Below are positions 1 to 64,000 of a DNA stretch of 64,000 nucleotides, one piece after another. Numbering within the stretch: the first letter of the stretch is position 1; each line of letters opens with the position of its first letter. Source of the DNA: Leptolyngbya sp. FACHB-261 (lineage in GTDB: Bacteria > Cyanobacteriota > Cyanobacteriia > FACHB-261); NCBI RefSeq assembly GCF_014696065.1, contig NZ_JACJPL010000027.1:682001-746000 (forward strand), read 5' to 3'. The notes beneath the pieces are model-generated. The model saw nothing but the letters and a program-made list of their open reading frames with translations, did not search any database and had not been told where the DNA came from. Position numbers and translations under genes: made by a program.

Positions 1-181
1 TTAGCTTCGAGTTCAGCTCCGGACGGTACTGCCCCCGTACAAATTGCTCGACCAATTCGCTCTTGCTGAGATTGGCTGCTTTCGCTTGCTCCTCCAGACG
101 CTCGATTGCCGTCTGAGTCATGGATAGGCCGATTACCTTCTTGTTTTCGCCGTGAACGCCGTGCTTGGCCTTTCTGCCCAT
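1..181 (-). CDS. Ribbon-helix-helix DNA-binding protein (partial)
   Basis: The reading frame starts with ATG at 181 and runs off the left edge after 60 visible residues. The start MGRKAKHGVHGENKK is basic. The later stretch, LSMTQTAIERLEEQAKAANL followed by SKSELVEQFVRG, looks like a ribbon-helix-helix (CopG/MetJ type) fold: a short beta strand, then a helix and a second helix with conserved SKSEL. Such proteins bind DNA as dimers and often repress their own promoter or a neighbour. It faces the small gene at 288 across about 100 bp that carry three copies of a 13-bp repeat, which fits autoregulation. The C-terminus is missing, so any added effector domain cannot be seen. Family assignment is by motif only. 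Confidence 0.7.
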   Translation of the reverse strand, partial: MGRKAKHGVHGENKKVIGLSMTQTAIERLEEQAKAANLSKSELVEQFVRGQYRPELNSKL

Positions 182-197
182 CGTTCAATGTCATGAC

Positions 198-281
198 ATT
201 GCTCGAATAAAAGATAACAAAACCCAGGTTTGCATATTATTCGAGCAATATTATTTTGATCGAGAAGATTATTCGAGCAAT
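198..281. promoter_or_regulatory. Three copies of a 13-bp repeat between divergent genes
   Basis: The element TTATTCGAGCAAT occurs exactly at 237-249 and 269-281, and in inverted orientation at 198-210. The two direct copies are 32 bp apart start to start, about three helical turns. The last copy ends 6 nt before the ATG at 288, so binding there would cover the ribosome-binding region. The position between a ribbon-helix-helix gene and a divergent gene suggests an operator; that is inference. Confidence 0.6.
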
Positions 282-287
282 GGGCGC

Positions 288-491
288 ATGACAGAACAAC
301 TCAGCGAGAAATACCAACAGATCCTTAACCCTTGGGCAATCACCCGCCGCTCACCCAACAGCGTTTGCAGCACCGTCATCGCTCGCTTTCGCAGACGCAC
401 AGACGCCGAAGGACATTTACAAGCCCTTCGGCGCACAGTCCCCAGCCTCGACTTTGAAGTCGTCTGGGACGCGATTGAAGATCGCCCTTGA
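288..491 (+). CDS. Small conserved-looking hypothetical protein
   Basis: I do not recognise this 67-residue protein. It starts MTEQLSEKYQQ and is mostly helical and basic in the middle (VIARFRRRTDAEGHLQALRR), ending in an acidic VVWDAIEDRP. The frame is open further upstream to 165, but that extension overlaps the divergent regulator gene and the repeat cluster, so the ATG at 288 is preferred even though no clear Shine-Dalgarno precedes it. It is divergent from the ribbon-helix-helix gene and shares its repeat-containing promoter region. It could be a partner of that regulator, but nothing in the sequence proves it. Confidence 0.5.
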   Translation: MTEQLSEKYQQILNPWAITRRSPNSVCSTVIARFRRRTDAEGHLQALRRTVPSLDFEVVWDAIEDRP

Positions 492-496
492 GAAAC

Positions 497-1900
497 TCAG
501 ACCAACTTGATCCGCTCTCCCAACTCCAGACCGTACCAATTCCGCACCGCTAACCACACCGCCGAAAGCAAACCTGCCAGACTCAAAGTCAGCCCCGTAT
601 AAGGCACTAACAATCCCAGCACCGGTAACACAGCCCCCGCCAGCGTACAAACCACCGCCGCCAGAGACGCACTGCGGTTACGCGCTCCCAACCCCCAAGC
701 CAAGCTCAGCAACACCAACGACAGCCCCGCCCAAGCCAGCTTGGCATCCACAACTCGGCTCAGATAAGTCAACGCCAGTAAACAAGCAAAAAACACCCCC
801 GCTGCAATCGCCACATTGCGCAACGGCAACGGCAGCGACAAATACAACAGCAGCAACCACCACAAAAACACCGCCGGAGCCAGCAACAGCAAACGCGGCA
901 ACACACCCGTATTCAAAATTGGTCCCGTCGCCGTAAACACACCAAAGGGATTGCTCACAGAAACATTGTCCTGAAAAACCCAGGTGAAGGCCTTGCCCTG
1001 CCCGCGTGAGTTAATGCCATTAGGCGCAATGCCACTGGCAAAGTCAGCATTAGGGAAATTGGCATTCGCCGTCAGACGAAAATTCGACAGCAATTGCCCC
1101 CCAGCGTTATAAACCCAACGGGGTGCCCCCTGCGCCTGATAGGTCACGCGGAAACTGGTCTCCGCACCAGGCTCTAACCGCATCGGAAAGCTATAGTTGC
1201 CCGGATTAGCCAGTTGAAGCCGAGTTCCCTCACGTTCTACTCGCAAATTTTGCAGCAGCGAATAGCCACTGGGCGGTGCAACTTCAAAGAACAAGTCTTG
1301 GGCTTTTGCCAAAGAATTACGCACTCGGTAGTCAGCTGCAAAATCAATGCGGTAATTGTTGCGTCGGTCTTGAAGGTTCTGAGCTTGATCGATCGTGACC
1401 TGAATTTCAGACCCCTCCAGAGCCAGAAAGCGGGGAACCTCGCGCTTTTCTTCCCTTTGCACCAATCGATTGTCAATCTGAACCGTGTAGGTGTAAGGCT
1501 CTTGAATCAGGTAGCGCACCTGGGGCGCCGTTTGCTCCATCCGGTCCCCAGCTACTGTGGCTGCTACTTGGGCCACCCGCGCCTGCTCCCAATTGTGGTA
1601 GCGGTTGCCCAATGTAGAACAGAGAAAGAAACCCGAAATCAGCAAGATCAGTACCAGAAAACCATGCTGAAATGCCCGCAACAGAGCCGAATAGCGAACG
1701 GCCCACTCGCCTGTAAAAATAGCCTGTTCTGGTTCAGTACGATGTAGGGCAAGGCTCAACAGAGCCACCACTAAACCTAGGGCCAGGGCTAACATCGTCA
1801 GAGTCAGAAAGGAACTGAGCACCTGCGAACCCAAACGCATCAAAGTCTGTGGATGGGTGAGATCGGGCAAGCCGGGAATGCCCTGAGAAGTTGGGAACAT
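497..1900 (-). CDS. Multi-pass membrane protein with large extracytoplasmic domain
   Basis: This 467-residue protein is not assigned to a family I can name with confidence. Two hydrophobic segments lie near residues 28-52 and 78-97. A soluble region of about 230 residues follows, rich in beta-type sequence (YRIDFAADYRVRN, YSFPMRLEPGAETSFRVTYQ), and then about five hydrophobic segments fill the C-terminal 130 residues. That layout (two membrane spans, periplasmic beta domain, C-terminal membrane bundle) loosely resembles inner-membrane CreD-type proteins, but no diagnostic motif is seen. It ends 6 bp from the convergent small gene and has no operon partner. The ATG at 1900 is the only good start. 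Confidence 0.7.
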   Translation of the reverse strand: MFPTSQGIPGLPDLTHPQTLMRLGSQVLSSFLTLTMLALALGLVVALLSLALHRTEPEQAIFTGEWAVRYSALLRAFQHGFLVLILLISGFFLCSTLGNRYHNWEQARVAQVAATVAGDRMEQTAPQVRYLIQEPYTYTVQIDNRLVQREEKREVPRFLALEGSEIQVTIDQAQNLQDRRNNYRIDFAADYRVRNSLAKAQDLFFEVAPPSGYSLLQNLRVEREGTRLQLANPGNYSFPMRLEPGAETSFRVTYQAQGAPRWVYNAGGQLLSNFRLTANANFPNADFASGIAPNGINSRGQGKAFTWVFQDNVSVSNPFGVFTATGPILNTGVLPRLLLLAPAVFLWWLLLLYLSLPLPLRNVAIAAGVFFACLLALTYLSRVVDAKLAWAGLSLVLLSLAWGLGARNRSASLAAVVCTLAGAVLPVLGLLVPYTGLTLSLAGLLSAVWLAVRNWYGLELGERIKLV

Positions 1901-2036
1901 AAGGAGTTAATCACTGAAGAAGTTCGTAGCACATCTTCCTCAGACGTACAGGCTCGATCTGGAGTTTCTGACAAACATTCGCAGTCCTTAACTACTCATA
2001 ACTGCGACGTTTATCAGACCAAACCAGGCAACAAAA

Positions 2037-2588
2037 CTAGACATAAACAAACTGGCTGGAGTTGTCCAAACTAACAGACCAGAACGAAGTATCTTGCAGA
2101 ACAGCAATCAGTTCAAAGGAACTACCTTGTATCTGATAAATCCCTAAATCTGAAGCCCCCGAAATCTCAGAACCGCCAATCACATAATCAGAACTCGAAC
2201 CATGCAGTCTGATTTGATCTTGCCAAGGATTAAAGTCAGTAATCAAAGCGTAATCTTGCGTGCCCAATCCCCACGAGTTAGCATCGCTGTAATAAGCTTC
2301 TGCAAAGTCACCCAAAACAAAGGTATCGGCTCCAAAGCCACCCGTCAGTTGGTCAATCTCACCTTGACCAGCATTCCACTCAGAAGCTTTCGTACCTGTC
2401 AGGACATCGTTGCCATCATCACCATAGAGATAGTCATTACCTTCACCGCCATGTAGGGTATCGTCGCCCTCATAACCATACGCGTAATCATTGCCCCCAA
2501 ACCCGTCCATATAATCATTACCTGCTCCACCAAACATGTAGTCATTTCCAGGACCTTGATACCCATAATCATTGCCAACGAGAGTCAT
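2037..2588 (-). CDS. Small RTX-type calcium-binding repeat protein
   Basis: The 183-residue protein begins with nonapeptide-like repeats over residues 5-65: GNDYGYQGP, GNDYMFGGA, GNDYMDGFG, GNDYAYGYE, GDDTLHGGE, GNDYLYGDD, GNDVLTG. They follow the GGxGxDxxx pattern of hemolysin-type (RTX) repeats, which bind calcium in a beta-roll. Downstream lies a typical RTX C-terminal module (TGGFGADTFVLGD, then YALITDFNPWQDQIRLHG). There is no Sec signal peptide, as expected for type I secreted proteins, whose signal is at the C-terminus. The repeats are unusual in carrying Tyr after Asp nearly every time. No type I secretion genes lie nearby. The function beyond calcium-dependent folding is unknown. Confidence 0.8.
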   Translation of the reverse strand: MTLVGNDYGYQGPGNDYMFGGAGNDYMDGFGGNDYAYGYEGDDTLHGGEGNDYLYGDDGNDVLTGTKASEWNAGQGEIDQLTGGFGADTFVLGDFAEAYYSDANSWGLGTQDYALITDFNPWQDQIRLHGSSSDYVIGGSEISGASDLGIYQIQGSSFELIAVLQDTSFWSVSLDNSSQFVYV

Positions 2589-2774
2589 TGCTTGCCTGCC
2601 TTTCAGATTGGGTTTGCTTGCTGTAAGCCTTGCTTGGTTAATACTTTATTGGGGCAGAAGCTCAGAACCTAGTGCTATTTATGCCAAGCTAAGCTCAGAA
2701 ATTAGACAGGCCCTTTGCGTAAACCTGCAAAGAGCCTTGTCAAACACTGTTTCTGGGTCAAGAAGCTTCAAGCT

Positions 2775-3047
2775 CTAGCGATCACGGTCAGCTCTGGGGC
2801 CGAAAAACTCGTGACAAGAGACCTGCACCACATCCGCAAAGCCCAAGTTTTCTAAATAAGCAATCCAACTCTCAGAACTCCCATCAACTTCCAGAGCGCC
2901 AACCGCCATCGCAGGTCCAGCAATCCAGGGCACCACCCAAATGCTGTAGCAACGCGGCTCCTTGGCATCAAAGGCGAACTCAACCGTGAGCCAATCAGGA
3001 ACGACAACCTGGTTGGGCGCATTGCTGGCTCTGAAGCACTGAGTCAT
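2775..3047 (-). CDS. Hypothetical protein
   Basis: I do not recognise this 90-residue protein. It begins MTQCFRASNAPNQ and contains a Trp/Phe-rich beta-like centre (DWLTVEFAFDAKEPRCYSIW) and a C-terminal helix. A TTG codon at 3071 would lengthen it by 8 residues, but the ATG at 3047 is preferred. There is no signal peptide or membrane span. It stands alone, with gaps on either side of about 190 and 260 bp. Composition matches its neighbours, so it is probably a real gene. Confidence 0.5.
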   Translation of the reverse strand: MTQCFRASNAPNQVVVPDWLTVEFAFDAKEPRCYSIWVVPWIAGPAMAVGALEVDGSSESWIAYLENLGFADVVQVSCHEFFGPRADRDR

Positions 3048-3311
3048 AGTAGCCAACCTGGAAAACACCAACTGCTCCTATTTCAGATCTTCTCCCTGAC
3101 TTACCAGCAGTGAGAATCACCAACACTAAAGTACCGGCGTTGTACGCCTGTCTCAGCAAAATCCTTCTACAGGTCTTTCCCTTCCTGTGGAAGCAAATGC
3201 TGCCGATACTTAGTATGACAACACGAAGGCAGATAGCTCTTTCAGCCTTGGCCCTTAGCGCTTGTCTCTACTGTTCAGCCTTAAGGCTTTTCAGACTCAA
3301 GGCTCATCCGA

Positions 3312-3701
3312 CTAGGACTTGACCTGAGTCTGCTGAGCCAGAAGTTGCGCTTCTAGAGCAGCAATCCGTTGATAAGCCGAGGTGAGCTGGGCCGTCAGAC
3401 GCTGGAGTTGGAGCTCGGGCGCTAGATCTTGTTCTCTAATCGTGCTGTAGCGACTACTGGCAATCTCATCCACCAAGACATCCTTATGCTCAGCAGACGG
3501 CTGAGACGGAGCAACCCGGCTCTGAGGACGGCGGTTGGAAACCTGGCTCTGCTGAGCAGGTTTCTGCTCAGTTTCGCGCTGAGACTGACTTGCCTCCCGC
3601 GCTCGCAGAATCTCTGCCACCCGCAGGGGCAGGCGGTCAATGACAGCTTCAAGCGCCTCTACCTCGCTGCTCAAAGCCTCAATCTGTTGTTTCAGCTCCA
3701 T
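3312..3701 (-). CDS. Coiled-coil hypothetical protein
   Basis: This 129-residue soluble protein has two coiled-coil segments, residues 1-40 (MELKQQIEALSSEVEALEAV) and 98-127 (LQRLTAQLTSAYQRIAALEA), joined by a Gln/Ser/Pro-rich low-complexity linker. Leu and Ala fall at heptad spacing. No catalytic motif is present. It may be a scaffold or dimerisation factor; that is inference from shape alone. It is a single gene, divergent from psb34 with about 290 bp between them. Confidence 0.55.
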   Translation of the reverse strand: MELKQQIEALSSEVEALEAVIDRLPLRVAEILRAREASQSQRETEQKPAQQSQVSNRRPQSRVAPSQPSAEHKDVLVDEIASSRYSTIREQDLAPELQLQRLTAQLTSAYQRIAALEAQLLAQQTQVKS

Positions 3702-3991
3702 GTGTCCCCAATGTTAAGTAAATCTACCTCATGTCAAGAACTGTAACAGAAAGACCCCTATCGACTGCCAGCGTTAAAGGGTAGGGGAGGGGTCCAGTGG
3801 CTGAATTTTCACAAATCCTCTTCAGAGTCAAGCCCCCTGTGAGTTTGTGTTACGGGGCTAGGAGCCAGAGTTTTGTTCAGTTTTACTTATGGTCAGGAGA
3901 ACCAATGCTGATAACGAACAATTCTAGAATTGTTGCAATCTCTTTACTTTCTGTTACATTAGTTTACATAGAGAAGTACAGGAAACAGCAC

Positions 3992-4174
3992 ATGAGCGGT
4001 TACACCCAAGACGAGCGCGGCATCCTCAACAACTACGCCACTGAGCCCGTCATGTACCTGGCTGACTCCCCCTCTTCGGAGCAGCAACGGTTTTACGTCT
4101 TCCAAGGTGTGGCTGCTTCTGCCCTTGTCGGTCTACTGATCCTGACCGCTCTATCAGTCAGCACCGTCGGCTAG
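3992..4174 (+). CDS. psb34: Photosystem II assembly protein Psb34
   Basis: This 60-residue protein matches the Psb34 family (formerly the ssl1498-type light-harvesting-like protein), known to bind CP47 during late photosystem II assembly. The N-terminal half has the family pattern ERGILNNYATEPVMYLADSP, followed by QQRFYVFQGVA and one transmembrane helix (SALVGLLILTALSVS). The frame is open far upstream to 3797, but the ATG at 3992 gives the family length, and the upstream codons read as untranslated leader. A strong intrinsic terminator follows at 4245, so it is probably monocistronic. Confidence 0.85.
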   Translation: MSGYTQDERGILNNYATEPVMYLADSPSSEQQRFYVFQGVAASALVGLLILTALSVSTVG

Positions 4175-4244
4175 TTCCTAAGCCTAGTTCTCAAACAGTT
4201 TTTCCCAGTCACAGTCCTCCCAGAGTCACGTAGAGAGATTTAAG

Positions 4245-4266
4245 CCCGGCCATTGGCCGGGTTTTT
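4245..4266 (+). terminator. Intrinsic terminator of psb34
   Basis: The hairpin CCCGGCCATTGGCCGGG at 4245-4261 is GC-rich and followed at once by TTTTT. It lies 70 bp after the psb34 stop codon. Confidence 0.9.
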
Positions 4267-4569
4267 CATATCCTGCAAACGCACTGGTAAGGTCATCAGG
4301 CAGGCAAAGCAACAGTCAGGGTCTACTGATTTGGTCAATCTCCCCTGGTTTTAGGTAACAGCGATAGGCTGACCTGCCCGACCTGTTGCCTGGTTGGGGA
4401 ATTTCTGTACCAGAGCTGTGGTCGCCAGTCTTCGAATCCTAATGTCCCTCAAGCCAGGAAGTTCGCAGGCGTTCTAGAAAGAATCATTGCGGTTTTCTGG
4501 AAGCAGCAAACGGGCTAATGTCTATTGTGCTGAAGCTTTATAAGAGATTAAGTGTCCCTGAGTGCCGTA
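4267..4569. other. Intergenic leader before the TPR gene
   Basis: About 300 bp follow the psb34 terminator. I see no coding frame with family features, no RNA gene and no clear promoter boxes. The sequence GTCTTCGAATCCTA near 4430 resembles a tRNA T-loop, but no cloverleaf can be built around it. Confidence 0.4.
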
Positions 4570-6147
4570 ATGAGAACGCAGCTTATCTCCCTGTTGAGCA
4601 GTGCCCTGATTGTCAGTCTTGCTCCCCAACCCGCGCTGCTGGCTCAGCAGACCACGGCACCTCAGTTACTAGAGCAGGCGAATACCTTGCTCCAGACGGG
4701 TAATGCCGCGGGAGCCGCCGCCGCCTATCGTCGCGCCATTGAGCTGAACAGTCAGTTTGCGCCAGCCTACTACGGTCTGGGGGTAGCCCTGCGACAACAG
4801 CGCGATCTGCCCGGTGCCATAGCCGCTCATCGGCAGGCCATCACCATTAACCCCAACTACGCCCCGGCTCATTACGGTCTGGGCCTTGCCCTGTATGACC
4901 AAGGCAAGCTAGACGAAGCTGTCGCTCAGTACCGACGGGCTATTGCGATTGAGCCAACTGCCCAGTCGCACTACAACCTGGGCCTAGCCTATCGGGGCTT
5001 ACGCAATACCAACGAGGAAATCAACGCCTACCGTCAGGCCATCCAGGTGGATGCCCGCTACGCTCCGGCCTACTACAGCTTAGGGCTGGCGCTGCGAGCC
5101 CAAAATGACAATGCGGGGGCAGTCACGGCCTACCGTCGTGCCATCGAACTCAACCCACGCAACGCCGCGGCTCACTATGCTCTAGGCATCGCCCTCTACG
5201 AGCAGGGCCAAAAACCAGAGGCCATTGCCGCCTATCGTCGGGCCATTGAGTTAGAACCCAATGTGGCAGGTAGCCACTACAACCTGGGCGTGGTTCTAGC
5301 CGATCAGGGGGACCGCGCAGCTGCTGCAGCCGAATTCCGCCGCGCCATTCAGCTCAATCCCAACTTGGCCGATGCTCACCTCAGCCTGGGTAATACGCTC
5401 CTGGCCCAAAACGATGTACGCGGTGCCACTGCCGCTTTCGAGCAGGCTGGTCGTCTAAGCGCCAACTCGACTACGGTCCAACTTGCCCTGGCTAATGCCT
5501 ATGCTCAGCAGCAAAATTGGCCCTCAGCCGTTGCCGCTTACCGTCGCATCCTGCAACAAGAGCCCAACAATGCTGTAGCCAACCGCAACCTGGGCAACGC
5601 GCTTCAGGCCCAGGGTGATCTGCCGGGTGCGATTGCCGCCTACCGTCGGGCCGCAGAGATTGCACCACGGGACGCGGTGGTGCATAACGCCTTAGGTTTA
5701 GCCCTGCAAACTCAGAAGGATTTGCCCGGTGCGATCGCCGCTTTTCGTCGAGCCACCGAAGCAGATAGCCGTTCCAGTGCTGCTTTCTACAATCTCGGCA
5801 ACGCTCTGCAAGCCAATGGCGATTCAGCCGGAGCGGCACAGGCCTATCAACGCAGCATCGCACTAGGGCCACAGAGCGAGGTCTACCGCGACTACAACAA
5901 CTTAGGCGTGGCGCTGTTCTCGCAACAACAATACGACGAGGCGGCAAGCGCCTATCGTCAGGCGATCAGCCTCAAGCCCGACTATGCCAGCTCCCACTTC
6001 AATCTTGGGATTCTGCTGGCGACTCAGGGCAAGGCAACCGAGGCCTTGCAGTCTTATCAGCGAGCCCTAGAACTCTACCGCACTCAGGGCAATCGACAAG
6101 CGGCTGCCGAGGCAGAAACCGCAATCCGTAATCTGCGAGGAAGTTGA
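4570..6147 (+). CDS. Secreted TPR-repeat protein
   Basis: This 525-residue protein has an N-terminal signal peptide (MRTQLISLLSSALIVSLAPQ, cleavage near ALLAQQ) and then about thirteen tetratricopeptide repeats filling the rest. They repeat at 34 residues with the signature AxxxYRRAIELxPxxAxxHYxLG. TPR arrays form superhelices that bind protein partners; in cyanobacteria many such proteins sit in the periplasm or at the thylakoid. A GTG at 4552 lies in frame, but the ATG at 4570 gives a cleaner signal peptide. Its stop overlaps the start of the next gene, so the two are translationally coupled. The partner protein is unknown. Confidence 0.85.
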   Translation: MRTQLISLLSSALIVSLAPQPALLAQQTTAPQLLEQANTLLQTGNAAGAAAAYRRAIELNSQFAPAYYGLGVALRQQRDLPGAIAAHRQAITINPNYAPAHYGLGLALYDQGKLDEAVAQYRRAIAIEPTAQSHYNLGLAYRGLRNTNEEINAYRQAIQVDARYAPAYYSLGLALRAQNDNAGAVTAYRRAIELNPRNAAAHYALGIALYEQGQKPEAIAAYRRAIELEPNVAGSHYNLGVVLADQGDRAAAAAEFRRAIQLNPNLADAHLSLGNTLLAQNDVRGATAAFEQAGRLSANSTTVQLALANAYAQQQNWPSAVAAYRRILQQEPNNAVANRNLGNALQAQGDLPGAIAAYRRAAEIAPRDAVVHNALGLALQTQKDLPGAIAAFRRATEADSRSSAAFYNLGNALQANGDSAGAAQAYQRSIALGPQSEVYRDYNNLGVALFSQQQYDEAASAYRQAISLKPDYASSHFNLGILLATQGKATEALQSYQRALELYRTQGNRQAAAEAETAIRNLRGS

Positions 6148-6605
6148 TCTTGGAAGCCTTTGAATCTCTAAATACCTACCTGCGGACCCTGCCAGACCCC
6201 ATCGTGCAGTGGGGGCACCCGCTAATGATGGCTATCGTTCTTTTCGTGGTGGGTAATGTTGTTGCCGCTCAGGGTTGGCGAGCCCGACAGTACAAAGATG
6301 AGCAGGCCCGCCAGTTTCATCGCCTCTGGGCTCCGTTGCTGCTGACTTTCATTGCCTTGGGCTATGTGGGTGGCGTCTGGTCACTGGTGTTGCAGCACAA
6401 ACGGATCATGCACAGCCCCCATTTTTGGACTGGAACGGTGGCAGTGGTGCTTTTAGCCTTGAACGGGGCCATTTCACTCAGCGGCTTCTTGGGCAACCAG
6501 GATAAGCTACGCACCTTTCATGCAGTGTTTGGCGTTCTGGTGCTGTCGCTGTTGTTTGTCCATGCAGCATTTGGCGTTCGCTTAGGGCTGGCCCTGAACA
6601 GTTGA
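6144..6605 (+). CDS. DUF4079 family membrane protein
   Basis: This 153-residue protein has four hydrophobic spans (around 27-45, 65-85, 95-113 and 122-148) and several conserved-looking His residues between them (FHRLWAPLL, LQHKRIMHSPHFWTG, TFHAVFGVLV, FVHAAFGVRL). This fits the DUF4079 family of cyanobacteria and plastids, whose function is unknown; the His pattern suggests possible haem or cofactor contact, which is inference. The TTG start overlaps the stop of the TPR gene by 4 bp, so the pair is likely one operon and the products may work together. A second TTG lies at 6150. Confidence 0.75.
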   Translation: MILEAFESLNTYLRTLPDPIVQWGHPLMMAIVLFVVGNVVAAQGWRARQYKDEQARQFHRLWAPLLLTFIALGYVGGVWSLVLQHKRIMHSPHFWTGTVAVVLLALNGAISLSGFLGNQDKLRTFHAVFGVLVLSLLFVHAAFGVRLGLALNS

Positions 6606-6631
6606 GCCCAAACACCAATCTGAACGCCAAT

Positions 6632-6674
6632 CTGGTTAATTTAGGCTGGTAATTTAGCAAGTCAAATTAACCAG
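6632..6674. terminator. Inverted repeat between convergent genes
   Basis: CTGGTTAATTT (6632-6642) and AAATTAACCAG (6664-6674) are perfect 11-bp arms around a 21-nt loop. The right arm covers the stop codon of the MFS gene. The position between convergent genes suggests a two-way terminator, although no long T-tract follows. Confidence 0.45.
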
Positions 6675-8268
6675 CGCCCTCTGCAACCACATTGCTGCGT
6701 CTGGTGTCTTTCACTAGCAGCCAGGCGGTTAAGGCACTAGTAAGGGCCAGACAGGCCGCTATGAGCATGATTGAGCGGAAGCTGGCGACAAAAGCCTCTG
6801 CAATTGCGTTCTCCAACGCGGCCCTGAGTGGCCCAGTCACCTGAGCCGGCACCTGGGCTCCGGCCAGTTTAATCCGCTCTGGGTCCAGGAGTTGCTGTAC
6901 CTCAAGCGGTACCCTCAGCGTGGCTAGTGCGTTGTCGAGATTCTGGTTGAAGAGGTCTAGAGCGACAATGCCCAGCAGCGCAATGGCAAGTAGCCCCGCA
7001 ACCTGTGAGGCCGCATTATTGATGCCTGAAGCAACGCCCGCATAGCGGCTCTCCACCGCGGCCAAGACCACTGTTGTCAGTGGCGCAACGCTAATCGCCA
7101 TGCCCACACCGAGCACCACAACCGCTGGGAAGAAAGTCAGCCAGTAGCTGCCGCCAATGCCAGGGACAGCAAACAGAGCAAAGCCCAGGGCTGCAATGCC
7201 GGGTCCCAACATCAGCGGTAGCTTAGCGCCATAGCGGTGAACCAGGCCACCCGACCAGCGAGACAGCAAGAACATGATTACGATCAGGGGCAAAAAGGTC
7301 GCGCCCGCTGCCGTCGCGGAATAGCCTTGCACCTGAATCAGGTTGAAGGGCACAAAGAACATCGCCCCACTGATAGCTGCATACAACAGCAGCGTCAGAA
7401 GATTGGCACCGCTGAAGGTTCGGGAGCGGAACAGTCCGATCGGCATCATTGGGTTGGCGCCGCGGACTTCTACCACAACGAAACCCAGTAGCACCAGGCC
7501 ACCAGCAGCAAGCGTGGTGAGCACTTGGGGGTGGCCCAGCCCCAAGCTGTTGGCTTTGATCAGGGCATAGATCGTTGTTCCCAGGCCAACGGTTACTAGT
7601 AGGGCTCCCCAACCATCTAGGCCCCCTACTACTGATTCGTCTCGGCTTTCCGGCACTCGCCAGAACAGCACAATCAGCACGATCACGGCCAGGGGGAGAT
7701 TAATGAAAAAGATCCAGCGCCAAGAGACGTTTTCGATCAACCAGCCGCCGAGAACTGGTCCCAGACCAGAAGCGATGGCGGTAAATCCTGACCAGGTGCC
7801 AATCGCTCGCCCCCGTTGGTCGCCACTAAACGAGACGCTGATCATGGCCAAACTGCCTGGGACCAGCATCGCGCCACCAACCCCTTGCAGAGCCCGAGCC
7901 AGAATCAGCTGAGTGATGTCCCCAGAAAAACCACAGGCCATTGAGGCGATGGCAAATAGAGTAATGCCAGTGGCGAAGACACGCCGCCGCCCGAAGTGAT
8001 CGCCCAATGAGCCACCCACCAGAATCAGAGCTGCCAGAAACAGCGAGTAAGCTTCGACAATCCACTGCACATCAGTGATGCTGGCCCTTAAGTCGGCTTG
8101 CAGGGCTGGTAGCGCGACGTTGACCACCGTGCCGTCAATAAAAGCCATGCTAGAGCCAACAATGGTTGCCACCAGCACCCAGGGACGAGCATCGGGTTTA
8201 CAGGGCGCAGGGTTGAGCGCCGACCGCATCACCCCTTCATCACAGGGCTGTCTGGCAATATTCGGCAT
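6667..8268 (-). CDS. DHA2-family MFS multidrug transporter
   Basis: This 533-residue protein is a 14-helix major facilitator of the EmrB/QacA (DHA2) type, a proton antiporter exporting drugs or other lipophilic compounds across the inner membrane. Visible motifs are FIDGTVVNVALPAL in helix 1, the motif-A loop GGSLGDHFGRRR, the arginine of helix 4 in LILARALQGVGGA, and antiporter motif C near ASGLGPVLGGWLIE. Length is normal. A GTG at 8277 is in frame, but the ATG at 8268 has AGGAG eight bases upstream and is preferred. No adjacent EmrA-like adaptor or regulator is seen, so the substrate is unknown. Confidence 0.9.
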   Translation of the reverse strand: MPNIARQPCDEGVMRSALNPAPCKPDARPWVLVATIVGSSMAFIDGTVVNVALPALQADLRASITDVQWIVEAYSLFLAALILVGGSLGDHFGRRRVFATGITLFAIASMACGFSGDITQLILARALQGVGGAMLVPGSLAMISVSFSGDQRGRAIGTWSGFTAIASGLGPVLGGWLIENVSWRWIFFINLPLAVIVLIVLFWRVPESRDESVVGGLDGWGALLVTVGLGTTIYALIKANSLGLGHPQVLTTLAAGGLVLLGFVVVEVRGANPMMPIGLFRSRTFSGANLLTLLLYAAISGAMFFVPFNLIQVQGYSATAAGATFLPLIVIMFLLSRWSGGLVHRYGAKLPLMLGPGIAALGFALFAVPGIGGSYWLTFFPAVVVLGVGMAISVAPLTTVVLAAVESRYAGVASGINNAASQVAGLLAIALLGIVALDLFNQNLDNALATLRVPLEVQQLLDPERIKLAGAQVPAQVTGPLRAALENAIAEAFVASFRSIMLIAACLALTSALTAWLLVKDTRRSNVVAEGAG

Positions 8269-8332
8269 TTGCGGCACTCCTCGGGTGGTGTTATGAGTTG
8301 GTGTTGGCGATTAGGGCATAACCTGGCTTGTT

Positions 8333-9061
8333 TTACTGAATTAAGCCTTTGACACGAGCACTATCTCCCACCAATTCCAATTCCTCAAGGCTGAGGTTCT
8401 TGAGTTGCAATTGCTGGTTGAGACCCCGCTCAAGTTGCGCTTTGGAAATGCCTAATTGGTCGATGAGTTGTTGGGTGGTTAGGCTGAGCGCCCCCACCTT
8501 AATCACGGTGCTGTCGTCCAACTGCAATTGCCCATTTTCAACGCGAGGCTGGCCTTCAATTCCGAGATAAATTTCTCGGTTGGCTAGATTGGGAAATAGG
8601 GCTGTCGCTCGCTCCAGAGCGGCTTTTTGCCGCGCTTCTAGCTTCTGGGTAGGAATTGTGGACAGATCAACAACAATGCCACTGGCAATCCTGCCGTCTT
8701 CAATGGTGGTATTTAGGGCTCTGGCGCTGCCCAGCAGTGGGCTGTGCTTGGGATTCTCAGCAATCGCAGCGACCACTAGTTGATTCAGCTCATCGGCGTT
8801 GAGGCGGGCCTCTACCTGAGGTTTGGTGCTGGTCTGATCGGCCTGGCTGCCAGTCGCAACTAACTGTTCTGCTAGCTTGATTCCAGCCGCAGCAACAGCA
8901 GGATCAGCAGGGTTCGTTGCCACAGATATTGCTGTGGATGAGTGAGTGTACCAGGTTGGCAGTTGAGTGGCTTGACGCCAATATTGAAAGGCAGCCAAAA
9001 AGCAACCGGCGACGGCTCCAAGCCCGATAAAAGTAACTGCAATAGTCGTTTTTTTTACCAC
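8333..9061 (-). CDS. Membrane-anchored hypothetical protein
   Basis: This 242-residue protein has one N-terminal transmembrane helix (TTIAVTFIGLGAVAGCFLAA) and an extracytoplasmic domain. Residues 85-170 (RLNADELNQLVVAAIAENPK, then GIVVDLSTIPTQKL) resemble the lipid-binding-like anchored domains common in cyanobacteria, without a family name I can give. The start is GTG at 9061. The Cys in VAGCFLAA sits inside the membrane span rather than at a convincing lipobox. A 14-bp perfect palindrome lies 70 bp upstream and could be an operator. It is a single gene. Function unknown. Confidence 0.65.
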   Translation of the reverse strand: MVKKTTIAVTFIGLGAVAGCFLAAFQYWRQATQLPTWYTHSSTAISVATNPADPAVAAAGIKLAEQLVATGSQADQTSTKPQVEARLNADELNQLVVAAIAENPKHSPLLGSARALNTTIEDGRIASGIVVDLSTIPTQKLEARQKAALERATALFPNLANREIYLGIEGQPRVENGQLQLDDSTVIKVGALSLTTQQLIDQLGISKAQLERGLNQQLQLKNLSLEELELVGDSARVKGLIQ

Positions 9062-9129
9062 TCTTAAAATTCAACCTCCACTGGGAACAGTATCGCTAAT
9101 TCAGTCAGATAATGCAGCGAATTTACTAC

Positions 9130-9143
9130 TTGATTGCAATCAA
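9130..9143. promoter_or_regulatory. Perfect 14-bp palindrome
   Basis: TTGATTGCAATCAA is an exact dyad with no spacer, 70 bp upstream of the anchored-protein gene on the minus strand. This is the size of a helix-turn-helix dimer site; the regulator is unknown. Confidence 0.45.
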
Positions 9144-9203
9144 GGGATTGATTACTTTGTGAGACCTAGGAGGCACCAGATAGTTCTTGGCTAGTCTTCC
9201 AGT

Positions 9204-9233
9204 AGGGCAGGGGTGATATGAGGGCAGGGGTGA
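9204..9233. repeat. 13-bp direct repeat
   Basis: AGGGCAGGGGTGA occurs at 9204-9216 and again at 9221-9233 with 4 bp between. No function is apparent. Confidence 0.5.
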
Positions 9234-9501
9234 AGCAGTCCTCAAAACTGGAGCGAGAGGGGGAGGTAGCAACCCTAGCTTAGTCTTCTGTCTGGAGTGG
9301 AACCCGCACTGAGAATTAACCGTCATGGGTACTATAGGCACTGCAAACTAGGGTCCTGGTTACTAGCCGATCCAAATGGCATGCTTATATCCAGGCTAAG
9401 CCCAAGGCCAACATCAAAGGCCAGGCTATGTCCAGATTTCGGCTCATCCTGCGAGTTGATCCAACCGGATGATAGAGATTCTGGGCCGCTTTTGTAGAGT
9501 G

Positions 9502-9533
9502 GCAGTAGTCAGAAAAAGCAGTAGTAAGGAAAA
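9502..9533 (+). repeat. 16-bp tandem repeat ahead of the SLH gene
   Basis: GCAGTAGTCAGAAAAA (9502-9517) is followed directly by GCAGTAGTAAGGAAAA (9518-9533), differing at two positions. The second copy supplies the AAGGA ribosome-binding site of the gene at 9546. Confidence 0.55.
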
Positions 9534-9545
9534 GTAGTTCAAAAC

Positions 9546-10217
9546 ATGCGTCGAGTCTTTGCAACTCTCTCCCTGATCACCCTGCTGCAATCCTTACCCG
9601 CAGCAGCCTATGCTCAGGCTATTCCTTCAACTCAAGGACCGACTGATCCGATTGAACAGGTGGTTGCAGCCCGTTTGATGACGCCCTATCAGGATGGTAA
9701 TTTTCATCCGGAACGTTTTATCAGCCGTGCCGAGTTAGCCTCCATTTTGGTCAAAACCTTTCAGCTTGATAAACGCGTTGCGGCTAGCCGTGAATCGCTG
9801 GTTCAAGTTCCTGACGTACCAACAAACCACTGGGCTTACAACGATATTCAGACCGTGCTCAAGACGGGCATTATGAGGGGTTATCGAGGCAACCTATTTT
9901 TCCCTAACCAAAATATTAACCGAGCAGAAGCCTTTTCGATTATTGCCCAAGCCTACGGTGTTTTTCAGTTTCCGGATCAAACAGTGCGGACAATTTTGGC
10001 TCGCTATCCTGATGCAAGCCAAATTCCCGGTTGGGCTCAGAAGTCAATGGCAACTGCGCTTTATGTGGGGCTAGTGAACACTGACGAACGAGGCAATATT
10101 GTGCCTGCCAATCCAATGACTCGCGGCGATATGGCCTACGCCCTCAGTCAGTATTTAAATATTCCCGAACAAGGACCAACAACTGCTTGGGAAGAAGACT
10201 CGCATCAGGAGCAGTAG
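9546..10217 (+). CDS. Secreted S-layer homology (SLH) domain protein
   Basis: This 223-residue protein has a signal peptide (residues 1-24, ending AAAYAQA) and three SLH-type modules at about 35-75, 88-140 and 152-205. Each carries the pattern of a short helix, a GY/PY-x-DG/RG turn and RAE or RGD (FISRAELASILVK, NINRAEAFSIIAQ, PMTRGDMAYALSQ). SLH modules bind cell-wall secondary polymers or peptidoglycan. There is no porin barrel attached, so it is a small wall-binding protein rather than a cyanobacterial SLH porin. AAGGA precedes the ATG. It is a single gene; the role is presumably envelope organisation. Confidence 0.8.
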   Translation: MRRVFATLSLITLLQSLPAAAYAQAIPSTQGPTDPIEQVVAARLMTPYQDGNFHPERFISRAELASILVKTFQLDKRVAASRESLVQVPDVPTNHWAYNDIQTVLKTGIMRGYRGNLFFPNQNINRAEAFSIIAQAYGVFQFPDQTVRTILARYPDASQIPGWAQKSMATALYVGLVNTDERGNIVPANPMTRGDMAYALSQYLNIPEQGPTTAWEEDSHQEQ

Positions 10218-10258
10218 GCTTCACCGTTGACCCTTGCAACTTTACTCATGTGTAAGGT

Positions 10259-13033
10259 TCATACAACTGAAGACCGCAGGCAAGATAACGGTTGCACTTG
10301 CTCTAGGGCTCGGCTCAGCGCCTCAATCCGTACTGGTTTGGTGAGGTAGTCATCCATGCCAGCCTCCAAGCACATCTCTCGATCTCCCTCCATGGCATTA
10401 GCGGTCATCGCAATTAGCCGTGGGCGCAAGTTTAACGGCCAGCGCTGGCAAATCTGCTGCGCAGCCGTCAAACCATCCATTTCTGGCATCTGAATGTCTA
10501 GCAAAACCACATCGTAGGGCTGTCGTTGCAGGGCCTCGAGCACTTCTAAGCCATTGCCTGCGAGATCAGCACGATATCCCAACCGTTTCAAAATCAGCAG
10601 GGCTACTTTCTGGTTAACGGTATTGTCTTCCGCTAGCAGAATTCGCAAGGGTAATTGCTCTGCCAGAGTGGGTTGGCTTAAGGCAAGGGCAGGTGGAGTT
10701 TGCTTGACTTTGAGTTGACCATCCACAGTGTGGATTAGAACGTCATACAGCCGAGACTGCTTGACTGGCTTGTTGAGGAAGGCAGCAAACGCCGAAGACT
10801 GCGCCTGAATCTCAACCTCTGGACGACCCACAGAAGTGAGCATCACCAGAGGTAGAAGTTGGCCGTGAGGCAGTTTACGAATTTCAGCGGCTAGAGTGAG
10901 CCCATCCATTTCTGGCATCTGTAGGTCCAAAATGGCGATATCGAAGCGCTCGCCCTGGCTCAACCACTGCAAAGCTTCAGCACCCGAGGCCACAGCTCGG
11001 GTCACCAGCCCCCAATTTTGTCCTTGTAGGGTCAGGATTTTGCGGTTCGTGGCATTGTCGTCCACAATCAGTAGCCGCTTGCCGATGAGTTGAGGTTGAG
11101 GCAGCAAGGTCGTTGGCACAAATTCGGTAGCAGACTCAGCGATCAGTGTGAAATAAAAGGTAGAACCCTGCCCAACCTGGCTCTCAACCCACATTCGACC
11201 GCCCATACTCTGGCTTAAGCGCTTGCTGATCGCTAGTCCCAGCCCTGTCCCTCCGTAATGACGATTAATGGAAGCATCAACTTGGCTAAAGGACTGAAAC
11301 AAGCGGTCTAAACGCTCGGCAGGAATGCCAATTCCCGTGTCCTTAACTGCAAATTGGATTTCGAAAACGGCGGGTGATTCAGCCTCTGTAGTCTGGTTTT
11401 CTTGCTGCTGTGAACTGACCGTAATAATCACTTCTCCAGCTGGTGTAAACTTGACTGCATTGCCAAGAAGATTCACTAAAATTTGGCGCAATCGAGTTAC
11501 ATCTCCTACAATCGCGCCTGGTGTTTCCGGGGAGATTAGATAGCCTAACTCCAATCCTTTTTCCGTTGCTTTGGGTGCAATTAAGTCAAGGGCTTCCTCA
11601 ATACAGGCTCGCAAATTGAACGGGTGTTGCTCCAAGTCCAACTTGCCAGATTCGATCTTAGAAAAATCTAGAATGTCATTAATGATCGTGAGCAAAGCAT
11701 CGCCACTGCTGCGAATCGTTTCGACAAAATCCTGTTGCTGAGCGTCTAGGGTCGTGTCGAGCAGCACCCCAGTCATACCAATAACACCATTCATAGGCGT
11801 TCGAATTTCGTGGCTCATATTAGCCAAGAACTCACTTTTGGCCTGGTTAGCTGCCTCAGCCGCCTCTTTAGCAACCTGCAATTGTTGAGTTACAGCTTCT
11901 TGCTCTGCTAGCAGGCTCTGAATCTGCTCGGCCATTTGGTTAATGTTCAAGCCAAGCCGAGCCAGTTCATCTTCGCCAGCTACCGTCAAGCGGGTATCAA
12001 GGCGTCCCTGACCTAGCTTCTCAACTGCTGCAGTAGCAGCTAGGAGCGGGTCAGTGACTCGATTGACAATGTAAGCGGCCAGCAAGCCGACCAAGAGCGC
12101 TGATGCACCTGTTCCTAGAGCCAGAATTAGCAGAAACTCAGCCTCTGACTTGAAGACAATAGACTTGTCTGTAGCAATAAGGGCTTCCCATTGAAGGTCT
12201 GGCAGACCTTTCAGCCGTTGAAAAGGAGTATAAATAACCAGTTGTTCAGACCGGGTATGCGCATCGTAAACCAACTTTGCGTCTAGTTTTCGAGCTGCGT
12301 GAAGCTGAGCAAAGCTAGGCAGATCTTTCTGAACGTCTTCACCAACATGCTCCCGTTCCGAGGCTAAAAAATACCGACCAGAAGGGTCAATCAAATGATA
12401 TTGATCGCCATTTGAGCTGAAGTTTTTGATTACTTGATTAATGGAGCTAACAGGCATGCGAGAGCGAACGACAGCAATAATTTTGCCGGTAGTGTCGTCA
12501 CGGACTGGGGCTGCAAAGTGAATAACAAACTCACCAGAGGATTTTGAGATTGTTGGTTCACTAATGACCGGCGAACCTGTCTTGAGCACCTGTTGAAAGT
12601 AGGAGCGATCTCGATGGTTGGCAAGAGCTGGACCAGAGGACTGGAAGATCACATTACCTTGCGGATCAAAAACAGCAACGCTGTCATAGACTGGGTAAAT
12701 TTTGATGAAGCGGTTGAGAGCATCCTGCTTTTTTGATCGAGAAATCCTTGTGCGAAGCTCAGCGTCCCGTAGCATGGGCAGGCTAGCTAAGACTTGGATG
12801 TCTCCATATCGCTCCAGCATAAAGCTGTTCACTTTCCCAGCCAGGGCCTCAATAATCACCTCTTGGCGTCGAGTGATCTCAGTCGTGATTGACTGATCGG
12901 CAAAATGCTGGGCAGCCGCCCCAACAGCCAACACTGGCAACGTGCCGATTGCAATGGCTAAAGCTGTTGCTTTTGCTCTTAAACCCATTTTGACCAGCCA
13001 ATTGCTCAATCTAGCCTCGCTCAGCCACTGCAC
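10259..13033 (-). CDS. Hybrid sensor histidine kinase with two receiver domains
   Basis: This 924-residue membrane kinase has TM1 at 19-41, an extracytoplasmic Cache-like sensor at about 42-298 ([33 protein letters not shown]), TM2 near 300-323, HAMP at 324-378, a dimerisation helix with phospho-acceptor His408 in [13 protein letters not shown], and an ATPase domain (N-box [10 protein letters not shown] at 521-530, G-boxes DTGIGI and GGTGLGL). Two receiver domains follow: D703 in the first ([19 protein letters not shown]) and D846 in the second ([17 protein letters not shown]). All key residues are present. The architecture is BarA-like but lacks an Hpt domain, which must be elsewhere. The start is GTG at 13033; an ATG at 12988 is possible. 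The signal it senses is unknown. Confidence 0.92.
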
Positions 13034-13310
13034 TCGGTCTGCGATAGATTGAGTTTGCCCTTCCCCAGGCTGAAACCAACGGTTTTAAGACTTGCATCAA
13101 GGCTTGTATCCGACCGAAACATCTCGTTTATCAGTGAGAACCAGCACTTGGCAAGCGTAGCAAACGTCAGCACTGACCCTCAACGGGTAATCTACAAGTT
13201 TACCGAAGGTCTGAAGCTTTGGTCAGCTCCCCATGAAGGTCAAGTATTGTCAACTTGAAACGCACGATCAAACTCTAATTTGCTTGAGGTTTTGCGCTCC
13301 AACACTCACT
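13034..13310. other. Intergenic region upstream of the histidine kinase
   Basis: About 280 bp lie between the kinase start and the last recognisable codons of the decayed permease. I see no gene and no clear regulatory site. Confidence 0.4.
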
Positions 13311-13985
13311 CAGAATATATAGACCTGCTGCTGACAAAAAACCAACAAACTAGCCAATGTCAGTGTCGTCTAGTAAGCGAGCAACTGGGCCAGTGTAGGC
13401 AGGAGTTGAAGAGAACAGAGAGATGGTGAGCACAGCCACTAATACAAAAATTGTGGCCGAACGAGTCCAGCCCGCAGGATAGCTTGCTGGTGTGCGTTGA
13501 CCATTGAGGAACCAGTGGATCAACACAATTCCTAACCAGGGAGCAACCCAATAGAGCATGACTAGCAGATAGTTTTCGTACAAAATCGCAAACTTGCCTG
13601 AGCCGTAGACGGCCATGCTGAAGCTGAGCACAGCAGAGATGAGCGCAGAGACAGGCCGCGAGACCCGAATACCTGCAGAAATCAGGGTATAGGCCGCCGT
13701 ATTATCATTTAGAGCATTATTAACAATTGAGAACAAACCAACGGCTAACAGCGCCAAGGGATCTAGAGAACCCGTCAAGGTTTGAATGTTGCGAATGACG
13801 GCATCCAATGTCAGATCAACGCTCGTGCTCGCCGTTAGAGCCAGTTGCAAACAACCCAGGATATCGCCCAGCCCAATAGCTAGCAGACCGGTCCAGAAGT
13901 CTAAACCGATAACAACCAGTAATACTCCCAGGACCCAACCCGCAGGGACTAAATTGTAAGCTAAATGGCGGTCAGCTTTTGTCAC
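13311..13985 (-). pseudogene. Decayed NCS1-type purine/cytosine permease
   Basis: The frame starts at 13985 and reaches TAG at 13350 after 211 residues; NCS1 permeases have about 450. The first 45 residues look like helix 1 of the family (LVPAGWVLGVLLVVIGLDFW). The text then jumps to the C-terminal half: LFSIVNNALNDNTAAYTLIS, then ENYLLVMLYWVAPWLGIVLI, then YTGPVARLLDDTDIG. Roughly 180-200 central residues are absent, so the transport core is lost. After the TAG the same frame continues FVGFLSAAGLYIL, the usual conserved end of the family, so the stop is a nonsense mutation. Two lesions in one gene make it a pseudogene rather than a short functional protein. Confidence 0.75.
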
Positions 13986-14038
13986 GAATGTCTCGCCTTA
14001 GTGGTCTGAGCGTCAACCGCCCTACACCTAGAAAGACG

Positions 14039-14365
14039 ATGATCAGTAGTAATATGACCAGCTATGCAGAAATTCCTCAGCCCAGTGTGGTGGCCGAGCA
14101 AATTTACAAGCAAGCAGAATTTGAATTCAAATATGTATTAGAAACCCAACGCTGGTATCGCAACGCCAATGTTGCTTCCAATGCCAATTCCGATGCTACC
14201 GAAGAGACTAATGAACCAACTTGGCTCCATGCTCCCAGGATGGAAGTTCTCTATTTTATCCAGACTCAACTGAATGAGATGCTTAACCCAATTGGTGGCT
14301 ACAATCTCCATTACCTACAGCAGGTTTATACCTTGCTAAAGCTGCATTATTGGCATCCAGCCTGA
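14039..14365 (+). CDS. Small hypothetical protein
   Basis: I do not recognise this 108-residue soluble protein. It begins MISSNMTSYAEIPQPSVVAE and contains an aromatic helix-rich C-terminus (VLYFIQTQLNEMLNPIGGYN, then LKLHYWHPA). A variable Asn/Ala/Glu-rich loop sits in the middle. An in-frame start at 13979 would overlap the divergent permease remnant, so the ATG at 14039 is preferred. It has no signal peptide. It faces the decayed permease and may share its old promoter region. Confidence 0.5.
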   Translation: MISSNMTSYAEIPQPSVVAEQIYKQAEFEFKYVLETQRWYRNANVASNANSDATEETNEPTWLHAPRMEVLYFIQTQLNEMLNPIGGYNLHYLQQVYTLLKLHYWHPA

Positions 14366-14441
14366 AGGTTTCACGGAAGTTCGTGTGCTCGCTCAGCGAA
14401 AAGCCGATTGATCAGTTACAGAAACCACAGTGTTGCCTCGC

Positions 14442-15215
14442 TCAGCCCAGAGTCACATCCAAAATCATCATCACCACAAAGCCAACCATTAGACCTGCGG
14501 TAGACTCCGTTTCAAAACCTTTGCGGTGAGTTTCAGGAATAATCTCATCGCTAATCACAAAGAGCATTGCTCCAGCCGCAAAAGCCAGAGCCCAAGGCAA
14601 AATCGGTTCTGCAACTGAAACGGCACCCGCGCCTAGTAATCCACCGATGGGTTCAACCATACCTGTGGCTAGCGCAATTAAGAAGGCGGTTTGTTTGGAG
14701 TATTTCGCTGCAAGTAATCCTAGGGCAACCACCAAACCTTCTGGCATATTTTGCAAACCAATGCCAACGGCTAAAGCCAAGCCATTGGCAGAATCACCTC
14801 CACCAAAACCGACACCAACGGCCAGGCCTTCTGGCAGATTGTGCAAGGTGATCGCAATAATAAATAGCCAAATTCTTCTGAGATTGGCGCTACTTGAACC
14901 TTCAGGGCCTTTAATGAAATGCTCGTGAGGCGAATATTTGTTACTAAGCCAAAGAAATATACCACCTAACAACAGACCCGCAGCAACAATAAAAGCCGCA
15001 GAAACTTTACTGCCTGTGATCCCAGACGCCGCTTCAATCCCTGGAATAATCAGCGAAAAAGCAGTCGCGGCGAGCATCACACCCGCACCAAAGCCCAGCA
15101 TGATATCTTGAGCCTTTTGCGTGACATCCCGAATAAAAAAAATGGGCAGCGCGCCGACACCCGTTGCCATGCCTGCCAGCAAACTGGCTAGTAATCCCAG
15201 TTGTAAGGTTCCCAC
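14442..15215 (-). CDS. ZIP family metal transporter
   Basis: This 257-residue protein has eight hydrophobic segments and the two ZIP metal-centre motifs: HNLPEG with H125 and E129 in helix 4, and QNMPEG at 155-160 in helix 5, where the usual His is Gln. ZIP proteins of the GufA/ZupT branch move Zn(II), Fe(II) or similar divalent cations into the cytoplasm. The loop after helix 3 holds a short His motif (YSPHEHF). Length is normal and the gene intact, unlike the two decayed transporters on each side. No Zur- or Fur-type box was identified upstream. Metal specificity cannot be read from the sequence. Confidence 0.88.
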   Translation of the reverse strand: MGTLQLGLLASLLAGMATGVGALPIFFIRDVTQKAQDIMLGFGAGVMLAATAFSLIIPGIEAASGITGSKVSAAFIVAAGLLLGGIFLWLSNKYSPHEHFIKGPEGSSSANLRRIWLFIIAITLHNLPEGLAVGVGFGGGDSANGLALAVGIGLQNMPEGLVVALGLLAAKYSKQTAFLIALATGMVEPIGGLLGAGAVSVAEPILPWALAFAAGAMLFVISDEIIPETHRKGFETESTAGLMVGFVVMMILDVTLG

Positions 15216-15270
15216 AGTGCGCTCCCGTCAATGCCTATCTACATCGTATTCTCTGCGCTTAAAGGTTTTG

Positions 15271-15773
15271 TTAAAAAAGGCTCAGCCAGCTCACACCCAG
15301 GACCAGGCTCAGCAGGGTCACGGGCACACCCGCCCGCAGGAATTCCCAAAATGTGAGCACACCTGAACTACCTGCGCCTTGAGCAACAATCAAATTGCTA
15401 GCCGAGCCGAGCAGAGTCAAATTACCACCAAACGTCCTGGGCAGAGCTAACGTGAACCACAGATTGTTAGACTGCCCCAAGGCTTCAATCCAGGGAGTGA
15501 TAGGAACCAGCTAATCATGCGAGTGAAGAGCCCAGCCTGTCCTAACACCGCCACAAAGATTATCATCCCCAGTAAAAATAGAAGGGTCTGAGCATCTAGC
15601 GAGGATAACGGCTTATCCAAAGGAAACCCACCCAGTAACACCATCGCCACAGCCCCAGCTAATGCAGCAGTGGGTCGGTCTACAAAACGAATTACTCGTT
15701 CCTCAAAGGCGATAGCCGCATAGGTCAAAGCCAGAATCAGACATCTCACGAATGCTTGGGCTGTCCAGTCCAC
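15271..15773 (-). pseudogene. Decayed SLC13/ArsB-type anion permease
   Basis: Two pieces of one permease remain. The first (start 15773) reads about 100 residues of a family N-terminus: FVDRPTAALAGAVAMVLLGG, then LDAQTLLFLLGMIIFVAVLG. At about 15480 the sense passes to another frame, reading NNLWFTLALPRTFGGNLTLL, then GSASNLIVAQ and LRAGVPVTLLSLVLGVSWL, which is the family C-terminus, ending at 15271. The normal protein has about 400 residues, so some 230 central residues are deleted and the junction is frameshifted. It cannot make a working transporter. It lies next to the ZIP gene on the same strand. Confidence 0.8.
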
Positions 15774-16048
15774 CGAGGCAGCTATCCTTCGCTAGGTCAT
15801 GCAGTTGAACTCTAGAGGAAAGCCGGAAAAAGCACCAGCAAAGCATCCAGATTCCAGCCAAACTTCCTGACTAGCGAACCCATTATCTAACGGGCCAGCT
15901 AACGGGCAGTTGAATTCTTAGAGTATTCGTGCAATAAAGTTCATTCGCAATATAATTGCCGTAAAAAAACCCTGCCTTATCAAGACAGGATTTCAAAACA
16001 GCAAGTAAATGAATAACGAGCAGGGATAGCTAGGCTCACCGGCTTAAG
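15774..16048. other. Intergenic region holding a minus-strand terminator
   Basis: Nothing coding is seen. The left part is the region upstream of the decayed permease; the right part carries the terminator of the secreted-protein gene at 16049. Confidence 0.4.
15963..15989 (-). terminator. Intrinsic terminator for the gene at 16049
   Basis: On the minus strand CCTGTC and GGCAGG form a stem (one G-U pair) with a 7-nt loop, followed by GTTTTTTT. It lies 60 bp past the stop codon of the secreted protein. Confidence 0.75.
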
Positions 16049-16519
16049 TTAGTCGTTGATCGCCTTGCCAGCGCCTTCAGTCACACCCTTAACAGTGTCA
16101 CCAATATTGTCCAAAATCTTGGTGGTAACGCCACGGGGTCCCCATTCTTGGGTCTCACCTTTGGTGACCTGGTTCATTTTTTCCCGCATTTCCGTACGGT
16201 CATTCAACGAACGGCTGGCCCGCTCTTGAATTCGCTCACTGCCTTCGCGTGCGCCTTGCAGGGTGCGCTTGGCTGCACCACCTAAATCTACTCCTTTAAC
16301 CGGAGCACGCACGCCATCTTCTTGATCTGCGTAGCGCTCGTGGAAGGTATCTTTAGAGGCAGGGTTCACCAGGTCTTCAGCTCTTTCTGGCGAAGGAACG
16401 GCCCCAACGGGAGCAGCAGGCAGGCTTAATAAGCCAATCAGACCCACAAGCAAGGCTATGGCTAAGGAGCGGCTTAGGCGCTTGAAGGTTTGGATCAAGT
16501 TGCTAGAAATTGCGAACAT
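16049..16519 (-). CDS. Secreted helical hypothetical protein
   Basis: This 156-residue protein has a signal peptide (hydrophobic core SLAIALLVGLIGLLSLPAAP, cleavage near VGAVPS) and a highly charged, helix-prone mature part. The C-terminal half alternates Gly, Lys and Asp in amphipathic fashion (ILDNIGDTVKGVTEGAGKAI). The same plan, with related wording, occurs in the next gene upstream, so the two look like diverged paralogues. The composition recalls LEA or apolipoprotein-like helices, which is inference. It has its own terminator. No Cys or catalytic motif is visible. Confidence 0.65.
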   Translation of the reverse strand: MFAISSNLIQTFKRLSRSLAIALLVGLIGLLSLPAAPVGAVPSPERAEDLVNPASKDTFHERYADQEDGVRAPVKGVDLGGAAKRTLQGAREGSERIQERASRSLNDRTEMREKMNQVTKGETQEWGPRGVTTKILDNIGDTVKGVTEGAGKAIND

Positions 16520-16620
16520 AAAGCGAGTCTTCTCCTAATTGATAAGCTGGTTATGAAACTGAAAACGGCTATTAGCCTGAACTTGAATTACGACTAGAGC
16601 ACAGCTAACGCAAACCTGCG

Positions 16621-17229
16621 TTACTTGCCTTGTAATGTGTCGCCAATATCTTCAACGGTGCGCTTGATTGCATCACCCAAGTCATCACCGGTGCGCTTGA
16701 TGTTGTCGCCTAGGTCGTCACCAGCACGCTCAGCACTACGAGAGGTTCGGTTGAGTTGACGCTCCGCTTTGTCGGAAGCTCGATCAATACTGCGGTCTAG
16801 CTTATTGCCAGTGCGATCAAATTTATCATTAACACTTTCAACCTGGCGTTCTGCCGAGCTACGACGCTCTGCGTTATCAATGCCGCCGAAAGCACGTTCT
16901 AGTTGATCATTGCCCAGCTCATCAACAGCCCGCTCAACTCGACGTTCTGTATTCTTTTCGGCATTGCCCAGGTTTCTTGGAATCCGCTTGGCTGCTGCTT
17001 CTGTCCGCCGTAACTGGGCCTCAGCCGCCTCATCTGCGCTCATCGTACGCCGCTCGGCGTAGGAACGGCGGCTTTCTTCGCTAAGATTTTGTCCCTTACC
17101 GGGATAGTCTCCGGATGGCAAAGCCTGTACCGAAGTTGTGAGCGAACTGCTTAGCCAGAGCAAACCTGTTAACAGCCCTAAAAGAACCACTCGATGTAGA
17201 GACCGAGCGAACTTCGAGAATTTCTGCAT
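16621..17229 (-). CDS. Secreted protein with 11-residue amphipathic repeats
   Basis: This 202-residue protein has a signal peptide (VVLLGLLTGLLWLSSSLTTS, cleavage near VQALPS) and a mature part of about 165 residues rich in Arg, Asp, Glu and Ala. It ends in three 11-residue repeats: GDDLGDNIKRT, GDDLGDAIKRT, VEDIGDTLQGK. Eleven-residue amphipathic repeats are typical of LEA-group and apolipoprotein-like helices that coat membranes or protect during drying or cold. The ATG at 17229 is preferred to one 11 codons upstream. It lies 100 bp from its paralogue-like neighbour on the same strand. The stress role is inference. Confidence 0.7.
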   Translation of the reverse strand: MQKFSKFARSLHRVVLLGLLTGLLWLSSSLTTSVQALPSGDYPGKGQNLSEESRRSYAERRTMSADEAAEAQLRRTEAAAKRIPRNLGNAEKNTERRVERAVDELGNDQLERAFGGIDNAERRSSAERQVESVNDKFDRTGNKLDRSIDRASDKAERQLNRTSRSAERAGDDLGDNIKRTGDDLGDAIKRTVEDIGDTLQGK

Positions 17230-17394
17230 GGAGTTACGTCCCTTTTGCTTAGCTAACCTCATGCATGTTAAAGAGGAAAGGCGCGCATTAGCGTCTCCCC
17301 TCAGGTGGGTTTCTCTAGGCGCGTCTATTCCTAGCTAAGCCTTCAAGCGGAGTAGTCTGTTAACTAAAGTTAAACTTTTGAATCGCATTGGGTT

Positions 17395-18681
17395 CTATTG
17401 ATCTAGCGCTACCGCTTGGCTAAGCGCTGCTTTTTCTCTAGCCCGTTGAATAAACGGCGCTAAGGCTGCTGTATCTAGACCACTCAGAATCTCTAAATTA
17501 GCAGGTTCTACCCCGCGGCAGAGCATATCAACGCACCAGCTTTGCCGCGCTTGGTCAGGGCGTAGTGGTGTGGCATCCGGATTAGTAAAACCATTAGTCC
17601 ACTGCTGCCAGCAAGTTAAAACTTCGGCTTCTGTCAGCGTAAATAGAGGCTGGCTAGGTTGTGGTCCTGCACCACGACGCCGTAAATAGCGGCTCAGCGG
17701 ACTGTTATTAGCAGTTGCAACTTGGCGGCCTAGTATTTTTTGATTAATGGGCACTTGACGCACGGTGCCTTGGGACGAGCAGACCCGTAGCATCTCCCAG
17801 TCTGGCTCAGCGCTGTAATCGCCCTGTCGCAGGCGCAGCACCTCAGCTACAGTCAACCCTGCACCAAATAACACCCAAGCCAGAGCATAGTCTTGTGCGC
17901 CTGCTTTCTTAGCCTGTGCCAGGATGCTGTGGGAAACTGAAGCACCCAAGTCCTCAGCTCCATTAGAGGGTACAGCCAGTTCTAGATGAGCAGTCTTCAG
18001 GGGCGGAGAGCCGATCAATTCAGCGCCCTGCAAAAACAAGTCAACCAGGCTCTCTAGAAACTCGCCTCGTCCCGCCCACAGGTTGCCCAGCATATCGGGT
18101 GGGCGACAGGTGACTTCTACCACGGCATAACCGAGAATCGTGCTGTTGATTAGGCTGGCTAGATTTTCCGGTGCTAGGCGCAGTTGCAGTTGACCGGCCC
18201 GTACCGCTGAGGCGAGGCAAGCGGCTAGGGCACGGTTGGCCTGCACAAAGCCCTGGCCCAGAGCTTGTCGGTTTTCCTCAGGATACTGACCCGACTCACC
18301 GACCACAGAACGCACTAGATCTGGCATTTCCTCCAAAGCTTGCAGACACGTATCGACATACTGCAATAGCTCTTGGCGGGGATCGCCATGCCAGTTGGTC
18401 TGGCGCATCAAAGACTGCCCAATGCTTGTGAACACCTCACACTCCTGGATAGTTGCAAGTAATAAGCCGTGCTTGTTGCCGAAGTGCCGGAAGAGGGTGA
18501 CTTCATTCACACCTGCCCGCTCAGCAATTTGCCGGGTTGTGGTCTCGGTAACCCCCTGACGGGCAAACAACTCCAAGGCTGCGTCAATAATTTTCTGGCG
18601 CGTCCGAATTGAGACGCGGCGCCGGTCACGAACACCGGTGACCGGGGGTTGCTCGGGTAGCGCAGCGGGGTTAACAGTCAT
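17395..18681 (-). CDS. TetR-family regulator fused to a degenerate tyrosine-recombinase-like domain
   Basis: This 428-residue protein starts with a TetR DNA-binding domain at 25-72 (IIDAALELFARQGVTETTTR, then QIAERAGVNEVTLFRHFGNK) and a ligand-binding-type helical region to about 220, the usual TetR length. About 170 extra residues follow (255-428). They read like a tyrosine recombinase catalytic domain: LFGAGLTVAEVLRLRQGDY aligns with the box I pattern TGLRxSELLxLRxxD, but the catalytic Arg is Thr277; the later HxLRH box reads RPDQARQSW and there is no C-terminal Tyr. So the domain is recombinase-like but catalytically dead. The frame is open upstream to 18804; the ATG at 18681 is preferred. 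It is divergent from the desaturase gene and may control it. Confidence 0.8.
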   Translation of the reverse strand: MTVNPAALPEQPPVTGVRDRRRVSIRTRQKIIDAALELFARQGVTETTTRQIAERAGVNEVTLFRHFGNKHGLLLATIQECEVFTSIGQSLMRQTNWHGDPRQELLQYVDTCLQALEEMPDLVRSVVGESGQYPEENRQALGQGFVQANRALAACLASAVRAGQLQLRLAPENLASLINSTILGYAVVEVTCRPPDMLGNLWAGRGEFLESLVDLFLQGAELIGSPPLKTAHLELAVPSNGAEDLGASVSHSILAQAKKAGAQDYALAWVLFGAGLTVAEVLRLRQGDYSAEPDWEMLRVCSSQGTVRQVPINQKILGRQVATANNSPLSRYLRRRGAGPQPSQPLFTLTEAEVLTCWQQWTNGFTNPDATPLRPDQARQSWCVDMLCRGVEPANLEILSGLDTAALAPFIQRAREKAALSQAVALDQ

Positions 18682-18786
18682 GGAGCGCCTGAACAGATAG
18701 CAGCACCAGTCTAGTCGGAATGGATAGGAAGAGGTGTCTCCTCGATACCCCCGACAAAACTCTGACCAACGGTGGACTAAAAAACC

Positions 18787-18874
18787 TGCAAGTGCCACTT
18801 GCAATTCGATCCAAAGCTAGCTAGGCTGAAGCGAGGCAAATGTGAAAGCAAGCAAGACTTGCACCACTTGCAAG
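18787..18874. promoter_or_regulatory. Palindromic GCAAG/CTTGC operator cluster
   Basis: TGCAAGTG-C-CACTTGCA (18787-18803) is a perfect 8-bp inverted repeat. A second cluster 50 bp on has GCAAG-A-CTTGC (18852-18862) and another CACTTGCA (18865-18872). They lie between the divergent TetR-fusion gene and desC, the expected place for TetR operators. The assignment to this regulator is inference. Confidence 0.6.
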
Positions 18875-19002
18875 CGGCTCTGGCAAAGTCAGTGAAGCTC
18901 TCCTACAGCTTTAGATGACTTCTATTCTTTTGGGGTTTTCGCTGCGTTTCCTTCACATTTGCTCAGAATTCACTAATTTTTCATCTCCACGAGGAAGTTT
19001 GC

Positions 19003-19917
19003 ATGGCTTTTAATGCCGATATTTTGTCTGCGCCTAACTCCTCGCAAGAGAAGGCAGGTGAGACGACTGCTAGTGTTCAGCGTCCTCCTACAGAACTGCG
19101 CCTGAACTGGGTTAACGTTGCATTCTTCGGTGCGGTGCATCTGGTTGCGCTCAGTGCTCCCTGGTTTTTCTCCTGGAAGGCAGTGGGAGTCATGCTGGTT
19201 TTGCACTGGCTATTCGGCAGCGTGGGTATCTGCTTGGGCTATCACCGGCTGCTCAGCCATCGCAGCTTGCAGGTTCCCCGTCCTGTGGAGTATTTCTTGG
19301 CTCTAATTGGGGCTTTAGCCGCGCAGGGTGGACCGATTTTCTGGGTTGGGGGTCACCGTCAGCACCATGGCTTTACTGAGCATGAAGATCATGACCCTTA
19401 CTCCTCGACTCGGGGATTTTGGTGGAGCCACATGGGTTGGATTCTCTACTCACGGCCTGAGCACTTTGATCCTCAAAATTATTTCCGCTTTGCGCCCGAT
19501 CTGGCACGGGATCCGATTTACCGCTTTATGGACAAATGGTTCCTGGCCTTTCAGATTCCACTGGGCTTAGCGCTCTACGCATTTGGGGGTTGGCCTTGTG
19601 TGATTTGGGGCGGCGTCATGCGAGCTATCTTACTGTGGCACAGCACTTGGCTGATTAATTCTGCGTCGCATAAGTGGGGCTATCGCAACTTCCAAAGCAC
19701 TGATAATTCGCGCAATCTCTGGTGGGCTGCCCTACTTACTTATGGCGAAGGCTGGCACAATAACCACCACACCTATCCCAACATGGCGAAGGCGGGTCTG
19801 CACTGGTGGGAAGTGGATGTGACTTGGTGGTCAATCCAGGCCCTGCGCAAACTAGGCCTAGTGCAAAAAATCACGCTGCCGAAAGCAGATTGGCGCGAAC
19901 AGTTAGTGAAGAACTAA
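19003..19917 (+). CDS. desC: Delta9 acyl-lipid desaturase
   Basis: This 304-residue membrane di-iron desaturase has the three His boxes of the acyl-CoA/acyl-lipid Delta9 class: HRLLSH (81-86), HRQHH (118-122) and HNNHH (252-256), with hydrophobic spans before and between them. In cyanobacteria DesC places the first double bond in C18 (or C16) acyl chains of membrane glycerolipids using ferredoxin. GAGGAAG lies just ahead of the ATG. Divergent from the TetR fusion, with palindromes in the shared 320-bp region, so its expression is plausibly controlled by that protein. Close relatives acting at other positions cannot be excluded. A good terminator follows. Confidence 0.88.
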   Translation: MAFNADILSAPNSSQEKAGETTASVQRPPTELRLNWVNVAFFGAVHLVALSAPWFFSWKAVGVMLVLHWLFGSVGICLGYHRLLSHRSLQVPRPVEYFLALIGALAAQGGPIFWVGGHRQHHGFTEHEDHDPYSSTRGFWWSHMGWILYSRPEHFDPQNYFRFAPDLARDPIYRFMDKWFLAFQIPLGLALYAFGGWPCVIWGGVMRAILLWHSTWLINSASHKWGYRNFQSTDNSRNLWWAALLTYGEGWHNNHHTYPNMAKAGLHWWEVDVTWWSIQALRKLGLVQKITLPKADWREQLVKN

Positions 19918-19944
19918 CGCGAACCAACGTTCAATAAATTCGAG

Positions 19945-19985
19945 ACGGGAAGGGAAGCAGCACTGTAACCCTTCCCGTTTATTTT
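19945..19985 (+). terminator. Terminator of desC
   Basis: ACGGGAAGGG (19945-19954) and CCCTTCCCGT (19969-19978) form a perfect 10-bp stem with a 14-nt loop, followed by TTATTTTG. Confidence 0.8.
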
Positions 19986-20022
19986 GTAAGTCTTTTGCTG
20001 GGTCTTTCAAGGAGATTCGTGC

Positions 20023-20439
20023 ATGGCAATCATCAGCTTCGAGCTGCCGATCTACACCTACCAAATCGATTTCATTGGGCATGTCAATAATATTGTCTAC
20101 ATTCAGTGGATGGAAATTGCCCGCATGAAGCTAATGGAGGCAATTGACTTACCCGTCCATCAGGCCCATGCCCAAGGTTTTGTTCCGGTGCTGGTCCACA
20201 CCGAGATTACTTACAAAAATCCTCTGTATCTGGGTGAGACTGTCCGTGTTGAGCTATGGCTTTCTGAACTGAGAAAAGCGTCGGCTCAAATGGAGTTTCG
20301 CTTCTACAATTCGCAAAATATTCTGGCTGCCGAAGGTCGTCAACGCGGTCTATTTGTTACCCACGCAACCATGCGTCCGCGTCGTTTAGGTGCAGAAGAG
20401 CAAGCCCTATTTACACCGTTTTTACTTTCAGAAACTTAG
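20023..20439 (+). CDS. Hot-dog fold acyl-CoA thioesterase
   Basis: This 138-residue protein fits the 4-hydroxybenzoyl-CoA thioesterase/YbgC branch of the hot-dog fold. The N-terminal strand and loop read TYQIDFIGHVNNIVYIQWME, where Asp precedes the GHVNN turn and is the usual catalytic acid, followed by the long helix. The second strand ITYKNPLYLGETVRVELWL is also typical. It would hydrolyse acyl-CoA or acyl-ACP thioesters in the cytosol. Candidates include the 1,4-dihydroxy-2-naphthoyl-CoA thioesterase of phylloquinone synthesis, but specificity cannot be read from this. AAGGAG precedes the ATG. It follows desC after a terminator, so it probably has its own promoter. Confidence 0.8.
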   Translation: MAIISFELPIYTYQIDFIGHVNNIVYIQWMEIARMKLMEAIDLPVHQAHAQGFVPVLVHTEITYKNPLYLGETVRVELWLSELRKASAQMEFRFYNSQNILAAEGRQRGLFVTHATMRPRRLGAEEQALFTPFLLSET

Positions 20440-20600
20440 AGCAACAGGAAGCCCAACTGGAGCAGGAGCACCAGGAAAACCGCAATTTTTTTATCCTGTT
20501 TTTATCCTGATGGCTTGACTTCGTGTGAGCGCTTGGCAAACATCTCGCACGCCTCTTTCGCTTAGCTCTGGCACAAGTCAAACGCTCGTGAACCTCAAGC

Positions 20601-21509
20601 TCAGGCTAAATCTAGCGGTGGGGGACAGCTCAAGCGCAAGCGTTCACCCGTCAGCGGATGGTGAAACTCCAGCTTCAGGGCGTGCAGATGGTAGCCACAA
20701 TCGCCGGGAACTGGCACTTCTCCCATCTCATCCGGCCGCACGCTCAAAGGTAAACCGCCGCTGCCATACAGTGGATCGCCCAGCAGAGGATAGCCCGCCA
20801 CCGCTAGATGAATACGAATTTGATGCGGTCGACCGGTGGCAATTACCACTTCCAGCAAACTGGTTTCGGTCCCACGTTGCAGCACGCGGCAATCGCTCTG
20901 AGCAGAGAGGCCATCAGGCGTAGCAGCATACAAATATCCCAGGACCGGATGGGCTAGTTTGCCAATCGGCTGAGTCACCCGAAAGCACTCGGGCATTGAG
21001 TTACCAACCGCTAAAGTTCGGTAAGTTTTAACAATCTGGTGAGTACGCATTTGCTGGCTCAAAGCAGCTCTTGCTTGAGACGAACGTGCCAGCAGCAGCA
21101 AACCAGAGGTTCCCCGTCCTAAGCGGTGAATCGGCATGGGTGGCTGGTTAGGGTAGCGCTGTTGCAGTTGCCTAAGCAGCGTGTGCTCCAAAAAGCCACC
21201 TCCCGGCAGCACGGGTAACCCAGAGGGTTTTGCTATGACCAGCAACTCTGAGTCCTCATACACCGTCTCAAAGGTCAAAGGCACATCCGGCTCTTGCCAG
21301 GGAGGACGGTGGTAGGTAAGCTGCTGACCAGCCCTTAAACAGGTTTCGGGTTGGGTTGAGGCACCATCGAGCAGAATCTGACCTGCTAGGATTCGGCTCT
21401 GCCACTCAACCTGGTTGGAGTGACGGTAATGGCGAGTGTAGTAATCCAGAACCGTTAGCCCCTCGGCGCTGGACCTGATCTGATCTCGATAAACCCAACC
21501 GCTATTCAT
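20601..21509 (-). CDS. RluA-family pseudouridine synthase-like protein lacking the catalytic Asp
   Basis: This 302-residue protein has the RluA fold order: an S4-like N-terminus (VEWQSRILAGQILLDG), strand VIAKPSGLPVLPGGG, the signature region at 128-136, then TGRPHQIRIHLAVAGYPLLG. In RluA enzymes the signature is HRLDxxTSG and its Asp attacks the uridine. Here it reads HRLGRGTSG, with Gly131 in place of Asp; the DNA (CAC CGC TTA GGA CGG) is unambiguous. Plant and other relatives with HRLGRGTSG exist as far as I recall, so this is a conserved variant rather than damage. It may bind RNA without catalysis or use another residue. It is convergent with the thioesterase gene. Confidence 0.8.
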   Translation of the reverse strand: MNSGWVYRDQIRSSAEGLTVLDYYTRHYRHSNQVEWQSRILAGQILLDGASTQPETCLRAGQQLTYHRPPWQEPDVPLTFETVYEDSELLVIAKPSGLPVLPGGGFLEHTLLRQLQQRYPNQPPMPIHRLGRGTSGLLLLARSSQARAALSQQMRTHQIVKTYRTLAVGNSMPECFRVTQPIGKLAHPVLGYLYAATPDGLSAQSDCRVLQRGTETSLLEVVIATGRPHQIRIHLAVAGYPLLGDPLYGSGGLPLSVRPDEMGEVPVPGDCGYHLHALKLEFHHPLTGERLRLSCPPPLDLA

Positions 21510-21604
21510 CTGACCGGCTCCTCCTCGCTCATTCTGCGACAGCCTGGCTGAGATAGGGGCGTCTACCTAAAGCGATTCGGGGATTTCGCCAGCTAGAATC
21601 CCAG

Positions 21605-24600
21605 ATGACCCAATCGAGGGTTAACCCAGGAGAGAGTGTGACCCAGCCCGAGACAGAACACGAACCAGAGCAATCCCAACAGCCAGAGCGATCTTACCGT
21701 CTGGCCAAAGTCGGGGTGGGCTTAGGTCTGGGGCTCACGGCAGGGCTGCTAGGTCTGAGCTGGGGTGCCCGCATTTTCCTGACTGAGCGCCTGTCCCCTC
21801 TGGTTGCCGAGAGTCTAGCCAAAACCCTCAATCGGCCTGTCACAGTTGGCGCACTTGAGCGGGTGTCGTTCGTGGGCATGCGCTTTGGTCCCTCCGCAAT
21901 TCCCGCAACGCCAAAGGATGAGGACAAAGCCACAACGCAAGCTGTTGAAGTTGGCTTCAATCTGCCGCGCCTGCTATTCACTCGCACCCTGGATCTCGAC
22001 ATTACCCTAGTTAAGGCCGATATCTACATCGAGCAGGCAGCTGACCGGCAATGGCTGAGGCCAATCGTGGCTCCAGAGGAAGGCCAGAGAACCGTCACTA
22101 TCCAAGTGCAAACGGTAAACATTGAGGATGGTCAGCTGACCCTGGTGCCTGCGCCACTACCTCCAGCGCCCGGGACCCAAGTTAAACCGCGCGCCCGTGA
22201 GCCTCGGGTGCTCCAGAACGTCCAAGTTCAAACGCAATGGTTTAACCCCACCCCCGAAGCGGCCAATCGCCGAGTGCAGTTTCAAGCAACTGCAAATGCG
22301 GTCGAGGGCGGGCGGCTCGATCTGCGAGGCGAGTGGGATCTGGTCGATAAGTTGCTGACCTTACGGGCACAGGGTGAGCGGCTAGCAGCCCCGATCGTCA
22401 ACGGCTTCCTACCGCAAATTCCCGTCGATCTACTAAACGGTACGCTGAATGGCAACGTGGGCGTGCGCTGGTACACCCCAGAATCCCCCTCTCTTGATGG
22501 CACAGTCCAGGTCCAAGGAGTTACCGCTAAAGTTGCGAGAGTGCCACAGTTGCTCAATGGCGTGGTTGGCACTCTGCGTCTAGACGGTTTGACCGCCAAC
22601 TTCGACCGTTTGCAAGCTCGCTACGGCCAAGTCCCCTTCCAGGCCACAGGTGGCATCGGCCCGAAAGGGTTTGACGTCAAGGGAGCTACGGCACCAACCA
22701 ATCTGGACGTGCTGCTGCGTACCCTCAATGTCCGGTTGCCATTCCCCGTGGCCGGTCAGGTCAGGAGCACAATTTCCCTGACTGGCACAGGCCAGCAGCC
22801 TGTACTGGCAGGTCAATTCAACTCCACTAACAATCAGGGGCGATTCGACCGCATTCCGCTCCAACGTTTTGGAGGTCGCTTCCAGCTAGTGAACCCAGTA
22901 GTCACGCTGGCTGACTTTGAGGCTTATCCCGCCATTGGCGGTGTAGTTCGCGGTGGGGGTCAGGTCAATTTGGCCCAGGGTGGTGGACTGGCCCTCAATT
23001 TCCAGGCTGCTGGTGTTTCCGGTGAGCAGTTGGCCCGGACCTACGGGGGCAATTTGCCGATAGCGGTTGGGCCGCTAAGTGCCAACACTCAGGTCTTTGG
23101 ACCCGCTACCAATATCCAGATCGTGTCACGCTGGCAGGCACCCAGCGCGACATACCCTGCTCGCGGTGAAGTGGCGGTGGCACGCGGTGTAGCCACCTTG
23201 CGCAATACCGTTCTCAACGTTGCCGGGGGTACAGTTCAAGCCGATGGCACAGTCACTTTAGGCAGTCAGGGTCGCCCCGGACGCTGGCAGGGCACCGCTA
23301 GTCTGCGAGGGATCCGCCTGCAACGCTTGACTCCCGAACAACGGGGCTTGCTCAATGGCACGGTTGGCGCTAGTGGCAGTTTGGCCTCATTCCGGCCTCA
23401 AGATATTCGCGCCGCAGGTAATCTGACGTTCTCTGAAGGTATCGCCGTAATCCGGCAGCCCTTGACAACTCAGGTGGCTTGGGACGGTCAGCAAATTATT
23501 GTGCGCGATGCTCGCAGTGAGCGGGTTCAAGCACAAGGCACGATCGGCGTTCGCTTGCAGGGACCAGGCTCCCCTGCCGTCGGTGCCCTGAACCTCAACG
23601 TGCAAACCAACGACTTTCCGCTGCGCAATCTGGCGGTATCCTTGCCAGAAACCATTGCCCTAGTGGGCAGTGCCGACTTCAGTGGCAAGCTCACAGGCAC
23701 ACCCAGCGCACCCCGCGTAGCTGGAGCCCTTGCCCTCAATAATCTCCAGGTCAACAACTTTGATTTTGCTGACCGGCTGAGTGGCCACGTTGCCTACACT
23801 GACGCAGGCGTTAATTTGGACCTGAATGGCGGCGGCGACCGCATCGCCCTACTCACTGATGCCAACTTCCGACCTCGCACCTTTGAGGTGCGCCACGGCG
23901 AGACACTAGCGGTTGGCGAAACTCAAGGCAATCAACTGCTGGTGGCCTTACAACAGTTTCCGCTTGGCGCCCTGGGCTTGCGACCTGCCGCCCAGCGCTT
24001 TGGAGCCGTGGGCGGCGATCTCTCAGGTGACTTCGCAATTGATTTGCCAGCCCGAGGCCCACTAAACCCCAGAACCATTAGTTTGCTGGGAGATGTAGCT
24101 GTTGTGCGTCCCAGCTTGGGCCAGATTCGAGCCGAGCAGTTCACTGGGCGCATCCGCTATGCCAACGGCAACCTGAGCCTGGAGAACGGCGACCTGCGCT
24201 TGCCCCGACGCAGCCGCTATCAGCTCGCCGGTCGCTTCAGCCCCGGCCAGACGCCCCAACTAAGCGCTCAAGTCCAGGTAGTTCAGGGCGAAATTCAGGA
24301 CATCCTACAAGCGCTTCAGATCTTTGACTTCTCCGACTTTGGCCGGATCTTTGAGACTGGCCGTTATGGTCGCGCCAATGTGCTGGACAATGTGTTCGCC
24401 CGAGGTTTGGCCGAGCTCTCTCCCCCACGTGAAACCCTTTACGCTCAGTTGCAACGCTTTGCAGAGATTCAAGCCCTGATCACGGAGCAGCGGTTGCAAG
24501 CCAGGGAATCATTACTGCCAGGCTTGAATGAGCTTCAGGGTAGCTTCTCTGGCACTCTAGCGTTCACTGGCTCCCTGCAACAGGGCATCACAGCCAGTTT

Positions 24601-26473
24601 CAATCTGGGTGGTCAAGACTGGCGCTGGGGCGACTTGCTTCAGGTGCAGGACGTTACAGCTCAAGGCGAGTTTGCCAACGGTGCGCTCACCCTGGCTCCT
24701 TTACGCTTTGCCAGCGGCGAACAGGTGGGTGAGTTTACTGGGCGCGTCGGCGGTACTCGGCAAGCTGGGCAGGTCCGTTTGGCCAACATCCCAGTCGAGA
24801 ACTTGGAAAACCTATTGCGGTTGCCATTTGACGCTACAGGAACTTTGAGTGGCACTGCAACCCTGGCCGGTAACCTGGACAACCCGCAGTTATTGGATGG
24901 TCAGCTCGTCCTCAACCAGGGCCAGCTGAACGGTACGCCCCTAGAGCAAGCCAACAGCACTTTCAACTATCGCGATGGGCGGCTTAGCTTCGACAGCACC
25001 TTGGCACTGGCCAACTCAGGCCCAACTGTGATCAACGGCAGCATTCCCTATCGTTTACCCTTCGCACGGGTTGAACCTGCTAGCAATCAGTTACGGCTAG
25101 ATTTGAATGTGCGCAATGAAGGACTGGCCCTGCTCAATCTATTCTCCCGACAGGTCAGTTGGGTCGGCGGCGAGGGCGATGTCAACTTAGCGGTGCGCGG
25201 CACCCTAGCTCAGCCTCTAGCCACAGGTTCTGCTTCCTTCCGAGGCGCTTCTTTCCGGTCTTCTTTGCTTCAAGGTAGTGACCTAACAGATGTCACCGGC
25301 AACATTCAGTTCGATCAGGACCGGGTGCGGATTACCGAGCCGCTGAAGGGCCGCTTTGGCAGTGGTCAGGTCGGAGCCTTGGGCGTGTTGCCGTTGAATA
25401 GAGCCTTGCGCCGCCGTGACCCTGATGTCGATAATCCCCTAACCGTCAGCCTGACCGATATCAATCTGAGCCTCAAGGGCCTCTACAGTGGTCGAGTAAA
25501 CGGCGTCGTTCCCGTCACAGGTAGCGTCTTTGAACCGATTTTGAACGGACAGATCACGCTCAGCCAGGGCCAGGTTCTAATTCCCGATACTGGTAGTGGC
25601 CCAGGCCTCGCCCCTAGTGGCGGTGGCGGCGGCAACAACGCGGCTATCACACCTGGGTTCAACAATCTGCGCCTGAGATTAGGAGAACAACTTCAGATCA
25701 CGCGTCCACCCCTTCTCAACTTCCTGGCAACAGGCGACATTGTGCTTAACGGTGACCTGCAAGGCATCCGGCCTGAAGGACGGGTCAGCTTGCAGCGCGG
25801 CCAGGTGAATCTGTTCGCGACCCGCTTTACCCTGGATCGCTCCCAGGAGAACTATGCCCAGTTTGTGCCCACCCAAGGGCTAGACCCGAATCTCAATGTT
25901 CGGGTTGCCAGTGCTGTAACTGAGACAACACCAGCCATTGCCAATGATTTGGGAGGCGTTGATCCTACAGGGATTGGCTTGGGCGGTTTGCGCACCGTTC
26001 AGGTCAGAGCCACTGTGACTGGGCGAGCCAGCCAGTTCAACTTGGCATTGACCTCGTCACCGCCTCGCTCCGAGGCCGAGATCGTGGCCCTAATCGGAGG
26101 CGGCTTTACAGAAACATTAGGGCAAGGCCCAGCAGATACCGCTCTGGTTCTGGCAAATTTTGCGGGCTCCGCCTTGCTGAATACAGTTCAGGGTGCGGTT
26201 GCCAGTGCTCTAGGTCTGTCTGAATTTCGTATTTTCCCGACCATTTTGCCAACCGAGCAAGGCAGCAGCGACCGTTCACTGGGGTTAGCGATGGAAGCCG
26301 CAGTCGATATTAGCCGCCGCTTCTCAGTTTCGGTGCTGCAAGTGCTCACCAACTCAACGCAGCCCACTCGCTTTACACTGCGCTATCGTGTCAGCGACCA
26401 AATTCTGCTGCGCACCTTTACCGATTTAGGCGGGGAGGCTGGTGCCAGTGTAGAGTTTGAAACCCGCTTCTAA
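21605..26473 (+). CDS. tamB: TamB/DUF490-type envelope bridge protein
   Basis: This 1,622-residue protein has an N-terminal transmembrane anchor (VGVGLGLGLTAGLLGLSWGA, about residues 35-58), a very long beta-rich, AsmA-like middle with recurring segments such as GTLNGNVGVRWYTPE and GTLSGTATLAGNLDNPQLL, and a C-terminal DUF490/TamB domain ending in the aromatic residue expected next to the outer membrane (VEFETRF). TamB-like proteins span the periplasm as a grooved beta structure and help outer-membrane biogenesis, by lipid transport or barrel assembly. Plant TIC236 belongs to the same family and partners an Omp85 protein. No Omp85/TamA gene lies beside it here. The ATG at 21605 is the only good start. 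Single gene. Confidence 0.88.
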   Translation: MTQSRVNPGESVTQPETEHEPEQSQQPERSYRLAKVGVGLGLGLTAGLLGLSWGARIFLTERLSPLVAESLAKTLNRPVTVGALERVSFVGMRFGPSAIPATPKDEDKATTQAVEVGFNLPRLLFTRTLDLDITLVKADIYIEQAADRQWLRPIVAPEEGQRTVTIQVQTVNIEDGQLTLVPAPLPPAPGTQVKPRAREPRVLQNVQVQTQWFNPTPEAANRRVQFQATANAVEGGRLDLRGEWDLVDKLLTLRAQGERLAAPIVNGFLPQIPVDLLNGTLNGNVGVRWYTPESPSLDGTVQVQGVTAKVARVPQLLNGVVGTLRLDGLTANFDRLQARYGQVPFQATGGIGPKGFDVKGATAPTNLDVLLRTLNVRLPFPVAGQVRSTISLTGTGQQPVLAGQFNSTNNQGRFDRIPLQRFGGRFQLVNPVVTLADFEAYPAIGGVVRGGGQVNLAQGGGLALNFQAAGVSGEQLARTYGGNLPIAVGPLSANTQVFGPATNIQIVSRWQAPSATYPARGEVAVARGVATLRNTVLNVAGGTVQADGTVTLGSQGRPGRWQGTASLRGIRLQRLTPEQRGLLNGTVGASGSLASFRPQDIRAAGNLTFSEGIAVIRQPLTTQVAWDGQQIIVRDARSERVQAQGTIGVRLQGPGSPAVGALNLNVQTNDFPLRNLAVSLPETIALVGSADFSGKLTGTPSAPRVAGALALNNLQVNNFDFADRLSGHVAYTDAGVNLDLNGGGDRIALLTDANFRPRTFEVRHGETLAVGETQGNQLLVALQQFPLGALGLRPAAQRFGAVGGDLSGDFAIDLPARGPLNPRTISLLGDVAVVRPSLGQIRAEQFTGRIRYANGNLSLENGDLRLPRRSRYQLAGRFSPGQTPQLSAQVQVVQGEIQDILQALQIFDFSDFGRIFETGRYGRANVLDNVFARGLAELSPPRETLYAQLQRFAEIQALITEQRLQARESLLPGLNELQGSFSGTLAFTGSLQQGITASFNLGGQDWRWGDLLQVQDVTAQGEFANGALTLAPLRFASGEQVGEFTGRVGGTRQAGQVRLANIPVENLENLLRLPFDATGTLSGTATLAGNLDNPQLLDGQLVLNQGQLNGTPLEQANSTFNYRDGRLSFDSTLALANSGPTVINGSIPYRLPFARVEPASNQLRLDLNVRNEGLALLNLFSRQVSWVGGEGDVNLAVRGTLAQPLATGSASFRGASFRSSLLQGSDLTDVTGNIQFDQDRVRITEPLKGRFGSGQVGALGVLPLNRALRRRDPDVDNPLTVSLTDINLSLKGLYSGRVNGVVPVTGSVFEPILNGQITLSQGQVLIPDTGSGPGLAPSGGGGGNNAAITPGFNNLRLRLGEQLQITRPPLLNFLATGDIVLNGDLQGIRPEGRVSLQRGQVNLFATRFTLDRSQENYAQFVPTQGLDPNLNVRVASAVTETTPAIANDLGGVDPTGIGLGGLRTVQVRATVTGRASQFNLALTSSPPRSEAEIVALIGGGFTETLGQGPADTALVLANFAGSALLNTVQGAVASALGLSEFRIFPTILPTEQGSSDRSLGLAMEAAVDISRRFSVSVLQVLTNSTQPTRFTLRYRVSDQILLRTFTDLGGEAGASVEFETRF

Positions 26474-26533
26474 AGGCTCGCGATTCATTAAATTCGCCCT
26501 GATTAAAAGGTGAAAAAAGGCAAAAGCTTTGAA

Positions 26534-26855
26534 TCAAGCAAATAAGCGCGCCAAAGGATAAGCAAAATTAGGCAGCAAAGGACTCACCAGTTCGTCATTC
26601 ACTAGTAAAGTCTCGACTAATCCTAAGGCAGCTTTCTCCCGCGGATAGACTTCAATTTGCTTTAAGCCCCAATCTGCAAGCCAGTTCTGCAAGCTAGTAT
26701 TTTTGTACGCCTCGGGCTGAGTAGAGCCTGAGTTTCAAGTCTCGATCACGCTGCTCGTTATCCACACCGGGTGGTAAGACTTCCACGACCAGTTCGGGTG
26801 CTCCAGTTAAGTACCCTGCCTCATTCAGCAACATTGCCAGCCGTTCGTGACTTGC
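26534..26855 (-). pseudogene. Uma2-family (DUF820) nuclease-like pseudogene
   Basis: No open gene is left, but reading the minus strand from 26855 gives HERLAMLLNEAGYLTGAPEL then VVEVLPPGVDNEQRDRDLKL then YSARGVQKY and TAG. After a frame change NWLADWGLKQIEVYPREKAA and LVNDELVSPLLPNFAYPLAR follow, to a natural stop at 26534. This is the C-terminal two thirds of a Uma2 (PD-(D/E)XK-like) protein, a family abundant in cyanobacteria. The break lies where GCTTGCAGA is repeated twice within about 20 bp. The N-terminal third is missing. It is a dead gene. Confidence 0.75.
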
Positions 26856-27250
26856 TCAAACCACGTCAGGGACGACGCAGTACCAATATCTTAAAGCAGG
26901 TCACGAAAGCAGGTCAGTATTGAGCAGGCAGGTATTAGCTCCGGATTGAAGTTTAAGTCTCAAGGCAAAAGTGGGTGCTAGGCATAGACTTGCCAAGAGA
27001 AGTTTGGCTCCAAATTACTGCTCTCAAATTACGCTCAGACATTTACAGATACTTATTAAGTGAGAACTCAATAAAATGAAGACAGAGAATAGCAATTTTG
27101 CGAGTTGAGCTACGCATGTCCCAGCCACATGCTTAATTGCCCTACATCTTCAACTGCATCAGTTCAAAAGGCTGACACTGATTAACTGATGGACTCAGGT
27201 GAAGGCGAGTGGTGCGGAACCTGCACCTTCCAACAGCGCAAGGATGGGTT
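26856..27250. other. Intergenic region before the GDSL gene
   Basis: About 400 bp contain no gene I can support. The left end may hold scrambled remains of the Uma2 N-terminus; the right end gives AAGGA just upstream of the ATG at 27251. Confidence 0.4.
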
Positions 27251-28273
27251 ATGCTCAACGTCTTCAAGATTATTGCTGCCTATCGAGCGGCTAATCGTGT
27301 CTTAGATACAGAAGATTCAGTAACCGATGCACTTCTCGCGCACTTTCAGCCTCCTGAATTACAGCAGAAACACTGTACATTCGATAGTATCTACGTATTC
27401 GGTGACAGCCTCTCAGATATTGGCAACACCTTCGACCTCACTCAGGAGGCTTTAGGACAGGGACTTCCGCCAGCACCTCCCTATTTCCGAGGGCGCTTTT
27501 CCAATGGTCCAGTTTGGGTAGAGTATCTGGCTCGGCTGCTCAAACTCTCCTCAGAAGATCACATTAACTTTGCGGTGTCAGGAGCAACAACGGGCAGAAC
27601 CAACATCTTTATCCCTAATAATCCAGCCAATTTACTAGGACTGCAACAACAGCTCGATAGCTTTACCGCATCCTTTAAGGCAACTGAGCAGCAGGCTAAC
27701 GCCAAGGCACTTTATACTATTTGGGCAGGGGCTAATGATTACTTGAATTCCAACCTAGACAATTCTCCAGCCAACCCCCCAGCCAATCCTCAGATCAATC
27801 TGCAAGCCAATTCCATGACCCCGGTCGAGAATCTAGCCAACGGTGTCAAAGCTCTGGCTGATGTTGGTGCCAAGCAGATTATGGTGGCCAACTTGCCTGA
27901 TTTAGGCGATTTTCCGGGTTTATCTAGAGACAGCCAACGAACTGCTAACCTCAATACATTGACGCAGGCCCACAATTCTGGTTTAGCAACAGCCCTTCAG
28001 GCCTTGAGCCAGTCTGTTGAGCCTGACGTGAATATTATTTCTTTCGATGTCAATTCTCTGTTTAAACAAGTTGTTGCCGAGCCCTCGAGATTCGGCTTTA
28101 CAGACGTAATCAATACTGAACTCGATCAGCTAGCCCAATTTCAGGGTTACACGGATACATTTTTCTTCTGGGATATTATTCATCCTACAACCACTGCTCA
28201 TTTAATCTTGGCCAAGGCGGCCTTTTCTTTGCTTTCGCCAACAACACGCTTAACCGAACGCTTAACCGGATAA
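27251..28273 (+). CDS. GDSL/SGNH-type esterase
   Basis: This 340-residue protein has the SGNH hydrolase blocks: block I FGDSLSDIGN with nucleophile Ser53, the Gly of block II in INFAVSGATTGR, block III WAGANDYL with the Asn of the oxyanion hole, and block V DIIHPTTTAH supplying Asp and His. Spacing matches plant-type GDSL lipases (SGNH plant subfamily). It would hydrolyse an ester, such as a lipid or acetylated sugar. A GTG at 27209 would extend it by 14 residues, but the ATG at 27251 has AAGGA at a good distance. No signal peptide is obvious, so secretion is uncertain. A short Asn/Pro/Ala-rich insert follows block III. Confidence 0.85.
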   Translation: MLNVFKIIAAYRAANRVLDTEDSVTDALLAHFQPPELQQKHCTFDSIYVFGDSLSDIGNTFDLTQEALGQGLPPAPPYFRGRFSNGPVWVEYLARLLKLSSEDHINFAVSGATTGRTNIFIPNNPANLLGLQQQLDSFTASFKATEQQANAKALYTIWAGANDYLNSNLDNSPANPPANPQINLQANSMTPVENLANGVKALADVGAKQIMVANLPDLGDFPGLSRDSQRTANLNTLTQAHNSGLATALQALSQSVEPDVNIISFDVNSLFKQVVAEPSRFGFTDVINTELDQLAQFQGYTDTFFFWDIIHPTTTAHLILAKAAFSLLSPTTRLTERLTG

Positions 28274-28882
28274 CTAACTTTAGCCCTCTAGCCCGAAATA
28301 ACTTAGCTAGGTATCCCTTGTTTTGGGGTGGCACAATTCCTAATTATGCTGCACCAGTAATATCCTGCCATGCCCCAAAGATTCAGCTCTCGGAAATTCA
28401 GCTCAGAGAAGTTAACCTCCTTGGGGAGAGTAGATTTCGCAGCCCCAGCCTTACACAGCCGGTAACCAACCTCGAACCACATGAGTTACTCTCCCGTGCT
28501 GGGCATAATGAGGCTTCGCAAACTTCTTGGGTTAGACTTAGCGCGGTTTACATTCTTCACCCGGGTACATCTTGAGCATATCTATGCTGCTCTCTTCTCA
28601 ATCCTGGCCTCTAAGACATTGATTCAATCAACCATCTGTGATCGAGCGAACCAATAGGTTGTGATCTCGTTCCTAGACTTTTGTCGCTTTGGGATATCCC
28701 AATAGCCTGCAACTAAAGCATCTAGTTACATAAGTTAATAACGCCGGGCGATCTGAATTAAATACTCAGTTGTTGTAATTCTTCAGTGAGAGAAATCACC
28801 ATAAGGATTCACCCAAAAGTAGGGTGTCGTAGCGAGAAGAAACTCGCAGGATAGAGATATACCTCCTTGGTTCCGCATCGTT
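28274..28882. other. Long intergenic region with structured leader
   Basis: About 600 bp lie between the esterase and the next secreted protein. A short open frame at 28318-28575 starts with a poor codon and has no family features, so I do not call it. The last 80 bp hold two hairpins listed separately. No known riboswitch is recognised. Confidence 0.4.
28810..28847 (+). promoter_or_regulatory. Two small hairpins in the leader of the gene at 28883
   Basis: CACCC/GGGTG (28810-28814 and 28822-28826) and GCGAG/CTCGC (28832-28836 and 28843-28847) form two adjacent 5-bp stems ending 35 bp before the ATG. They could shape the 5' leader; function unknown. Confidence 0.35.
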
Positions 28883-29365
28883 ATGCAACACCTCCTTGCT
28901 GCTTCGTTGGCTCTTGCTGGCCTTTTGGTTGCGCCTGTAGCTGCTTTGGCTCAGCCCCAAACGATCATGGCTGCTGGCACCGCTATTCAGCCTGCAATTG
29001 GGCAAGCAGATGGAACCTACCTCTACAGCACTAGCAACCAACCAGACCAAGTTGGTAGCGAGTATGTAGTTTTTGAGCGTCGGGGGGGAACACAAGTCAG
29101 CGGCGCACTCTATCTACCTAGCTCAGAATTTGCCTGCTTCTCCGGTTCACTGCAAGGTCAGAGCATGAACCTAGCGGTAATTGGCGTTGGTGATACCCAA
29201 CCCCATCCCTTCAATGTGAACCTCAACCAATATCAACGCCTTCAACAGGTCAGTGCCAACGACCGCCGCATTTTAGGTATGTGTGCTCAGGTTAACGAGC
29301 AGTATGCCCGCATGCAAGGGGCTCCTATTCAAGCAGCAAGCAATCCTGTTTCCCTACAGAAGTAG
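28883..29365 (+). CDS. Secreted hypothetical protein
   Basis: This 160-residue protein has a signal peptide (HLLAASLALAGLLVAPVAAL, cleavage near ALAQPQ). The mature part has a beta-rich centre (YVVFERRGGTQVSGALYLPS) and two Cys, in EFACFSG and LGMCAQV, that could form a disulfide in the periplasm. A short helix (INEQYAR-like, here VNEQYARM) ends the domain. I cannot name the family, though small secreted proteins of this type are common in cyanobacteria. The ATG at 28883 follows a weak Shine-Dalgarno. Single gene, convergent with dnaG. Confidence 0.6.
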   Translation: MQHLLAASLALAGLLVAPVAALAQPQTIMAAGTAIQPAIGQADGTYLYSTSNQPDQVGSEYVVFERRGGTQVSGALYLPSSEFACFSGSLQGQSMNLAVIGVGDTQPHPFNVNLNQYQRLQQVSANDRRILGMCAQVNEQYARMQGAPIQAASNPVSLQK

Positions 29366-29416
29366 CCCATTCCCTCGCTGCAGAACTACTTCAATTTCAT
29401 ATTCAATTCAATAGAT

Positions 29417-31336
29417 TTAATTTAAAGGGTTATCTTCCCGACCAAAATCTTCCCAGAGTGGGTTCTGAAGTAGGTCAGCATAGGTAATACGGCGCTGCTC
29501 TTCTAGCTCTTGAATCCGGCGCTTCTCAGCATAAATCTTGTCTTGGTAAAAATAGCCCAACTCTGGATAACGCTGAACGTCAGTCTTCTCCCAGAGATCC
29601 ATAAAGTAGTAGTGGCGCTTGTCACAAATTACTTGCTCCATATAAGCAATTGACGCCTTCAATACCAGCGGAGCTCGCATTAAGGCAATGCGAGCATTTT
29701 CATCTAGCCAGAATAAGCGCATGACTTGGTTGAGCCGGTCCGGCTCCTCAGCCAGCTGGATCTGGATGACTTCAATCAGGTCAGTCTCAGTATCAACCTT
29801 CTGAATTTGCTGCCAGAGAAAACGGTAGTGCGACATGAAGTCTAGGTCTCGCTCCGCTAGTAGTTCCTCAACCACAGAGCGGTACTGAGGAAAGTGCAGA
29901 TAAAGCTGCAGAAGCTGCGACTCAGCCACTTCGAGCCGCGAGGTGGCAATTGGCGCCTGCCAGCGACGGGAACGACCATGCCAGCGGTTGCCGCGTACTG
30001 CTTCGCGCAGTTCTTCTTCCAGCTGAATTGCCATGCGCGAATTGCCCAAACTCAAGCGCTGGGCGCACTCATGGGTGTAGTGGGTCCGAACAATGGCATT
30101 GGGCAAGCCACTGAGTAACTTGACTAGGTCTTGGCTAGCAGTCTGGAGTTGGTCCGCCTGTCGTAAGTCCTTGTCCTCTAAAATCTGGTCGATTTGCCAG
30201 TCCAACCACAGGGGCGCAGCGCTCAATAGCTCTCGATACTGTTCAGGGCTATGGGCTCGCAGATATTCATCGGGGTCTTTGCCCTCTGGCATCGCCAGAA
30301 TCCGCAGTTGAACCTCGCCCCGCGCTGCCAGTTCCCGCACTTCTGCAATGGCTCGCTCTGCCGCAGTTGCTCCTGCCTGGTCAGCATCGAAGTTGAACAC
30401 CACCTGTTTCGAGTCGGTGTAGCGCAGCAAAGAGCGAACCTGAGCAGCACTGAGGGCGGTACCCATGCTGGCAACTGCATGGGTAATTCCAACCTGGTGC
30501 AAGGCGATCACATCGAAGTAGCCTTCCACAACCAGTGCCTGGTCAGCTCGACGAATCGCCTCATGCGCCTGATCCAAACCGAAGAGTAAGGCTCCTTTAT
30601 TGAACAGTTCAGTCTCCGGCGAATTGAGATACTTGGGCTGCTCATCGCCCAGAGACCGACCCCCGAAACCCACGACTCGCCCGCGTACATCGCAGATCGG
30701 AATCATCAAACGGTCACGGAAGCGGTCGTAGTAGCCCCGACCTTCTTTGCGCGGCAGAATTAGCCCCGCTTGCTCAACTAACTCCGGCGGATAACGCCGT
30801 TGCTCAACCAAAAAGCCGTAGAGCGTAGCCCAGCCTCCTGGTGCGTAGCCCAGCTTGAACTGGCGAATTGTGGTCTCACTTAGCTGTCGGCCCTCTTTTA
30901 AATAGGTCAGAGCAGCTTCCCCCTGGGGTAGCCCCAGGGCATGTTCATAGAAATTAGCGGTGCTGGCCAAGATCTCGTACAGTTGCTCCCGCAGCGAGAT
31001 TTGCCGCTGGAGTTCCTGCCGTTTCTCTGGTTCTAGAGTCCGGACAGGCACGCTGTAGCGCTGAGCCAGGTCTAGCACCACCTCAGTAAAGGAACGCTTA
31101 TTCAGCTCCATTAAAAAGGTGAATACATCGCCGGCCTGACCGCAACCGAAGCACTTAAAGAACTGCCGTCCTGGACTGACGTTGAAGCTGGGGGAGCTGT
31201 CATCGTGGAAAGGGCAGGAGCCGAGATAGCTTTTGCCCTGCTTGCGCAGCACCACATGGTCTGACACCACATCCACGATGTCAGTCCGTGTGCGGACTTC
31301 GTCAATCGTGGATGGGTGCAGACGGGGGATGTCCAT
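29417..31336 (-). CDS. dnaG: DNA primase
   Basis: This 639-residue protein has the DnaG order: a CHC2 zinc finger (C41, H44, C62, C65 in CPFH and CFGC), the RNA-polymerase core beginning near residue 110, a Toprim fold with catalytic Glu271 (ALVVEGYFDV) and the DxD acids (FNFDADQAG), and a C-terminal DnaB-interacting helical domain ending at 639. It makes RNA primers at the replication fork with the DnaB helicase. The start MDIPRLHPSTI matches the family, although a GTG 6 codons upstream has a better Shine-Dalgarno. It is divergent from ssrA with 160 bp between. Length is normal. Confidence 0.95.
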   Translation of the reverse strand: MDIPRLHPSTIDEVRTRTDIVDVVSDHVVLRKQGKSYLGSCPFHDDSSPSFNVSPGRQFFKCFGCGQAGDVFTFLMELNKRSFTEVVLDLAQRYSVPVRTLEPEKRQELQRQISLREQLYEILASTANFYEHALGLPQGEAALTYLKEGRQLSETTIRQFKLGYAPGGWATLYGFLVEQRRYPPELVEQAGLILPRKEGRGYYDRFRDRLMIPICDVRGRVVGFGGRSLGDEQPKYLNSPETELFNKGALLFGLDQAHEAIRRADQALVVEGYFDVIALHQVGITHAVASMGTALSAAQVRSLLRYTDSKQVVFNFDADQAGATAAERAIAEVRELAARGEVQLRILAMPEGKDPDEYLRAHSPEQYRELLSAAPLWLDWQIDQILEDKDLRQADQLQTASQDLVKLLSGLPNAIVRTHYTHECAQRLSLGNSRMAIQLEEELREAVRGNRWHGRSRRWQAPIATSRLEVAESQLLQLYLHFPQYRSVVEELLAERDLDFMSHYRFLWQQIQKVDTETDLIEVIQIQLAEEPDRLNQVMRLFWLDENARIALMRAPLVLKASIAYMEQVICDKRHYYFMDLWEKTDVQRYPELGYFYQDKIYAEKRRIQELEEQRRITYADLLQNPLWEDFGREDNPLN

Positions 31337-31439
31337 AGATGAGGAGATGGGCACAGGCTCCCAGATCCTACTGGAGGCACACCCTATTCTCGCGCCTAGA
31401 ATCAGCCCTGCACGAGAGCTTCAAAACCTGACTTAGGAC

Positions 31440-31466
31440 TTGCGCGTAAAAAGAATACGTTATAAT
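31440..31466 (+). promoter_or_regulatory. Promoter of ssrA
   Basis: TATAAT at 31461-31466 is a consensus -10 box. TTGCGC at 31440-31445 may be the -35 box, with 15 bp between, a little short. The mature RNA starts 30 bp downstream, so the transcript would carry a leader removed by RNase P. Confidence 0.6.
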
Positions 31467-31496
31467 CTAAGGAGTTGCAGTAGTTGAATTGGACAG

Positions 31497-31888
31497 GGGG
31501 CTGTAACGGTTTCGACGGGCTAGTGGGAACTGACTCGTGATGCAGGCCGAGAGTGAGTCTCCTCTCGCAAATCAAAGGCTCAAAAATCGTACATGCGAAC
31601 AACATCGTACCTTTCGCTCGTCGTCAAGCCACCGTGCTTGCCTAAAAAAAACCTAATCTAAGGTTCGAGCATCTGTAACACGACCCCGTTAAATGTTGCA
31701 GATAACCCTCAACGGGTGCGCTAGCAAACTGCCTCAGGTCAGTGCGTTAGCAAAGACCAATACCTGAGCATCCCACCGTCCGGGATAAGTGACGGTCCCC
31801 GCTTCTAGGGTCTGGAAGCTAAGCCTGTGAATGATCGGAAGGTTATGAGCTGGTTCGGACACGGGTTCGACTCCCGTCAGCTCCACCA
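31497..31888 (+). ncRNA. ssrA: Transfer-messenger RNA
   Basis: One-piece tmRNA of 392 nt. The 5' end GGGGCTGTAACGG and the 3' end CAGCTCC-A-CCA pair as the tRNA-like acceptor stem (one G-U), with CCA encoded at 31886-31888. The T-arm GGTTCGACTCC lies just before. The resume codon GCG at 31595 starts the tag ANNIVPFARRQATVLA, closed by TAA at 31643-31645. The tag begins as in most cyanobacteria (ANNIVPFAR) but ends VLA rather than the usual VAA. Together with SmpB (not in the window) it frees stalled ribosomes and marks their products for proteolysis. Pseudoknots of the middle were not folded by hand. Confidence 0.95.
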
Positions 31889-32095
31889 ATTGTTGAACAA
31901 CTACTGTGGGATGTGGGGGAGAGGTTAACTCTCCCCCACATCTAGCTTTGAGTGACTTTTGCACCTGAACTACCTTCAGGATTTTTAATAAATTTTCTCA
32001 TCGAGATACCTTACTGTAGCAAGTTAGACGGTTTAGACCGTTGGATAGATGGCTGGTTAAACTGGCCCTGCACGGTTCGGCGTAGGGAGATTGAG

Positions 32096-32857
32096 ATGAG
32101 TAACGATTTATTAACGAAACCTCAGGATGGGGTTTACGAGGAAGTTGGCCTCGCGACCAAGTTACGTGAGGGCACCAAGAAAGCCCACACAATGGCAGAG
32201 AATGTCGGCTTCGTGAAGTGCTTCCTCAAAGGGGTCGTAGAGAAAGAGTCCTACCGCAAGCTGCTGGGCAACTTTTACTTTATTTATTCGGCGCTTGAAG
32301 AAGAATTTGAGCGTCACCGTCGCCATCCTGTGCTCAAGGCGTTGTACCTGCCCGAACTGTGGCGGAAGGAAAGCCTGGAGCAGGATATGGCCTACTACTT
32401 TGGCCCGAACTGGCGCAACACGATTGCACCCTCGCCTGTGGGTAAGGAGTATGTGGAGTGCATTCGCCACCTCTCTAACACCGATCCTGACTTGCTCGTG
32501 GCTCACTCCTACACCCGCTATTTGGGTGACTTATCGGGCGGGCAAATTCTCAAGAACATCGCGATCCGGGCGATGGGCTTAGAGGGTAGCCAAGGCACAG
32601 CCTTCTATGAGTTTGCTGAGATCCCCGATGCCAAGGCATTCAAGACAGCCTACCGGGAAGCTTTAGACCAACTGCCTGTTAGCTCCGAGAAAGCTGACGC
32701 CATCGTGGCCGAAGCCAATGCCGCCTTCAAGCTGAATATGCGCTTGTTCAACGAATTGGAAGGCAACCTGATCAAAGCAATCGGCGTGATGCTCTTCAAC
32801 TCGCTCACCCGGCGTCGTGGTGCTGGCAGCACCGAACTAACTCCCGCAGCGGAGTAG
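32096..32857 (+). CDS. ho1: Heme oxygenase (biliverdin-producing)
   Basis: This 253-residue protein is a cyanobacterial/plastid heme oxygenase 1. The proximal His31 lies in EGTKKAHTMAENVGFVKCFL, and the distal helix glycines are in YLGDLSGGQIL. It opens haem to biliverdin IXalpha with ferredoxin electrons; biliverdin feeds phycocyanobilin synthesis for phycobilisomes and phytochromes. The frame is open to 31952, but the ATG at 32096 with AGGGAG upstream matches the family start. It follows ssrA by about 200 bp on the same strand but is probably transcribed separately. The C-terminus is Ser/Thr/Ala-rich and variable. Length fits. Confidence 0.93.
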   Translation: MSNDLLTKPQDGVYEEVGLATKLREGTKKAHTMAENVGFVKCFLKGVVEKESYRKLLGNFYFIYSALEEEFERHRRHPVLKALYLPELWRKESLEQDMAYYFGPNWRNTIAPSPVGKEYVECIRHLSNTDPDLLVAHSYTRYLGDLSGGQILKNIAIRAMGLEGSQGTAFYEFAEIPDAKAFKTAYREALDQLPVSSEKADAIVAEANAAFKLNMRLFNELEGNLIKAIGVMLFNSLTRRRGAGSTELTPAAE

Positions 32858-32924
32858 TTCGTCTCTCTACCGCCTGCCTAAAACGTCCTTTAACTCAACT
32901 TCGAATCGCCTTAAATTCAACGTG

Positions 32925-32991
32925 AAGACCTGGCTGGTCAACCTCTTGCGGGAATCGAGATTTCTGTAGGGAGGCTGGGGAGCCAGGTCTT
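32925..32991 (+). terminator. Long hairpin after ho1
   Basis: AAGACCTGGCT (32925-32935) and AGCCAGGTCTT (32981-32991) are perfect 11-bp arms; CCTC and GAGG inside the loop can extend the stem. TTAGTTTG follows. It may end the ho1 transcript, though the loop is long for a standard terminator. Confidence 0.45.
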
Positions 32992-33090
32992 TAGTTTGTG
33001 TCCCGGTTGTTGATTCTGAGAGTGATCGCTAAGACTCTGATTTTTCGAGAGAGCATAAGAGAACATGAACACGATTTGGGAGTTGACTCG

Positions 33091-34044
33091 ATGAAACTGG
33101 CTCGTGGCTTCCTAGTCCCGCTGCTGGCTCTGGTCACTGCGGTCACCGTCATCGCCTGTAGCAGTGGTGGCAGTACCGGTGGGGCCAGTCCTGAAGCAGG
33201 CTCTAGCTCGGGAGCTGCGGCTTCCGGCCCTGTTCGCGTCGCCTCAAAAGACTTCACCGAGCAATTCATTCTGGGCGAAATGTATGCCCTGGTTCTAGAG
33301 AACAGCGGCCTACAAGTAGAGCGCAAGCTCAATTTAGGGGGCACCCCTGTCGCTCAAAAAGCCCTAGAAAGTGAGCAGATCGATCTCTATCCGGAGTACA
33401 CCGGCACGGGCTTGCTGACTATCCTTAAACTGCCGGTTGAGAGTGACCCTAAGCAGGTTTTTGATACGGTTGCCAAGAACTACCAAGAAAAATTCAACCT
33501 GGTCTGGCTCGACCCAGCGCCCATGAACAACACTCAAGCGCTGGCCATGACTCAGGAGGGCTCTCAGAAGTACGGCATTAGGACCATCTCCGACATGGCA
33601 GCCAAAGCGAGCGAGCTAACCATGATTGGACCGCCAGAGTTCGAGGCTCGCGAAGATGGCCTACCTGGTTTGCAAAAAGCTTACGGTGACTTTAAGCTCA
33701 AGGCCTATAAAGGCATCGATCCAGGCCTGCGTTACCAGGGTCTGGTGGATGGTCAGGCAGATGTCGCTGTGGCCTTCGGGACCGACGGAGAGATCAGCGC
33801 CTTCAATCTAGTGACGCTCGAAGACGACAAAAAGCTCTTTCCGCCCTATCAAGTTGCACCGGTCGTGCGTCAGGCGGCTCTGGAGGCAAATCCCGGCATT
33901 CGTGACGCTCTCAACGCTTTGGCGCCTAAACTTACCGATGACACGATGCGCCGTCTCAACTACGAGGTGAGTGGCAAGCAGCGCGAGCCAGCCGAGGTGG
34001 CCAAAGAATTTCTGACCCAAGAGGGCCTGCTCAAAACCTCGTGA
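33091..34044 (+). CDS. Osmoprotectant/quaternary amine ABC importer, substrate-binding lipoprotein
   Basis: This 317-residue protein has a lipoprotein signal (hydrophobic core then TVIACSS, lipid-modified Cys near residue 21) and a Ser/Gly linker. The binding domain reads SKDFTEQFILGEMYALVLE and IDLYPEYTGTGLL, the hallmark motifs of OpuBC/OsmF-type (QAT family) binding proteins for glycine betaine, choline, carnitine or similar solutes. The ATG at 33091 sits well inside a longer open frame and is chosen because the signal peptide begins there. The matching ATPase and permeases lie at 35918, 36880 and 38606. Ligand identity needs testing; aromatic-cage residues were not mapped. Confidence 0.85.
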   Translation: MKLARGFLVPLLALVTAVTVIACSSGGSTGGASPEAGSSSGAAASGPVRVASKDFTEQFILGEMYALVLENSGLQVERKLNLGGTPVAQKALESEQIDLYPEYTGTGLLTILKLPVESDPKQVFDTVAKNYQEKFNLVWLDPAPMNNTQALAMTQEGSQKYGIRTISDMAAKASELTMIGPPEFEAREDGLPGLQKAYGDFKLKAYKGIDPGLRYQGLVDGQADVAVAFGTDGEISAFNLVTLEDDKKLFPPYQVAPVVRQAALEANPGIRDALNALAPKLTDDTMRRLNYEVSGKQREPAEVAKEFLTQEGLLKTS

Positions 34045-34048
34045 TCTA

Positions 34049-34861
34049 GTGCCGAAGCAACTCACGCTAACCTCCTTTCTGGCTCCCAATATGCTTTGGA
34101 TCTACGAAGCTGTGGGAGCCTATTTATCACGAGCTTTGGGGGTTGAAATCCATACCCGCCAGAGCGCCTATGACCCCCTTGAAGACCCAGCCGTTTTAGA
34201 AGATCGGCTGGAACTTGCCTTTCTGTGTGGCTTGCCGCTGGTGCGACGCAATTGGGTCCAACCCAGCCAACTGGTTCCCTTAGTAGCACCGGTCATGCAA
34301 GCACCCCGCTACGCAGGTCAGCCCGCTTACTATGCGGACCTGATTGTTCACCGCGATAACCCTGCAACCGTTCTGGCTGAGCTGGCAGGTCAACGGCTGT
34401 GCTACAACGATTTGGGTTCTAACAGCGGTTACAACTTGCTGCGCTATCGCCTGTTGCAAGCAGCGCACACTCAAAGCTTCTTCTCACAAGTTCTGGCTTC
34501 AGGCTCCCATCAATGCTCGATTCAGTGGATCGCTCAGGGCCAAGCTGATTGTGCAGCTATCGATAGCACGGTGCTCGAACAAGCTGGGCGCGACGCCCCT
34601 GAGCTAGTCAGCCAGCTCCGCGTGCTTGAATCCTTAGGTCCCTGCCCGATGCCGCCTGTAGTCGCTGCTCAGCATCTAGGTGCCCCCCTACTCGAACAAA
34701 TCCGCTCAGCACTACTGGTTGCAAACCAGGATCTTCAGTTGCAGCAGGTGCTTCAGCAAGGTGGCATCCAAACCTATGTCGCCGTACAACCGGAAGACTA
34801 TACCCCTATCGGTTTGATGCACCAAGCTGCAATCGAGGCTGGTTACGAGACTATTCGTTAA
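34049..34861 (+). CDS. PhnD-like substrate-binding protein without signal peptide
   Basis: This 270-residue protein has the fold pattern of phosphate/phosphite/phosphonate-binding proteins (PhnD-like, type 2 periplasmic binding): an N-terminal SFLAPNMLWIYEAVGAYLSR, DPLEDPAVLEDRLELAFLCG, and later ELAGQRLCYNDLGSNSGYNL and IQWIAQGQADCAAID, the second-lobe motif. It starts at GTG only 4 bp after the binding lipoprotein gene, so the two are co-transcribed. There is no signal peptide or lipobox, so it may act in the cytoplasm, unlike a transporter partner. It could be a cytosolic sensor or a processed solute binder; that is inference. Confidence 0.75.
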   Translation: MPKQLTLTSFLAPNMLWIYEAVGAYLSRALGVEIHTRQSAYDPLEDPAVLEDRLELAFLCGLPLVRRNWVQPSQLVPLVAPVMQAPRYAGQPAYYADLIVHRDNPATVLAELAGQRLCYNDLGSNSGYNLLRYRLLQAAHTQSFFSQVLASGSHQCSIQWIAQGQADCAAIDSTVLEQAGRDAPELVSQLRVLESLGPCPMPPVVAAQHLGAPLLEQIRSALLVANQDLQLQQVLQQGGIQTYVAVQPEDYTPIGLMHQAAIEAGYETIR

Positions 34862-35083
34862 ACAATATCTCCTAATAGAGACGGCAACTCGACCTGAAAC
34901 GCCTCAGAGCAGTCGAGCTCAGACACACAATAATGACCATTCAGGTGTGACAGAGCGAGTGGCTTGCATTCCTCTCTGTGGGCATGTAGAGTGACACGCA
35001 TGGATAATCTCGGTATTCCTACCGGCTAACCGTAGATTCGAGTATCGCGAACCCTCACACCCTTAGCAGCAAGAGGCCTGTTT

Positions 35084-35827
35084 ATGACCAACCGTTGGCG
35101 TAGCAGTTGGAGTAACAAAAATCAGCGGCCAGGCCGGCCAAGCCCAGTCGGCAGACCAAGTCAGCTTGAGAGTTCCAACTTTGCTGCGGCGGAGTGGCAA
35201 GCAGTTAGCACAGCGCTTCAACGTCTTATTGACGCTGAAGTCTTGTCTCCTAGCGGACATGGCAACCTGAGCACCCGGCTGGGCGATAACCCATCCAGTC
35301 TGCTACTCAAAGATTTGGCCAGTGCTGATCTGGCAGCATTAACGCTGACTGGCCAGGTTGAGCAGGGCTATCTCTCAGCCGAAACCCAACAGATCGTGCC
35401 GATGCACACGGTTGTATATGAGCTACGTCCTGAGGTGGGAGCCGTGCTGCATACGCATTCCCCCTATGTCACTGTCTTTGCCTTGGCGCAGAAACCCTTG
35501 CCCTGCTACTACGAATCCCTACTGCATTACGGTCAGGTTCAAGATATTCCAGTTGCAGCCTGGGGTCCACGCGGTTCAGCGGCTTCGGTCGAAGCAATCC
35601 GGGTAGCCATCCGACAGCACCCCAATACCCAGGCAGTATTGCTCGCCAATCATGGTGTTTTGGTTTTTGGCCCAGATCCGCTCAGTGCAGCAAACCTACT
35701 GATCGCAATTGAAGAGGCAGCTGCCGCAACCCTAAGGGCAACAGCATTGGGAGGAGCGTTAGCCTTCCCAGAAGGGGCTTTTACTCAGATCCAGGCGAGT
35801 ACGGAGCTAGTCGCCATCAGCCAGTAA
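35084..35827 (+). CDS. Class II aldolase/adducin family protein
   Basis: This 247-residue protein has the class II aldolase/adducin motifs: GHGNLSTRLG (substrate loop), PMHTVVYELRPEVGAVLHTH with the HTH zinc pair, and LLANHGVLVFG with the third His. In fuculose-phosphate aldolase a catalytic Glu lies 4 residues before the PxH His; here that place is Ile (IVPMH). So it is zinc-binding but may not be a normal aldolase. A basic, Arg/Ser/Pro-rich N-terminal extension of about 30 residues precedes the domain. It sits inside the importer cluster, 91 bp ahead of the ATPase gene, and could process the imported compound. Confidence 0.8.
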   Translation: MTNRWRSSWSNKNQRPGRPSPVGRPSQLESSNFAAAEWQAVSTALQRLIDAEVLSPSGHGNLSTRLGDNPSSLLLKDLASADLAALTLTGQVEQGYLSAETQQIVPMHTVVYELRPEVGAVLHTHSPYVTVFALAQKPLPCYYESLLHYGQVQDIPVAAWGPRGSAASVEAIRVAIRQHPNTQAVLLANHGVLVFGPDPLSAANLLIAIEEAAAATLRATALGGALAFPEGAFTQIQASTELVAISQ

Positions 35828-35917
35828 ATTCACCTGGTAGCCTGCTGCTCAAATTGCGTCAGGTCTAAGCTTTACACTATCTATCTAAGCCTGCCATCCA
35901 AGACCAAGGAATTAGCC

Positions 35918-36883
35918 GTGAGCGACATCCGTTTTGATCAGGTATCCCTGCGATTCCCAGGTGCGCCTCGCCCAGCAGTCGATCAGTGCAGTCTCGAAGT
36001 CGAGGCTGGCAGGTTCGTGGTGATTTTGGGGCCGTCAGGCTGCGGCAAAACCACTTTGCTCAAGATGGTGAATCGTCTATACGAGCCCACCTCCGGCAAA
36101 ATCACCATCGACGGCACTGACATCCGGCAACTCAAGGTGACGGCTCTCCGGCGGCAGATCGGTTACGTGATTCAGCAATCTGGTCTGTTTCCGCACATGA
36201 CCGTGGCGCAGAACGTTGCGGTTGTCCCTAAGCTATTGGGCTGGGAGCGCTCACGCGTGCAACCGCGCATTGATGAATTGCTCGAATTGGTGGACTTACC
36301 GCCGCAGGAATATCGGAATCGTTATCCAGCTCAGCTCTCGGGCGGCCAGCAGCAACGGGTTGGCTTAGCTCGGGCTTTAGCTGGAGACCCAAGTGTGCTT
36401 TTGATGGACGAACCGTTTGGTGCCATCGATGCCATTACCCGAACCACCCTGCAAGACGAGATTTTGCGGCTACAGCGCCAGCTTCAGAAAACGATTTTGT
36501 TTGTCTCCCACGACGTTGAAGAGGCTTTGCGGCTGGCGGATCGGCTCCTGATCCTGCAACGCGGCCAGATTGTGCAGTATGATACGCCCTTTAATATTTT
36601 GACGCGGCCAGCCAATGCCTTTGTACGGGAACTGGTAGGAGCTGACGACATGGTGCGCCAGCTGAGTCTGCTGCGGGTTGAAACTGCTATGAAAAGTATT
36701 CCACAAGGTTACACACCCAATGGAGAACCCACGATTGCGCAGCATGAGAATTTGCGCCAAGCTCTGTCCCTACTGTTGCAAACGGGCGCACCAGCGCTGA
36801 CCGTATTAGATAACCGAGGGGCAGTGGGTTTGCTCACTCTGGAGCATATTCGCGACTCTGCCAGCCTAGGAGCGAACGTGTGA
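35918..36883 (+). CDS. Osmoprotectant-type ABC importer ATP-binding protein
   Basis: This 321-residue ATPase has Walker A GPSGCGKTT (38-46), the signature LSGGQQQRV (140-148), Walker B VLLMDEP (160-166) and the switch His198 in VSHDV. It fits the ProV/OpuCA (QAT) class. After the nucleotide domain about 75 residues form one CBS-like module (QHENLRQALSLLLQ, then ALTVLDNRGAVGLLTLEHI); OpuCA proteins usually have two, which sense ionic strength, so this is a shortened version. The start is GTG. Its stop overlaps the permease start by 4 bp (GTGA), so the two are coupled. Confidence 0.9.
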   Translation: MSDIRFDQVSLRFPGAPRPAVDQCSLEVEAGRFVVILGPSGCGKTTLLKMVNRLYEPTSGKITIDGTDIRQLKVTALRRQIGYVIQQSGLFPHMTVAQNVAVVPKLLGWERSRVQPRIDELLELVDLPPQEYRNRYPAQLSGGQQQRVGLARALAGDPSVLLMDEPFGAIDAITRTTLQDEILRLQRQLQKTILFVSHDVEEALRLADRLLILQRGQIVQYDTPFNILTRPANAFVRELVGADDMVRQLSLLRVETAMKSIPQGYTPNGEPTIAQHENLRQALSLLLQTGAPALTVLDNRGAVGLLTLEHIRDSASLGANV

Positions 36884-37563
36884 GCTACATCTTCAAAAAT
36901 CCTGGCATTGTCGCCGGCTTGCTGCTTCAGCATTTACAAATGGTTAGCTTGGCGCTTCTGGTTGCAGTGTTGATTGCCCTGCCCTTGTCCCTGTTGATCA
37001 CGCGTTATCGCTGGTTGGGTGTACCGGTGATGGGGGTGCTAGGTACCCTCTACACGGTGCCCAGTTTGGCGCTAATTATTCTACTGGTGCCTTTTTTTGG
37101 CCTAAACGCCAGTTCAGTGATCGTGGCCATGGTTTTGTACACGCAGGTGATCTTGGTACGCAACTTTGTAGTGGGATTGCAGTCGATTCCGCCAGCAGTT
37201 TTAGAAGCAGCCCGGGGCATGGGTATGGATTGGTGGCAGCGTTGGTGCCAAGTGCAAATCCCGTTAGCGCTGCCAATTTTTCTAGCTGGTTTACGCCTAG
37301 CAGCGATTGTTGCCATTGCCATTGCCACCATTGGCGCCAAGTTTGGGGCAGGTGGTTTAGGGGTCTTGCTATTTGACGGCATTGCCCAGGTCGGGCGTTA
37401 CGACAAAATTTGGGCAGGCTCACTCACGGTCGCAGCCTTGGCTCTGGTGATTAACGGGGTGCTGCTGACCCTAGAGCGAATCTCAAGCCCGGCTACCCGG
37501 ATCCGCCGTTCAACCCCTCGGCAGCCGAATTTGTCTGAGCCCTCGCTCAATTTGGAGCCCTAG
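36880..37563 (+). CDS. Osmoprotectant-type ABC importer permease (first)
   Basis: This 227-residue inner-membrane permease has about five or six spans and the ABC importer EAA-type loop (VLEAARGMGMDWWQRWCQVQ, then IPLALPIFLAG) that couples to the ATPase. It is of the OpuCB/OpuCD (ProW-like) kind, which work as homodimers or heterodimers. It overlaps the ATPase gene by 4 bp and is the last gene of the plus-strand set. A second related permease lies at 38606 on the other strand, so the complex may contain both. The C-terminal tail is polar and Ser/Pro-rich. Confidence 0.88.
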   Translation: MSYIFKNPGIVAGLLLQHLQMVSLALLVAVLIALPLSLLITRYRWLGVPVMGVLGTLYTVPSLALIILLVPFFGLNASSVIVAMVLYTQVILVRNFVVGLQSIPPAVLEAARGMGMDWWQRWCQVQIPLALPIFLAGLRLAAIVAIAIATIGAKFGAGGLGVLLFDGIAQVGRYDKIWAGSLTVAALALVINGVLLTLERISSPATRIRRSTPRQPNLSEPSLNLEP

Positions 37564-37641
37564 GAATCTAGAGAGCATCCCTAAATTTCTTTAAATTTCC
37601 TCCAGATCTCCTACGCAAACTAAGCCAACTGGGTTGGTGAT

Positions 37642-38586
37642 TTAACAGGCGAAATCTTGCAGAAATGGTACAGCTGCGGCACTAACTGCTGCTGGACAGC
37701 CTGCCGCTGCGCTGTGACCACAGTTGGCCAAAATTTCCAGCCGAGCGTTGGGCAGTTGCGCACGGAGCTGCTCACCGTGGGCGACAGGAAACCAACGATC
37801 CTGTTCGCTCCACAGAATCAGCGTTGGGCAGTGGACGCTAGCCAGTTGCGCTTGAATCGGTTGCAGCAGACTGGGCTGACCCTGATGAAGGGCGCGAATT
37901 TCGCGGGCGAGCTGCTGGAGATTTTCAGCAAATTTAGTGATGGCGTTGGGAAATTCCACGTAAGGGTAGGCCAGCCAGTACACCTCATCCTCACTGACCT
38001 CACTGGGGTCTGCGACGACTTCCTGCCGCCCTAGCCACACAATACTGCGCACCAGGGGTGCCAGCCAGTAGGCCAGCCGAGCCTGATCCACTGCCCGTAC
38101 CCAAGTTAAGGGCAAATCAGCTAGTAAACGCATTCCCAGGCTGGGCAGTTCCACTGGGAAAATCGGCACGTTGATCAGCACCAAGCGAGCCACTAAGTCT
38201 GGTTGAGTTTGAGCCACAGCCAGACTGACTAATGCCCCCAAAGACTCAGCCATAATCGCTGCTGGTTCTGGACACAAAGCGCGAATCGCTTGGGCCAAAT
38301 CGCCAATTTGATGACCCGGTGGGTCGGGGTCGGGGGGCTTGTCGGAAAAGCCGTAACCCCGAGCATCCAGGCAAATCACCCGAAATTGTTGCGCGAGGGG
38401 ATCAATCAGGTGCCGCCAACTGTAACTCCAACTGCCAACTCCATGCACGAGCACTAGTGGCCGTCCCTGACCCTTTTCACCGAAGGCTAGTTTGAGAGTC
38501 TTACCATCAGCGGTTTGGATGCTTACTTTTTGCAGCCCCTGAGGGAACGTCGTCTGCCACCAATTTTGCATAGCTTCAGCCTGCAC
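37642..38586 (-). CDS. Alpha/beta hydrolase
   Basis: This 314-residue protein has the alpha/beta hydrolase order: LVLVHGVGSWSYSWRHLI with the HG oxyanion motif, VICLDARGYGFSDKPP, the nucleophile elbow AESLGAL (Ser in sxSxG), then the acid in LWSEQDRWFP and the His in NCGHSAAAG. A lid region lies between, rich in Trp and Leu. It has no signal peptide, so it is cytosolic. It starts 19 bp after the stop of the second permease on the same strand, so the two form a transcription unit; it may hydrolyse the imported compound. Epoxide hydrolase, haloalkane dehalogenase or esterase activity cannot be told apart here. Confidence 0.85.
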   Translation of the reverse strand: MQAEAMQNWWQTTFPQGLQKVSIQTADGKTLKLAFGEKGQGRPLVLVHGVGSWSYSWRHLIDPLAQQFRVICLDARGYGFSDKPPDPDPPGHQIGDLAQAIRALCPEPAAIMAESLGALVSLAVAQTQPDLVARLVLINVPIFPVELPSLGMRLLADLPLTWVRAVDQARLAYWLAPLVRSIVWLGRQEVVADPSEVSEDEVYWLAYPYVEFPNAITKFAENLQQLAREIRALHQGQPSLLQPIQAQLASVHCPTLILWSEQDRWFPVAHGEQLRAQLPNARLEILANCGHSAAAGCPAAVSAAAVPFLQDFAC

Positions 38587-38605
38587 AGCTTTGGCCTGGA
38601 CAGTT

Positions 38606-39253
38606 TTAGGCTCTGCTGGTCGGTGGCTGCACTGCCCGTTGCAGGCTGCTCAGACTCAGCTCGGCGATCAGCGCTAGAATCGCCACTGGGATCGCGCCAA
38701 CTAATAACACTGCATTGTCATACAGGGCAAAACCCAGGGTAATGAAGCTGCCCAAACCACCGCCACCGATGAAGGCAGCGAGAGTTGCGCTGGCAATTAC
38801 CTCAATTGTCGCGGTTTTGATGCCAGCAACAATCACGGGCAGGGCTAAGGGAATCTCGATTTGACGCAGGACTTGCCCAGAGGTCATCCCCATACCGAAG
38901 GCGGCTTCCCGAATGGCGGGATCAATGCCTCGAAAGCCAACATCAGTGCTGATTAGAATTGGCGGCATCACCAGCAGGGTCAGAGCGATTGCAGCTGATT
39001 CAAAACTCAAACCAAAGTAGGGAATCGCCAGAAACAGAATTGCCAGACTAGGGATCACCCGCAGGGAATTAAATGTGTTCATTAGGACAGTAGAGGCCGC
39101 CCGTGAGCGGGCACTCAACAGGCCCAGAGGTAATCCCACCACCAAGCCAATTGCCAAAGGAATTGCCACCAACATGAGGTGCTGGCCTAGCGCCGTAATG
39201 AGTTGGTCTGAATTGTCAGCTGCGTAGGTATAGGCTTGGCTCAAAACGTTCAT
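38606..39253 (-). CDS. Osmoprotectant-type ABC importer permease (second)
   Basis: This 215-residue permease has the same fold as the one at 36880: five or six spans and an EAA-like loop (AIREAAFGMGMTSGQVLRQI, then EIPLALPVIVAG), plus TATIEVIASATLAAFIGGGG after it. The GGGGLGS motif is typical of OpuCB/OpuCD. It is on the minus strand, heading a two-gene unit with the hydrolase. Together with the other permease, ATPase and lipoprotein it would complete a QAT importer. The split over two strands suggests the cluster has been rearranged, which is inference. Confidence 0.88.
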   Translation of the reverse strand: MNVLSQAYTYAADNSDQLITALGQHLMLVAIPLAIGLVVGLPLGLLSARSRAASTVLMNTFNSLRVIPSLAILFLAIPYFGLSFESAAIALTLLVMPPILISTDVGFRGIDPAIREAAFGMGMTSGQVLRQIEIPLALPVIVAGIKTATIEVIASATLAAFIGGGGLGSFITLGFALYDNAVLLVGAIPVAILALIAELSLSSLQRAVQPPTSRA

Positions 39254-39338
39254 CTGGCTTTCCTCGGTTCAGATTGGCTCAGGTCAGGTTTTAGAGTCAT
39301 GTCACCATAGACTCGGTATTTCAGTTGGGGCTACTGCA

Positions 39339-39845
39339 TTGAAGTCAGCGAAGGGATTTGGCCAAACGCCGCACCAGCCAGCCACTAGCCTTGCGCCCTA
39401 TGTCCGTACCCTGCCGATTGTGGTAGACGCGATGCTGGCTCTAGCCCAGGTTACTGCTGAGGATTTAGTGTACGACCTCGGCTGTGGCGACGGGCGTATC
39501 GTAATTACCGCCGCTGAACAATGGGGAGCGCGGGGGCTAGGGGTTGATCTTGATCCCGAGCGTATCCGCGAGGCCAAGCAACGGGCTAAACAGGCAGGGA
39601 TCGAGCATCTCGTGCGCTTTAAACAGCAAAACTTGCTTAATCTGAAGTTGTCGCCTGCTACCGTCGTAGCGCTCTATTTACTGCCAGGATCCAACCTACG
39701 CTTGCGGGATAAACTGCGTTCAGAACTGGCGCCGGGCTCACGCATTGTCACGCATTCTTTTGATATGGGTGACTGGCCGCCCAGCCAAGTCACTCAGGTT
39801 TCTGATGTGATCAATACCTATCCGATCTACTTATGGCAGCTATAA
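39339..39845 (+). CDS. Class I SAM-dependent methyltransferase
   Basis: This 168-residue protein has the SAM-binding motif I VYDLGCGDGRIVITAA, motif II GVDLDPERIREAK (acid at the end of strand 2), and then FKQQNLLNLKLS and VVALYLLPGSN. It is a small Rossmann methyltransferase without added domains. A long N-terminal stretch before the core is short on features. The substrate is unknown. The start is TTG at 39339, as no ATG is better placed. It is divergent from the second permease with an 85-bp gap, but no functional link is evident. Confidence 0.8.
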   Translation: MKSAKGFGQTPHQPATSLAPYVRTLPIVVDAMLALAQVTAEDLVYDLGCGDGRIVITAAEQWGARGLGVDLDPERIREAKQRAKQAGIEHLVRFKQQNLLNLKLSPATVVALYLLPGSNLRLRDKLRSELAPGSRIVTHSFDMGDWPPSQVTQVSDVINTYPIYLWQL

Positions 39846-40172
39846 GTTTGTCTTTCAACTCAGCGCTTTAAGCCGTAAAAGCCCATAAGGTTGAACCGTT
39901 CAATACGTCAAAATCAAGGTTCAAAATCCGCCCAGAGCGCTATGCAAAAATCCCCTTCAAAATACAAACTCAATGCAGAAAAGTATGAACCTTGAGTTAA
40001 AAAGAGCCCAAAATTGTCAGGATAAGCTCACTTCTCCGGAGGGCTATAGGCGTTAACCGTTGTTTGAAGTAGGGTTGAAGATAGCCGAGTAGGCCAGCTT
40101 GTGGCCGCCAGATGAGATGACTCAGCTTTGGGCACGATAAGCACAACATTCACACCACACTCTAATATCTCC
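39846..40172. other. Intergenic region
   Basis: About 330 bp upstream of the NDH-2 gene hold no gene I can support. The AT-rich left half includes AAGGTTCAAAAT-type sequence but no clear promoter. Confidence 0.4.
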
Positions 40173-41516
40173 ATGTCGACCCCAGCCTCTCCTTGCCGCA
40201 TCTTGATCTTGGGCGCTGGCTTCGGTGGCCTGACCGCTGCGCAGACCCTGGGCCATTTATTCAAGAATAAGAAGCTCTCTCAAGAGCATCCCATTGAGGT
40301 CACGCTAGTAAACCAGGACAACTTCTTTGTGTTTACGCCCATGCTGCCAGAGGCAGCTGGAGGCACCCTGGAATTCCGCCACATTACCTATCCCATTCGT
40401 CAAGCGCTCCAGCGTCTGCCCGTCATCTTTCGCCGCGAACGGGTACTAGAGATTAATCTCGATGCCAAACAAGTCACAACCCTCAACGAAGGCAAAGATA
40501 CTCTAGCTGTTTTGCCTTACGACATTCTGATTTTGGGCTTGGGTTCAGTTCCCAATAGCTATAACCTACCGGGCGTCAGTGAGTACACATTCCCCCTCAA
40601 GGATGTCTCCGACGCTATCGCTCTGCGGAACCAAGTCATTGACCAGTTTGAGCAATCAGTTCTAGAGTCTGACGAACAGCGGCGGCGCGAACTGCTGACT
40701 TTCCTAGTGGCTGGCGGGGGCGATGCTGGGGTTGAGACGGTCATGGAGCTGCGGGATTTGATCCACGGGGCTCTGCTCAAGGACTACCCGATGATCAAGC
40801 CGGATGAGATTTCACTCAAGCTGGTAGCCTTTGAGTTGTTGCCCCACGTTGAGCCCAATCTGGCGCAGTATGCTACAGAGCAAATGCGGCGCAAGGGCAT
40901 TGAGATCATGGATAAAACCATGATTTCTGAGGTGAACCCCCGTTGGGTCCAAATCAAAGATGGTCCTCGCATCCCCACTCAAACCTGCGTCTGGACCGCT
41001 GGTGTAAAAGTACACCCAGCCATTACTAAGCTGGACTGCCCCAAGGACCGCACCGGGCGCTTGCTGGTCGACACTTGCTCAGAGCTAGACGGCTACCCCA
41101 ATGTCTTTGCGCTTGGCGACTGTGCCGCTCAGCTTGACACCAAAACCGAGAAGCCCCATCCTCAAACAGCTCAGGTTGCTGTGCGTCAGGCCCAAAATCT
41201 GGCGCGGAACGTTGTTGCCCGTCTAAAGGGCGAGCCCCTTCAGCCCTTCGACTTCACAACGCTGCTGCACATTGTTCCCCTCGGCTACCAGGATGGGGTA
41301 GCTAATATCCTGGGGGTGCGCTTCTCGGGATTTCCAGCTTGGGTGGTATGGCGCTCTCTATACCTTTTCTTGCTTCCGGATTGGGACAACCGCCTGCGAG
41401 TTTCGCTGGACTGGACGATTGCCCTGTTCTTCCGCAAGGATACCTCTCAGATCAAGGAGACCCGCTCTCAAGCTGCCGTGCAGCGCAGCCCCGAGCACGC
41501 TCTGCTTAAGGATTAG
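40173..41516 (+). CDS. Type-2 NAD(P)H dehydrogenase
   Basis: This 447-residue flavoprotein has the FAD-binding Rossmann motif ILGAGFGGLTAAQTL near the N-terminus, the second (NAD(P)H) dinucleotide fold FLVAGGGDAGVETVMEL, and the C-terminal FAD motif NVFALGDCAAQ. The quinone-site region after HPQTAQVAVRQAQNLARN fits the NDH-2 family (NdbA/NdbB-like). NDH-2 moves electrons from NADH or NADPH to plastoquinone without pumping protons and in cyanobacteria is thought to sense redox state. The second fold reads GGGDAGVE, and the Glu ending it hints at NADH preference. The ATG at 40173 is preferred to an upstream one. A hairpin follows. Confidence 0.88.
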   Translation: MSTPASPCRILILGAGFGGLTAAQTLGHLFKNKKLSQEHPIEVTLVNQDNFFVFTPMLPEAAGGTLEFRHITYPIRQALQRLPVIFRRERVLEINLDAKQVTTLNEGKDTLAVLPYDILILGLGSVPNSYNLPGVSEYTFPLKDVSDAIALRNQVIDQFEQSVLESDEQRRRELLTFLVAGGGDAGVETVMELRDLIHGALLKDYPMIKPDEISLKLVAFELLPHVEPNLAQYATEQMRRKGIEIMDKTMISEVNPRWVQIKDGPRIPTQTCVWTAGVKVHPAITKLDCPKDRTGRLLVDTCSELDGYPNVFALGDCAAQLDTKTEKPHPQTAQVAVRQAQNLARNVVARLKGEPLQPFDFTTLLHIVPLGYQDGVANILGVRFSGFPAWVVWRSLYLFLLPDWDNRLRVSLDWTIALFFRKDTSQIKETRSQAAVQRSPEHALLKD

Positions 41517-41546
41517 CAGAGTCTAAGTTAGTCAGAACTTTTTACC

Positions 41547-41576
41547 AGGCCGGGGATTCCAAGTGATCCCCGGCCT
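41547..41576 (+). terminator. Hairpin terminator after the NDH-2 gene
   Basis: AGGCCGGGGAT (41547-41557) and ATCCCCGGCCT (41566-41576) form a perfect 11-bp stem with an 8-nt loop. Only TCTC follows, so the T-tract is weak. Confidence 0.65.
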
Positions 41577-41887
41577 TCTCAGTGTTTCTTCTGACACATC
41601 GCCATCCCGGTTGCGAGATATTCCTTCAGATGTATGGATCTTTTGCCTAAAGTAGAACTCATGGCAGAGTCCGGGGAACTTCCGCCTTCGCTACAACAGG
41701 AAGTGTAAACAATACGTTACAAATCCAAGAGCCCTTGCAGGTGCGACGAGCTACGAGTCTTTCTTTCGCTTCCAGTTGAGCTAACTTTCAGTGCTTGGCC
41801 TTTGGTGTTTGGTCTGTGTCAGCGTTGCACCTAGAACATGGTTGGTTTACCCATAGCAAGGTCTTTTAAGAGACGGAGTCAAAAATC
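41577..41887. other. Intergenic region
   Basis: About 310 bp with no gene and no recognised RNA motif between the terminator and the small membrane gene. Confidence 0.4.
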
Positions 41888-42145
41888 GTGAATAGCAATC
41901 AATCAAACGATCAGTCGCCCGAATACTTAGAGCTTCTTTCTCTCCTCAAGAAAAGCATTTGGTGGTTTGGCATCACTGCCTGGGTGTTTGGCATCTGCGA
42001 CAGAAGCATTGCAACCTTCTCTGATGGTTCGCTGTCTGCCATTGACATCATGCAACTGTTTACAGCCGCCTTCTTCTTCTCCTGCTGGCTGTTGCTGAAG
42101 CCTACTCCTGAGCCTGTTCTGTCGCCATCGACTAGTAAGTTCTAG
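41888..42145 (+). CDS. Small membrane hypothetical protein
   Basis: This 85-residue protein has two hydrophobic segments, about 26-40 (IWWFGITAWVFGICD) and 55-70 (IMQLFTAAFFFSCWLLL), separated by a short loop with Ser and Asp, and a Pro-rich C-terminus. The start is GTG at 41888. No family is recognised. It sits 100 bp ahead of another small membrane gene on the same strand, and the two may be co-transcribed. Confidence 0.5.
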   Translation: MNSNQSNDQSPEYLELLSLLKKSIWWFGITAWVFGICDRSIATFSDGSLSAIDIMQLFTAAFFFSCWLLLKPTPEPVLSPSTSKF

Positions 42146-42244
42146 GCTCAGTCCACTCAGGCACGATTCATTCTCCACGGTCGGCTATTGAATCCATAGC
42201 CGACCTGGACTCACAAAATTCCCACCCTGTTGATGACTTGACCT

Positions 42245-42544
42245 ATGTTTCAATTACTCAGTCCCTTGGCTCAGGCACTCCAACCTGTGCTTGTTCCCCT
42301 TTGCGCAGTTGTCGCTTGGACGCTGGTCCTATCAATTCTGTGGCAAGCCTGGAGTATGACTCAAAGTGGGGTTTCGACCTTGAGGCAGTTGCACCAGATT
42401 CCCTGCGCTAACTGTCAATTTTTCACTGGCGATTACCATCTTAAGTGCGCAGTTCGCCCTTCGGTTGCCTTAACTGAGGAAGCTATTGGCTGTTCTGATT
42501 ACTATCCTTTCAATAATCAAGCATCTGAGCGTTTTCGGTACTAA
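42245..42544 (+). CDS. Membrane protein with a four-cysteine C-terminal domain
   Basis: This 99-residue protein has one strong hydrophobic segment (residues 16-34, VPLCAVVAWTLVLSILWQAW) and a cytosolic-type C-terminal domain with four Cys: C54 and C57 in CANCQFF, C68 in LKCAVRPS and C83 in IGCSDYYP. The arrangement C-x2-C-x10-C-x14-C suggests a small zinc- or iron-sulfur-binding site. The family is not one I can name, though the segment pattern is conserved-looking. Its stop is about 115 bp ahead of a strong two-way terminator. Confidence 0.6.
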   Translation: MFQLLSPLAQALQPVLVPLCAVVAWTLVLSILWQAWSMTQSGVSTLRQLHQIPCANCQFFTGDYHLKCAVRPSVALTEEAIGCSDYYPFNNQASERFRY

Positions 42545-42657
42545 TACTAAGTCAGTACCAATAGGTATCTGCGAGGCCGGACTGTTTGTACTTTCAAAAA
42601 TCAGCTTAAAAACATCACTTGCGATTACCTAGGTATTGTGATTAGCATAACGGCATA

Positions 42658-42696
42658 CAAAAGCCCGGTGAGCAAACTCGCCGGGCTTTTGTTTTT
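42658..42696. terminator. Bidirectional intrinsic terminator
   Basis: CAAAAGCCCGGTGAG (42658-42672) and CTCGCCGGGCTTTTG (42677-42691) form a 15-bp stem with one mismatch or wobble and a 4-nt loop, with T-tracts on both sides. It lies between the convergent genes at 42245 and 42722. Confidence 0.9.
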
Positions 42697-42721
42697 AACA
42701 AAGAATTCGAATTCAGAAGAA

Positions 42722-43180
42722 CTAGATTGAGCGAGGTTGCTCACGGGAGCGACGATTGTTTCTATTAGATTCAGAAACCATCGAACGAACAATGCGCTGA
42801 CCGATAGCCTGACCAATCTGGAACCAGACGGTCGTGCCAAGAAAATAGGCTAGGGCTAAGGCAAGCCCGAAGGAAACCCAGGGCGACAGCCCAAGCAGGC
42901 CAAAGATAGCTACCAAGAGCATGCTCACCCCGGCCCAAATTCCTATAAAGGGTAGGGAAAGCTGCAAGCTACCCCATTTAGGCAAGCGATTAGAAGCACT
43001 ATCGTTAGACCAAGTTTTGACCTGCTGGCGTAGAATCGCGATGAAAGGAGCCGCGCAAGCCAAACTGGTCAGGAGCCCTGCTATCAGCAAAAAAGTTGGG
43101 GGCTCTGAGAACTTGGACAGAAAAATGTCATGGAGTAGCCCGGAGATCGCTTGAGCAGAAGTGTTGTCAGAGTCAGTCAT
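42722..43180 (-). CDS. Hypothetical membrane protein
   Basis: This 152-residue protein has about three hydrophobic segments (FLLIAGLLTSLACAAPFIAI; LPFIGIWAGVSMLLVAIFGL; FGLALALAYFLGTTVWFQIG) and a basic, Arg/Asn/Ser-rich C-terminus of about 25 residues. It begins MTDSDNTSAQ; an upstream ATG at 43216 is less likely. I do not recognise the family. It is convergent with the four-cysteine protein. No partner gene is seen. Confidence 0.55.
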   Translation of the reverse strand: MTDSDNTSAQAISGLLHDIFLSKFSEPPTFLLIAGLLTSLACAAPFIAILRQQVKTWSNDSASNRLPKWGSLQLSLPFIGIWAGVSMLLVAIFGLLGLSPWVSFGLALALAYFLGTTVWFQIGQAIGQRIVRSMVSESNRNNRRSREQPRSI

Positions 43181-43615
43181 TTTTGAAATCCAGGTTGAAA
43201 AACAACAGGTAAACAAAAAGCGAAGAAGTTAGATGCGCTGACCAGGAGGCATGGAGCCAATAGAATCTCAACACTAAAGATCTCAAATCAAGCTAAGAAA
43301 GTTGCCATACATGACAAAGCAAAATGGCAAAACGCCAATCGAAGAAGCAATGCACATTCAAGCACAAAATCCTTCAACATCTTCTTGATCTAAAGCCGCT
43401 CCCATCTGAGCCAGTCATAGGGCTAAAGATCACTAATATCAACACCAAGCCAAGTCACACTCTAGACCTTCCATAGAAACTTGTATAGTCATTATTTCTG
43501 GATGATGGTACGAAGCGTTTGACGGCAAATCCTCCCATCGGCAGAGAGGTTTTTCTAGGAATATTTAATTAAATTAAGCTGAGAATTAATGATTCCGAAA
43601 ACTCGAACTCGCTCC
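43181..43615. other. Intergenic region
   Basis: About 430 bp of AT-richer sequence between a membrane protein gene start and the recQ stop. I see no gene, repeat or strong hairpin. Confidence 0.4.
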
Positions 43616-45853
43616 CTAGCTAGAGCGGTGGTGCAAGGCGCGGACAAAGCGAATTTCATCGTAGGTGTACTGCTCTCCCAAACACTCCCGAACTGGGGTT
43701 AAAGCCTCGCTTCCCAGCTTTTTGAATGTAGCCAAGATCACCTCATGGCGATCAGGTGAAACCAGTCGCTCCAGATCAGAAATTTCGCCCGCCTCAATTA
43801 AACTAGCTAGATGATCGGCAATTGTGCGGGCTTTGAGCTGACGCTGCTGAGCTATCTCTTCCAGGCTGAGCCCCTGCTGATACAGCTCTAGGGTCAGTTT
43901 TTGGGTTAGAGACGGAGAGCTGGCAACTGTATTAGTAGAGCCAATAATGGGCCCAGAGCCGAGCGCTCGTCCTAGCTCCGGCATCAAACCCAGAGGCAAG
44001 TCGTAGGCCTCACAATAAGCTCGAATCGCTTGTGTGAAAACAGCACTGTACGCCTCTAATTTGCGAGTGCCAACCCCGGGAATCTGTGCAAATTGAGTTT
44101 GCGAGTCCGGGCGCTGTTGAGCCATTGCCCGCAAGCTGGTGTCCGGAAACACTCCGTAGGGAGGTACACCGAGATCATCAGCTAAGCGCTTGCGCAGCGC
44201 TCGCAGATGTTGAAACAAGCCCTCAGAATCCACATCCAGTGCCTGAACTGGGCCAGATTCCTCTAAGCGAGGAGTAGCGGCACTGATGGGGATTGCAACC
44301 TGTACTTGGAGCTGTTGGCGTAGAACTTGCCAGGAGCCTTCGTTGAGTTTGAGGATGGAGTAGCCATCAGTTGCCTCTTCCAACAGATTTTGGTGCAGTA
44401 GGGCTCTGCCCAATCGTTGCCATTCCTCGACCGTTTGGTCCTGACCGATGCCATAGGTTGAGAGTTTCTCGTGGCCATGCCTGCGAATCTGCTGGGTGTT
44501 GGCACCCCGGAGCACGTCGATGATGTGTCGCATACCGAAGCGCTCTCTACACCTCGCTACGCAAGACAGAAATTTCTGCGCGTGAATGGTCCGGTCTTCT
44601 AGAGGTAACGGGCGCAGGCAGTTGTCGCAGTTCTTGCAGTTGCCGATCTGAAGAGTTTCGCCAAAGTAACTGAGTTGGATACGGCGGCGGCAAGTCGTGC
44701 TCTCTGCGTAGGCCATCACCTGGTTGAGCTGTTGCCGCGCGATGCGCTGCTCCTGTTCATCAGGCTTCTGGGTAATTAGGTATTCGACCTTGGCCCGGTC
44801 ACCCGGACTGAAGAATAGGATGCACTGGGCAGTTTGGCTATCGCGACCTGCCCGCCCGGATTCCTGATAGTAGCCCTCCAGGTTACGCGGCAACTCGTAA
44901 TGGATCACCGCTCGGACATCCGGCTTGCCGATGCCCATGCCAAAGGCAACCGTAGCAACCAGAACGGGGACATCATCACGAATAAAGCGAGACTGGTGTT
45001 CAGCGCGTTGCTCTCCAGACAAACCAGCATGGTAAGGCAGAGCGCTGATACCATCCCGATTCAAGCGTTCGCTCAAGAATTCAACACTCTTGCGGCTCTG
45101 ACAGTAAATAATCACGGCTGCATCTGGTTGCTGCCGCAGCAGATGCACCAATTCTGCGTAGGAATCCTTGTGCTTGGCCCGGACTTCGTAATAGAGATTG
45201 GGCCGATTGAAGCTAGCAATGTGGACGTGAGGGTCTTCTAGCCTCAGCTGACTGAGAATATCCTGGCGAACTCGCTCCGTTGCCGTTGCGGTCAAAGCTA
45301 AGGCGGGCAGTCCAGGGTAGCGTTCGCGTACCCGAGCCAATTGCCGGTACTCCGGACGGAAGTCGTGCCCCCACTCAGAAACACAGTGCGCTTCATCAAT
45401 GGCCAAGAGCGACAGCCCGACTCTGGCTTGGATCTGATCGAGGAGGGGCAGAAAACTTTCGCTGAGCAATCGCTCCGGCGCGACATATAGCAATTTGATC
45501 CGGCCCTGCAAAGCGGCTTGCTCACGCTGGGTGCGTTGCCCTGGCGTCAGGGAACTGTTGACATAAGTCGCCGCGATGCCGTTGTCCTGCAAGCGCTCGA
45601 CCTGGTCCTGCATCAGCGCGATCAACGGCGACACGACAATGGTTAAACCCGGCAATAACAGAGCTGGCAGCTGATAGGTGAGCGACTTGCCTCCGCCTGT
45701 GGGCATCAGGATCAGCTGATCCTGGCCCTGGAGCACCTGCTCAACGATTTCACGCTGCCCAGGCCGGAAGCCATCGTGGCCGAAATACTGTTTGAGAACC
45801 GCTTCGAGCTGGGGGATGCCCTGCTCCAGACTGACTGCCGCTGAAAAAGCCAT
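43616..45853 (-). CDS. recQ: ATP-dependent DNA helicase RecQ
   Basis: This 745-residue protein has the RecQ motifs: a GFRPGQREIV box 0, Walker A TGGGKS (51-57), DEAH at 153-156, TATATERVR, and the arginine-finger region QESGRAGRD. The zinc-binding RQC region has Cys in TTCRRRI and the cluster GNCKNCDNCL, followed by a winged helix. Residues about 535-620 hold an HRDC domain (GVPPYGVFPDTSLRAMAQ), and the C-terminus ends in a helix-turn-helix segment (LYQQGLSLEEIAQQRQLKAR). RecQ unwinds DNA 3' to 5' in recombination and fork repair. An upstream start at 45919 is possible, but ATG at 45853 fits the family. Confidence 0.93.
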   Translation of the reverse strand: MAFSAAVSLEQGIPQLEAVLKQYFGHDGFRPGQREIVEQVLQGQDQLILMPTGGGKSLTYQLPALLLPGLTIVVSPLIALMQDQVERLQDNGIAATYVNSSLTPGQRTQREQAALQGRIKLLYVAPERLLSESFLPLLDQIQARVGLSLLAIDEAHCVSEWGHDFRPEYRQLARVRERYPGLPALALTATATERVRQDILSQLRLEDPHVHIASFNRPNLYYEVRAKHKDSYAELVHLLRQQPDAAVIIYCQSRKSVEFLSERLNRDGISALPYHAGLSGEQRAEHQSRFIRDDVPVLVATVAFGMGIGKPDVRAVIHYELPRNLEGYYQESGRAGRDSQTAQCILFFSPGDRAKVEYLITQKPDEQEQRIARQQLNQVMAYAESTTCRRRIQLSYFGETLQIGNCKNCDNCLRPLPLEDRTIHAQKFLSCVARCRERFGMRHIIDVLRGANTQQIRRHGHEKLSTYGIGQDQTVEEWQRLGRALLHQNLLEEATDGYSILKLNEGSWQVLRQQLQVQVAIPISAATPRLEESGPVQALDVDSEGLFQHLRALRKRLADDLGVPPYGVFPDTSLRAMAQQRPDSQTQFAQIPGVGTRKLEAYSAVFTQAIRAYCEAYDLPLGLMPELGRALGSGPIIGSTNTVASSPSLTQKLTLELYQQGLSLEEIAQQRQLKARTIADHLASLIEAGEISDLERLVSPDRHEVILATFKKLGSEALTPVRECLGEQYTYDEIRFVRALHHRSS

Positions 45854-45949
45854 TGAACCCTGAATGCCTGAGGCTGATATTGTACAAGCTTGGACGAGCA
45901 AGCTTGCCAGCAAACACATGGGTTAGCAGCTGATCCATCAGCGTATCCA

Positions 45950-46834
45950 CTAAGCCACGATTTCTCTGACAATTTCGAGCAGAGATGGCAGCAGTGGATT
46001 AGTTACAGTGGGGCTCCAAGCAATTGCTAACTCTAGTTCTGGCGTCGGCTCTAGTAGGTCTCTAACAACAACTCCAGCTTGTCCTACAGTCTGAACGGAG
46101 GCATGGATTAGGGTAATTCCAATCCCCACCGCAACTAAACCAAGAATGGTTTGTTGAGAAATGACCTCCTGCACAATTTTGGGACTAAACCCAGATTTTT
46201 GACATAGGCCAATAATTTGGTCATATAAAACTGGACCAACCTGCCGGGGAAACAGAACAAAAGACTCATTAGCTAGGACTTTTAGCGAGATAGGCTTGAG
46301 TTCTTGAGCTAACTCATGCGTGTCTGGCAAAACAACAACCAGTTTTTCGCGATCAATGGTTTCTAAGAGCAAAGTGTCATCGTCGATGGGCGGATGCAGT
46401 AAACCAGCGTGAATTTCACCAGCGCGCAGCGCTTTCACCTGTTCATTGGTTTGTAGCCGCTCTAAAGCAAGCTCTACTTTGGGATGTCTTTGTTTGAACT
46501 GACGCACGATTTTGGGAAGCACCTTATTTAAGGCAGGGCCTGTAAAGCCAATTGCCAACCGCCCGATTTCGCCTTGCCCCATGCGTTGAGCTAAGAGCAC
46601 AGCTTGTTCGGCTTGTTTGAGTGTTTTTCTTGCCTCAATTAAGAACGCTTGTCCAATTTCTGTTAGACGCACTGTACGTTTAGTGCGGTAAAAAAGCTCA
46701 ACGCCTAGCTCTGTTTCCAAGTCTCGAATCTGGCGGCTCAGAGGTTGTTGAGCGATGTGGAGCCGCTCAGCTGCGCGCCCAAAATGGAGGTCCTCAGCGA
46801 CAGCAATAAAGTAGCGGAGATGTCGCAGTTCCAT
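45950..46834 (-). CDS. LysR-family transcriptional regulator
   Basis: This 294-residue protein has the LysR winged helix-turn-helix at 2-60 (RHLRYFIAVAEDLHFGRAAE and LHIAQQPLSRQIRDLE) and a substrate-binding-fold effector domain from about 90. The DNA-binding helix is of the BenM/CatR kind. It is divergent from a secreted alpha/beta hydrolase gene with about 105 bp between, which contains TCTAGCGTTAGA (46894-46905), a LysR-like palindrome, so it probably controls that gene. The co-inducer is unknown. Confidence 0.88.
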   Translation of the reverse strand: MELRHLRYFIAVAEDLHFGRAAERLHIAQQPLSRQIRDLETELGVELFYRTKRTVRLTEIGQAFLIEARKTLKQAEQAVLLAQRMGQGEIGRLAIGFTGPALNKVLPKIVRQFKQRHPKVELALERLQTNEQVKALRAGEIHAGLLHPPIDDDTLLLETIDREKLVVVLPDTHELAQELKPISLKVLANESFVLFPRQVGPVLYDQIIGLCQKSGFSPKIVQEVISQQTILGLVAVGIGITLIHASVQTVGQAGVVVRDLLEPTPELELAIAWSPTVTNPLLPSLLEIVREIVA

Positions 46835-46940
46835 TTGAACCTTGCAGGTGTTAATCAGCGATCAAAAGTGTGTTGGACAGATTAAAACACGGCTTCTAGC
46901 GTTAGAGATAGGTCAACCATTCTCAGGAGGAACTACGCTC

Positions 46941-48149
46941 ATGACCCTAGGCAAAATTCTGCAAGCCCAAGTGCAGCAGGCTGGTAGCTGCCCAGTTGTC
47001 GCCTCAGTTGTCGCCCCAGTTGTCGCCATACCGTTCGCTTTGCTTTTAGTAGGAGCAGGGGCATCAGTGCAAGCGCTACCCGCGCAACTGCCCAGCGCCC
47101 ATCCAACTCCCTACAATTCAGGGTCAGCAGAAGAATCCCTAGTTGCCCAAGGGCGCGATCAATCCTCTTCGGCTCAGACTCAGGTAAGGCGCCAGGATTT
47201 CTATATTGCCAACGGACCAGCAAGCCGTCTGTTTATTCGCGAACTTCGATCAAGCCGGGCTTCAGATGGCATCCCGGTGTTGCTGATTCATGGAGGCGGT
47301 ACTGGCGGTGTCGCGTCCTTTGATTTAGACGTACGGGGTTACTCACTGGCTGAAGACTTAGCGAGAGCGGGCCACTCTGTCTATCTAATGGATGTTCGAG
47401 GCTTTGGCAGATCAACCCGTCCTGCTTCCATGAGCCAGCCGCTCACAGCCAGTCCGCCCGCAGTGACCTCTGCCGAGGCAGTGGAAGATATCAGTACGGT
47501 GGTGAGTTGGTTGCGCGTTCGCAATCGAGGGCAACGCGTTGCGCTGATCGGTTGGGCCAGTGGTGGACACTGGGCAGGTATGTATACGAGTGGCAACAAC
47601 CAGCAGGTCAGCCATTTAGTCATGCTCAATAGCCTCTACGGGGTTGATGCGCCTTGGCCATTGCGTGAGTCCTTTGAAGATCCCTCTCGGCCAGGCCAGT
47701 TCAACCCCAATGCTGGTGATCGACTGGCAACCGCTGAGGACTTGCTAAGCAGTTGGAATCGAGCCATCCCCACAACAGACAAAAGCCAATGGCGTGACCC
47801 CGCAATTGCTGATGCCTATCAACGAACTGCTCTCGCCAGTGAGCCAACCAGCAATCGTCAACCGCCCAGTTTGCGCATTCCAGGTGCATTTCGGCAGGAT
47901 GCTTATAACCTCTCCCGAGGTCAAAAATATTGGCAGGCGTCAGATATTTGGGTGCCGACGCTGGTGATTCGCGGCGAGCGTGATCACTGGTCAAGACCTG
48001 AAGACTTAACTGCGCTACAAGCTGAGTTGGTGAATGCTCCTACTGCCAGAACCGTCTCGATTCCCGATGGTACACACTTCCTATTCCTAGACCGACCGGA
48101 GCGGGGACGGGCTCGTTTTCTTCAGGAAGTATTGTCCTTCTTAAAGTAG
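46941..48149 (+). CDS. Secreted alpha/beta hydrolase
   Basis: This 402-residue protein has an N-terminal hydrophobic segment (VVAIPFALLLVGAGASVQAL) preceded by basic residues, probably a signal peptide, though the run before it is long. The alpha/beta hydrolase motifs follow: LLIHGGGTGGVAS, VYLMDVRGFGRSTRPA, the nucleophile elbow WASGG (Ser flanked by Ala and Gly), the acid in VIRGERDHWS, and His in PDGTHFLFLD. AGGAGG lies just upstream of the ATG, better than the open start at 46842. It is divergent from a LysR gene that likely regulates it. The substrate is unknown. Confidence 0.8.
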   Translation: MTLGKILQAQVQQAGSCPVVASVVAPVVAIPFALLLVGAGASVQALPAQLPSAHPTPYNSGSAEESLVAQGRDQSSSAQTQVRRQDFYIANGPASRLFIRELRSSRASDGIPVLLIHGGGTGGVASFDLDVRGYSLAEDLARAGHSVYLMDVRGFGRSTRPASMSQPLTASPPAVTSAEAVEDISTVVSWLRVRNRGQRVALIGWASGGHWAGMYTSGNNQQVSHLVMLNSLYGVDAPWPLRESFEDPSRPGQFNPNAGDRLATAEDLLSSWNRAIPTTDKSQWRDPAIADAYQRTALASEPTSNRQPPSLRIPGAFRQDAYNLSRGQKYWQASDIWVPTLVIRGERDHWSRPEDLTALQAELVNAPTARTVSIPDGTHFLFLDRPERGRARFLQEVLSFLK

Positions 48150-48576
48150 CAACCAGTTCGAAAGCGCTTTGCAGCAGATTGAGAAAGCTGCTGCAAGAAC
48201 AGCATTTCAAGCTCTTTTTCTTAATGTCTTGACTCAATCTTCAAAATATTTAGCCGCTACACAGGCTGACTTTTAATAGATTTGCACAATAGAGCTACCC
48301 CACAAATCTTGGGCTCAGACTTTGAATACAGATAAGTGTCTATAAGAATTCTAGAGACTTTATTTCATGTTTTATTATGTTCCTAGTATTGGCTTGACAC
48401 AGACGATTGACAGCTCAAGGCATCAGATCGAAAATGATTCTCGAAACGCTATTAGCTAGGTAGGATGCCTCCTAAGGCAGATGGTTCCTCTGCTGTCGAG
48501 CAGCTAAGCTCGGGTGGCAATCAATAATACAACTTAACAAAGAAAGTTTAACCTTACGAATTAGGAGCCTGCCAAC
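48150..48576. other. Intergenic region with a palindrome
   Basis: About 430 bp. TCGAAAATGATTCTCGA (48428-48444) is an imperfect dyad with a Fur/Zur-like centre (AATGATT), but no adjacent iron gene supports this. Otherwise nothing is recognised. Confidence 0.35.
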
Positions 48577-48963
48577 GTGATTTCGCAGTGGCGAAATCCG
48601 CTCCCACTCGGGGAGTACACTACGAGCCGGGTCGTCGTCTACTTCTACAGTGGCAGCTGGATTCCAATAATGTTCTGTCGGCTTGGCGAAGCTCTTATTC
48701 TCTGTCGTAAAGCAGCACAGACAGGAGAGCAGCTTTTCGTCTTTCCGGCTGATACAAATCCACAGGAATTTGACGCCTCTCCCCAAACCCTTGTGCATAA
48801 GGTAGAGAACGCCAAGCAAGCCACTGAAGCTCCTCAGGCCGCTGCCAAGAAAGAGCCTAGAGAAAAAGAAAAGGTCCCTTTTCAGCCAGCTCAGGAGTTC
48901 CGACAACACCAGTTGGAAACCAAAGTAAAGGCGAGGTTGCATGCAAAGCCTTTGACGTTTTGA
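48577..48963 (+). CDS. Hypothetical protein, uncertain
   Basis: This 128-residue frame begins at a GTG with AGGAG 9 bases upstream. The first half looks like a folded sequence (SRVVVYFYSGSWIPIMFCRL); the second half is Lys/Glu/Ala/Gln-rich and disordered-looking. An inverted repeat ATTTCGC/GCGAAAT starts at the second codon (48580-48597) and could mask the start codon region. A competing open frame on the other strand exists (48472-48942), but it lacks a good start. I call it a possible gene only. Confidence 0.4.
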   Translation: MISQWRNPLPLGEYTTSRVVVYFYSGSWIPIMFCRLGEALILCRKAAQTGEQLFVFPADTNPQEFDASPQTLVHKVENAKQATEAPQAAAKKEPREKEKVPFQPAQEFRQHQLETKVKARLHAKPLTF

Positions 48964-48993
48964 TCAATCCTGTTTTGCTAAGCTCAGAGGCAA

Positions 48994-49440
48994 ATGGCAA
49001 AACGAGACAAAACCGTTCCTCTTACAGGGCCGGAGCTGGTCAAAGAAGTTTGTCGGCTCATTCGGCTAGCACGCGTTCAATGGGACGCCCACAACAACGC
49101 GGCTTGTCGGCGCGAACGTAGCCGCGCTTTAGCTCTTTACAACACCCTCACACCAGAGCAAAAGGACCAGATTCCTCAGGTTCTGCGAGTGTGGCTGCGC
49201 TACCGCAGCGAAAAATACTTTGGCTTTGAGCAGAACAAGTCTAAGAAAAAGCGCTCCACTGACCAAACGCAACAAGACCAGACTCAGCAAGCGCAAGTTA
49301 ACCAAGCACAGGCAAATCAGGCTAAAAACCAAGATAAAAACCAGGGCAAGAGGCAAGGCAAGAGACAAAGCAAAAGTCAGGCAAAGGGCCAGCGCGACGA
49401 TCAGACTGAAGGCAACCCAGCGAACAATCGGAGCCAATAG
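48994..49440 (+). CDS. Hypothetical protein with basic low-complexity tail
   Basis: This 148-residue protein has a compact N-terminal helical domain (about 1-75: LVKEVCRLIRLARVQWDAHN then NTLTPEQKDQIPQVLRVWLR) and a tail of about 70 residues made of Gln, Lys, Asn and Arg repeats (QANQAKNQDKNQGKRQGKRQ). The first domain looks conserved in style for cyanobacteria, but I cannot name it. The basic tail could bind nucleic acid; that is inference. AGAGGCAA precedes the ATG. It lies 40 bp from the next gene, suggesting co-transcription. Confidence 0.6.
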   Translation: MAKRDKTVPLTGPELVKEVCRLIRLARVQWDAHNNAACRRERSRALALYNTLTPEQKDQIPQVLRVWLRYRSEKYFGFEQNKSKKKRSTDQTQQDQTQQAQVNQAQANQAKNQDKNQGKRQGKRQSKSQAKGQRDDQTEGNPANNRSQ

Positions 49441-49479
49441 GCGTCAAAATCTCCGATAGAGCTTGAGAGTAAACGGTCA

Positions 49480-50685
49480 ATGCGACGACCTCGGATCCGA
49501 AGACAGTCGATCTGGCGAGATTGGCTGAATGTAGTCTGGCCTATTTTCTTATGTGCTTCCCTCGTGCTGGGCTTAGCCCTGGTCAGCCGCGCCCAGCCAA
49601 CACTAGGACTGGTCCCAGCCGCACCAGAACTACGGGGGACTTGGCTCACCAACATCGACAGCGAAGTGCTGTTCTCAGCGCCTCAAACTCGCTCAGCCTT
49701 AGAGCGGTTGAAGCAGCTCAACTTCAATACGGTGTATCCCACGGTCTATCAAGGCGGCTACACCCTCTACCCCAGCCGAGTTGCTGAACGCACGTTGGGT
49801 CATCGCGTCGATCCTCATCCGGGCCTACAACGACGAGACATGCTCCTGGAGGTAGTCAGGCGAGGACACCAGTTGGGCTTGAGTGTATTGCCCTGGCTGG
49901 AGTTTGGCCTCATGGCACCTGAAGTCTCTACCCTGGCGGCTCGCCATCCTGACTGGTTGACCCAACGACAGGACGGCTCGCAAGTGGTTATGGAAGGCAA
50001 GGACCGACGGGTCTGGCTTAATCCTTTTCATCCCGGCGTACAACAGTTTATGGTGTCGCTGGTCGACGAGCTAGCCGCCAACTACAACATCGATGGTCTA
50101 CAACTCGATGACCACTTCGGTTTGCCAGTCGAATTGGGCTACGACCCTTACACGGTCCAGTTGTACCGGCGCGAGCGCGGACAACTCCCGCCCAGTGACT
50201 ACCGTGACCCGGCCTGGATGCGTTGGCGTGCTGAAAAGCTCACCGCGCTGATGAGACGCATTTTCTACACTCTTAAGCGTCGGCGTCCAAGAGCGCTCAT
50301 GGCCCTCTCTCCAAATCCTTGGGAGTTTTCGTACCAAAACTACCTGCAAGATTGGCGCGATTGGGAGCGACGGGGCTTGGTGGAAGAACTGATTGTCCAG
50401 GTCTACCGCAGTGATCTGGAGCGCTTCAGGCTGGAACTGGGTCGACCAGAACTACAGCAAGCCGCAAGCCACATTCCAGTGGGCGTGGGAATTCTCGCTG
50501 GGCTCAAGAACCGTCTTTCGCCATCTGAGCAGATCCAAGCCCAGGTGGAGTTAGCCCGTAGTTCGGGTTTAGCTGGCGTTTCGTTCTTCTTCTACGAAAC
50601 GCTTGCTCAGCAGGATGACACACTCAAAGCCCTATTCCCCACGCCAGCGTCGCGCCCTAGCCTGCAGTCTTCGCCTAAGCCTTAA
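49480..50685 (+). CDS. Secreted GHL10-type glycoside hydrolase-like protein
   Basis: This 401-residue protein has a membrane anchor or signal peptide (IFLCASLVLGLALVSRAQPT) and a TIM-barrel domain of the glycosyl-hydrolase-like 10 (DUF187) family. Landmarks are ELRGTWLTNIDSEVLFSAPQ, FNTVYPTVYQGGYTLYPSR, VLPWLEFGLMAP, WLNPFHPGVQQFM and NIDGLQLDDHFGLP, where the conserved acids lie. These proteins are thought to cut peptidoglycan-related or other polysaccharides at the envelope, but the activity is little defined. The stop overlaps the stop of the convergent invertase gene by 4 bp. A Ser/Pro tail ends it. Confidence 0.85.
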   Translation: MRRPRIRRQSIWRDWLNVVWPIFLCASLVLGLALVSRAQPTLGLVPAAPELRGTWLTNIDSEVLFSAPQTRSALERLKQLNFNTVYPTVYQGGYTLYPSRVAERTLGHRVDPHPGLQRRDMLLEVVRRGHQLGLSVLPWLEFGLMAPEVSTLAARHPDWLTQRQDGSQVVMEGKDRRVWLNPFHPGVQQFMVSLVDELAANYNIDGLQLDDHFGLPVELGYDPYTVQLYRRERGQLPPSDYRDPAWMRWRAEKLTALMRRIFYTLKRRRPRALMALSPNPWEFSYQNYLQDWRDWERRGLVEELIVQVYRSDLERFRLELGRPELQQAASHIPVGVGILAGLKNRLSPSEQIQAQVELARSSGLAGVSFFFYETLAQQDDTLKALFPTPASRPSLQSSPKP

Positions 50686-52250
50686 AGATCTGGTAGTTCT
50701 GTCTGGTGGAGATCCTTGAGGTTAGGCATGTCCATGACCGCCGCGTCGCTGGGGTCACCCCGCAACAAGCGCTGCGTCAACAACAGCCCGGTAATGGTCC
50801 AAGTCTGATAGGAGCGAGCTTGTAGCCCAATCCATAAACCCGTAGGACCATCAAAATACTCCGGCCAGTTTTGCTTGGGCAGACGCTTGAGCAGCACCTT
50901 GTAGGAGTCCTCCAGCGTCATCATCATCACCTCGTGGAACTCTCGGTTTTTACTGCCTTCGAGGCTGTCCTGGCACTCCTGCTGGTTGCGGACCACCGCC
51001 AGGACTAAGAACCACAGCAGACAGGGCCAGTGGCCGCCGTTGTGATAAGACCAAGCCACATTCTTCTGGTCAAACCCAGTCTGGTTTTCCCAATCCACAC
51101 CATCTAGGGGCGGATGGCAAATGCGCATCGGCAGCTGGGCCATGAGTTCGTCCCGGTTCTGATAAATCAGCCGGAACAAGGCATGGCGTTGCGTGCGCCC
51201 CAATAAGCCGAAGATAGCGCCCAAGCAATTGCCTAGAGTGAAAAATCGAAAATCAGGACGGCCTGTACGTAGATTGCCTAACAGATAACCGCCATCACGG
51301 CCCAGCCAGGTTTGCAGCCAAACTGGCACAGTATTGGCGTTGATGTTGTATTCATTGGCAATTAAGTCCCCGTACTGCTCAGTGGGGTGGCGGCGCAGAA
51401 CTTGTACCGTTGTGGCGTTGACCCAGTAATAAGTCAACAGGTAGCGGCGTAGGCGGCGCAACCAGGCCAATGTGCGTCTGAAACGGTCGATCATCCGGGC
51501 GTCCTCACCTTGAGGCTGGCGCAGATAAGCGAGACGATTACCAGGCATCGAGACAAGCCCTCGTGCTGATAGGGCTTTACGAATCAGACCGGCAGAACTC
51601 AGCAGAGCACCATACAGCAGCACCTGAATCTCGAGTGGCGCCCCCCACACATCTAAGGGTCGGTCGATCATGAAGGCGCCGTCAGGTACGCGCAAGGTGG
51701 GAACATCATGAAACTGAGGGTGCAAAATCAGGTTCAGAAAGCGGCTAATCCCCCGTTGCACAGGCTCACTAACCGCCCATTCTTGATCGTCAGTGTGTTG
51801 GACATAAATGTGAGCGAGGATCGGCCACCAGAGCGTGGCATCCACGGAGCTGACGCGTCCAATTGCTCGTTGACCGTAGTCAGCCACAATGCGTCCATTT
51901 TCCTCAAAGAAACTGGTGGGAAAGATGCCCGCAGTCTCGTCTTTAGTGCTCTGGAGCTTGAGCATTTGATTGAGGAAGTTACGCACAATGTCGCCACGAC
52001 CATCCAGCAGGAAATAAATCATCGTCGGGATGTTATCCCGGATAAAGATCTCCGTATAGTTCAGGTCAGGCTCGCTAATGTCTGCATCTAGACCCCGACG
52101 AATAGAACGGGGAATAGCAGCCAAAGTACCGACTGGTTGTCCCTGAATCTCGACTAAAGCTTGCTTATACAAAAGTTCACAAGCAGTTTGGATAACGTCA
52201 GATTCACGGCTTAGTCGGCGGTTATCCCATACGGCAATAGGCAGGTCCAT
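50682..52250 (-). CDS. GH100 alkaline/neutral invertase (first copy)
   Basis: This 522-residue protein belongs to glycoside hydrolase family 100, the cyanobacterial and plant cytosolic alkaline/neutral invertases that split sucrose to glucose and fructose. Landmarks are NYTEIFIRDNIPTMIYFLLD, SSVDATLWWPILAHIYVQ, VPDGAFMIDRPLDVWGAPLE, ICHPPLDGVDWENQTGFD and NVAWSYHNGGHWPCLLWFL, the last forming the sugar-binding face. It is a close tandem copy of the gene at 52685; the two align along their whole length with few gaps. A TTG at 52280 would add 10 residues; ATG at 52250 matches the paralogue start. No signal peptide. Confidence 0.9.
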   Translation of the reverse strand: MDLPIAVWDNRRLSRESDVIQTACELLYKQALVEIQGQPVGTLAAIPRSIRRGLDADISEPDLNYTEIFIRDNIPTMIYFLLDGRGDIVRNFLNQMLKLQSTKDETAGIFPTSFFEENGRIVADYGQRAIGRVSSVDATLWWPILAHIYVQHTDDQEWAVSEPVQRGISRFLNLILHPQFHDVPTLRVPDGAFMIDRPLDVWGAPLEIQVLLYGALLSSAGLIRKALSARGLVSMPGNRLAYLRQPQGEDARMIDRFRRTLAWLRRLRRYLLTYYWVNATTVQVLRRHPTEQYGDLIANEYNINANTVPVWLQTWLGRDGGYLLGNLRTGRPDFRFFTLGNCLGAIFGLLGRTQRHALFRLIYQNRDELMAQLPMRICHPPLDGVDWENQTGFDQKNVAWSYHNGGHWPCLLWFLVLAVVRNQQECQDSLEGSKNREFHEVMMMTLEDSYKVLLKRLPKQNWPEYFDGPTGLWIGLQARSYQTWTITGLLLTQRLLRGDPSDAAVMDMPNLKDLHQTELPDL

Positions 52251-52684
52251 TTGCAGCTCACTAGGGGGGCTATAGGGCAAAAGTAGATACCAGCGTTTCT
52301 ACAAGCAAGCAGTTATGCACTGCTTGCCTGCAGCGTGGAGCAAGTACTCCGTGCCGAGCACACGCCCTCGCAAATCTTTGCTGAACGAACTTAGTCTATG
52401 ACAGTTATCGTTAAACAACTGCATAATCTGAAATTAATTTATTAATTAATTTATAGCTAACTCCTATATACGCAATCATGCACGTACGGGATACGTGGGA
52501 TTTAGCGTATAGCCGCATTTAATTTGCATGTGTTTATAAGTTTTTAGTCTCTATACAGGCGTTAGCTCTTGACGCCCGACCTAGGGCTAATCAAACTTAA
52601 GATCGTGAGAATTAGGGGCTGACATCCTAAGTCAACCCCACTCCTCTGTGCACCTTGTAGGCCTACCTTGATACTCAGTTAGCC
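52251..52684. other. Intergenic region between the two invertase genes
   Basis: About 430 bp, AT-rich in the middle (TTAATTTATTAATTAA). A nested inverted repeat is present: TATACGC (52467-52473) with GCGTATA (52505-52511), enclosing CACGTA (52481-52486) and TACGTG (52492-52497). It is probably the promoter and leader region of the first invertase. Confidence 0.5.
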
Positions 52685-54256
52685 TTAGATCTCTGGCAAC
52701 TCGGTTTCACAGAGATCCTTGAGACTGGGCATATCCATCACCGCCGCGTCGCTGGGGTTACCTCGCAACAAATGCTGCGTCAACAACAGCCCGGTAATGG
52801 TCCAGGTCTGGTAGAAGCGAGCTTGTAGCCCAACCCATAAACCCGTAGGACCATCAAAATACTCCGGCCAGTTTTGCTTGGGCAGACGCTTGAGCAGCAC
52901 CTTGTAGGAGTCCTCCAGCGTCATCATCATCACCTCGTGCAGCTCCCGCTGTTTGCTGCCTTCGAGGCTGTCCTGGCACCCTTGCTGGTTGCGGACCACC
53001 GCCAGGGATAAGAACCACAGCAGACAGGGCCAGTGGCCGCCGTTGTGATAAGACCAAGCCACATTCTTGCGGTCAAATCCGGTTTGGTTTTCCCAATCCA
53101 CGCCATCCAGAGGCGGATGGCAAATGCGCATTGGCATCTGGGCCATGAGTTCGTCCCGGTTCTGATAAATCAGCCGGAACAAGGCATGGCGTTGGGTGGT
53201 GTTGAGAAGTCCGAAAATCGCCCCCAAGCAGTTGCCGAGGGTGAAGAAGCGGAAATCAGGACGGCCTGTGCGGATATTTCCCAGCAAGTAGCCGCCATCA
53301 CGGCCTAGCCAGGTTTGCAACCAAACTGGCACGGTATCGGCGTTGATATTGAACTGGTTGGAGATCAGGTCGCCATACTGCTCGGTTGGGTGGCGGCGCA
53401 AAACCTGCACCGTACTAGCATTGACCCAGTAATATGTCAACATGTGGCGGCGCAGACGACGCAACCAGTCCAAGGTGCGCTTGAAACGGTCGATCATCCG
53501 GGCATCCTCACCCGTAGGACGACGTAGATAGGCCAAACGGTTGCCAGGCATCGACACTAGGCCGTGCTCAGAAAGCGCCAACCGGATCAGGCCAGCAGAA
53601 CTGAGTAGGGCACCATAGAGCAACACTTGAATTTCGAGCGGGGCTCCCCACACGTCCAAGGGCCGGTCAATCATGAACGCACCATCGGGCACGTGGAGCG
53701 TTGGAGCATCCCGAAACTGAGGGTGCAAAATCAGGTTCAGAAAACGACTGATGCCCTGCTGCACCGGCTCACTGGTCGCCCAGGCTTTGTCACCGGTGTA
53801 TTGAACGTAGATATGGGCGAGGATCGGCCACCAGAGCGTGGCATCCACAGAGCAGACACGCCCAATCGCTCGTTGACCATAGTCAGCCACAATGCGCCCA
53901 TTTTCCTCGAAGAAACTGGTGGGAAAGATGCCCGCAGTTTCGTCCCTGGTGCTCTGGAGCTTGAGAACTTGATCGAGGAAGTTGCGCACAATGTCGCCAC
54001 GACCATCTAGCAGGAAATAAATCATCGCCGGGATATTATCCCGAATAAAGATTTCGGTATAGTTCAGGTCAGGCTCAGCGGCTACCGACTGCCCTCCCCG
54101 GCGAATGGATCGGGGGATGGCAGCTAGGGTGCCGACCGGCTGTCCCTGAACGCTAACCAATGCTTTCTCGTACAAGAGCTCACGAGCCGTCTTGATAACG
54201 TCTGTCTCACGGCTCAAACGGCGTGGATCAAATACGGCAGTAATCGGCAGGTCCAT
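52685..54256 (-). CDS. GH100 alkaline/neutral invertase (second copy)
   Basis: This 523-residue protein is the tandem paralogue of the gene at 50682, with the same GH100 landmarks (FIRDNIPAMIYFLLDGRGDI, VPDGAFMIDRPLDVWGAPLE, PPLDGVDWENQTGFD and WSYHNGGHWPCLLWFLSLAV). Differences cluster in the N-terminus (DPRRLSRETDV versus DNRRLSRESDV) and in a few surface loops (SVAAEPDLNY versus ADISEPDLNY). Both copies are intact, so they may differ in regulation rather than chemistry. It starts at ATG 54256 with GGAAAG upstream. It is transcribed toward the first copy but separated by 400 bp, so each likely has its own promoter. Confidence 0.9.
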   Translation of the reverse strand: MDLPITAVFDPRRLSRETDVIKTARELLYEKALVSVQGQPVGTLAAIPRSIRRGGQSVAAEPDLNYTEIFIRDNIPAMIYFLLDGRGDIVRNFLDQVLKLQSTRDETAGIFPTSFFEENGRIVADYGQRAIGRVCSVDATLWWPILAHIYVQYTGDKAWATSEPVQQGISRFLNLILHPQFRDAPTLHVPDGAFMIDRPLDVWGAPLEIQVLLYGALLSSAGLIRLALSEHGLVSMPGNRLAYLRRPTGEDARMIDRFKRTLDWLRRLRRHMLTYYWVNASTVQVLRRHPTEQYGDLISNQFNINADTVPVWLQTWLGRDGGYLLGNIRTGRPDFRFFTLGNCLGAIFGLLNTTQRHALFRLIYQNRDELMAQMPMRICHPPLDGVDWENQTGFDRKNVAWSYHNGGHWPCLLWFLSLAVVRNQQGCQDSLEGSKQRELHEVMMMTLEDSYKVLLKRLPKQNWPEYFDGPTGLWVGLQARFYQTWTITGLLLTQHLLRGNPSDAAVMDMPSLKDLCETELPEI

Positions 54257-54613
54257 CTGCTTTCCGAGGGGGGCTATGGGGCAAGATCAAAGGCTGTAAT
54301 GCAAACGTTCAAAGGTCAGTGCCATGCAGCGCCAACCTTCAGAGAGGATCGCATTTCTCCTATATTAAAAACTCATCAAGCACTGTGCACAGACTTTGGC
54401 CCAGTCTCCACAGAGTCTTTAATAATGGAGGCAATAAGACTGTCTTCAGTCTCTCTTGGTTTTGTTAGGTCAAGTTTCCGTAAAATTACGGAAATATCTA
54501 TAGACAGCGTTCTTATACACCCCTAAACTAATGTGCTGCCTATCCCCATCGATACTGCCCGCAGCCCTAGGTTACGGTGATCTATCTCACTAATTAATTC
54601 AAGCGTAACCGAT
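54257..54613. other. Intergenic region with a perfect palindrome
   Basis: About 360 bp upstream of the second invertase. It holds the palindrome listed at 54475 and an AT-rich stretch; no gene is supported. Confidence 0.45.
54475..54494. promoter_or_regulatory. 20-bp perfect palindrome
   Basis: TTTCCGTAA (54475-54483), AA centre, TTACGGAAA (54486-54494) give 9-bp perfect arms. It lies 220 bp upstream of the second invertase start and past the stop of the SNase-like gene. It could be an operator or a transcription-ending hairpin. Confidence 0.5.
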
Positions 54614-55201
54614 TTATTGATACTGCCGACGAAATTCACTGGGGCTAATTCGCATTGGCTGATCTGGATTCCAGATGCCAAGCCCTAGCAAACGCGCTCG
54701 CTCCTGGGCACGTCGCAAGCGTTCCTCATACTTGAGATTGGGGGGACGAAGTACTGCCAGAGCATAACCTTCAGCAACTAATTTTTCGTTCACCAACAGC
54801 TCACCAACCCAGATGTAGGCCAATTTACGGCCAAATCGATCTTGCGGTTGCACGTCGAATTCCAGCAACACAGGCTGGCTTTGAGAGCGGACCGATTTAG
54901 GACCAATCAAATCGTCCAAAAATCGCTGTGCTTGCAAGCCCCAGGGCCGTTGTTCCAAATCCGGTGCATCAAGACCAATCAACTGCACTCGCTCGGTCAA
55001 GCCTGGTGTGGCCTGAGCACTGACAACATCCAAAGCCTGAGCATTAATCACGCGTTGCACCTGCACCACTTGGGTGGCATGGTCAGGGTCAGGACGCACT
55101 AAAGCTTTCTGACAAGCGGTCAGCCATAAACTCAGCCCAATTGCTGCAATGACCCAAAGCGCAACCGCTCGCCCAGGTTTCAGGCGGCTAGTCTTCCTCA
55201 A
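54614..55201 (-). CDS. SNase-like lipoprotein with degenerate active site
   Basis: This 195-residue protein has a lipoprotein signal (ALWVIAAIGLSLWLTAC, lipobox Cys30) and a thermonuclease-like (SNase) domain. Compared with the family signature RVVDGDTxxV ... VRLIGIDAPE ... FGR, the calcium-side DGDT reads NAQA (53-56), the first catalytic Arg reads Gln (VQLIGLDAPD, residue 73) and the Glu after DAP is Asp81; only the later Arg125 in DRFGRKLAYI remains. It is therefore probably not an active nuclease. It starts at TTG 55201, overlapping the ferredoxin stop by 14 bp, so the two are co-transcribed. The open frame reaches 55312, making the start uncertain. Confidence 0.65.
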   Translation of the reverse strand: MRKTSRLKPGRAVALWVIAAIGLSLWLTACQKALVRPDPDHATQVVQVQRVINAQALDVVSAQATPGLTERVQLIGLDAPDLEQRPWGLQAQRFLDDLIGPKSVRSQSQPVLLEFDVQPQDRFGRKLAYIWVGELLVNEKLVAEGYALAVLRPPNLKYEERLRRAQERARLLGLGIWNPDQPMRISPSEFRRQYQ

Positions 55202-55586
55202 GCGGTAGTCCAAAGCGAACCCGCCCTTTACCGAAGTAACGCCCAAATTGAAGTTCGTAGACCTCATCCTCGTCTTGGGTTTCGACTTCCAAATCTGAAC
55301 AGGGATAGGCAACGCATAACAACGCGTAGCCCTGCTGCCGTAGCCCTGGCGATAGTCCCATCGCCTCAGGTTGGTAAATTTCTCCCGCTAAAATGCGCAC
55401 AGCACAGGTTGTACAGGCTCCATTACGGCAGGCAAAAGGCAGATTTGCACCCTGGTTTTCAGCACTGTGCAGAATGTAGCGATCCTCTGGCACCTGAACA
55501 GTGTAATGAGTGTCAGCAGCTCGGTGGTGAATCTTGACTGTGTGAGTGCGTTTTGGCTCAGACGCCGTAGGTTCAATCGGAGGCAT
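55188..55586 (-). CDS. Plant-type [2Fe-2S] ferredoxin
   Basis: This 132-residue protein has the plant-type ferredoxin motif with Cys ligands C53, C58, C61 (ACRNGACTTCAVRI) and C91 (LLCVAYP). It has an N-terminal extension of about 15 polar residues and a C-terminal tail with acidic residues (FGLPLEED). It would pass electrons from photosystem I or a reductase to client enzymes. Two Rieske oxygenase genes lie upstream on the same strand after a 430-bp gap, and ferredoxins commonly feed such oxygenases, so it may be their donor; that is inference. It overlaps the SNase-like gene. Confidence 0.85.
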   Translation of the reverse strand: MPPIEPTASEPKRTHTVKIHHRAADTHYTVQVPEDRYILHSAENQGANLPFACRNGACTTCAVRILAGEIYQPEAMGLSPGLRQQGYALLCVAYPCSDLEVETQDEDEVYELQFGRYFGKGRVRFGLPLEED

Positions 55587-56014
55587 GGACTTTGAGCAGA
55601 AACCCTTTGCAGTCTTCTCATCCTAACGGTTGAGTGCAACTTAACGCTGCCTTGCACTCAATTGCGATAAAGACTGTCACGAAGACTGCTCAAAACCCTA
55701 CGTCGGATCCTGTTGTCACTCACAGAGCACTGTGGAGCTAGTGCTCTGTGAAAAACATCTTTATCCTGCCTGTTAAGAACTTGAAACCTGGAAGTGTTTC
55801 ACAGGATCCACTAAGCAAAACAAGTAGCTGAATAAGTCAACTTTGATTGCAAAATTCTGACCTTCAATACGGGTCGATTAAAGGCGAGAAACTAGCCGCA
55901 AGCTCAGTCGAATTTTGATCAGAAATGGAGAAGATCGAGCGAATTAAGATTTGGATACTGAGGTCGCTTACATAGACCCGTTGACGCCAAAATTTATTGA
56001 TAAGAAAAGTTTAC
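55587..56014. other. Intergenic region with a hairpin
   Basis: About 430 bp between the Rieske gene and the ferredoxin. CACAGAGCAC (55721-55730) and GTGCTCTGTG (55741-55750) are perfect 10-bp arms around 10 nt. With no T-tract in the minus direction it is not a standard terminator. No gene is seen. Confidence 0.5.
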
Positions 56015-57061
56015 TCAGGCTTTTATGACCTGCTCAAACTGACGCACAATCAGACGCTGCATCGCTAAGATCGCTGGATTGATTTCCACATAACGACGAT
56101 TGGGTTCGTTCTGGTAAGTTTGCTGCTCATCCTCCATCATCTCAATATCCTGCACAAGGAACTTCATCAGAACCCAATTCACGACAATAGAGCGAATCAG
56201 AGGTTTGAGCGGATTGAGAAAACGAGGAATTTTGACTTTAAAAAAGAACAGACCGAAAGAATGGCTCTCGTACTCATTGACTGGCATTCGCAGCAGATAC
56301 AGCCGGGAGAGATTGCCTAAAGAGCTGCGTAGGTGAGGGTAAATGTACTCGATAGTGATGCGCTGAGTTGTGACTTGGTTACCACGCTCGCTGAGGCCCA
56401 GTAGGGGTGCCAACCAGTTCTGATAAGTGACATCGTACTGAGCTTGAACTAGGTCAGGCGTTTCTTGAAGCTTCACCAACTTCGTGTCGTACCAAGCCTG
56501 ATGTTTGGCATGAAGATGTCCATGAAATACATCCATGGTGTTCTCGTTGCAGATAGAGAAGTGTGCCTTGAAATGTGCCTCTAGCAACACATCTAGCCAG
56601 CCATCCTCTTCAGCTTGAGGAACGTCGAGCACCATTTTTTGGTCCGCCAGTTCCGGGGCGCCAGGAAAAATCCAGATCAGTCCGTAGCGCTCCTGCACCG
56701 GATAGCTGCGGACTGATGCCCGAGGCAACTTTTGTCCCTCAGGTAGGTAGGGAATCGCCGCACATTCGCCACTGGCGCCGTCGTACTCCCAGCCGTGGTA
56801 GGGACAAACCAGATGGCAGCCTTGCACTGTGCCCTTGTGCAGGGATACCCCCTTATGAGGGCAGATGTCATCCAGCACATGAACCTGCCCCTGATTGTCT
56901 CGGAAGACCGCTAGCGACTGTCGCCAGAACACGACCGGTAGCACCTTCTCAGGTTGAAGTTGAGCGCTACGAGCAATGGCATACCAATGATTGGGGTTGA
57001 TCCCCACTTCACGGACAATGTTGCGGACGGTCTGATCTCTGAGGGCTGTCTCTAGTTCCAC
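56015..57061 (-). CDS. Rieske-type ring/macrocycle oxygenase (first copy)
   Basis: This 348-residue protein is a Rieske non-haem iron oxygenase. The [2Fe-2S] ligands are C67-x-H69 (CPHKG) and C86-x2-H89 (CPYHGW); the mononuclear iron site has Asp177, His180 and His184 (NENTMDVFHGHLH). The domain order is like pheophorbide a oxygenase, chlorophyllide a oxygenase and related cyanobacterial proteins, and the C-terminus holds hydrophobic segments (IRSIVVNWVLMKFLV). The open frame reaches 57106; the GTG at 57061 matches the start of the paralogue. It is a tandem copy of the gene at 57177. The substrate is unknown. Confidence 0.88.
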   Translation of the reverse strand: MELETALRDQTVRNIVREVGINPNHWYAIARSAQLQPEKVLPVVFWRQSLAVFRDNQGQVHVLDDICPHKGVSLHKGTVQGCHLVCPYHGWEYDGASGECAAIPYLPEGQKLPRASVRSYPVQERYGLIWIFPGAPELADQKMVLDVPQAEEDGWLDVLLEAHFKAHFSICNENTMDVFHGHLHAKHQAWYDTKLVKLQETPDLVQAQYDVTYQNWLAPLLGLSERGNQVTTQRITIEYIYPHLRSSLGNLSRLYLLRMPVNEYESHSFGLFFFKVKIPRFLNPLKPLIRSIVVNWVLMKFLVQDIEMMEDEQQTYQNEPNRRYVEINPAILAMQRLIVRQFEQVIKA

Positions 57062-57176
57062 GCTTGAGTTCCCTGGCTGCTTGCCCAGCGCATTTCTGCC
57101 CAGCATACTACCAAGGCCGTTTAACAGAGCAAGCTGCCCTCAACTACTCACCAAACTTGCTGAGGGAGTGATGATT

Positions 57177-58226
57177 TCAGCTCTGCTCGCTTGCCTGCTC
57201 AGCCTGACGGACAATCACACGCTGCATCGCTAAAACTGCTGGATTGATCTCGACATAACGGCGCTCAGGGTTGGTTTGGTAAGTCGATTGCTCATTTTCG
57301 TTCATATCTAGATCCTGCAAGAGAAACTTCGTCAGCACAAAGCGACGAATCAGGTAGCGAATGAGCGGTTTGAGGGGTTTGAGAATACCGGGAACTCTGA
57401 CTTTGGTAAAAAACAAGCTAAAGGAGTGACTTTCGACATCACTCACGGGGATTCGCAGCATATAAACCCGCGAAACATCGCCCACGACGCTACAAATGTG
57501 CGGGTAGAGGTATTGAATGGTGACCTGCTGGCTACTGACCTTGTCGCCCCATTTACTCAAGCCCAACAGGGGAGCCAACCAGTTGTTGTAGAAGACCTGA
57601 TAGTGCGCTTGAACAGTGTCTGACGTCTCCTCCAGTTTCAGCAACTTAGTGCCGTACCAAGCTTGGTAATTGGAATGCAAATGTCCGTGAAACATATCCA
57701 TCGTGTTCTCATTGCAGATGGAAAAATGCGCCCAGAAACGGAAATTCAAGACGACATCTAGCCAGTCTTCATCGCCATATTGAGGAATGTCGATCAAAGC
57801 CTTCTGCTCAGCCAGGGCGGGGTCCCCTGGAAAGATCCAGGCCAAGCCGTAGCGCTCCTGGACTGGATAGCTCCGGACCGAGGCCCGAGGCAGCTTTTGT
57901 CCTTCCGGCAGGTAGGGAATTGCCGTACAATGCCCACTGGCTCCGTCATACTCCCAGCCGTGGTAGGGGCAGACCAAATGGCAGCCTTTCACCGTGCCCT
58001 TGTGTAGTGACACCCCCTTGTGGGGGCAAATGTCATCTACCGCATGGATTTGTCCGTTCTGGTCTCGAAATACCGCAAGCGGCTGCTTCCAGAACCTAGC
58101 AGACAGGATTTTGCCCAGTTTGAGGTCCTGCGAACGGGCGACAGGATACCAGTAATTGGGATTGACGCTGGCTTTGCGGGCCGGATTGCGAGCAACTTGG
58201 CTCTCAAAAATTGTCTCTAATTCCAC
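57177..58226 (-). CDS. Rieske-type ring/macrocycle oxygenase (second copy)
   Basis: This 349-residue protein is the paralogue of the gene downstream, with the same ligands: CPHKG and CPYHGW for the [2Fe-2S] cluster and NENTMDMFHGHLH for the mononuclear iron. The two sequences align throughout; differences are many in the substrate-binding C-terminal half (for example VFYNNWLAPLLGLSKWGDKV versus VTYQNWLAPLLGLSERGNQV). That suggests different substrates or positions. It starts at GTG 58226 and is divergent from a fatty-acid-hydroxylase-family gene with 60 bp between. The gap to the next copy is about 115 bp, so they are likely one operon. Confidence 0.88.
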   Translation of the reverse strand: MELETIFESQVARNPARKASVNPNYWYPVARSQDLKLGKILSARFWKQPLAVFRDQNGQIHAVDDICPHKGVSLHKGTVKGCHLVCPYHGWEYDGASGHCTAIPYLPEGQKLPRASVRSYPVQERYGLAWIFPGDPALAEQKALIDIPQYGDEDWLDVVLNFRFWAHFSICNENTMDMFHGHLHSNYQAWYGTKLLKLEETSDTVQAHYQVFYNNWLAPLLGLSKWGDKVSSQQVTIQYLYPHICSVVGDVSRVYMLRIPVSDVESHSFSLFFTKVRVPGILKPLKPLIRYLIRRFVLTKFLLQDLDMNENEQSTYQTNPERRYVEINPAVLAMQRVIVRQAEQASEQS

Positions 58227-58286
58227 GCTGACTTCTCTGCCTTTTTGTGCCCAGATATTATCAGAAGCGATTTGTCAGGAGTGAGT

Positions 58287-58781
58287 ATGGTCTTTTTGTC
58301 TTTTGGTCTAGCCTTTGCCGCAGCGTTCGTGCTGGGCAGTTTTATCGAGTATTGGGTCCATCGCCTGATGCACGCTAATGCTCGCATCGGCAAGCGTCAC
58401 CGCGATCATCACCGTCGTAACGAGGCTCAAGGGGCTTTGCCTGAATTCAGAGACTACTTCGTGGGCACCGTATTTCTGATGCCCTGGCTCTACCTGGTGT
58501 CCCTGTCTGCCGGAACTGGCTGGCTATTGGGCGCCTTAAGCTATGCGCTGTTTTCAGCCTACGCGCATCAACTCCAACATGAGAATCCCATTGGCTGCTT
58601 TTGGATGCGTCGTTTGCCGGTGCATTACGTCCATCACAAATACAATCAGTGGCACCACAATTTCGGATTGGGTGTTGACTGGTGGGATCACGTCTTTGGC
58701 ACCTACCAGCTAGTGGAATGGGAAACCGAGCAGGAGCAAGCCAAGAGCCACTTGGGCCAATTTGAGATCCGCTGGTGGTAG
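58287..58781 (+). CDS. Fatty acid hydroxylase/sterol desaturase superfamily protein
   Basis: This 164-residue membrane di-iron protein has the His-rich motifs of the superfamily: YWVHRLMHAN, GKRHRDHHRRN, YAHQLQHENP and VHYVHHKYNQWHHNFG, with hydrophobic spans between. Relatives include CrtZ/CrtR-type carotene hydroxylases and fatty acid hydroxylases; at this small size and with HRxxH/HxxHH motifs it is nearer to small hydroxylases. The ATG at 58287 with AGGAG upstream is chosen over the longer open frame at 58245. It is divergent from the two Rieske genes and shares a 60-bp promoter region, suggesting joint control. Substrate unknown. Confidence 0.8.
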   Translation: MVFLSFGLAFAAAFVLGSFIEYWVHRLMHANARIGKRHRDHHRRNEAQGALPEFRDYFVGTVFLMPWLYLVSLSAGTGWLLGALSYALFSAYAHQLQHENPIGCFWMRRLPVHYVHHKYNQWHHNFGLGVDWWDHVFGTYQLVEWETEQEQAKSHLGQFEIRWW

Positions 58782-59138
58782 CCAGGCTATTTGGGCTTAA
58801 CCTTTTGCCCGCTTGCCCGTTTGCTTGCCTTAATGGTTTGCTATCTCAATTTGGCAGCAAATTTGACAGATTTTTGACTAGCTAGCCTATACGTTTGCTG
58901 CACGTTTGCTGGCTCACAATCATGCAGGTGAGCATAATTGCTGCTCCCCAGCAATTTGTGGAACAGGAAAGTTCAAAAGGTTCAAACTCTCAAAGACCCT
59001 CAAGGACACAAGAAACCCAGAGTGATCCCGAAGATCGAGTGGAAGCTTTTGTAAAAAAGGTTGCGATCTCAGATAACTCCCGACACAATTGCTGAGGTAA
59101 ATGCCACGCGACGGTGTCGCCATCTCCGGAGGGTTCCT
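58782..59138. other. Intergenic region before the glucan phosphorylase
   Basis: About 360 bp hold GTTTGCT-rich sequence, including the tandem ACGTTTGCTGC and ACGTTTGCTGG near 58890-58912. No gene is supported; GGAGGG precedes the ATG at 59139. Confidence 0.45.
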
Positions 59139-61724
59139 ATGCAGCCGATTCGTACCTTCAACGTTACGCCGGCTCTGCCGGAGCGTTTGGAGCCCTTGCG
59201 CAAGTTAGCCTATAACCTGCATTGGGTATGGAATGTCGAGACGACTAGCCTCTTCCGTCGTCTCGACCCAGACCTATGGACCTCCAGCCGCCATAACCCA
59301 GTTCTGATGCTGGGAACCATTAGCCAAGAACGGTTGCAGGAGGCAGCGGAAGACGAAGGCTTTCTAGCCCAGATGGAACGAGCCGCTCGCCAGTTTGATG
59401 ACTACCTGCAACGGGGCACCTGGTATCGCAAGCAGCGTGGTGTCAATGCTGCCGAAAACGAGTGCTACGCCTATTTCTCAGCTGAGTTTGGCCTGACCGA
59501 CTGTCTGCCTATCTACTCTGGCGGCTTAGGAGTCTTAGCCGGGGATCACCTGAAGTCAGCCTCCGACCTAGGGCTGCCACTGGTGGGCGTGGGGCTTCTG
59601 TACCAGAAAGGCTACTTCTCTCAGTACCTCAACGCCGATGGCTGGCAGCAGGAGCGCTACCCGATCAATGATTTCTATAATCTGCCCCTACATCTAGAAC
59701 GCAACCCGGACGGCTCCGAGTTGCGGATCTCCGTTGATTTTCCTGGGCGTCAAATCTTGTCTCGGGTTTGGCGAGTGCAGGTGGGAACCGTGCCACTCTA
59801 CCTGCTCGACACCAACATTGAACTCAATAGTCAGTACGACCAAGACATTACCGACTATCTCTATGGCGGCGACATCGACCTGCGCATCCATCAGGAAATG
59901 ATGCTGGGCATTGGTGGCGTCAAAATGCTCAAGGCGTTGGGGCTGAATGTGACCGCCTTCCACATGAACGAGGGCCACGCTGCCTTCCTCGGCCTTGAGC
60001 GGATCCGCACGATGATCCAGGAAGACGGCCTTACTTATGACCAAGCCCATCAGGTCGCTCAATCCAGCCAATTATTTACCACTCATACACCAGTCCCAGC
60101 AGGTATTGACCTGTTTCCAGTCGAGAAGATTGACTACTACGTCGGTCACTACGCCCAAGTCTTCGGCCTGCAAAAAGAGGAGTTTCACGCTCTAGGACGG
60201 GAAAACCCCAGTGACCTGAAGGCACCCTTCAGCATGGCTGTTCTAGCAATCAACATGGCGACCTTCATCAATGGCGTCGCCAAATTGCACGGCGTGGTCT
60301 CACGGTCCATGTTCAAGGGATTATGGCCTCAGCTACCAGTCACAGAAGTGCCGATCACCGCCGTTACAAACGGCGTTCATGCCCGCACCTGGGTTCATGA
60401 AGATACTCAGGACCTCTACGGGCGTTACTTGGGTCCTCGCTGGTCTGACGCTCCGCCTGAGGACGAACTATGGTCCCGCGTGAACAGCATCCCCGATGAA
60501 GAACTCTGGCGCAATCACGAGCGTTGTCGGGCTCGTCTCGTGGTCTTTGCCCGCGAGCGGTTGCAAAAACAACTACGCGACCGAGGTGCTTCTCCCTCTG
60601 AGATCGCCCAAGCCGGTGAGGTTCTAGATCCCTACGCGCTCACTATTGGCTTTGCTCGGCGCTTCGCCACCTACAAGCGTGCCGCCCTGTTCCTACGTGA
60701 TGTAGATCGCATCAAGCGTCTGCTCCTCAAAAAGGACCAGCCTGTCCAATTCATCATGGCGGGTAAAGCTCATCCCAAGGACATCCCCGGCAAGGAGCTG
60801 ATTCGCCAGATCGTTCACTTCCTACGCGACGAGGGCGTACGCGCCCGCATCGTCTTCATGGAAGACTACGACATGCACGTTGCCCGCTTGATGGTTTCCG
60901 GTTGTGATGTTTGGCTGAACACCCCTCGGCGCCCTCGCGAAGCTTCTGGAACCAGCGGCATGAAAGGTTCGATGAACGGCTTGCTCAACCTCAGTGTTCT
61001 TGATGGTTGGTGGGATGAAGCTGACTATGTCCGCACCGGCTGGTCCATTGGCAAAGGGGAAGACTACGACGATCCTGACTATCAGGATGAAGTCGAATCC
61101 AATGCGCTCTACGAGCTGTTAGAGAAGGAAGTCTGTCCCCTGTTTTACAACCGGGGCGAAGACGGCCTGCCTCGGGGTTGGGTCGCCAAGATGAAAGATG
61201 CCATCCGCCTCAACTCCCCCGTTTTCAACACCGCCCGCATGGTTCGGGACTACGCACTCCAGGGCTACTTTCCAGCCAGCGATCGCTACCACACCATGAC
61301 TGCTCAGAAGCACACCGCAGCTCGAGAGCTTGCTAGCTGGAAAGCCAAACTGTTCGACCACTGGTACAACATTCGCATCGAAGATATTGATATTTCGGTC
61401 GATGAGCGCAACCCAGCAGCTGTACCGTCCGACCTGCGAGTGGATCAAAGCGTTGCTGTGAAAACTCGTCTGAATTTGGGACCACTCAGCCCGGATGATA
61501 TTCAGGTCGAGCTTTACCAGGGTTCTGTCAATGAAACTGGCGAGATCGTGCAGGGCAAAGCAACCCCTATGGTTTGCCAAGGCACAGATTCTCAGGGCAG
61601 TAGTATCTACACCGGCACGCTGTCCTACACCAGCAGTGGTCTACACGGGCTGACAGTCAGGGCCTTGCCTCGTCATGTTGACTTGAGCAACGCCTATGAA
61701 CCTCGGCTCATTCTCTGGGCTTAA
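59139..61724 (+). CDS. glgP: Alpha-glucan (glycogen/maltodextrin) phosphorylase
   Basis: This 861-residue protein is of the alternative alpha-glucan phosphorylase family (GT35). Landmarks: LRKLAYNLHWVWNVETTSLF at the N-terminus, AYFSAEFGLTDCLPIYSGGL, FHMNEGHAAFLGLERI, and the PLP-lysine motif EASGTSGMKGSMNG about residue 600, with FARRFATYKRAALFLRD before it. It phosphorolyses alpha-1,4-glucans such as glycogen to glucose-1-phosphate with pyridoxal phosphate, feeding carbon release in the dark. The frame is open to 59061, but the ATG at 59139 has GGAGGG upstream and matches the family. A strong two-way hairpin follows. Length is normal for this branch. Confidence 0.9.
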   Translation: MQPIRTFNVTPALPERLEPLRKLAYNLHWVWNVETTSLFRRLDPDLWTSSRHNPVLMLGTISQERLQEAAEDEGFLAQMERAARQFDDYLQRGTWYRKQRGVNAAENECYAYFSAEFGLTDCLPIYSGGLGVLAGDHLKSASDLGLPLVGVGLLYQKGYFSQYLNADGWQQERYPINDFYNLPLHLERNPDGSELRISVDFPGRQILSRVWRVQVGTVPLYLLDTNIELNSQYDQDITDYLYGGDIDLRIHQEMMLGIGGVKMLKALGLNVTAFHMNEGHAAFLGLERIRTMIQEDGLTYDQAHQVAQSSQLFTTHTPVPAGIDLFPVEKIDYYVGHYAQVFGLQKEEFHALGRENPSDLKAPFSMAVLAINMATFINGVAKLHGVVSRSMFKGLWPQLPVTEVPITAVTNGVHARTWVHEDTQDLYGRYLGPRWSDAPPEDELWSRVNSIPDEELWRNHERCRARLVVFARERLQKQLRDRGASPSEIAQAGEVLDPYALTIGFARRFATYKRAALFLRDVDRIKRLLLKKDQPVQFIMAGKAHPKDIPGKELIRQIVHFLRDEGVRARIVFMEDYDMHVARLMVSGCDVWLNTPRRPREASGTSGMKGSMNGLLNLSVLDGWWDEADYVRTGWSIGKGEDYDDPDYQDEVESNALYELLEKEVCPLFYNRGEDGLPRGWVAKMKDAIRLNSPVFNTARMVRDYALQGYFPASDRYHTMTAQKHTAARELASWKAKLFDHWYNIRIEDIDISVDERNPAAVPSDLRVDQSVAVKTRLNLGPLSPDDIQVELYQGSVNETGEIVQGKATPMVCQGTDSQGSSIYTGTLSYTSSGLHGLTVRALPRHVDLSNAYEPRLILWA

Positions 61725-61780
61725 TCACCGCTAGCCAGTGGCTTAGCTAGCTGGTGAGAGCTAGCTACGTAGAAATCGGG

Positions 61781-61813
61781 AAAGGGGGACACTGCCTAGC
61801 AGTGTCCCCCTTT
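61781..61813. terminator. Long two-way terminator hairpin
   Basis: AAAGGGGGACACTGC (61781-61795) and GCAGTGTCCCCCTTT (61799-61813) are perfect 15-bp arms with a 3-nt loop. It lies between the convergent glgP and HD-GYP genes and can act for both. Confidence 0.85.
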
Positions 61814-61830
61814 AGGATTTGCTAGCTTTG

Positions 61831-62865
61831 CTAGGCTTCTTCTACTCTGGGCATTCTGATGAACTCCCCAAAGCGCTCTACTAACTGAGGATCGCGCCAG
61901 CCTCGATTAGTTTCTTCTTGTAGGATGTTAAGCGCTTCTTCATGAGTGAAAGTGCGCTTGTAGGGACGCTCGCTAGTTAGAGCATCATAGATGTCGATAA
62001 TTTGAAAAACTCTAGCCAGCCAGGGAATGTCTTGGCTAGCGAGCTGATCAGGATAGCCAGAGCCGTCCCAACGCTCATGGTGATAGCGAATAATTGGCAG
62101 GACGCCGCGCATGGTCCGTAGAGGGCGGCAAATACGCTCGCCGATCAGCACATGCTGCTTCATGATCACCCATTCCTCAGGGGTCAGGGCTCCTGGTTTG
62201 AGCAATACGGAGTCGGGAACGCCAACCTTGCCAATGTCATGGAGGTAGCCGCCCCACATTAAGTCTTTGACTTCGGTGCGGGAGAGCCCCAGGAACTCAC
62301 CAAACGCTTTGCCCTGTTTCACCAGGCGTTCGCAGTGGTTGCCGGTATTAGGATCTCGGCTCTCGACTGTTTCAGCGATTGAAAATAAAACCTTTTCCGC
62401 GTGGTCCAAATCTTCGTTCAGGCGCTTCTGCTGCACGAGCGACTTCACCCGAGCACTCAGTTCAACCTGGTCGAAGGGCTTAGCCAGAAAGTCATCGCCC
62501 CCAGATTCGATCCCCAGAATGCGAGAGCGTCGATCATTCAGAGCCGTGATGAAGATGACCGGAATTAAGCGGGTTTGCTCGTCTTGCTTGAGGCGACGAC
62601 AGACCTCAAAGCCATCCATGCCTGGCATCATGACATCTAACAGGACAAGGTCTGGATTCGCCTCAACAATACAGCTGAGGGCAACAGGACCACTTTCTGC
62701 CTCAATGACGTCATAACCCTCTGCCATCAGCAGAGCAACCGCAGTCAAGCGGCTAGGTTGGTGATCATCAACAACCAGAATGCGAGGCGCCCCTGCCTCA
62801 ATAGTGCTCTCGGCACGAGAGGGGACAAGCTGAAGGCTGGGAACCTGATAGGAGGAGAGGGCCAT
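61831..62865 (-). CDS. Response regulator with HD-GYP domain
   Basis: This 344-residue protein has a receiver domain at 27-145 (acidic pocket DD at 33-34, phospho-acceptor D77, Lys129) and an HD-GYP domain from about 160 (HD at 209-210 in HDIGKVGV, GYP in DGSGYP at 267-272). HD-GYP proteins break down cyclic di-GMP, so phosphorylation of the receiver likely controls that activity and so surface or motility behaviour. No kinase gene is adjacent; the hybrid kinase at 10259 is far away. All motif residues are present. Confidence 0.9.
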   Translation of the reverse strand: MALSSYQVPSLQLVPSRAESTIEAGAPRILVVDDHQPSRLTAVALLMAEGYDVIEAESGPVALSCIVEANPDLVLLDVMMPGMDGFEVCRRLKQDEQTRLIPVIFITALNDRRSRILGIESGGDDFLAKPFDQVELSARVKSLVQQKRLNEDLDHAEKVLFSIAETVESRDPNTGNHCERLVKQGKAFGEFLGLSRTEVKDLMWGGYLHDIGKVGVPDSVLLKPGALTPEEWVIMKQHVLIGERICRPLRTMRGVLPIIRYHHERWDGSGYPDQLASQDIPWLARVFQIIDIYDALTSERPYKRTFTHEEALNILQEETNRGWRDPQLVERFGEFIRMPRVEEA

Positions 62866-62983
62866 AGAGTACTGCCTGCGCCACTGAATTGCAGTTCTTG
62901 CTTTAAAGCCCAGTATCCTTGAGGGCTAACACGCCTGAAATCAGGTTTTCCACTGAAGATTCCAGCGACTCTCCGGCTAGGGT

Positions 62984-63235
62984 TCAGAAACTCCCCTCAT
63001 CACCACTGAGTAGCCAATTCAAAGAAACACCTAGGGCTTTAGCAAAACCCACGAGTTCCCAGTCGACAACTCGGCGCTTGCCGTTCTCGATCTGACCGAT
63101 CTTGACGTAGTCCAGCTGAACACCGTGTCGACCCAGACGACTAGCGAGTTCTTCCTGGGTGAGCTGAAGACGCTCTCGCATCCAGCGGACACGAACCCCG
63201 ATCAAGTTAGCGGGTTGAGAACTCTGGCGTTGCAT
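62984..63235 (-). CDS. XRE-family helix-turn-helix regulator
   Basis: This 83-residue protein is a single Cro/C1-type helix-turn-helix: VRVRWMRERLQLTQEELASR, then KIGQIENGKRRVVDWELVGF and AKALGVSLNWLLSG. It has no effector domain, so it is a small DNA-binding factor. It is divergent from the sigma factor gene, with 385 bp between, and could control it or itself. The tail after LLSG is short and acidic. ATG at 63235 with AGGAG on the minus strand. Confidence 0.85.
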   Translation of the reverse strand: MQRQSSQPANLIGVRVRWMRERLQLTQEELASRLGRHGVQLDYVKIGQIENGKRRVVDWELVGFAKALGVSLNWLLSGDEGSF

Positions 63236-63620
63236 AGCTCCTAATTATCCGCCTGGTTCATTTTAAATGGGCTCAATCGTCTTTATTGGTCGTCGATCGA
63301 AAACCGATCAAGAGATATTAAACCAGATTAGCCCCTTGAGACCCTCGCCAAGTTGCCAGCCAAGAACCAGTTTTAGCGGTGCGCCCCAGCGATAAGTGCC
63401 GGTGTGCCGAGAAACAGGGAAAATCTAAATATTCGTGTATTTGGATATTTACATATTTATGAATATGCCGTACTCTTGATTTAGGTTGCTGCTTTAGATT
63501 GCCTGGCTAAGCAAAGCGTGATCGATTTCCATTAATCGGTTAGTTCTTGCCAGGTCTCATGTCAAATTTGAGCATTTACTTTTCCGGAGTAGAGGCTTGC
63601 AGTTGTTTGAGGTACTTCCT
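63236..63620. other. Divergent regulatory region of the XRE and sigma factor genes
   Basis: About 385 bp. An AT-rich stretch at 63420-63470 contains ATATTC (63429-63434) and GAATAT (63461-63466) as inverted arms around repeated ATATTTA. No promoter boxes are certain. Confidence 0.4.
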
Positions 63621-64000
63621 ATGGACCTAGCTCCCGTTGCTGTCAGAGACTCTGTAGACTGCTATCTAAACGAGATTGGTCGGGTTCCTCGGGTGAATTA
63701 TGAGGAGGAAATTGCCCTATCACGCCAAGTTAGAGCCAAGGTAGCGATTGAGGCAGCCCGGGAACAACTGGCTGTAGCCTCAGGCGTGAGGCCAAGCCTT
63801 GATCAACTGGCGGAGCATCTCGGTCAAGAGCCTTATGAGATCCGGCGCACACTATGGCTGGGCAGTCAGGCCCAGCAGCGTTTGATTCGAGCTAATTTGC
63901 GACTGGTCGTTAGTGTGGCTAAGCGCTACGTCGGTCAGGGAGTGCCTTTTCTAGACCTGATTCAGGAAGGCAACATTGGTCTGATGCGAGCCACAGAGAA
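63621..64000 (+). CDS. RNA polymerase sigma factor of the RpoD/SigA family (partial)
   Basis: The gene starts with ATG at 63621 and runs off the right edge after 126 codons. It begins [20 protein letters not shown], the region 1.2 of group 1/2 sigma factors (DSVxxYLxxIGRVPxL, here [16 protein letters not shown]), and reaches region 2 ([20 protein letters not shown], then [18 protein letters not shown]). The lack of the long region 1.1 extension suggests a group 2 sigma factor (SigB to SigE class) used in stress or dark responses. The rest, including the promoter-reading region 4, is not in the window. Naming the paralogue is not possible. Confidence 0.88.

Follow-up and report, generated by a model that had tools for sequence, protein, structure and literature searches.

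HutXWV of pseudomonads is a QAT-type importer encoded in a hut cluster, next to the HAL-family gene hutH1. In PMC8871633, hutH1 is reported to be dispensable for growth on histidine. A second described relative, ergothionase (PDB 6s7j), is a HAL-family protein without the MIO glycine, and PMC13405746 describes it as MIO-less and as releasing trimethylamine. We analysed a window of 64,000 nucleotides from Leptolyngbya sp. FACHB-261, a genome in which a QAT-type importer and HAL-family genes also occur together; unlike the HutXWV arrangement, importer core and lyases lie at separate loci and an aldolase and a PhnD-like protein are added, as far as gene arrangement can tell. We consider it an even call that the permease/ATPase core in the window is shared between receptors and imports histidine-class zwitterions.

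Layout of the window genes

As the earlier note had stated, the importer is complete and its parts lie on both strands: all seven open reading frames exist and match their families, and they include an OpuAC receptor, a ProV-type ATPase and two BPD permeases, the components of a QAT ABC importer. On the forward strand, the OpuAC/ProX-type receptor lipoprotein (33091-34044; PF04069, 219.5 bits) is followed after 4 bp by a PhnD-like protein of the SBP fold without a signal peptide (34049-34861; PF12974, 132 bits), then by a class II aldolase/adducin-family protein with a low-complexity N-terminus (35084-35827; PF00596, 104.6 bits), the ProV-family ATPase (35918-36883) and permease 1 (36880-37563; PF00528), the last two ORFs overlapping by 4 bp. 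The ATPase barely passes TIGR01186, with 327.4 bits against a cut-off of 326.6. On the reverse strand, permease 2 (38606-39253; PF00528), convergent with permease 1, is separated by 19 bp from an alpha/beta hydrolase (37642-38586; PF00561), and the genes look like two convergent operons. Permease 2 has homologues of 68-80% identity in 33 other genomes. Within this genome, the window permeases were the sole QAT-like ones at E<=1e-25 among the 21 of 45 permease candidates scored. There are no hut genes in the window operon, which counts against a histidine-class core.

The description of the PhnD-like protein as cytosolic-looking held as well: its frame can be extended upstream by only about 11 codons (open frame 281 aa), so that no signal peptide fits. 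Its score with TIGR03431 (83.8 bits, cut-off 261.1) and the absent signal peptide both speak against its being the phosphonate receptor PhnD. Homologues of the hydrolase were found in 20 other genomes (48-59% identity), none of them linked to the importer. We regard it, like the PhnD-like protein, as probably an accessory or an incidental component.

Receptor distribution and binding pocket

Among 145 sampled cyanobacterial genomes, the receptor subfamily is present in 35, this one included, and this genome holds three such receptors (E<=1e-40), one of them in the window. The interleaving of PhnD-like, aldolase and hydrolase genes with the importer, while real here, recurs nowhere else: in 35 of 35 receptor neighbourhoods from the 34 other cyanobacterial genomes the importer stands without these three extras, and the window cluster itself is thus not a conserved pathway. 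Beside the importer receptor in those 34 genomes lyase, aldolase and PhnD are all absent, which weighs against a histidine-class substrate. The importer's recurrent neighbours in other genomes are unrelated genes, and the neighbours of orphan receptors in genomes G065 and G100 (urease accessory UreD, DUF411, a GFO/IDH oxidoreductase and gyrase A) gave no consistent clue.

The window receptor carries the motif VIAC, picked out by eye, which we take to be its lipobox. Like the OpuBC/ProX and EgtU receptors, it belongs to the OpuAC family and has Lys, Arg and Thr at what are presumably the carboxylate positions; read at the ProX positions, its pocket is K, F, Y, T, M, Q, R, F, Y. Unlike in OpuBC/ProX, however, the four-tyrosine cage that marks a glycine-betaine-specific ProX (Y63, Y111, Y190 and Y214) is incomplete in it, reading Y, Q, F, Y, with Gln in place of Tyr111 and Phe in place of Tyr190. 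Each of the 35 cyanobacterial receptor relatives read has lost one cage tyrosine (to Gln in 34, to Asn in one), which favours histidine-class ligands, and Gln or Asn also takes its place in all three receptors of this genome, Asn being found in the copy on contig C31. Since the window receptor shares its pocket with the relatives in the 34 genomes, the solute usually taken up there is not necessarily histidine-like. Furthermore, the rhizobial receptors next to MIO-less lyases differ in their pocket, with Tyr at the Gln position and Ala, Tyr or Phe at the Phe position, a further point against histidine-class ligands.

Sister receptors, lyases and the hut cluster

Each of the two receptor paralogues outside the window (C31:502703 and C31:812517) directly adjoins one of the two HAL-family genes found in the genome, an arrangement with a rough chance probability of 2e-7 that favours histidine-class substrates. 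One of these loci (G000:C31) reads hutF-hutI-hutG-hutU-lyase-receptor-aldolase, and its HutF, HutI, HutG and HutU all score above the NCBIfam cut-offs; hut linkage is present for this paralogue, SBP64, and absent for the window operon. HutU64 reaches 975.6 bits with the hutU model (cut-off 375) and falls below the thiourocanate hydratase cut-off (720.7 against 930 bits), so urocanate is the likely intermediate. In this the locus departs from ergothionase proper, whose pathway partner is thiourocanate hydratase. The genome also encodes an MIO-type HAL for histidine and EgtD, which makes hercynine.

The C31 lyase, HutH64, has no Gly in its Ala-Ser-Gly MIO precursor (GASD where HAL has GASGD). 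As in ergothionase, Leu replaces HAL Tyr280 and Ser replaces Asn195, and it shares the QDPLSFRC motif; unlike ergothionase, it has urocanase-type partners, and an Arg where both ergothionase and HAL carry His83. Its overall identity is 34% to ergothionase and 37% to HAL. In the lyase tree, MIO has been lost in more than one lineage, and QAT parts occur at 10 of 15 MIO-less lyase loci compared with 1 of 4 MIO-type loci, the loci having been picked partly by QAT hits.

The aldolase has a second copy at G000:C31:813600-814259, 66% identical to the window copy, with H123, H125, H190 and E100 conserved in both. Its family thus adjoins two of the three receptors in this genome, again in favour of histidine-class compounds, whereas the hut pathway offers it no obvious step. 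The family was found in no other of the 145 genomes at E<=1e-25, and scans of genome contigs with the aldolase returned nothing. No NCBIfam equivalog cut-off was reached (95.6 bits at best, against 300). On plasmids of actinobacteria, relatives of 48-51% adjoin other genes, with no QAT importer in the three of five records viewed. We infer that the aldolase may process a related histidine derivative.

A lyase relative lies next to 22 of the 25 best-matching plasmid-borne relatives listed for the receptor, most of them being close Rhizobium relatives; this too favours histidine-class substrates. The rhizobial operon reads hutC-lyase-receptor-OCD-PhnD-permease-permease-ATPase (L151, L152, L153) and has in common with this genome a receptor, an MIO-less lyase, a cytosolic PhnD-like protein, two permeases, an ATPase and an ornithine-cyclodeaminase-family protein (66-68%). 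It differs in being a single operon, where this genome uses two loci, and in having no aldolase. The PhnD linkage was rejected as one inherited module: in the tree, the window protein groups with stand-alone cyanobacterial proteins, in a supported clade separate from the rhizobial one, and it matches AioX better (84 bits) than the Martelella protein matches it (59 bits).

Candidate substrates

The earlier note had read the locus as uptake and processing of one solute beyond mere osmoprotection. That reading is partly supported. Uptake for catabolism is indeed preferable to plain osmoprotection, given the receptor-lyase linkage, the aldolase in the hut cluster and the rhizobial operons that combine PhnD, QAT importer and lyase. 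Against the note's reading speak the unlinked hydrolase, the stand-alone clade of the window PhnD-like protein, the lack of the extras beside the importer elsewhere, and the location of the solute-suggesting catabolic enzymes at another locus. Because the spare receptors adjoin enzymes that degrade histidine or a methylated form of it, uptake of such compounds as nutrients, and not simply salt protection, is the most likely task of the pump. Besides one of the three sister receptors, the window supplies the sole QAT-type permease/ATPase core that we found in the genome. This core most likely imports histidine, its N-methylated betaine hercynine, or both, to be degraded by the hut enzymes of C31, and the orphan receptors beside the two HAL-family lyases would probably dock on it as well. 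Gene content, the sister receptors with their lyase neighbours, the hut cluster and the missing MIO glycine of one lyase are observed; that three receptors share one core, and which solute it carries, we infer. If true, a receptor subfamily that occurs in 35 of the 145 sampled cyanobacterial genomes would gain a substrate class.

A more specific version, in which the system imports hercynine and HutH64 converts it to urocanate and trimethylamine, with HutU, HutI, HutF and HutG leading on to glutamate, is tentative and rather doubtful. It draws on the ergothionase precedent, the ergothionase-like residues of HutH64, a true urocanase by cut-off, a separate MIO-type HAL for histidine alongside EgtD, and the repeated loss of MIO in the lyase tree together with the QAT parts at MIO-less loci; the Arg at His83, an overall sequence no closer to ergothionase than to HAL, and a receptor short of one cage tyrosine speak against it. 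Among the papers listed by our literature searches on hercynine breakdown, ergothionase, hypaphorine, MIO-less or betaine lyases and ergothioneine in cyanobacteria, we found none on a hercynine lyase. MIO-less HAL-family lyases next to quaternary-amine importers might, as a speculative generalization, be amino-acid-betaine trimethylamine-lyases, with a hercynine route here. If so, a probable route of hercynine breakdown would be added, and a missing MIO glycine together with a QAT importer would become a rule for finding trimethylamine-releasing betaine lyases that now carry histidine ammonia-lyase annotation. It would also explain why Pseudomonas can grow on histidine without the hutH1 that lies next to hutXWV, and make that puzzle directly testable.

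Set against uptake of histidine-class compounds, a plain osmoprotectant importer for glycine betaine, choline or carnitine, with the PhnD, aldolase and hydrolase genes there by chance, is unlikely: family membership and the distribution of the three extras agree with it, but the receptor paralogues next to a hut cluster and to the two HAL-family genes, the aldolase beside two receptors and the incomplete cage do not. An EgtU-type ergothioneine importer is highly improbable. The PDB matches do include EgtUC chains (E 1e-52), and ergothioneine synthesis in cyanobacteria is reported in PMC9732360; however, the markers G244, F293 and Y337 given there correspond, when mapped through ProX numbering, to F, Y and M in the window receptor. 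Moreover, EgtU is a permease-receptor fusion, whereas receptor and permease are separate ORFs here, and the hut partners are of the urocanate type.

Gene layout and its conservation among cyanobacteria

ORF calling and family searches bore out both the existence and the stated families of the seven ORFs described in the earlier note for Leptolyngbya sp. FACHB-261, an isolated cyanobacterial genome of 6.95 Mb in 36 contigs. On the plus strand, the QAT receptor gene (33091-34044) is followed after 4 bp by the PhnD-like gene, after a further 222 bp by the aldolase gene and after another 90 bp by the ATPase gene, which overlaps permease 1. The convergent minus-strand set consists of permease 2 and, at 19 bp, the hydrolase gene. 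The importer family is ordinary and its setting is unusual. The aldolase N-terminus (35084-35190) holds ~35 low-complexity residues rich in Asn, Gln, Pro and Ser.

The earlier note, which read these genes as uptake and processing of one solute, had asked whether the cluster is conserved; it is not. A receptor at least 63% identical is present in 34 other genomes (145 searched), and in none of the 35 neighbourhoods examined from these did the importer occur with PhnD, aldolase, hydrolase or a hut/HAL gene (a 36th region, L134, encoding a distant fused protein, was excluded from the counts). The ORF caller placed ATPase and receptor side by side at no fewer than 30 of the 35 loci; L133 and L147 are ambiguous owing to ORF calling. 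In 10 of the 35, the gene directly upstream of the receptor codes for a ~510-aa protein that matches no Pfam family (e.g. L117:3938-5473, L116:6738-8267).

Permease 2 (68-80% identity in 33 other genomes) was convergent with permease 1, as in the window, in 8 of 33 neighbourhoods and lay beside the hydrolase in none of them; nor was the hydrolase near the importer in any of the 20 other genomes that encode it (E<=1e-45). The PhnD-like protein occurred in 24 other genomes (E<=1e-40) with no importer nearby, save one partial 34% permease match at L052. At 15 of these 24 loci the stand-alone PhnD-like gene has within ~3 kb, mostly as its convergent neighbour, a gene for a ~430-aa protein without a Pfam match (e.g. 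L039:8340-9692). The aldolase was found in none of the other genomes among the 145 (E<=1e-25), and a larger sample (n=386) yielded matches of just 34-36% in four other genomes of one genus.

Receptor paralogues beside histidine-degradation genes

Two further receptors of the window subfamily are encoded elsewhere in this genome, on C31. Behind SBP64 (C31:812517), at a distance of 69 bp, lies the gene of a second aldolase, which is 66% identical to the window aldolase over the searched stretch and has an N-terminal extension similar to, yet different from, that of the window copy. Upstream of SBP64 lie hutF, hutI, hutG, hutU and a HAL-family lyase gene (HutH64), with an ornithine-cyclodeaminase-family gene (OCD) beyond hutF; HutF, I, G and U all reached their NCBIfam cut-offs. 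SBP63 (C31:502703) precedes HAL63 by 183 bp; with 708 bits vs a cut-off of 539, HAL63 is a true HutH. These two lyase genes were the only HAL-family genes found in the genome (E<=1e-60), and the chance of both orphan receptors flanking both of them is roughly 2e-7, assuming 1,050 bp per gene and random gene order. SBP63 and SBP64 are sisters within the cyanobacterial clade of the receptor tree (support 100/96), so that the two pairings are not fully independent events. Near their branch falls a second, orphan receptor of genome G065 (L130:4722-6581), tail to tail with the urease accessory gene UreD.

Neither C31 locus (20 kb each) contained QAT permeases or a QAT ATPase, one 28% ATPase match in the SBP63 locus (L063) being part of another ABC system, and genome-wide no QAT permeases were found beyond the two in the window (E<=1e-25; 21 of 45 candidates scored). 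We therefore infer a single permease/ATPase core served by three receptors. The best reading of the window system is histidine-class uptake for catabolism, to which we give about an even chance. The aldolase, which lies beside two of the three receptors and is rare in the phylum, is the best remaining clue to an unknown step.

The HutH64 lyase and a possible hercynine route

HutH64 scored about equally against ergothionase (PDB 6s7j, 289.1 bits) and HAL (1gkj, 287.2 bits). Like ergothionase, it lacks the glycine of Ala-Ser-Gly, the source of the MIO cofactor, and has Leu at HAL Tyr280 and Ser at HAL Asn195, in HAL numbering; unlike ergothionase and HAL, it has Arg at His83. The genome also encodes EgtD (387 bits vs a cut-off of 290.9), which converts histidine to hercynine (histidine betaine). 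HutU64 scored as a urocanase, not a thiourocanate hydratase. PMC13405746 describes ergothionase as MIO-free and as releasing trimethylamine. Given the MIO-less HutH64, the urocanase-type HutU64 and EgtD, a putative route from hercynine to urocanate is chemically coherent; that hercynine is the form of histidine-class uptake and catabolism at work is rather unlikely.

Plasmid operons and loss of MIO

Among the best 25 of 374 matching records, 22 of the window receptor's plasmid relatives lie directly behind HutH64 relatives (21 by coordinates, one otherwise; the check covered these 22). The annotations of R. johnstonii pRL12, Martelella and Rhizobium sp. NXC14 show an operon hutC-lyase-receptor-OCD-PhnD-permease-permease-ATPase, which tblastn recovered from the lyase onward in R. 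lusitanum. The OCD has relatives of 60-80% identity in 84 plasmid records and was not found in the other 144 cyanobacterial genomes (E<=1e-50). Translated and judged by eye, the rhizobial PhnD-like proteins of L151 and L152 start without a signal peptide. Fifteen plasmid loci (L151-L165), a sample biased by selection on SBP, lyase, OCD or PhnD matches, included a PhnD-like gene in 12, a HAL-family lyase in 13 and a QAT importer in six. CoA-transferase, dehydrogenase and hydratase genes are the neighbours in two modules, and the amino acid may therefore differ from host to host. In Sinorhizobium B11 (L156:5594-7989) and Rhizobium CC-CFT758 (L164:5710-7988), QAT importer and OCD-lyase are separated by two genes for LLM flavin-dependent oxidoreductases.

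Two results count against this picture. The window PhnD groups with stand-alone cyanobacterial proteins (100/99), apart from the OCD-linked clade (100/99), and its linkage to the receptor is therefore separate from the rhizobial case. Moreover, pocket positions are alike in nearly all cyanobacterial receptors, with Gln in 34 of 36 rows (Phe in the distant L134 protein, Asn in L142), including genomes in which no lyase was found; the shared pocket thus gives no proof of a difference between this receptor and its counterparts in related genomes. At these positions the lyase-linked receptors of rhizobia carry different residues. For pocket positions other than those that PMC9732360 names, the numbering is taken from general background.

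MIO is absent at 15 loci (L064, L151-L156, L160, L163-L165 and L169-L172, with L169 and L155 being two lyases on one plasmid) and kept at four (L063, L157, L158, L161); QAT parts share the locus in 10 of 15 MIO-less vs one of four MIO-type cases. A strict rule is weakened by five MIO-less cases without QAT in view (Priestia, Azospirillum, Polaromonas, Alisedimentitalea and Paraburkholderia). The Klebsiella, Agrobacterium, R. lusitanum-B and Priestia lyases miss all three residues and cluster with MIO-type HALs in the tree, which suggests that MIO was lost more than once. Lyases with the entire Ala-Ser-Gly deleted are L170:4914-6446, L171:5405-6952, L169:6020-7543 and L172:3857-5395. Such lyases adjoin QAT importers in Klebsiella, Agrobacterium and Rhizobium, and the Klebsiella one lies within a hut cluster.
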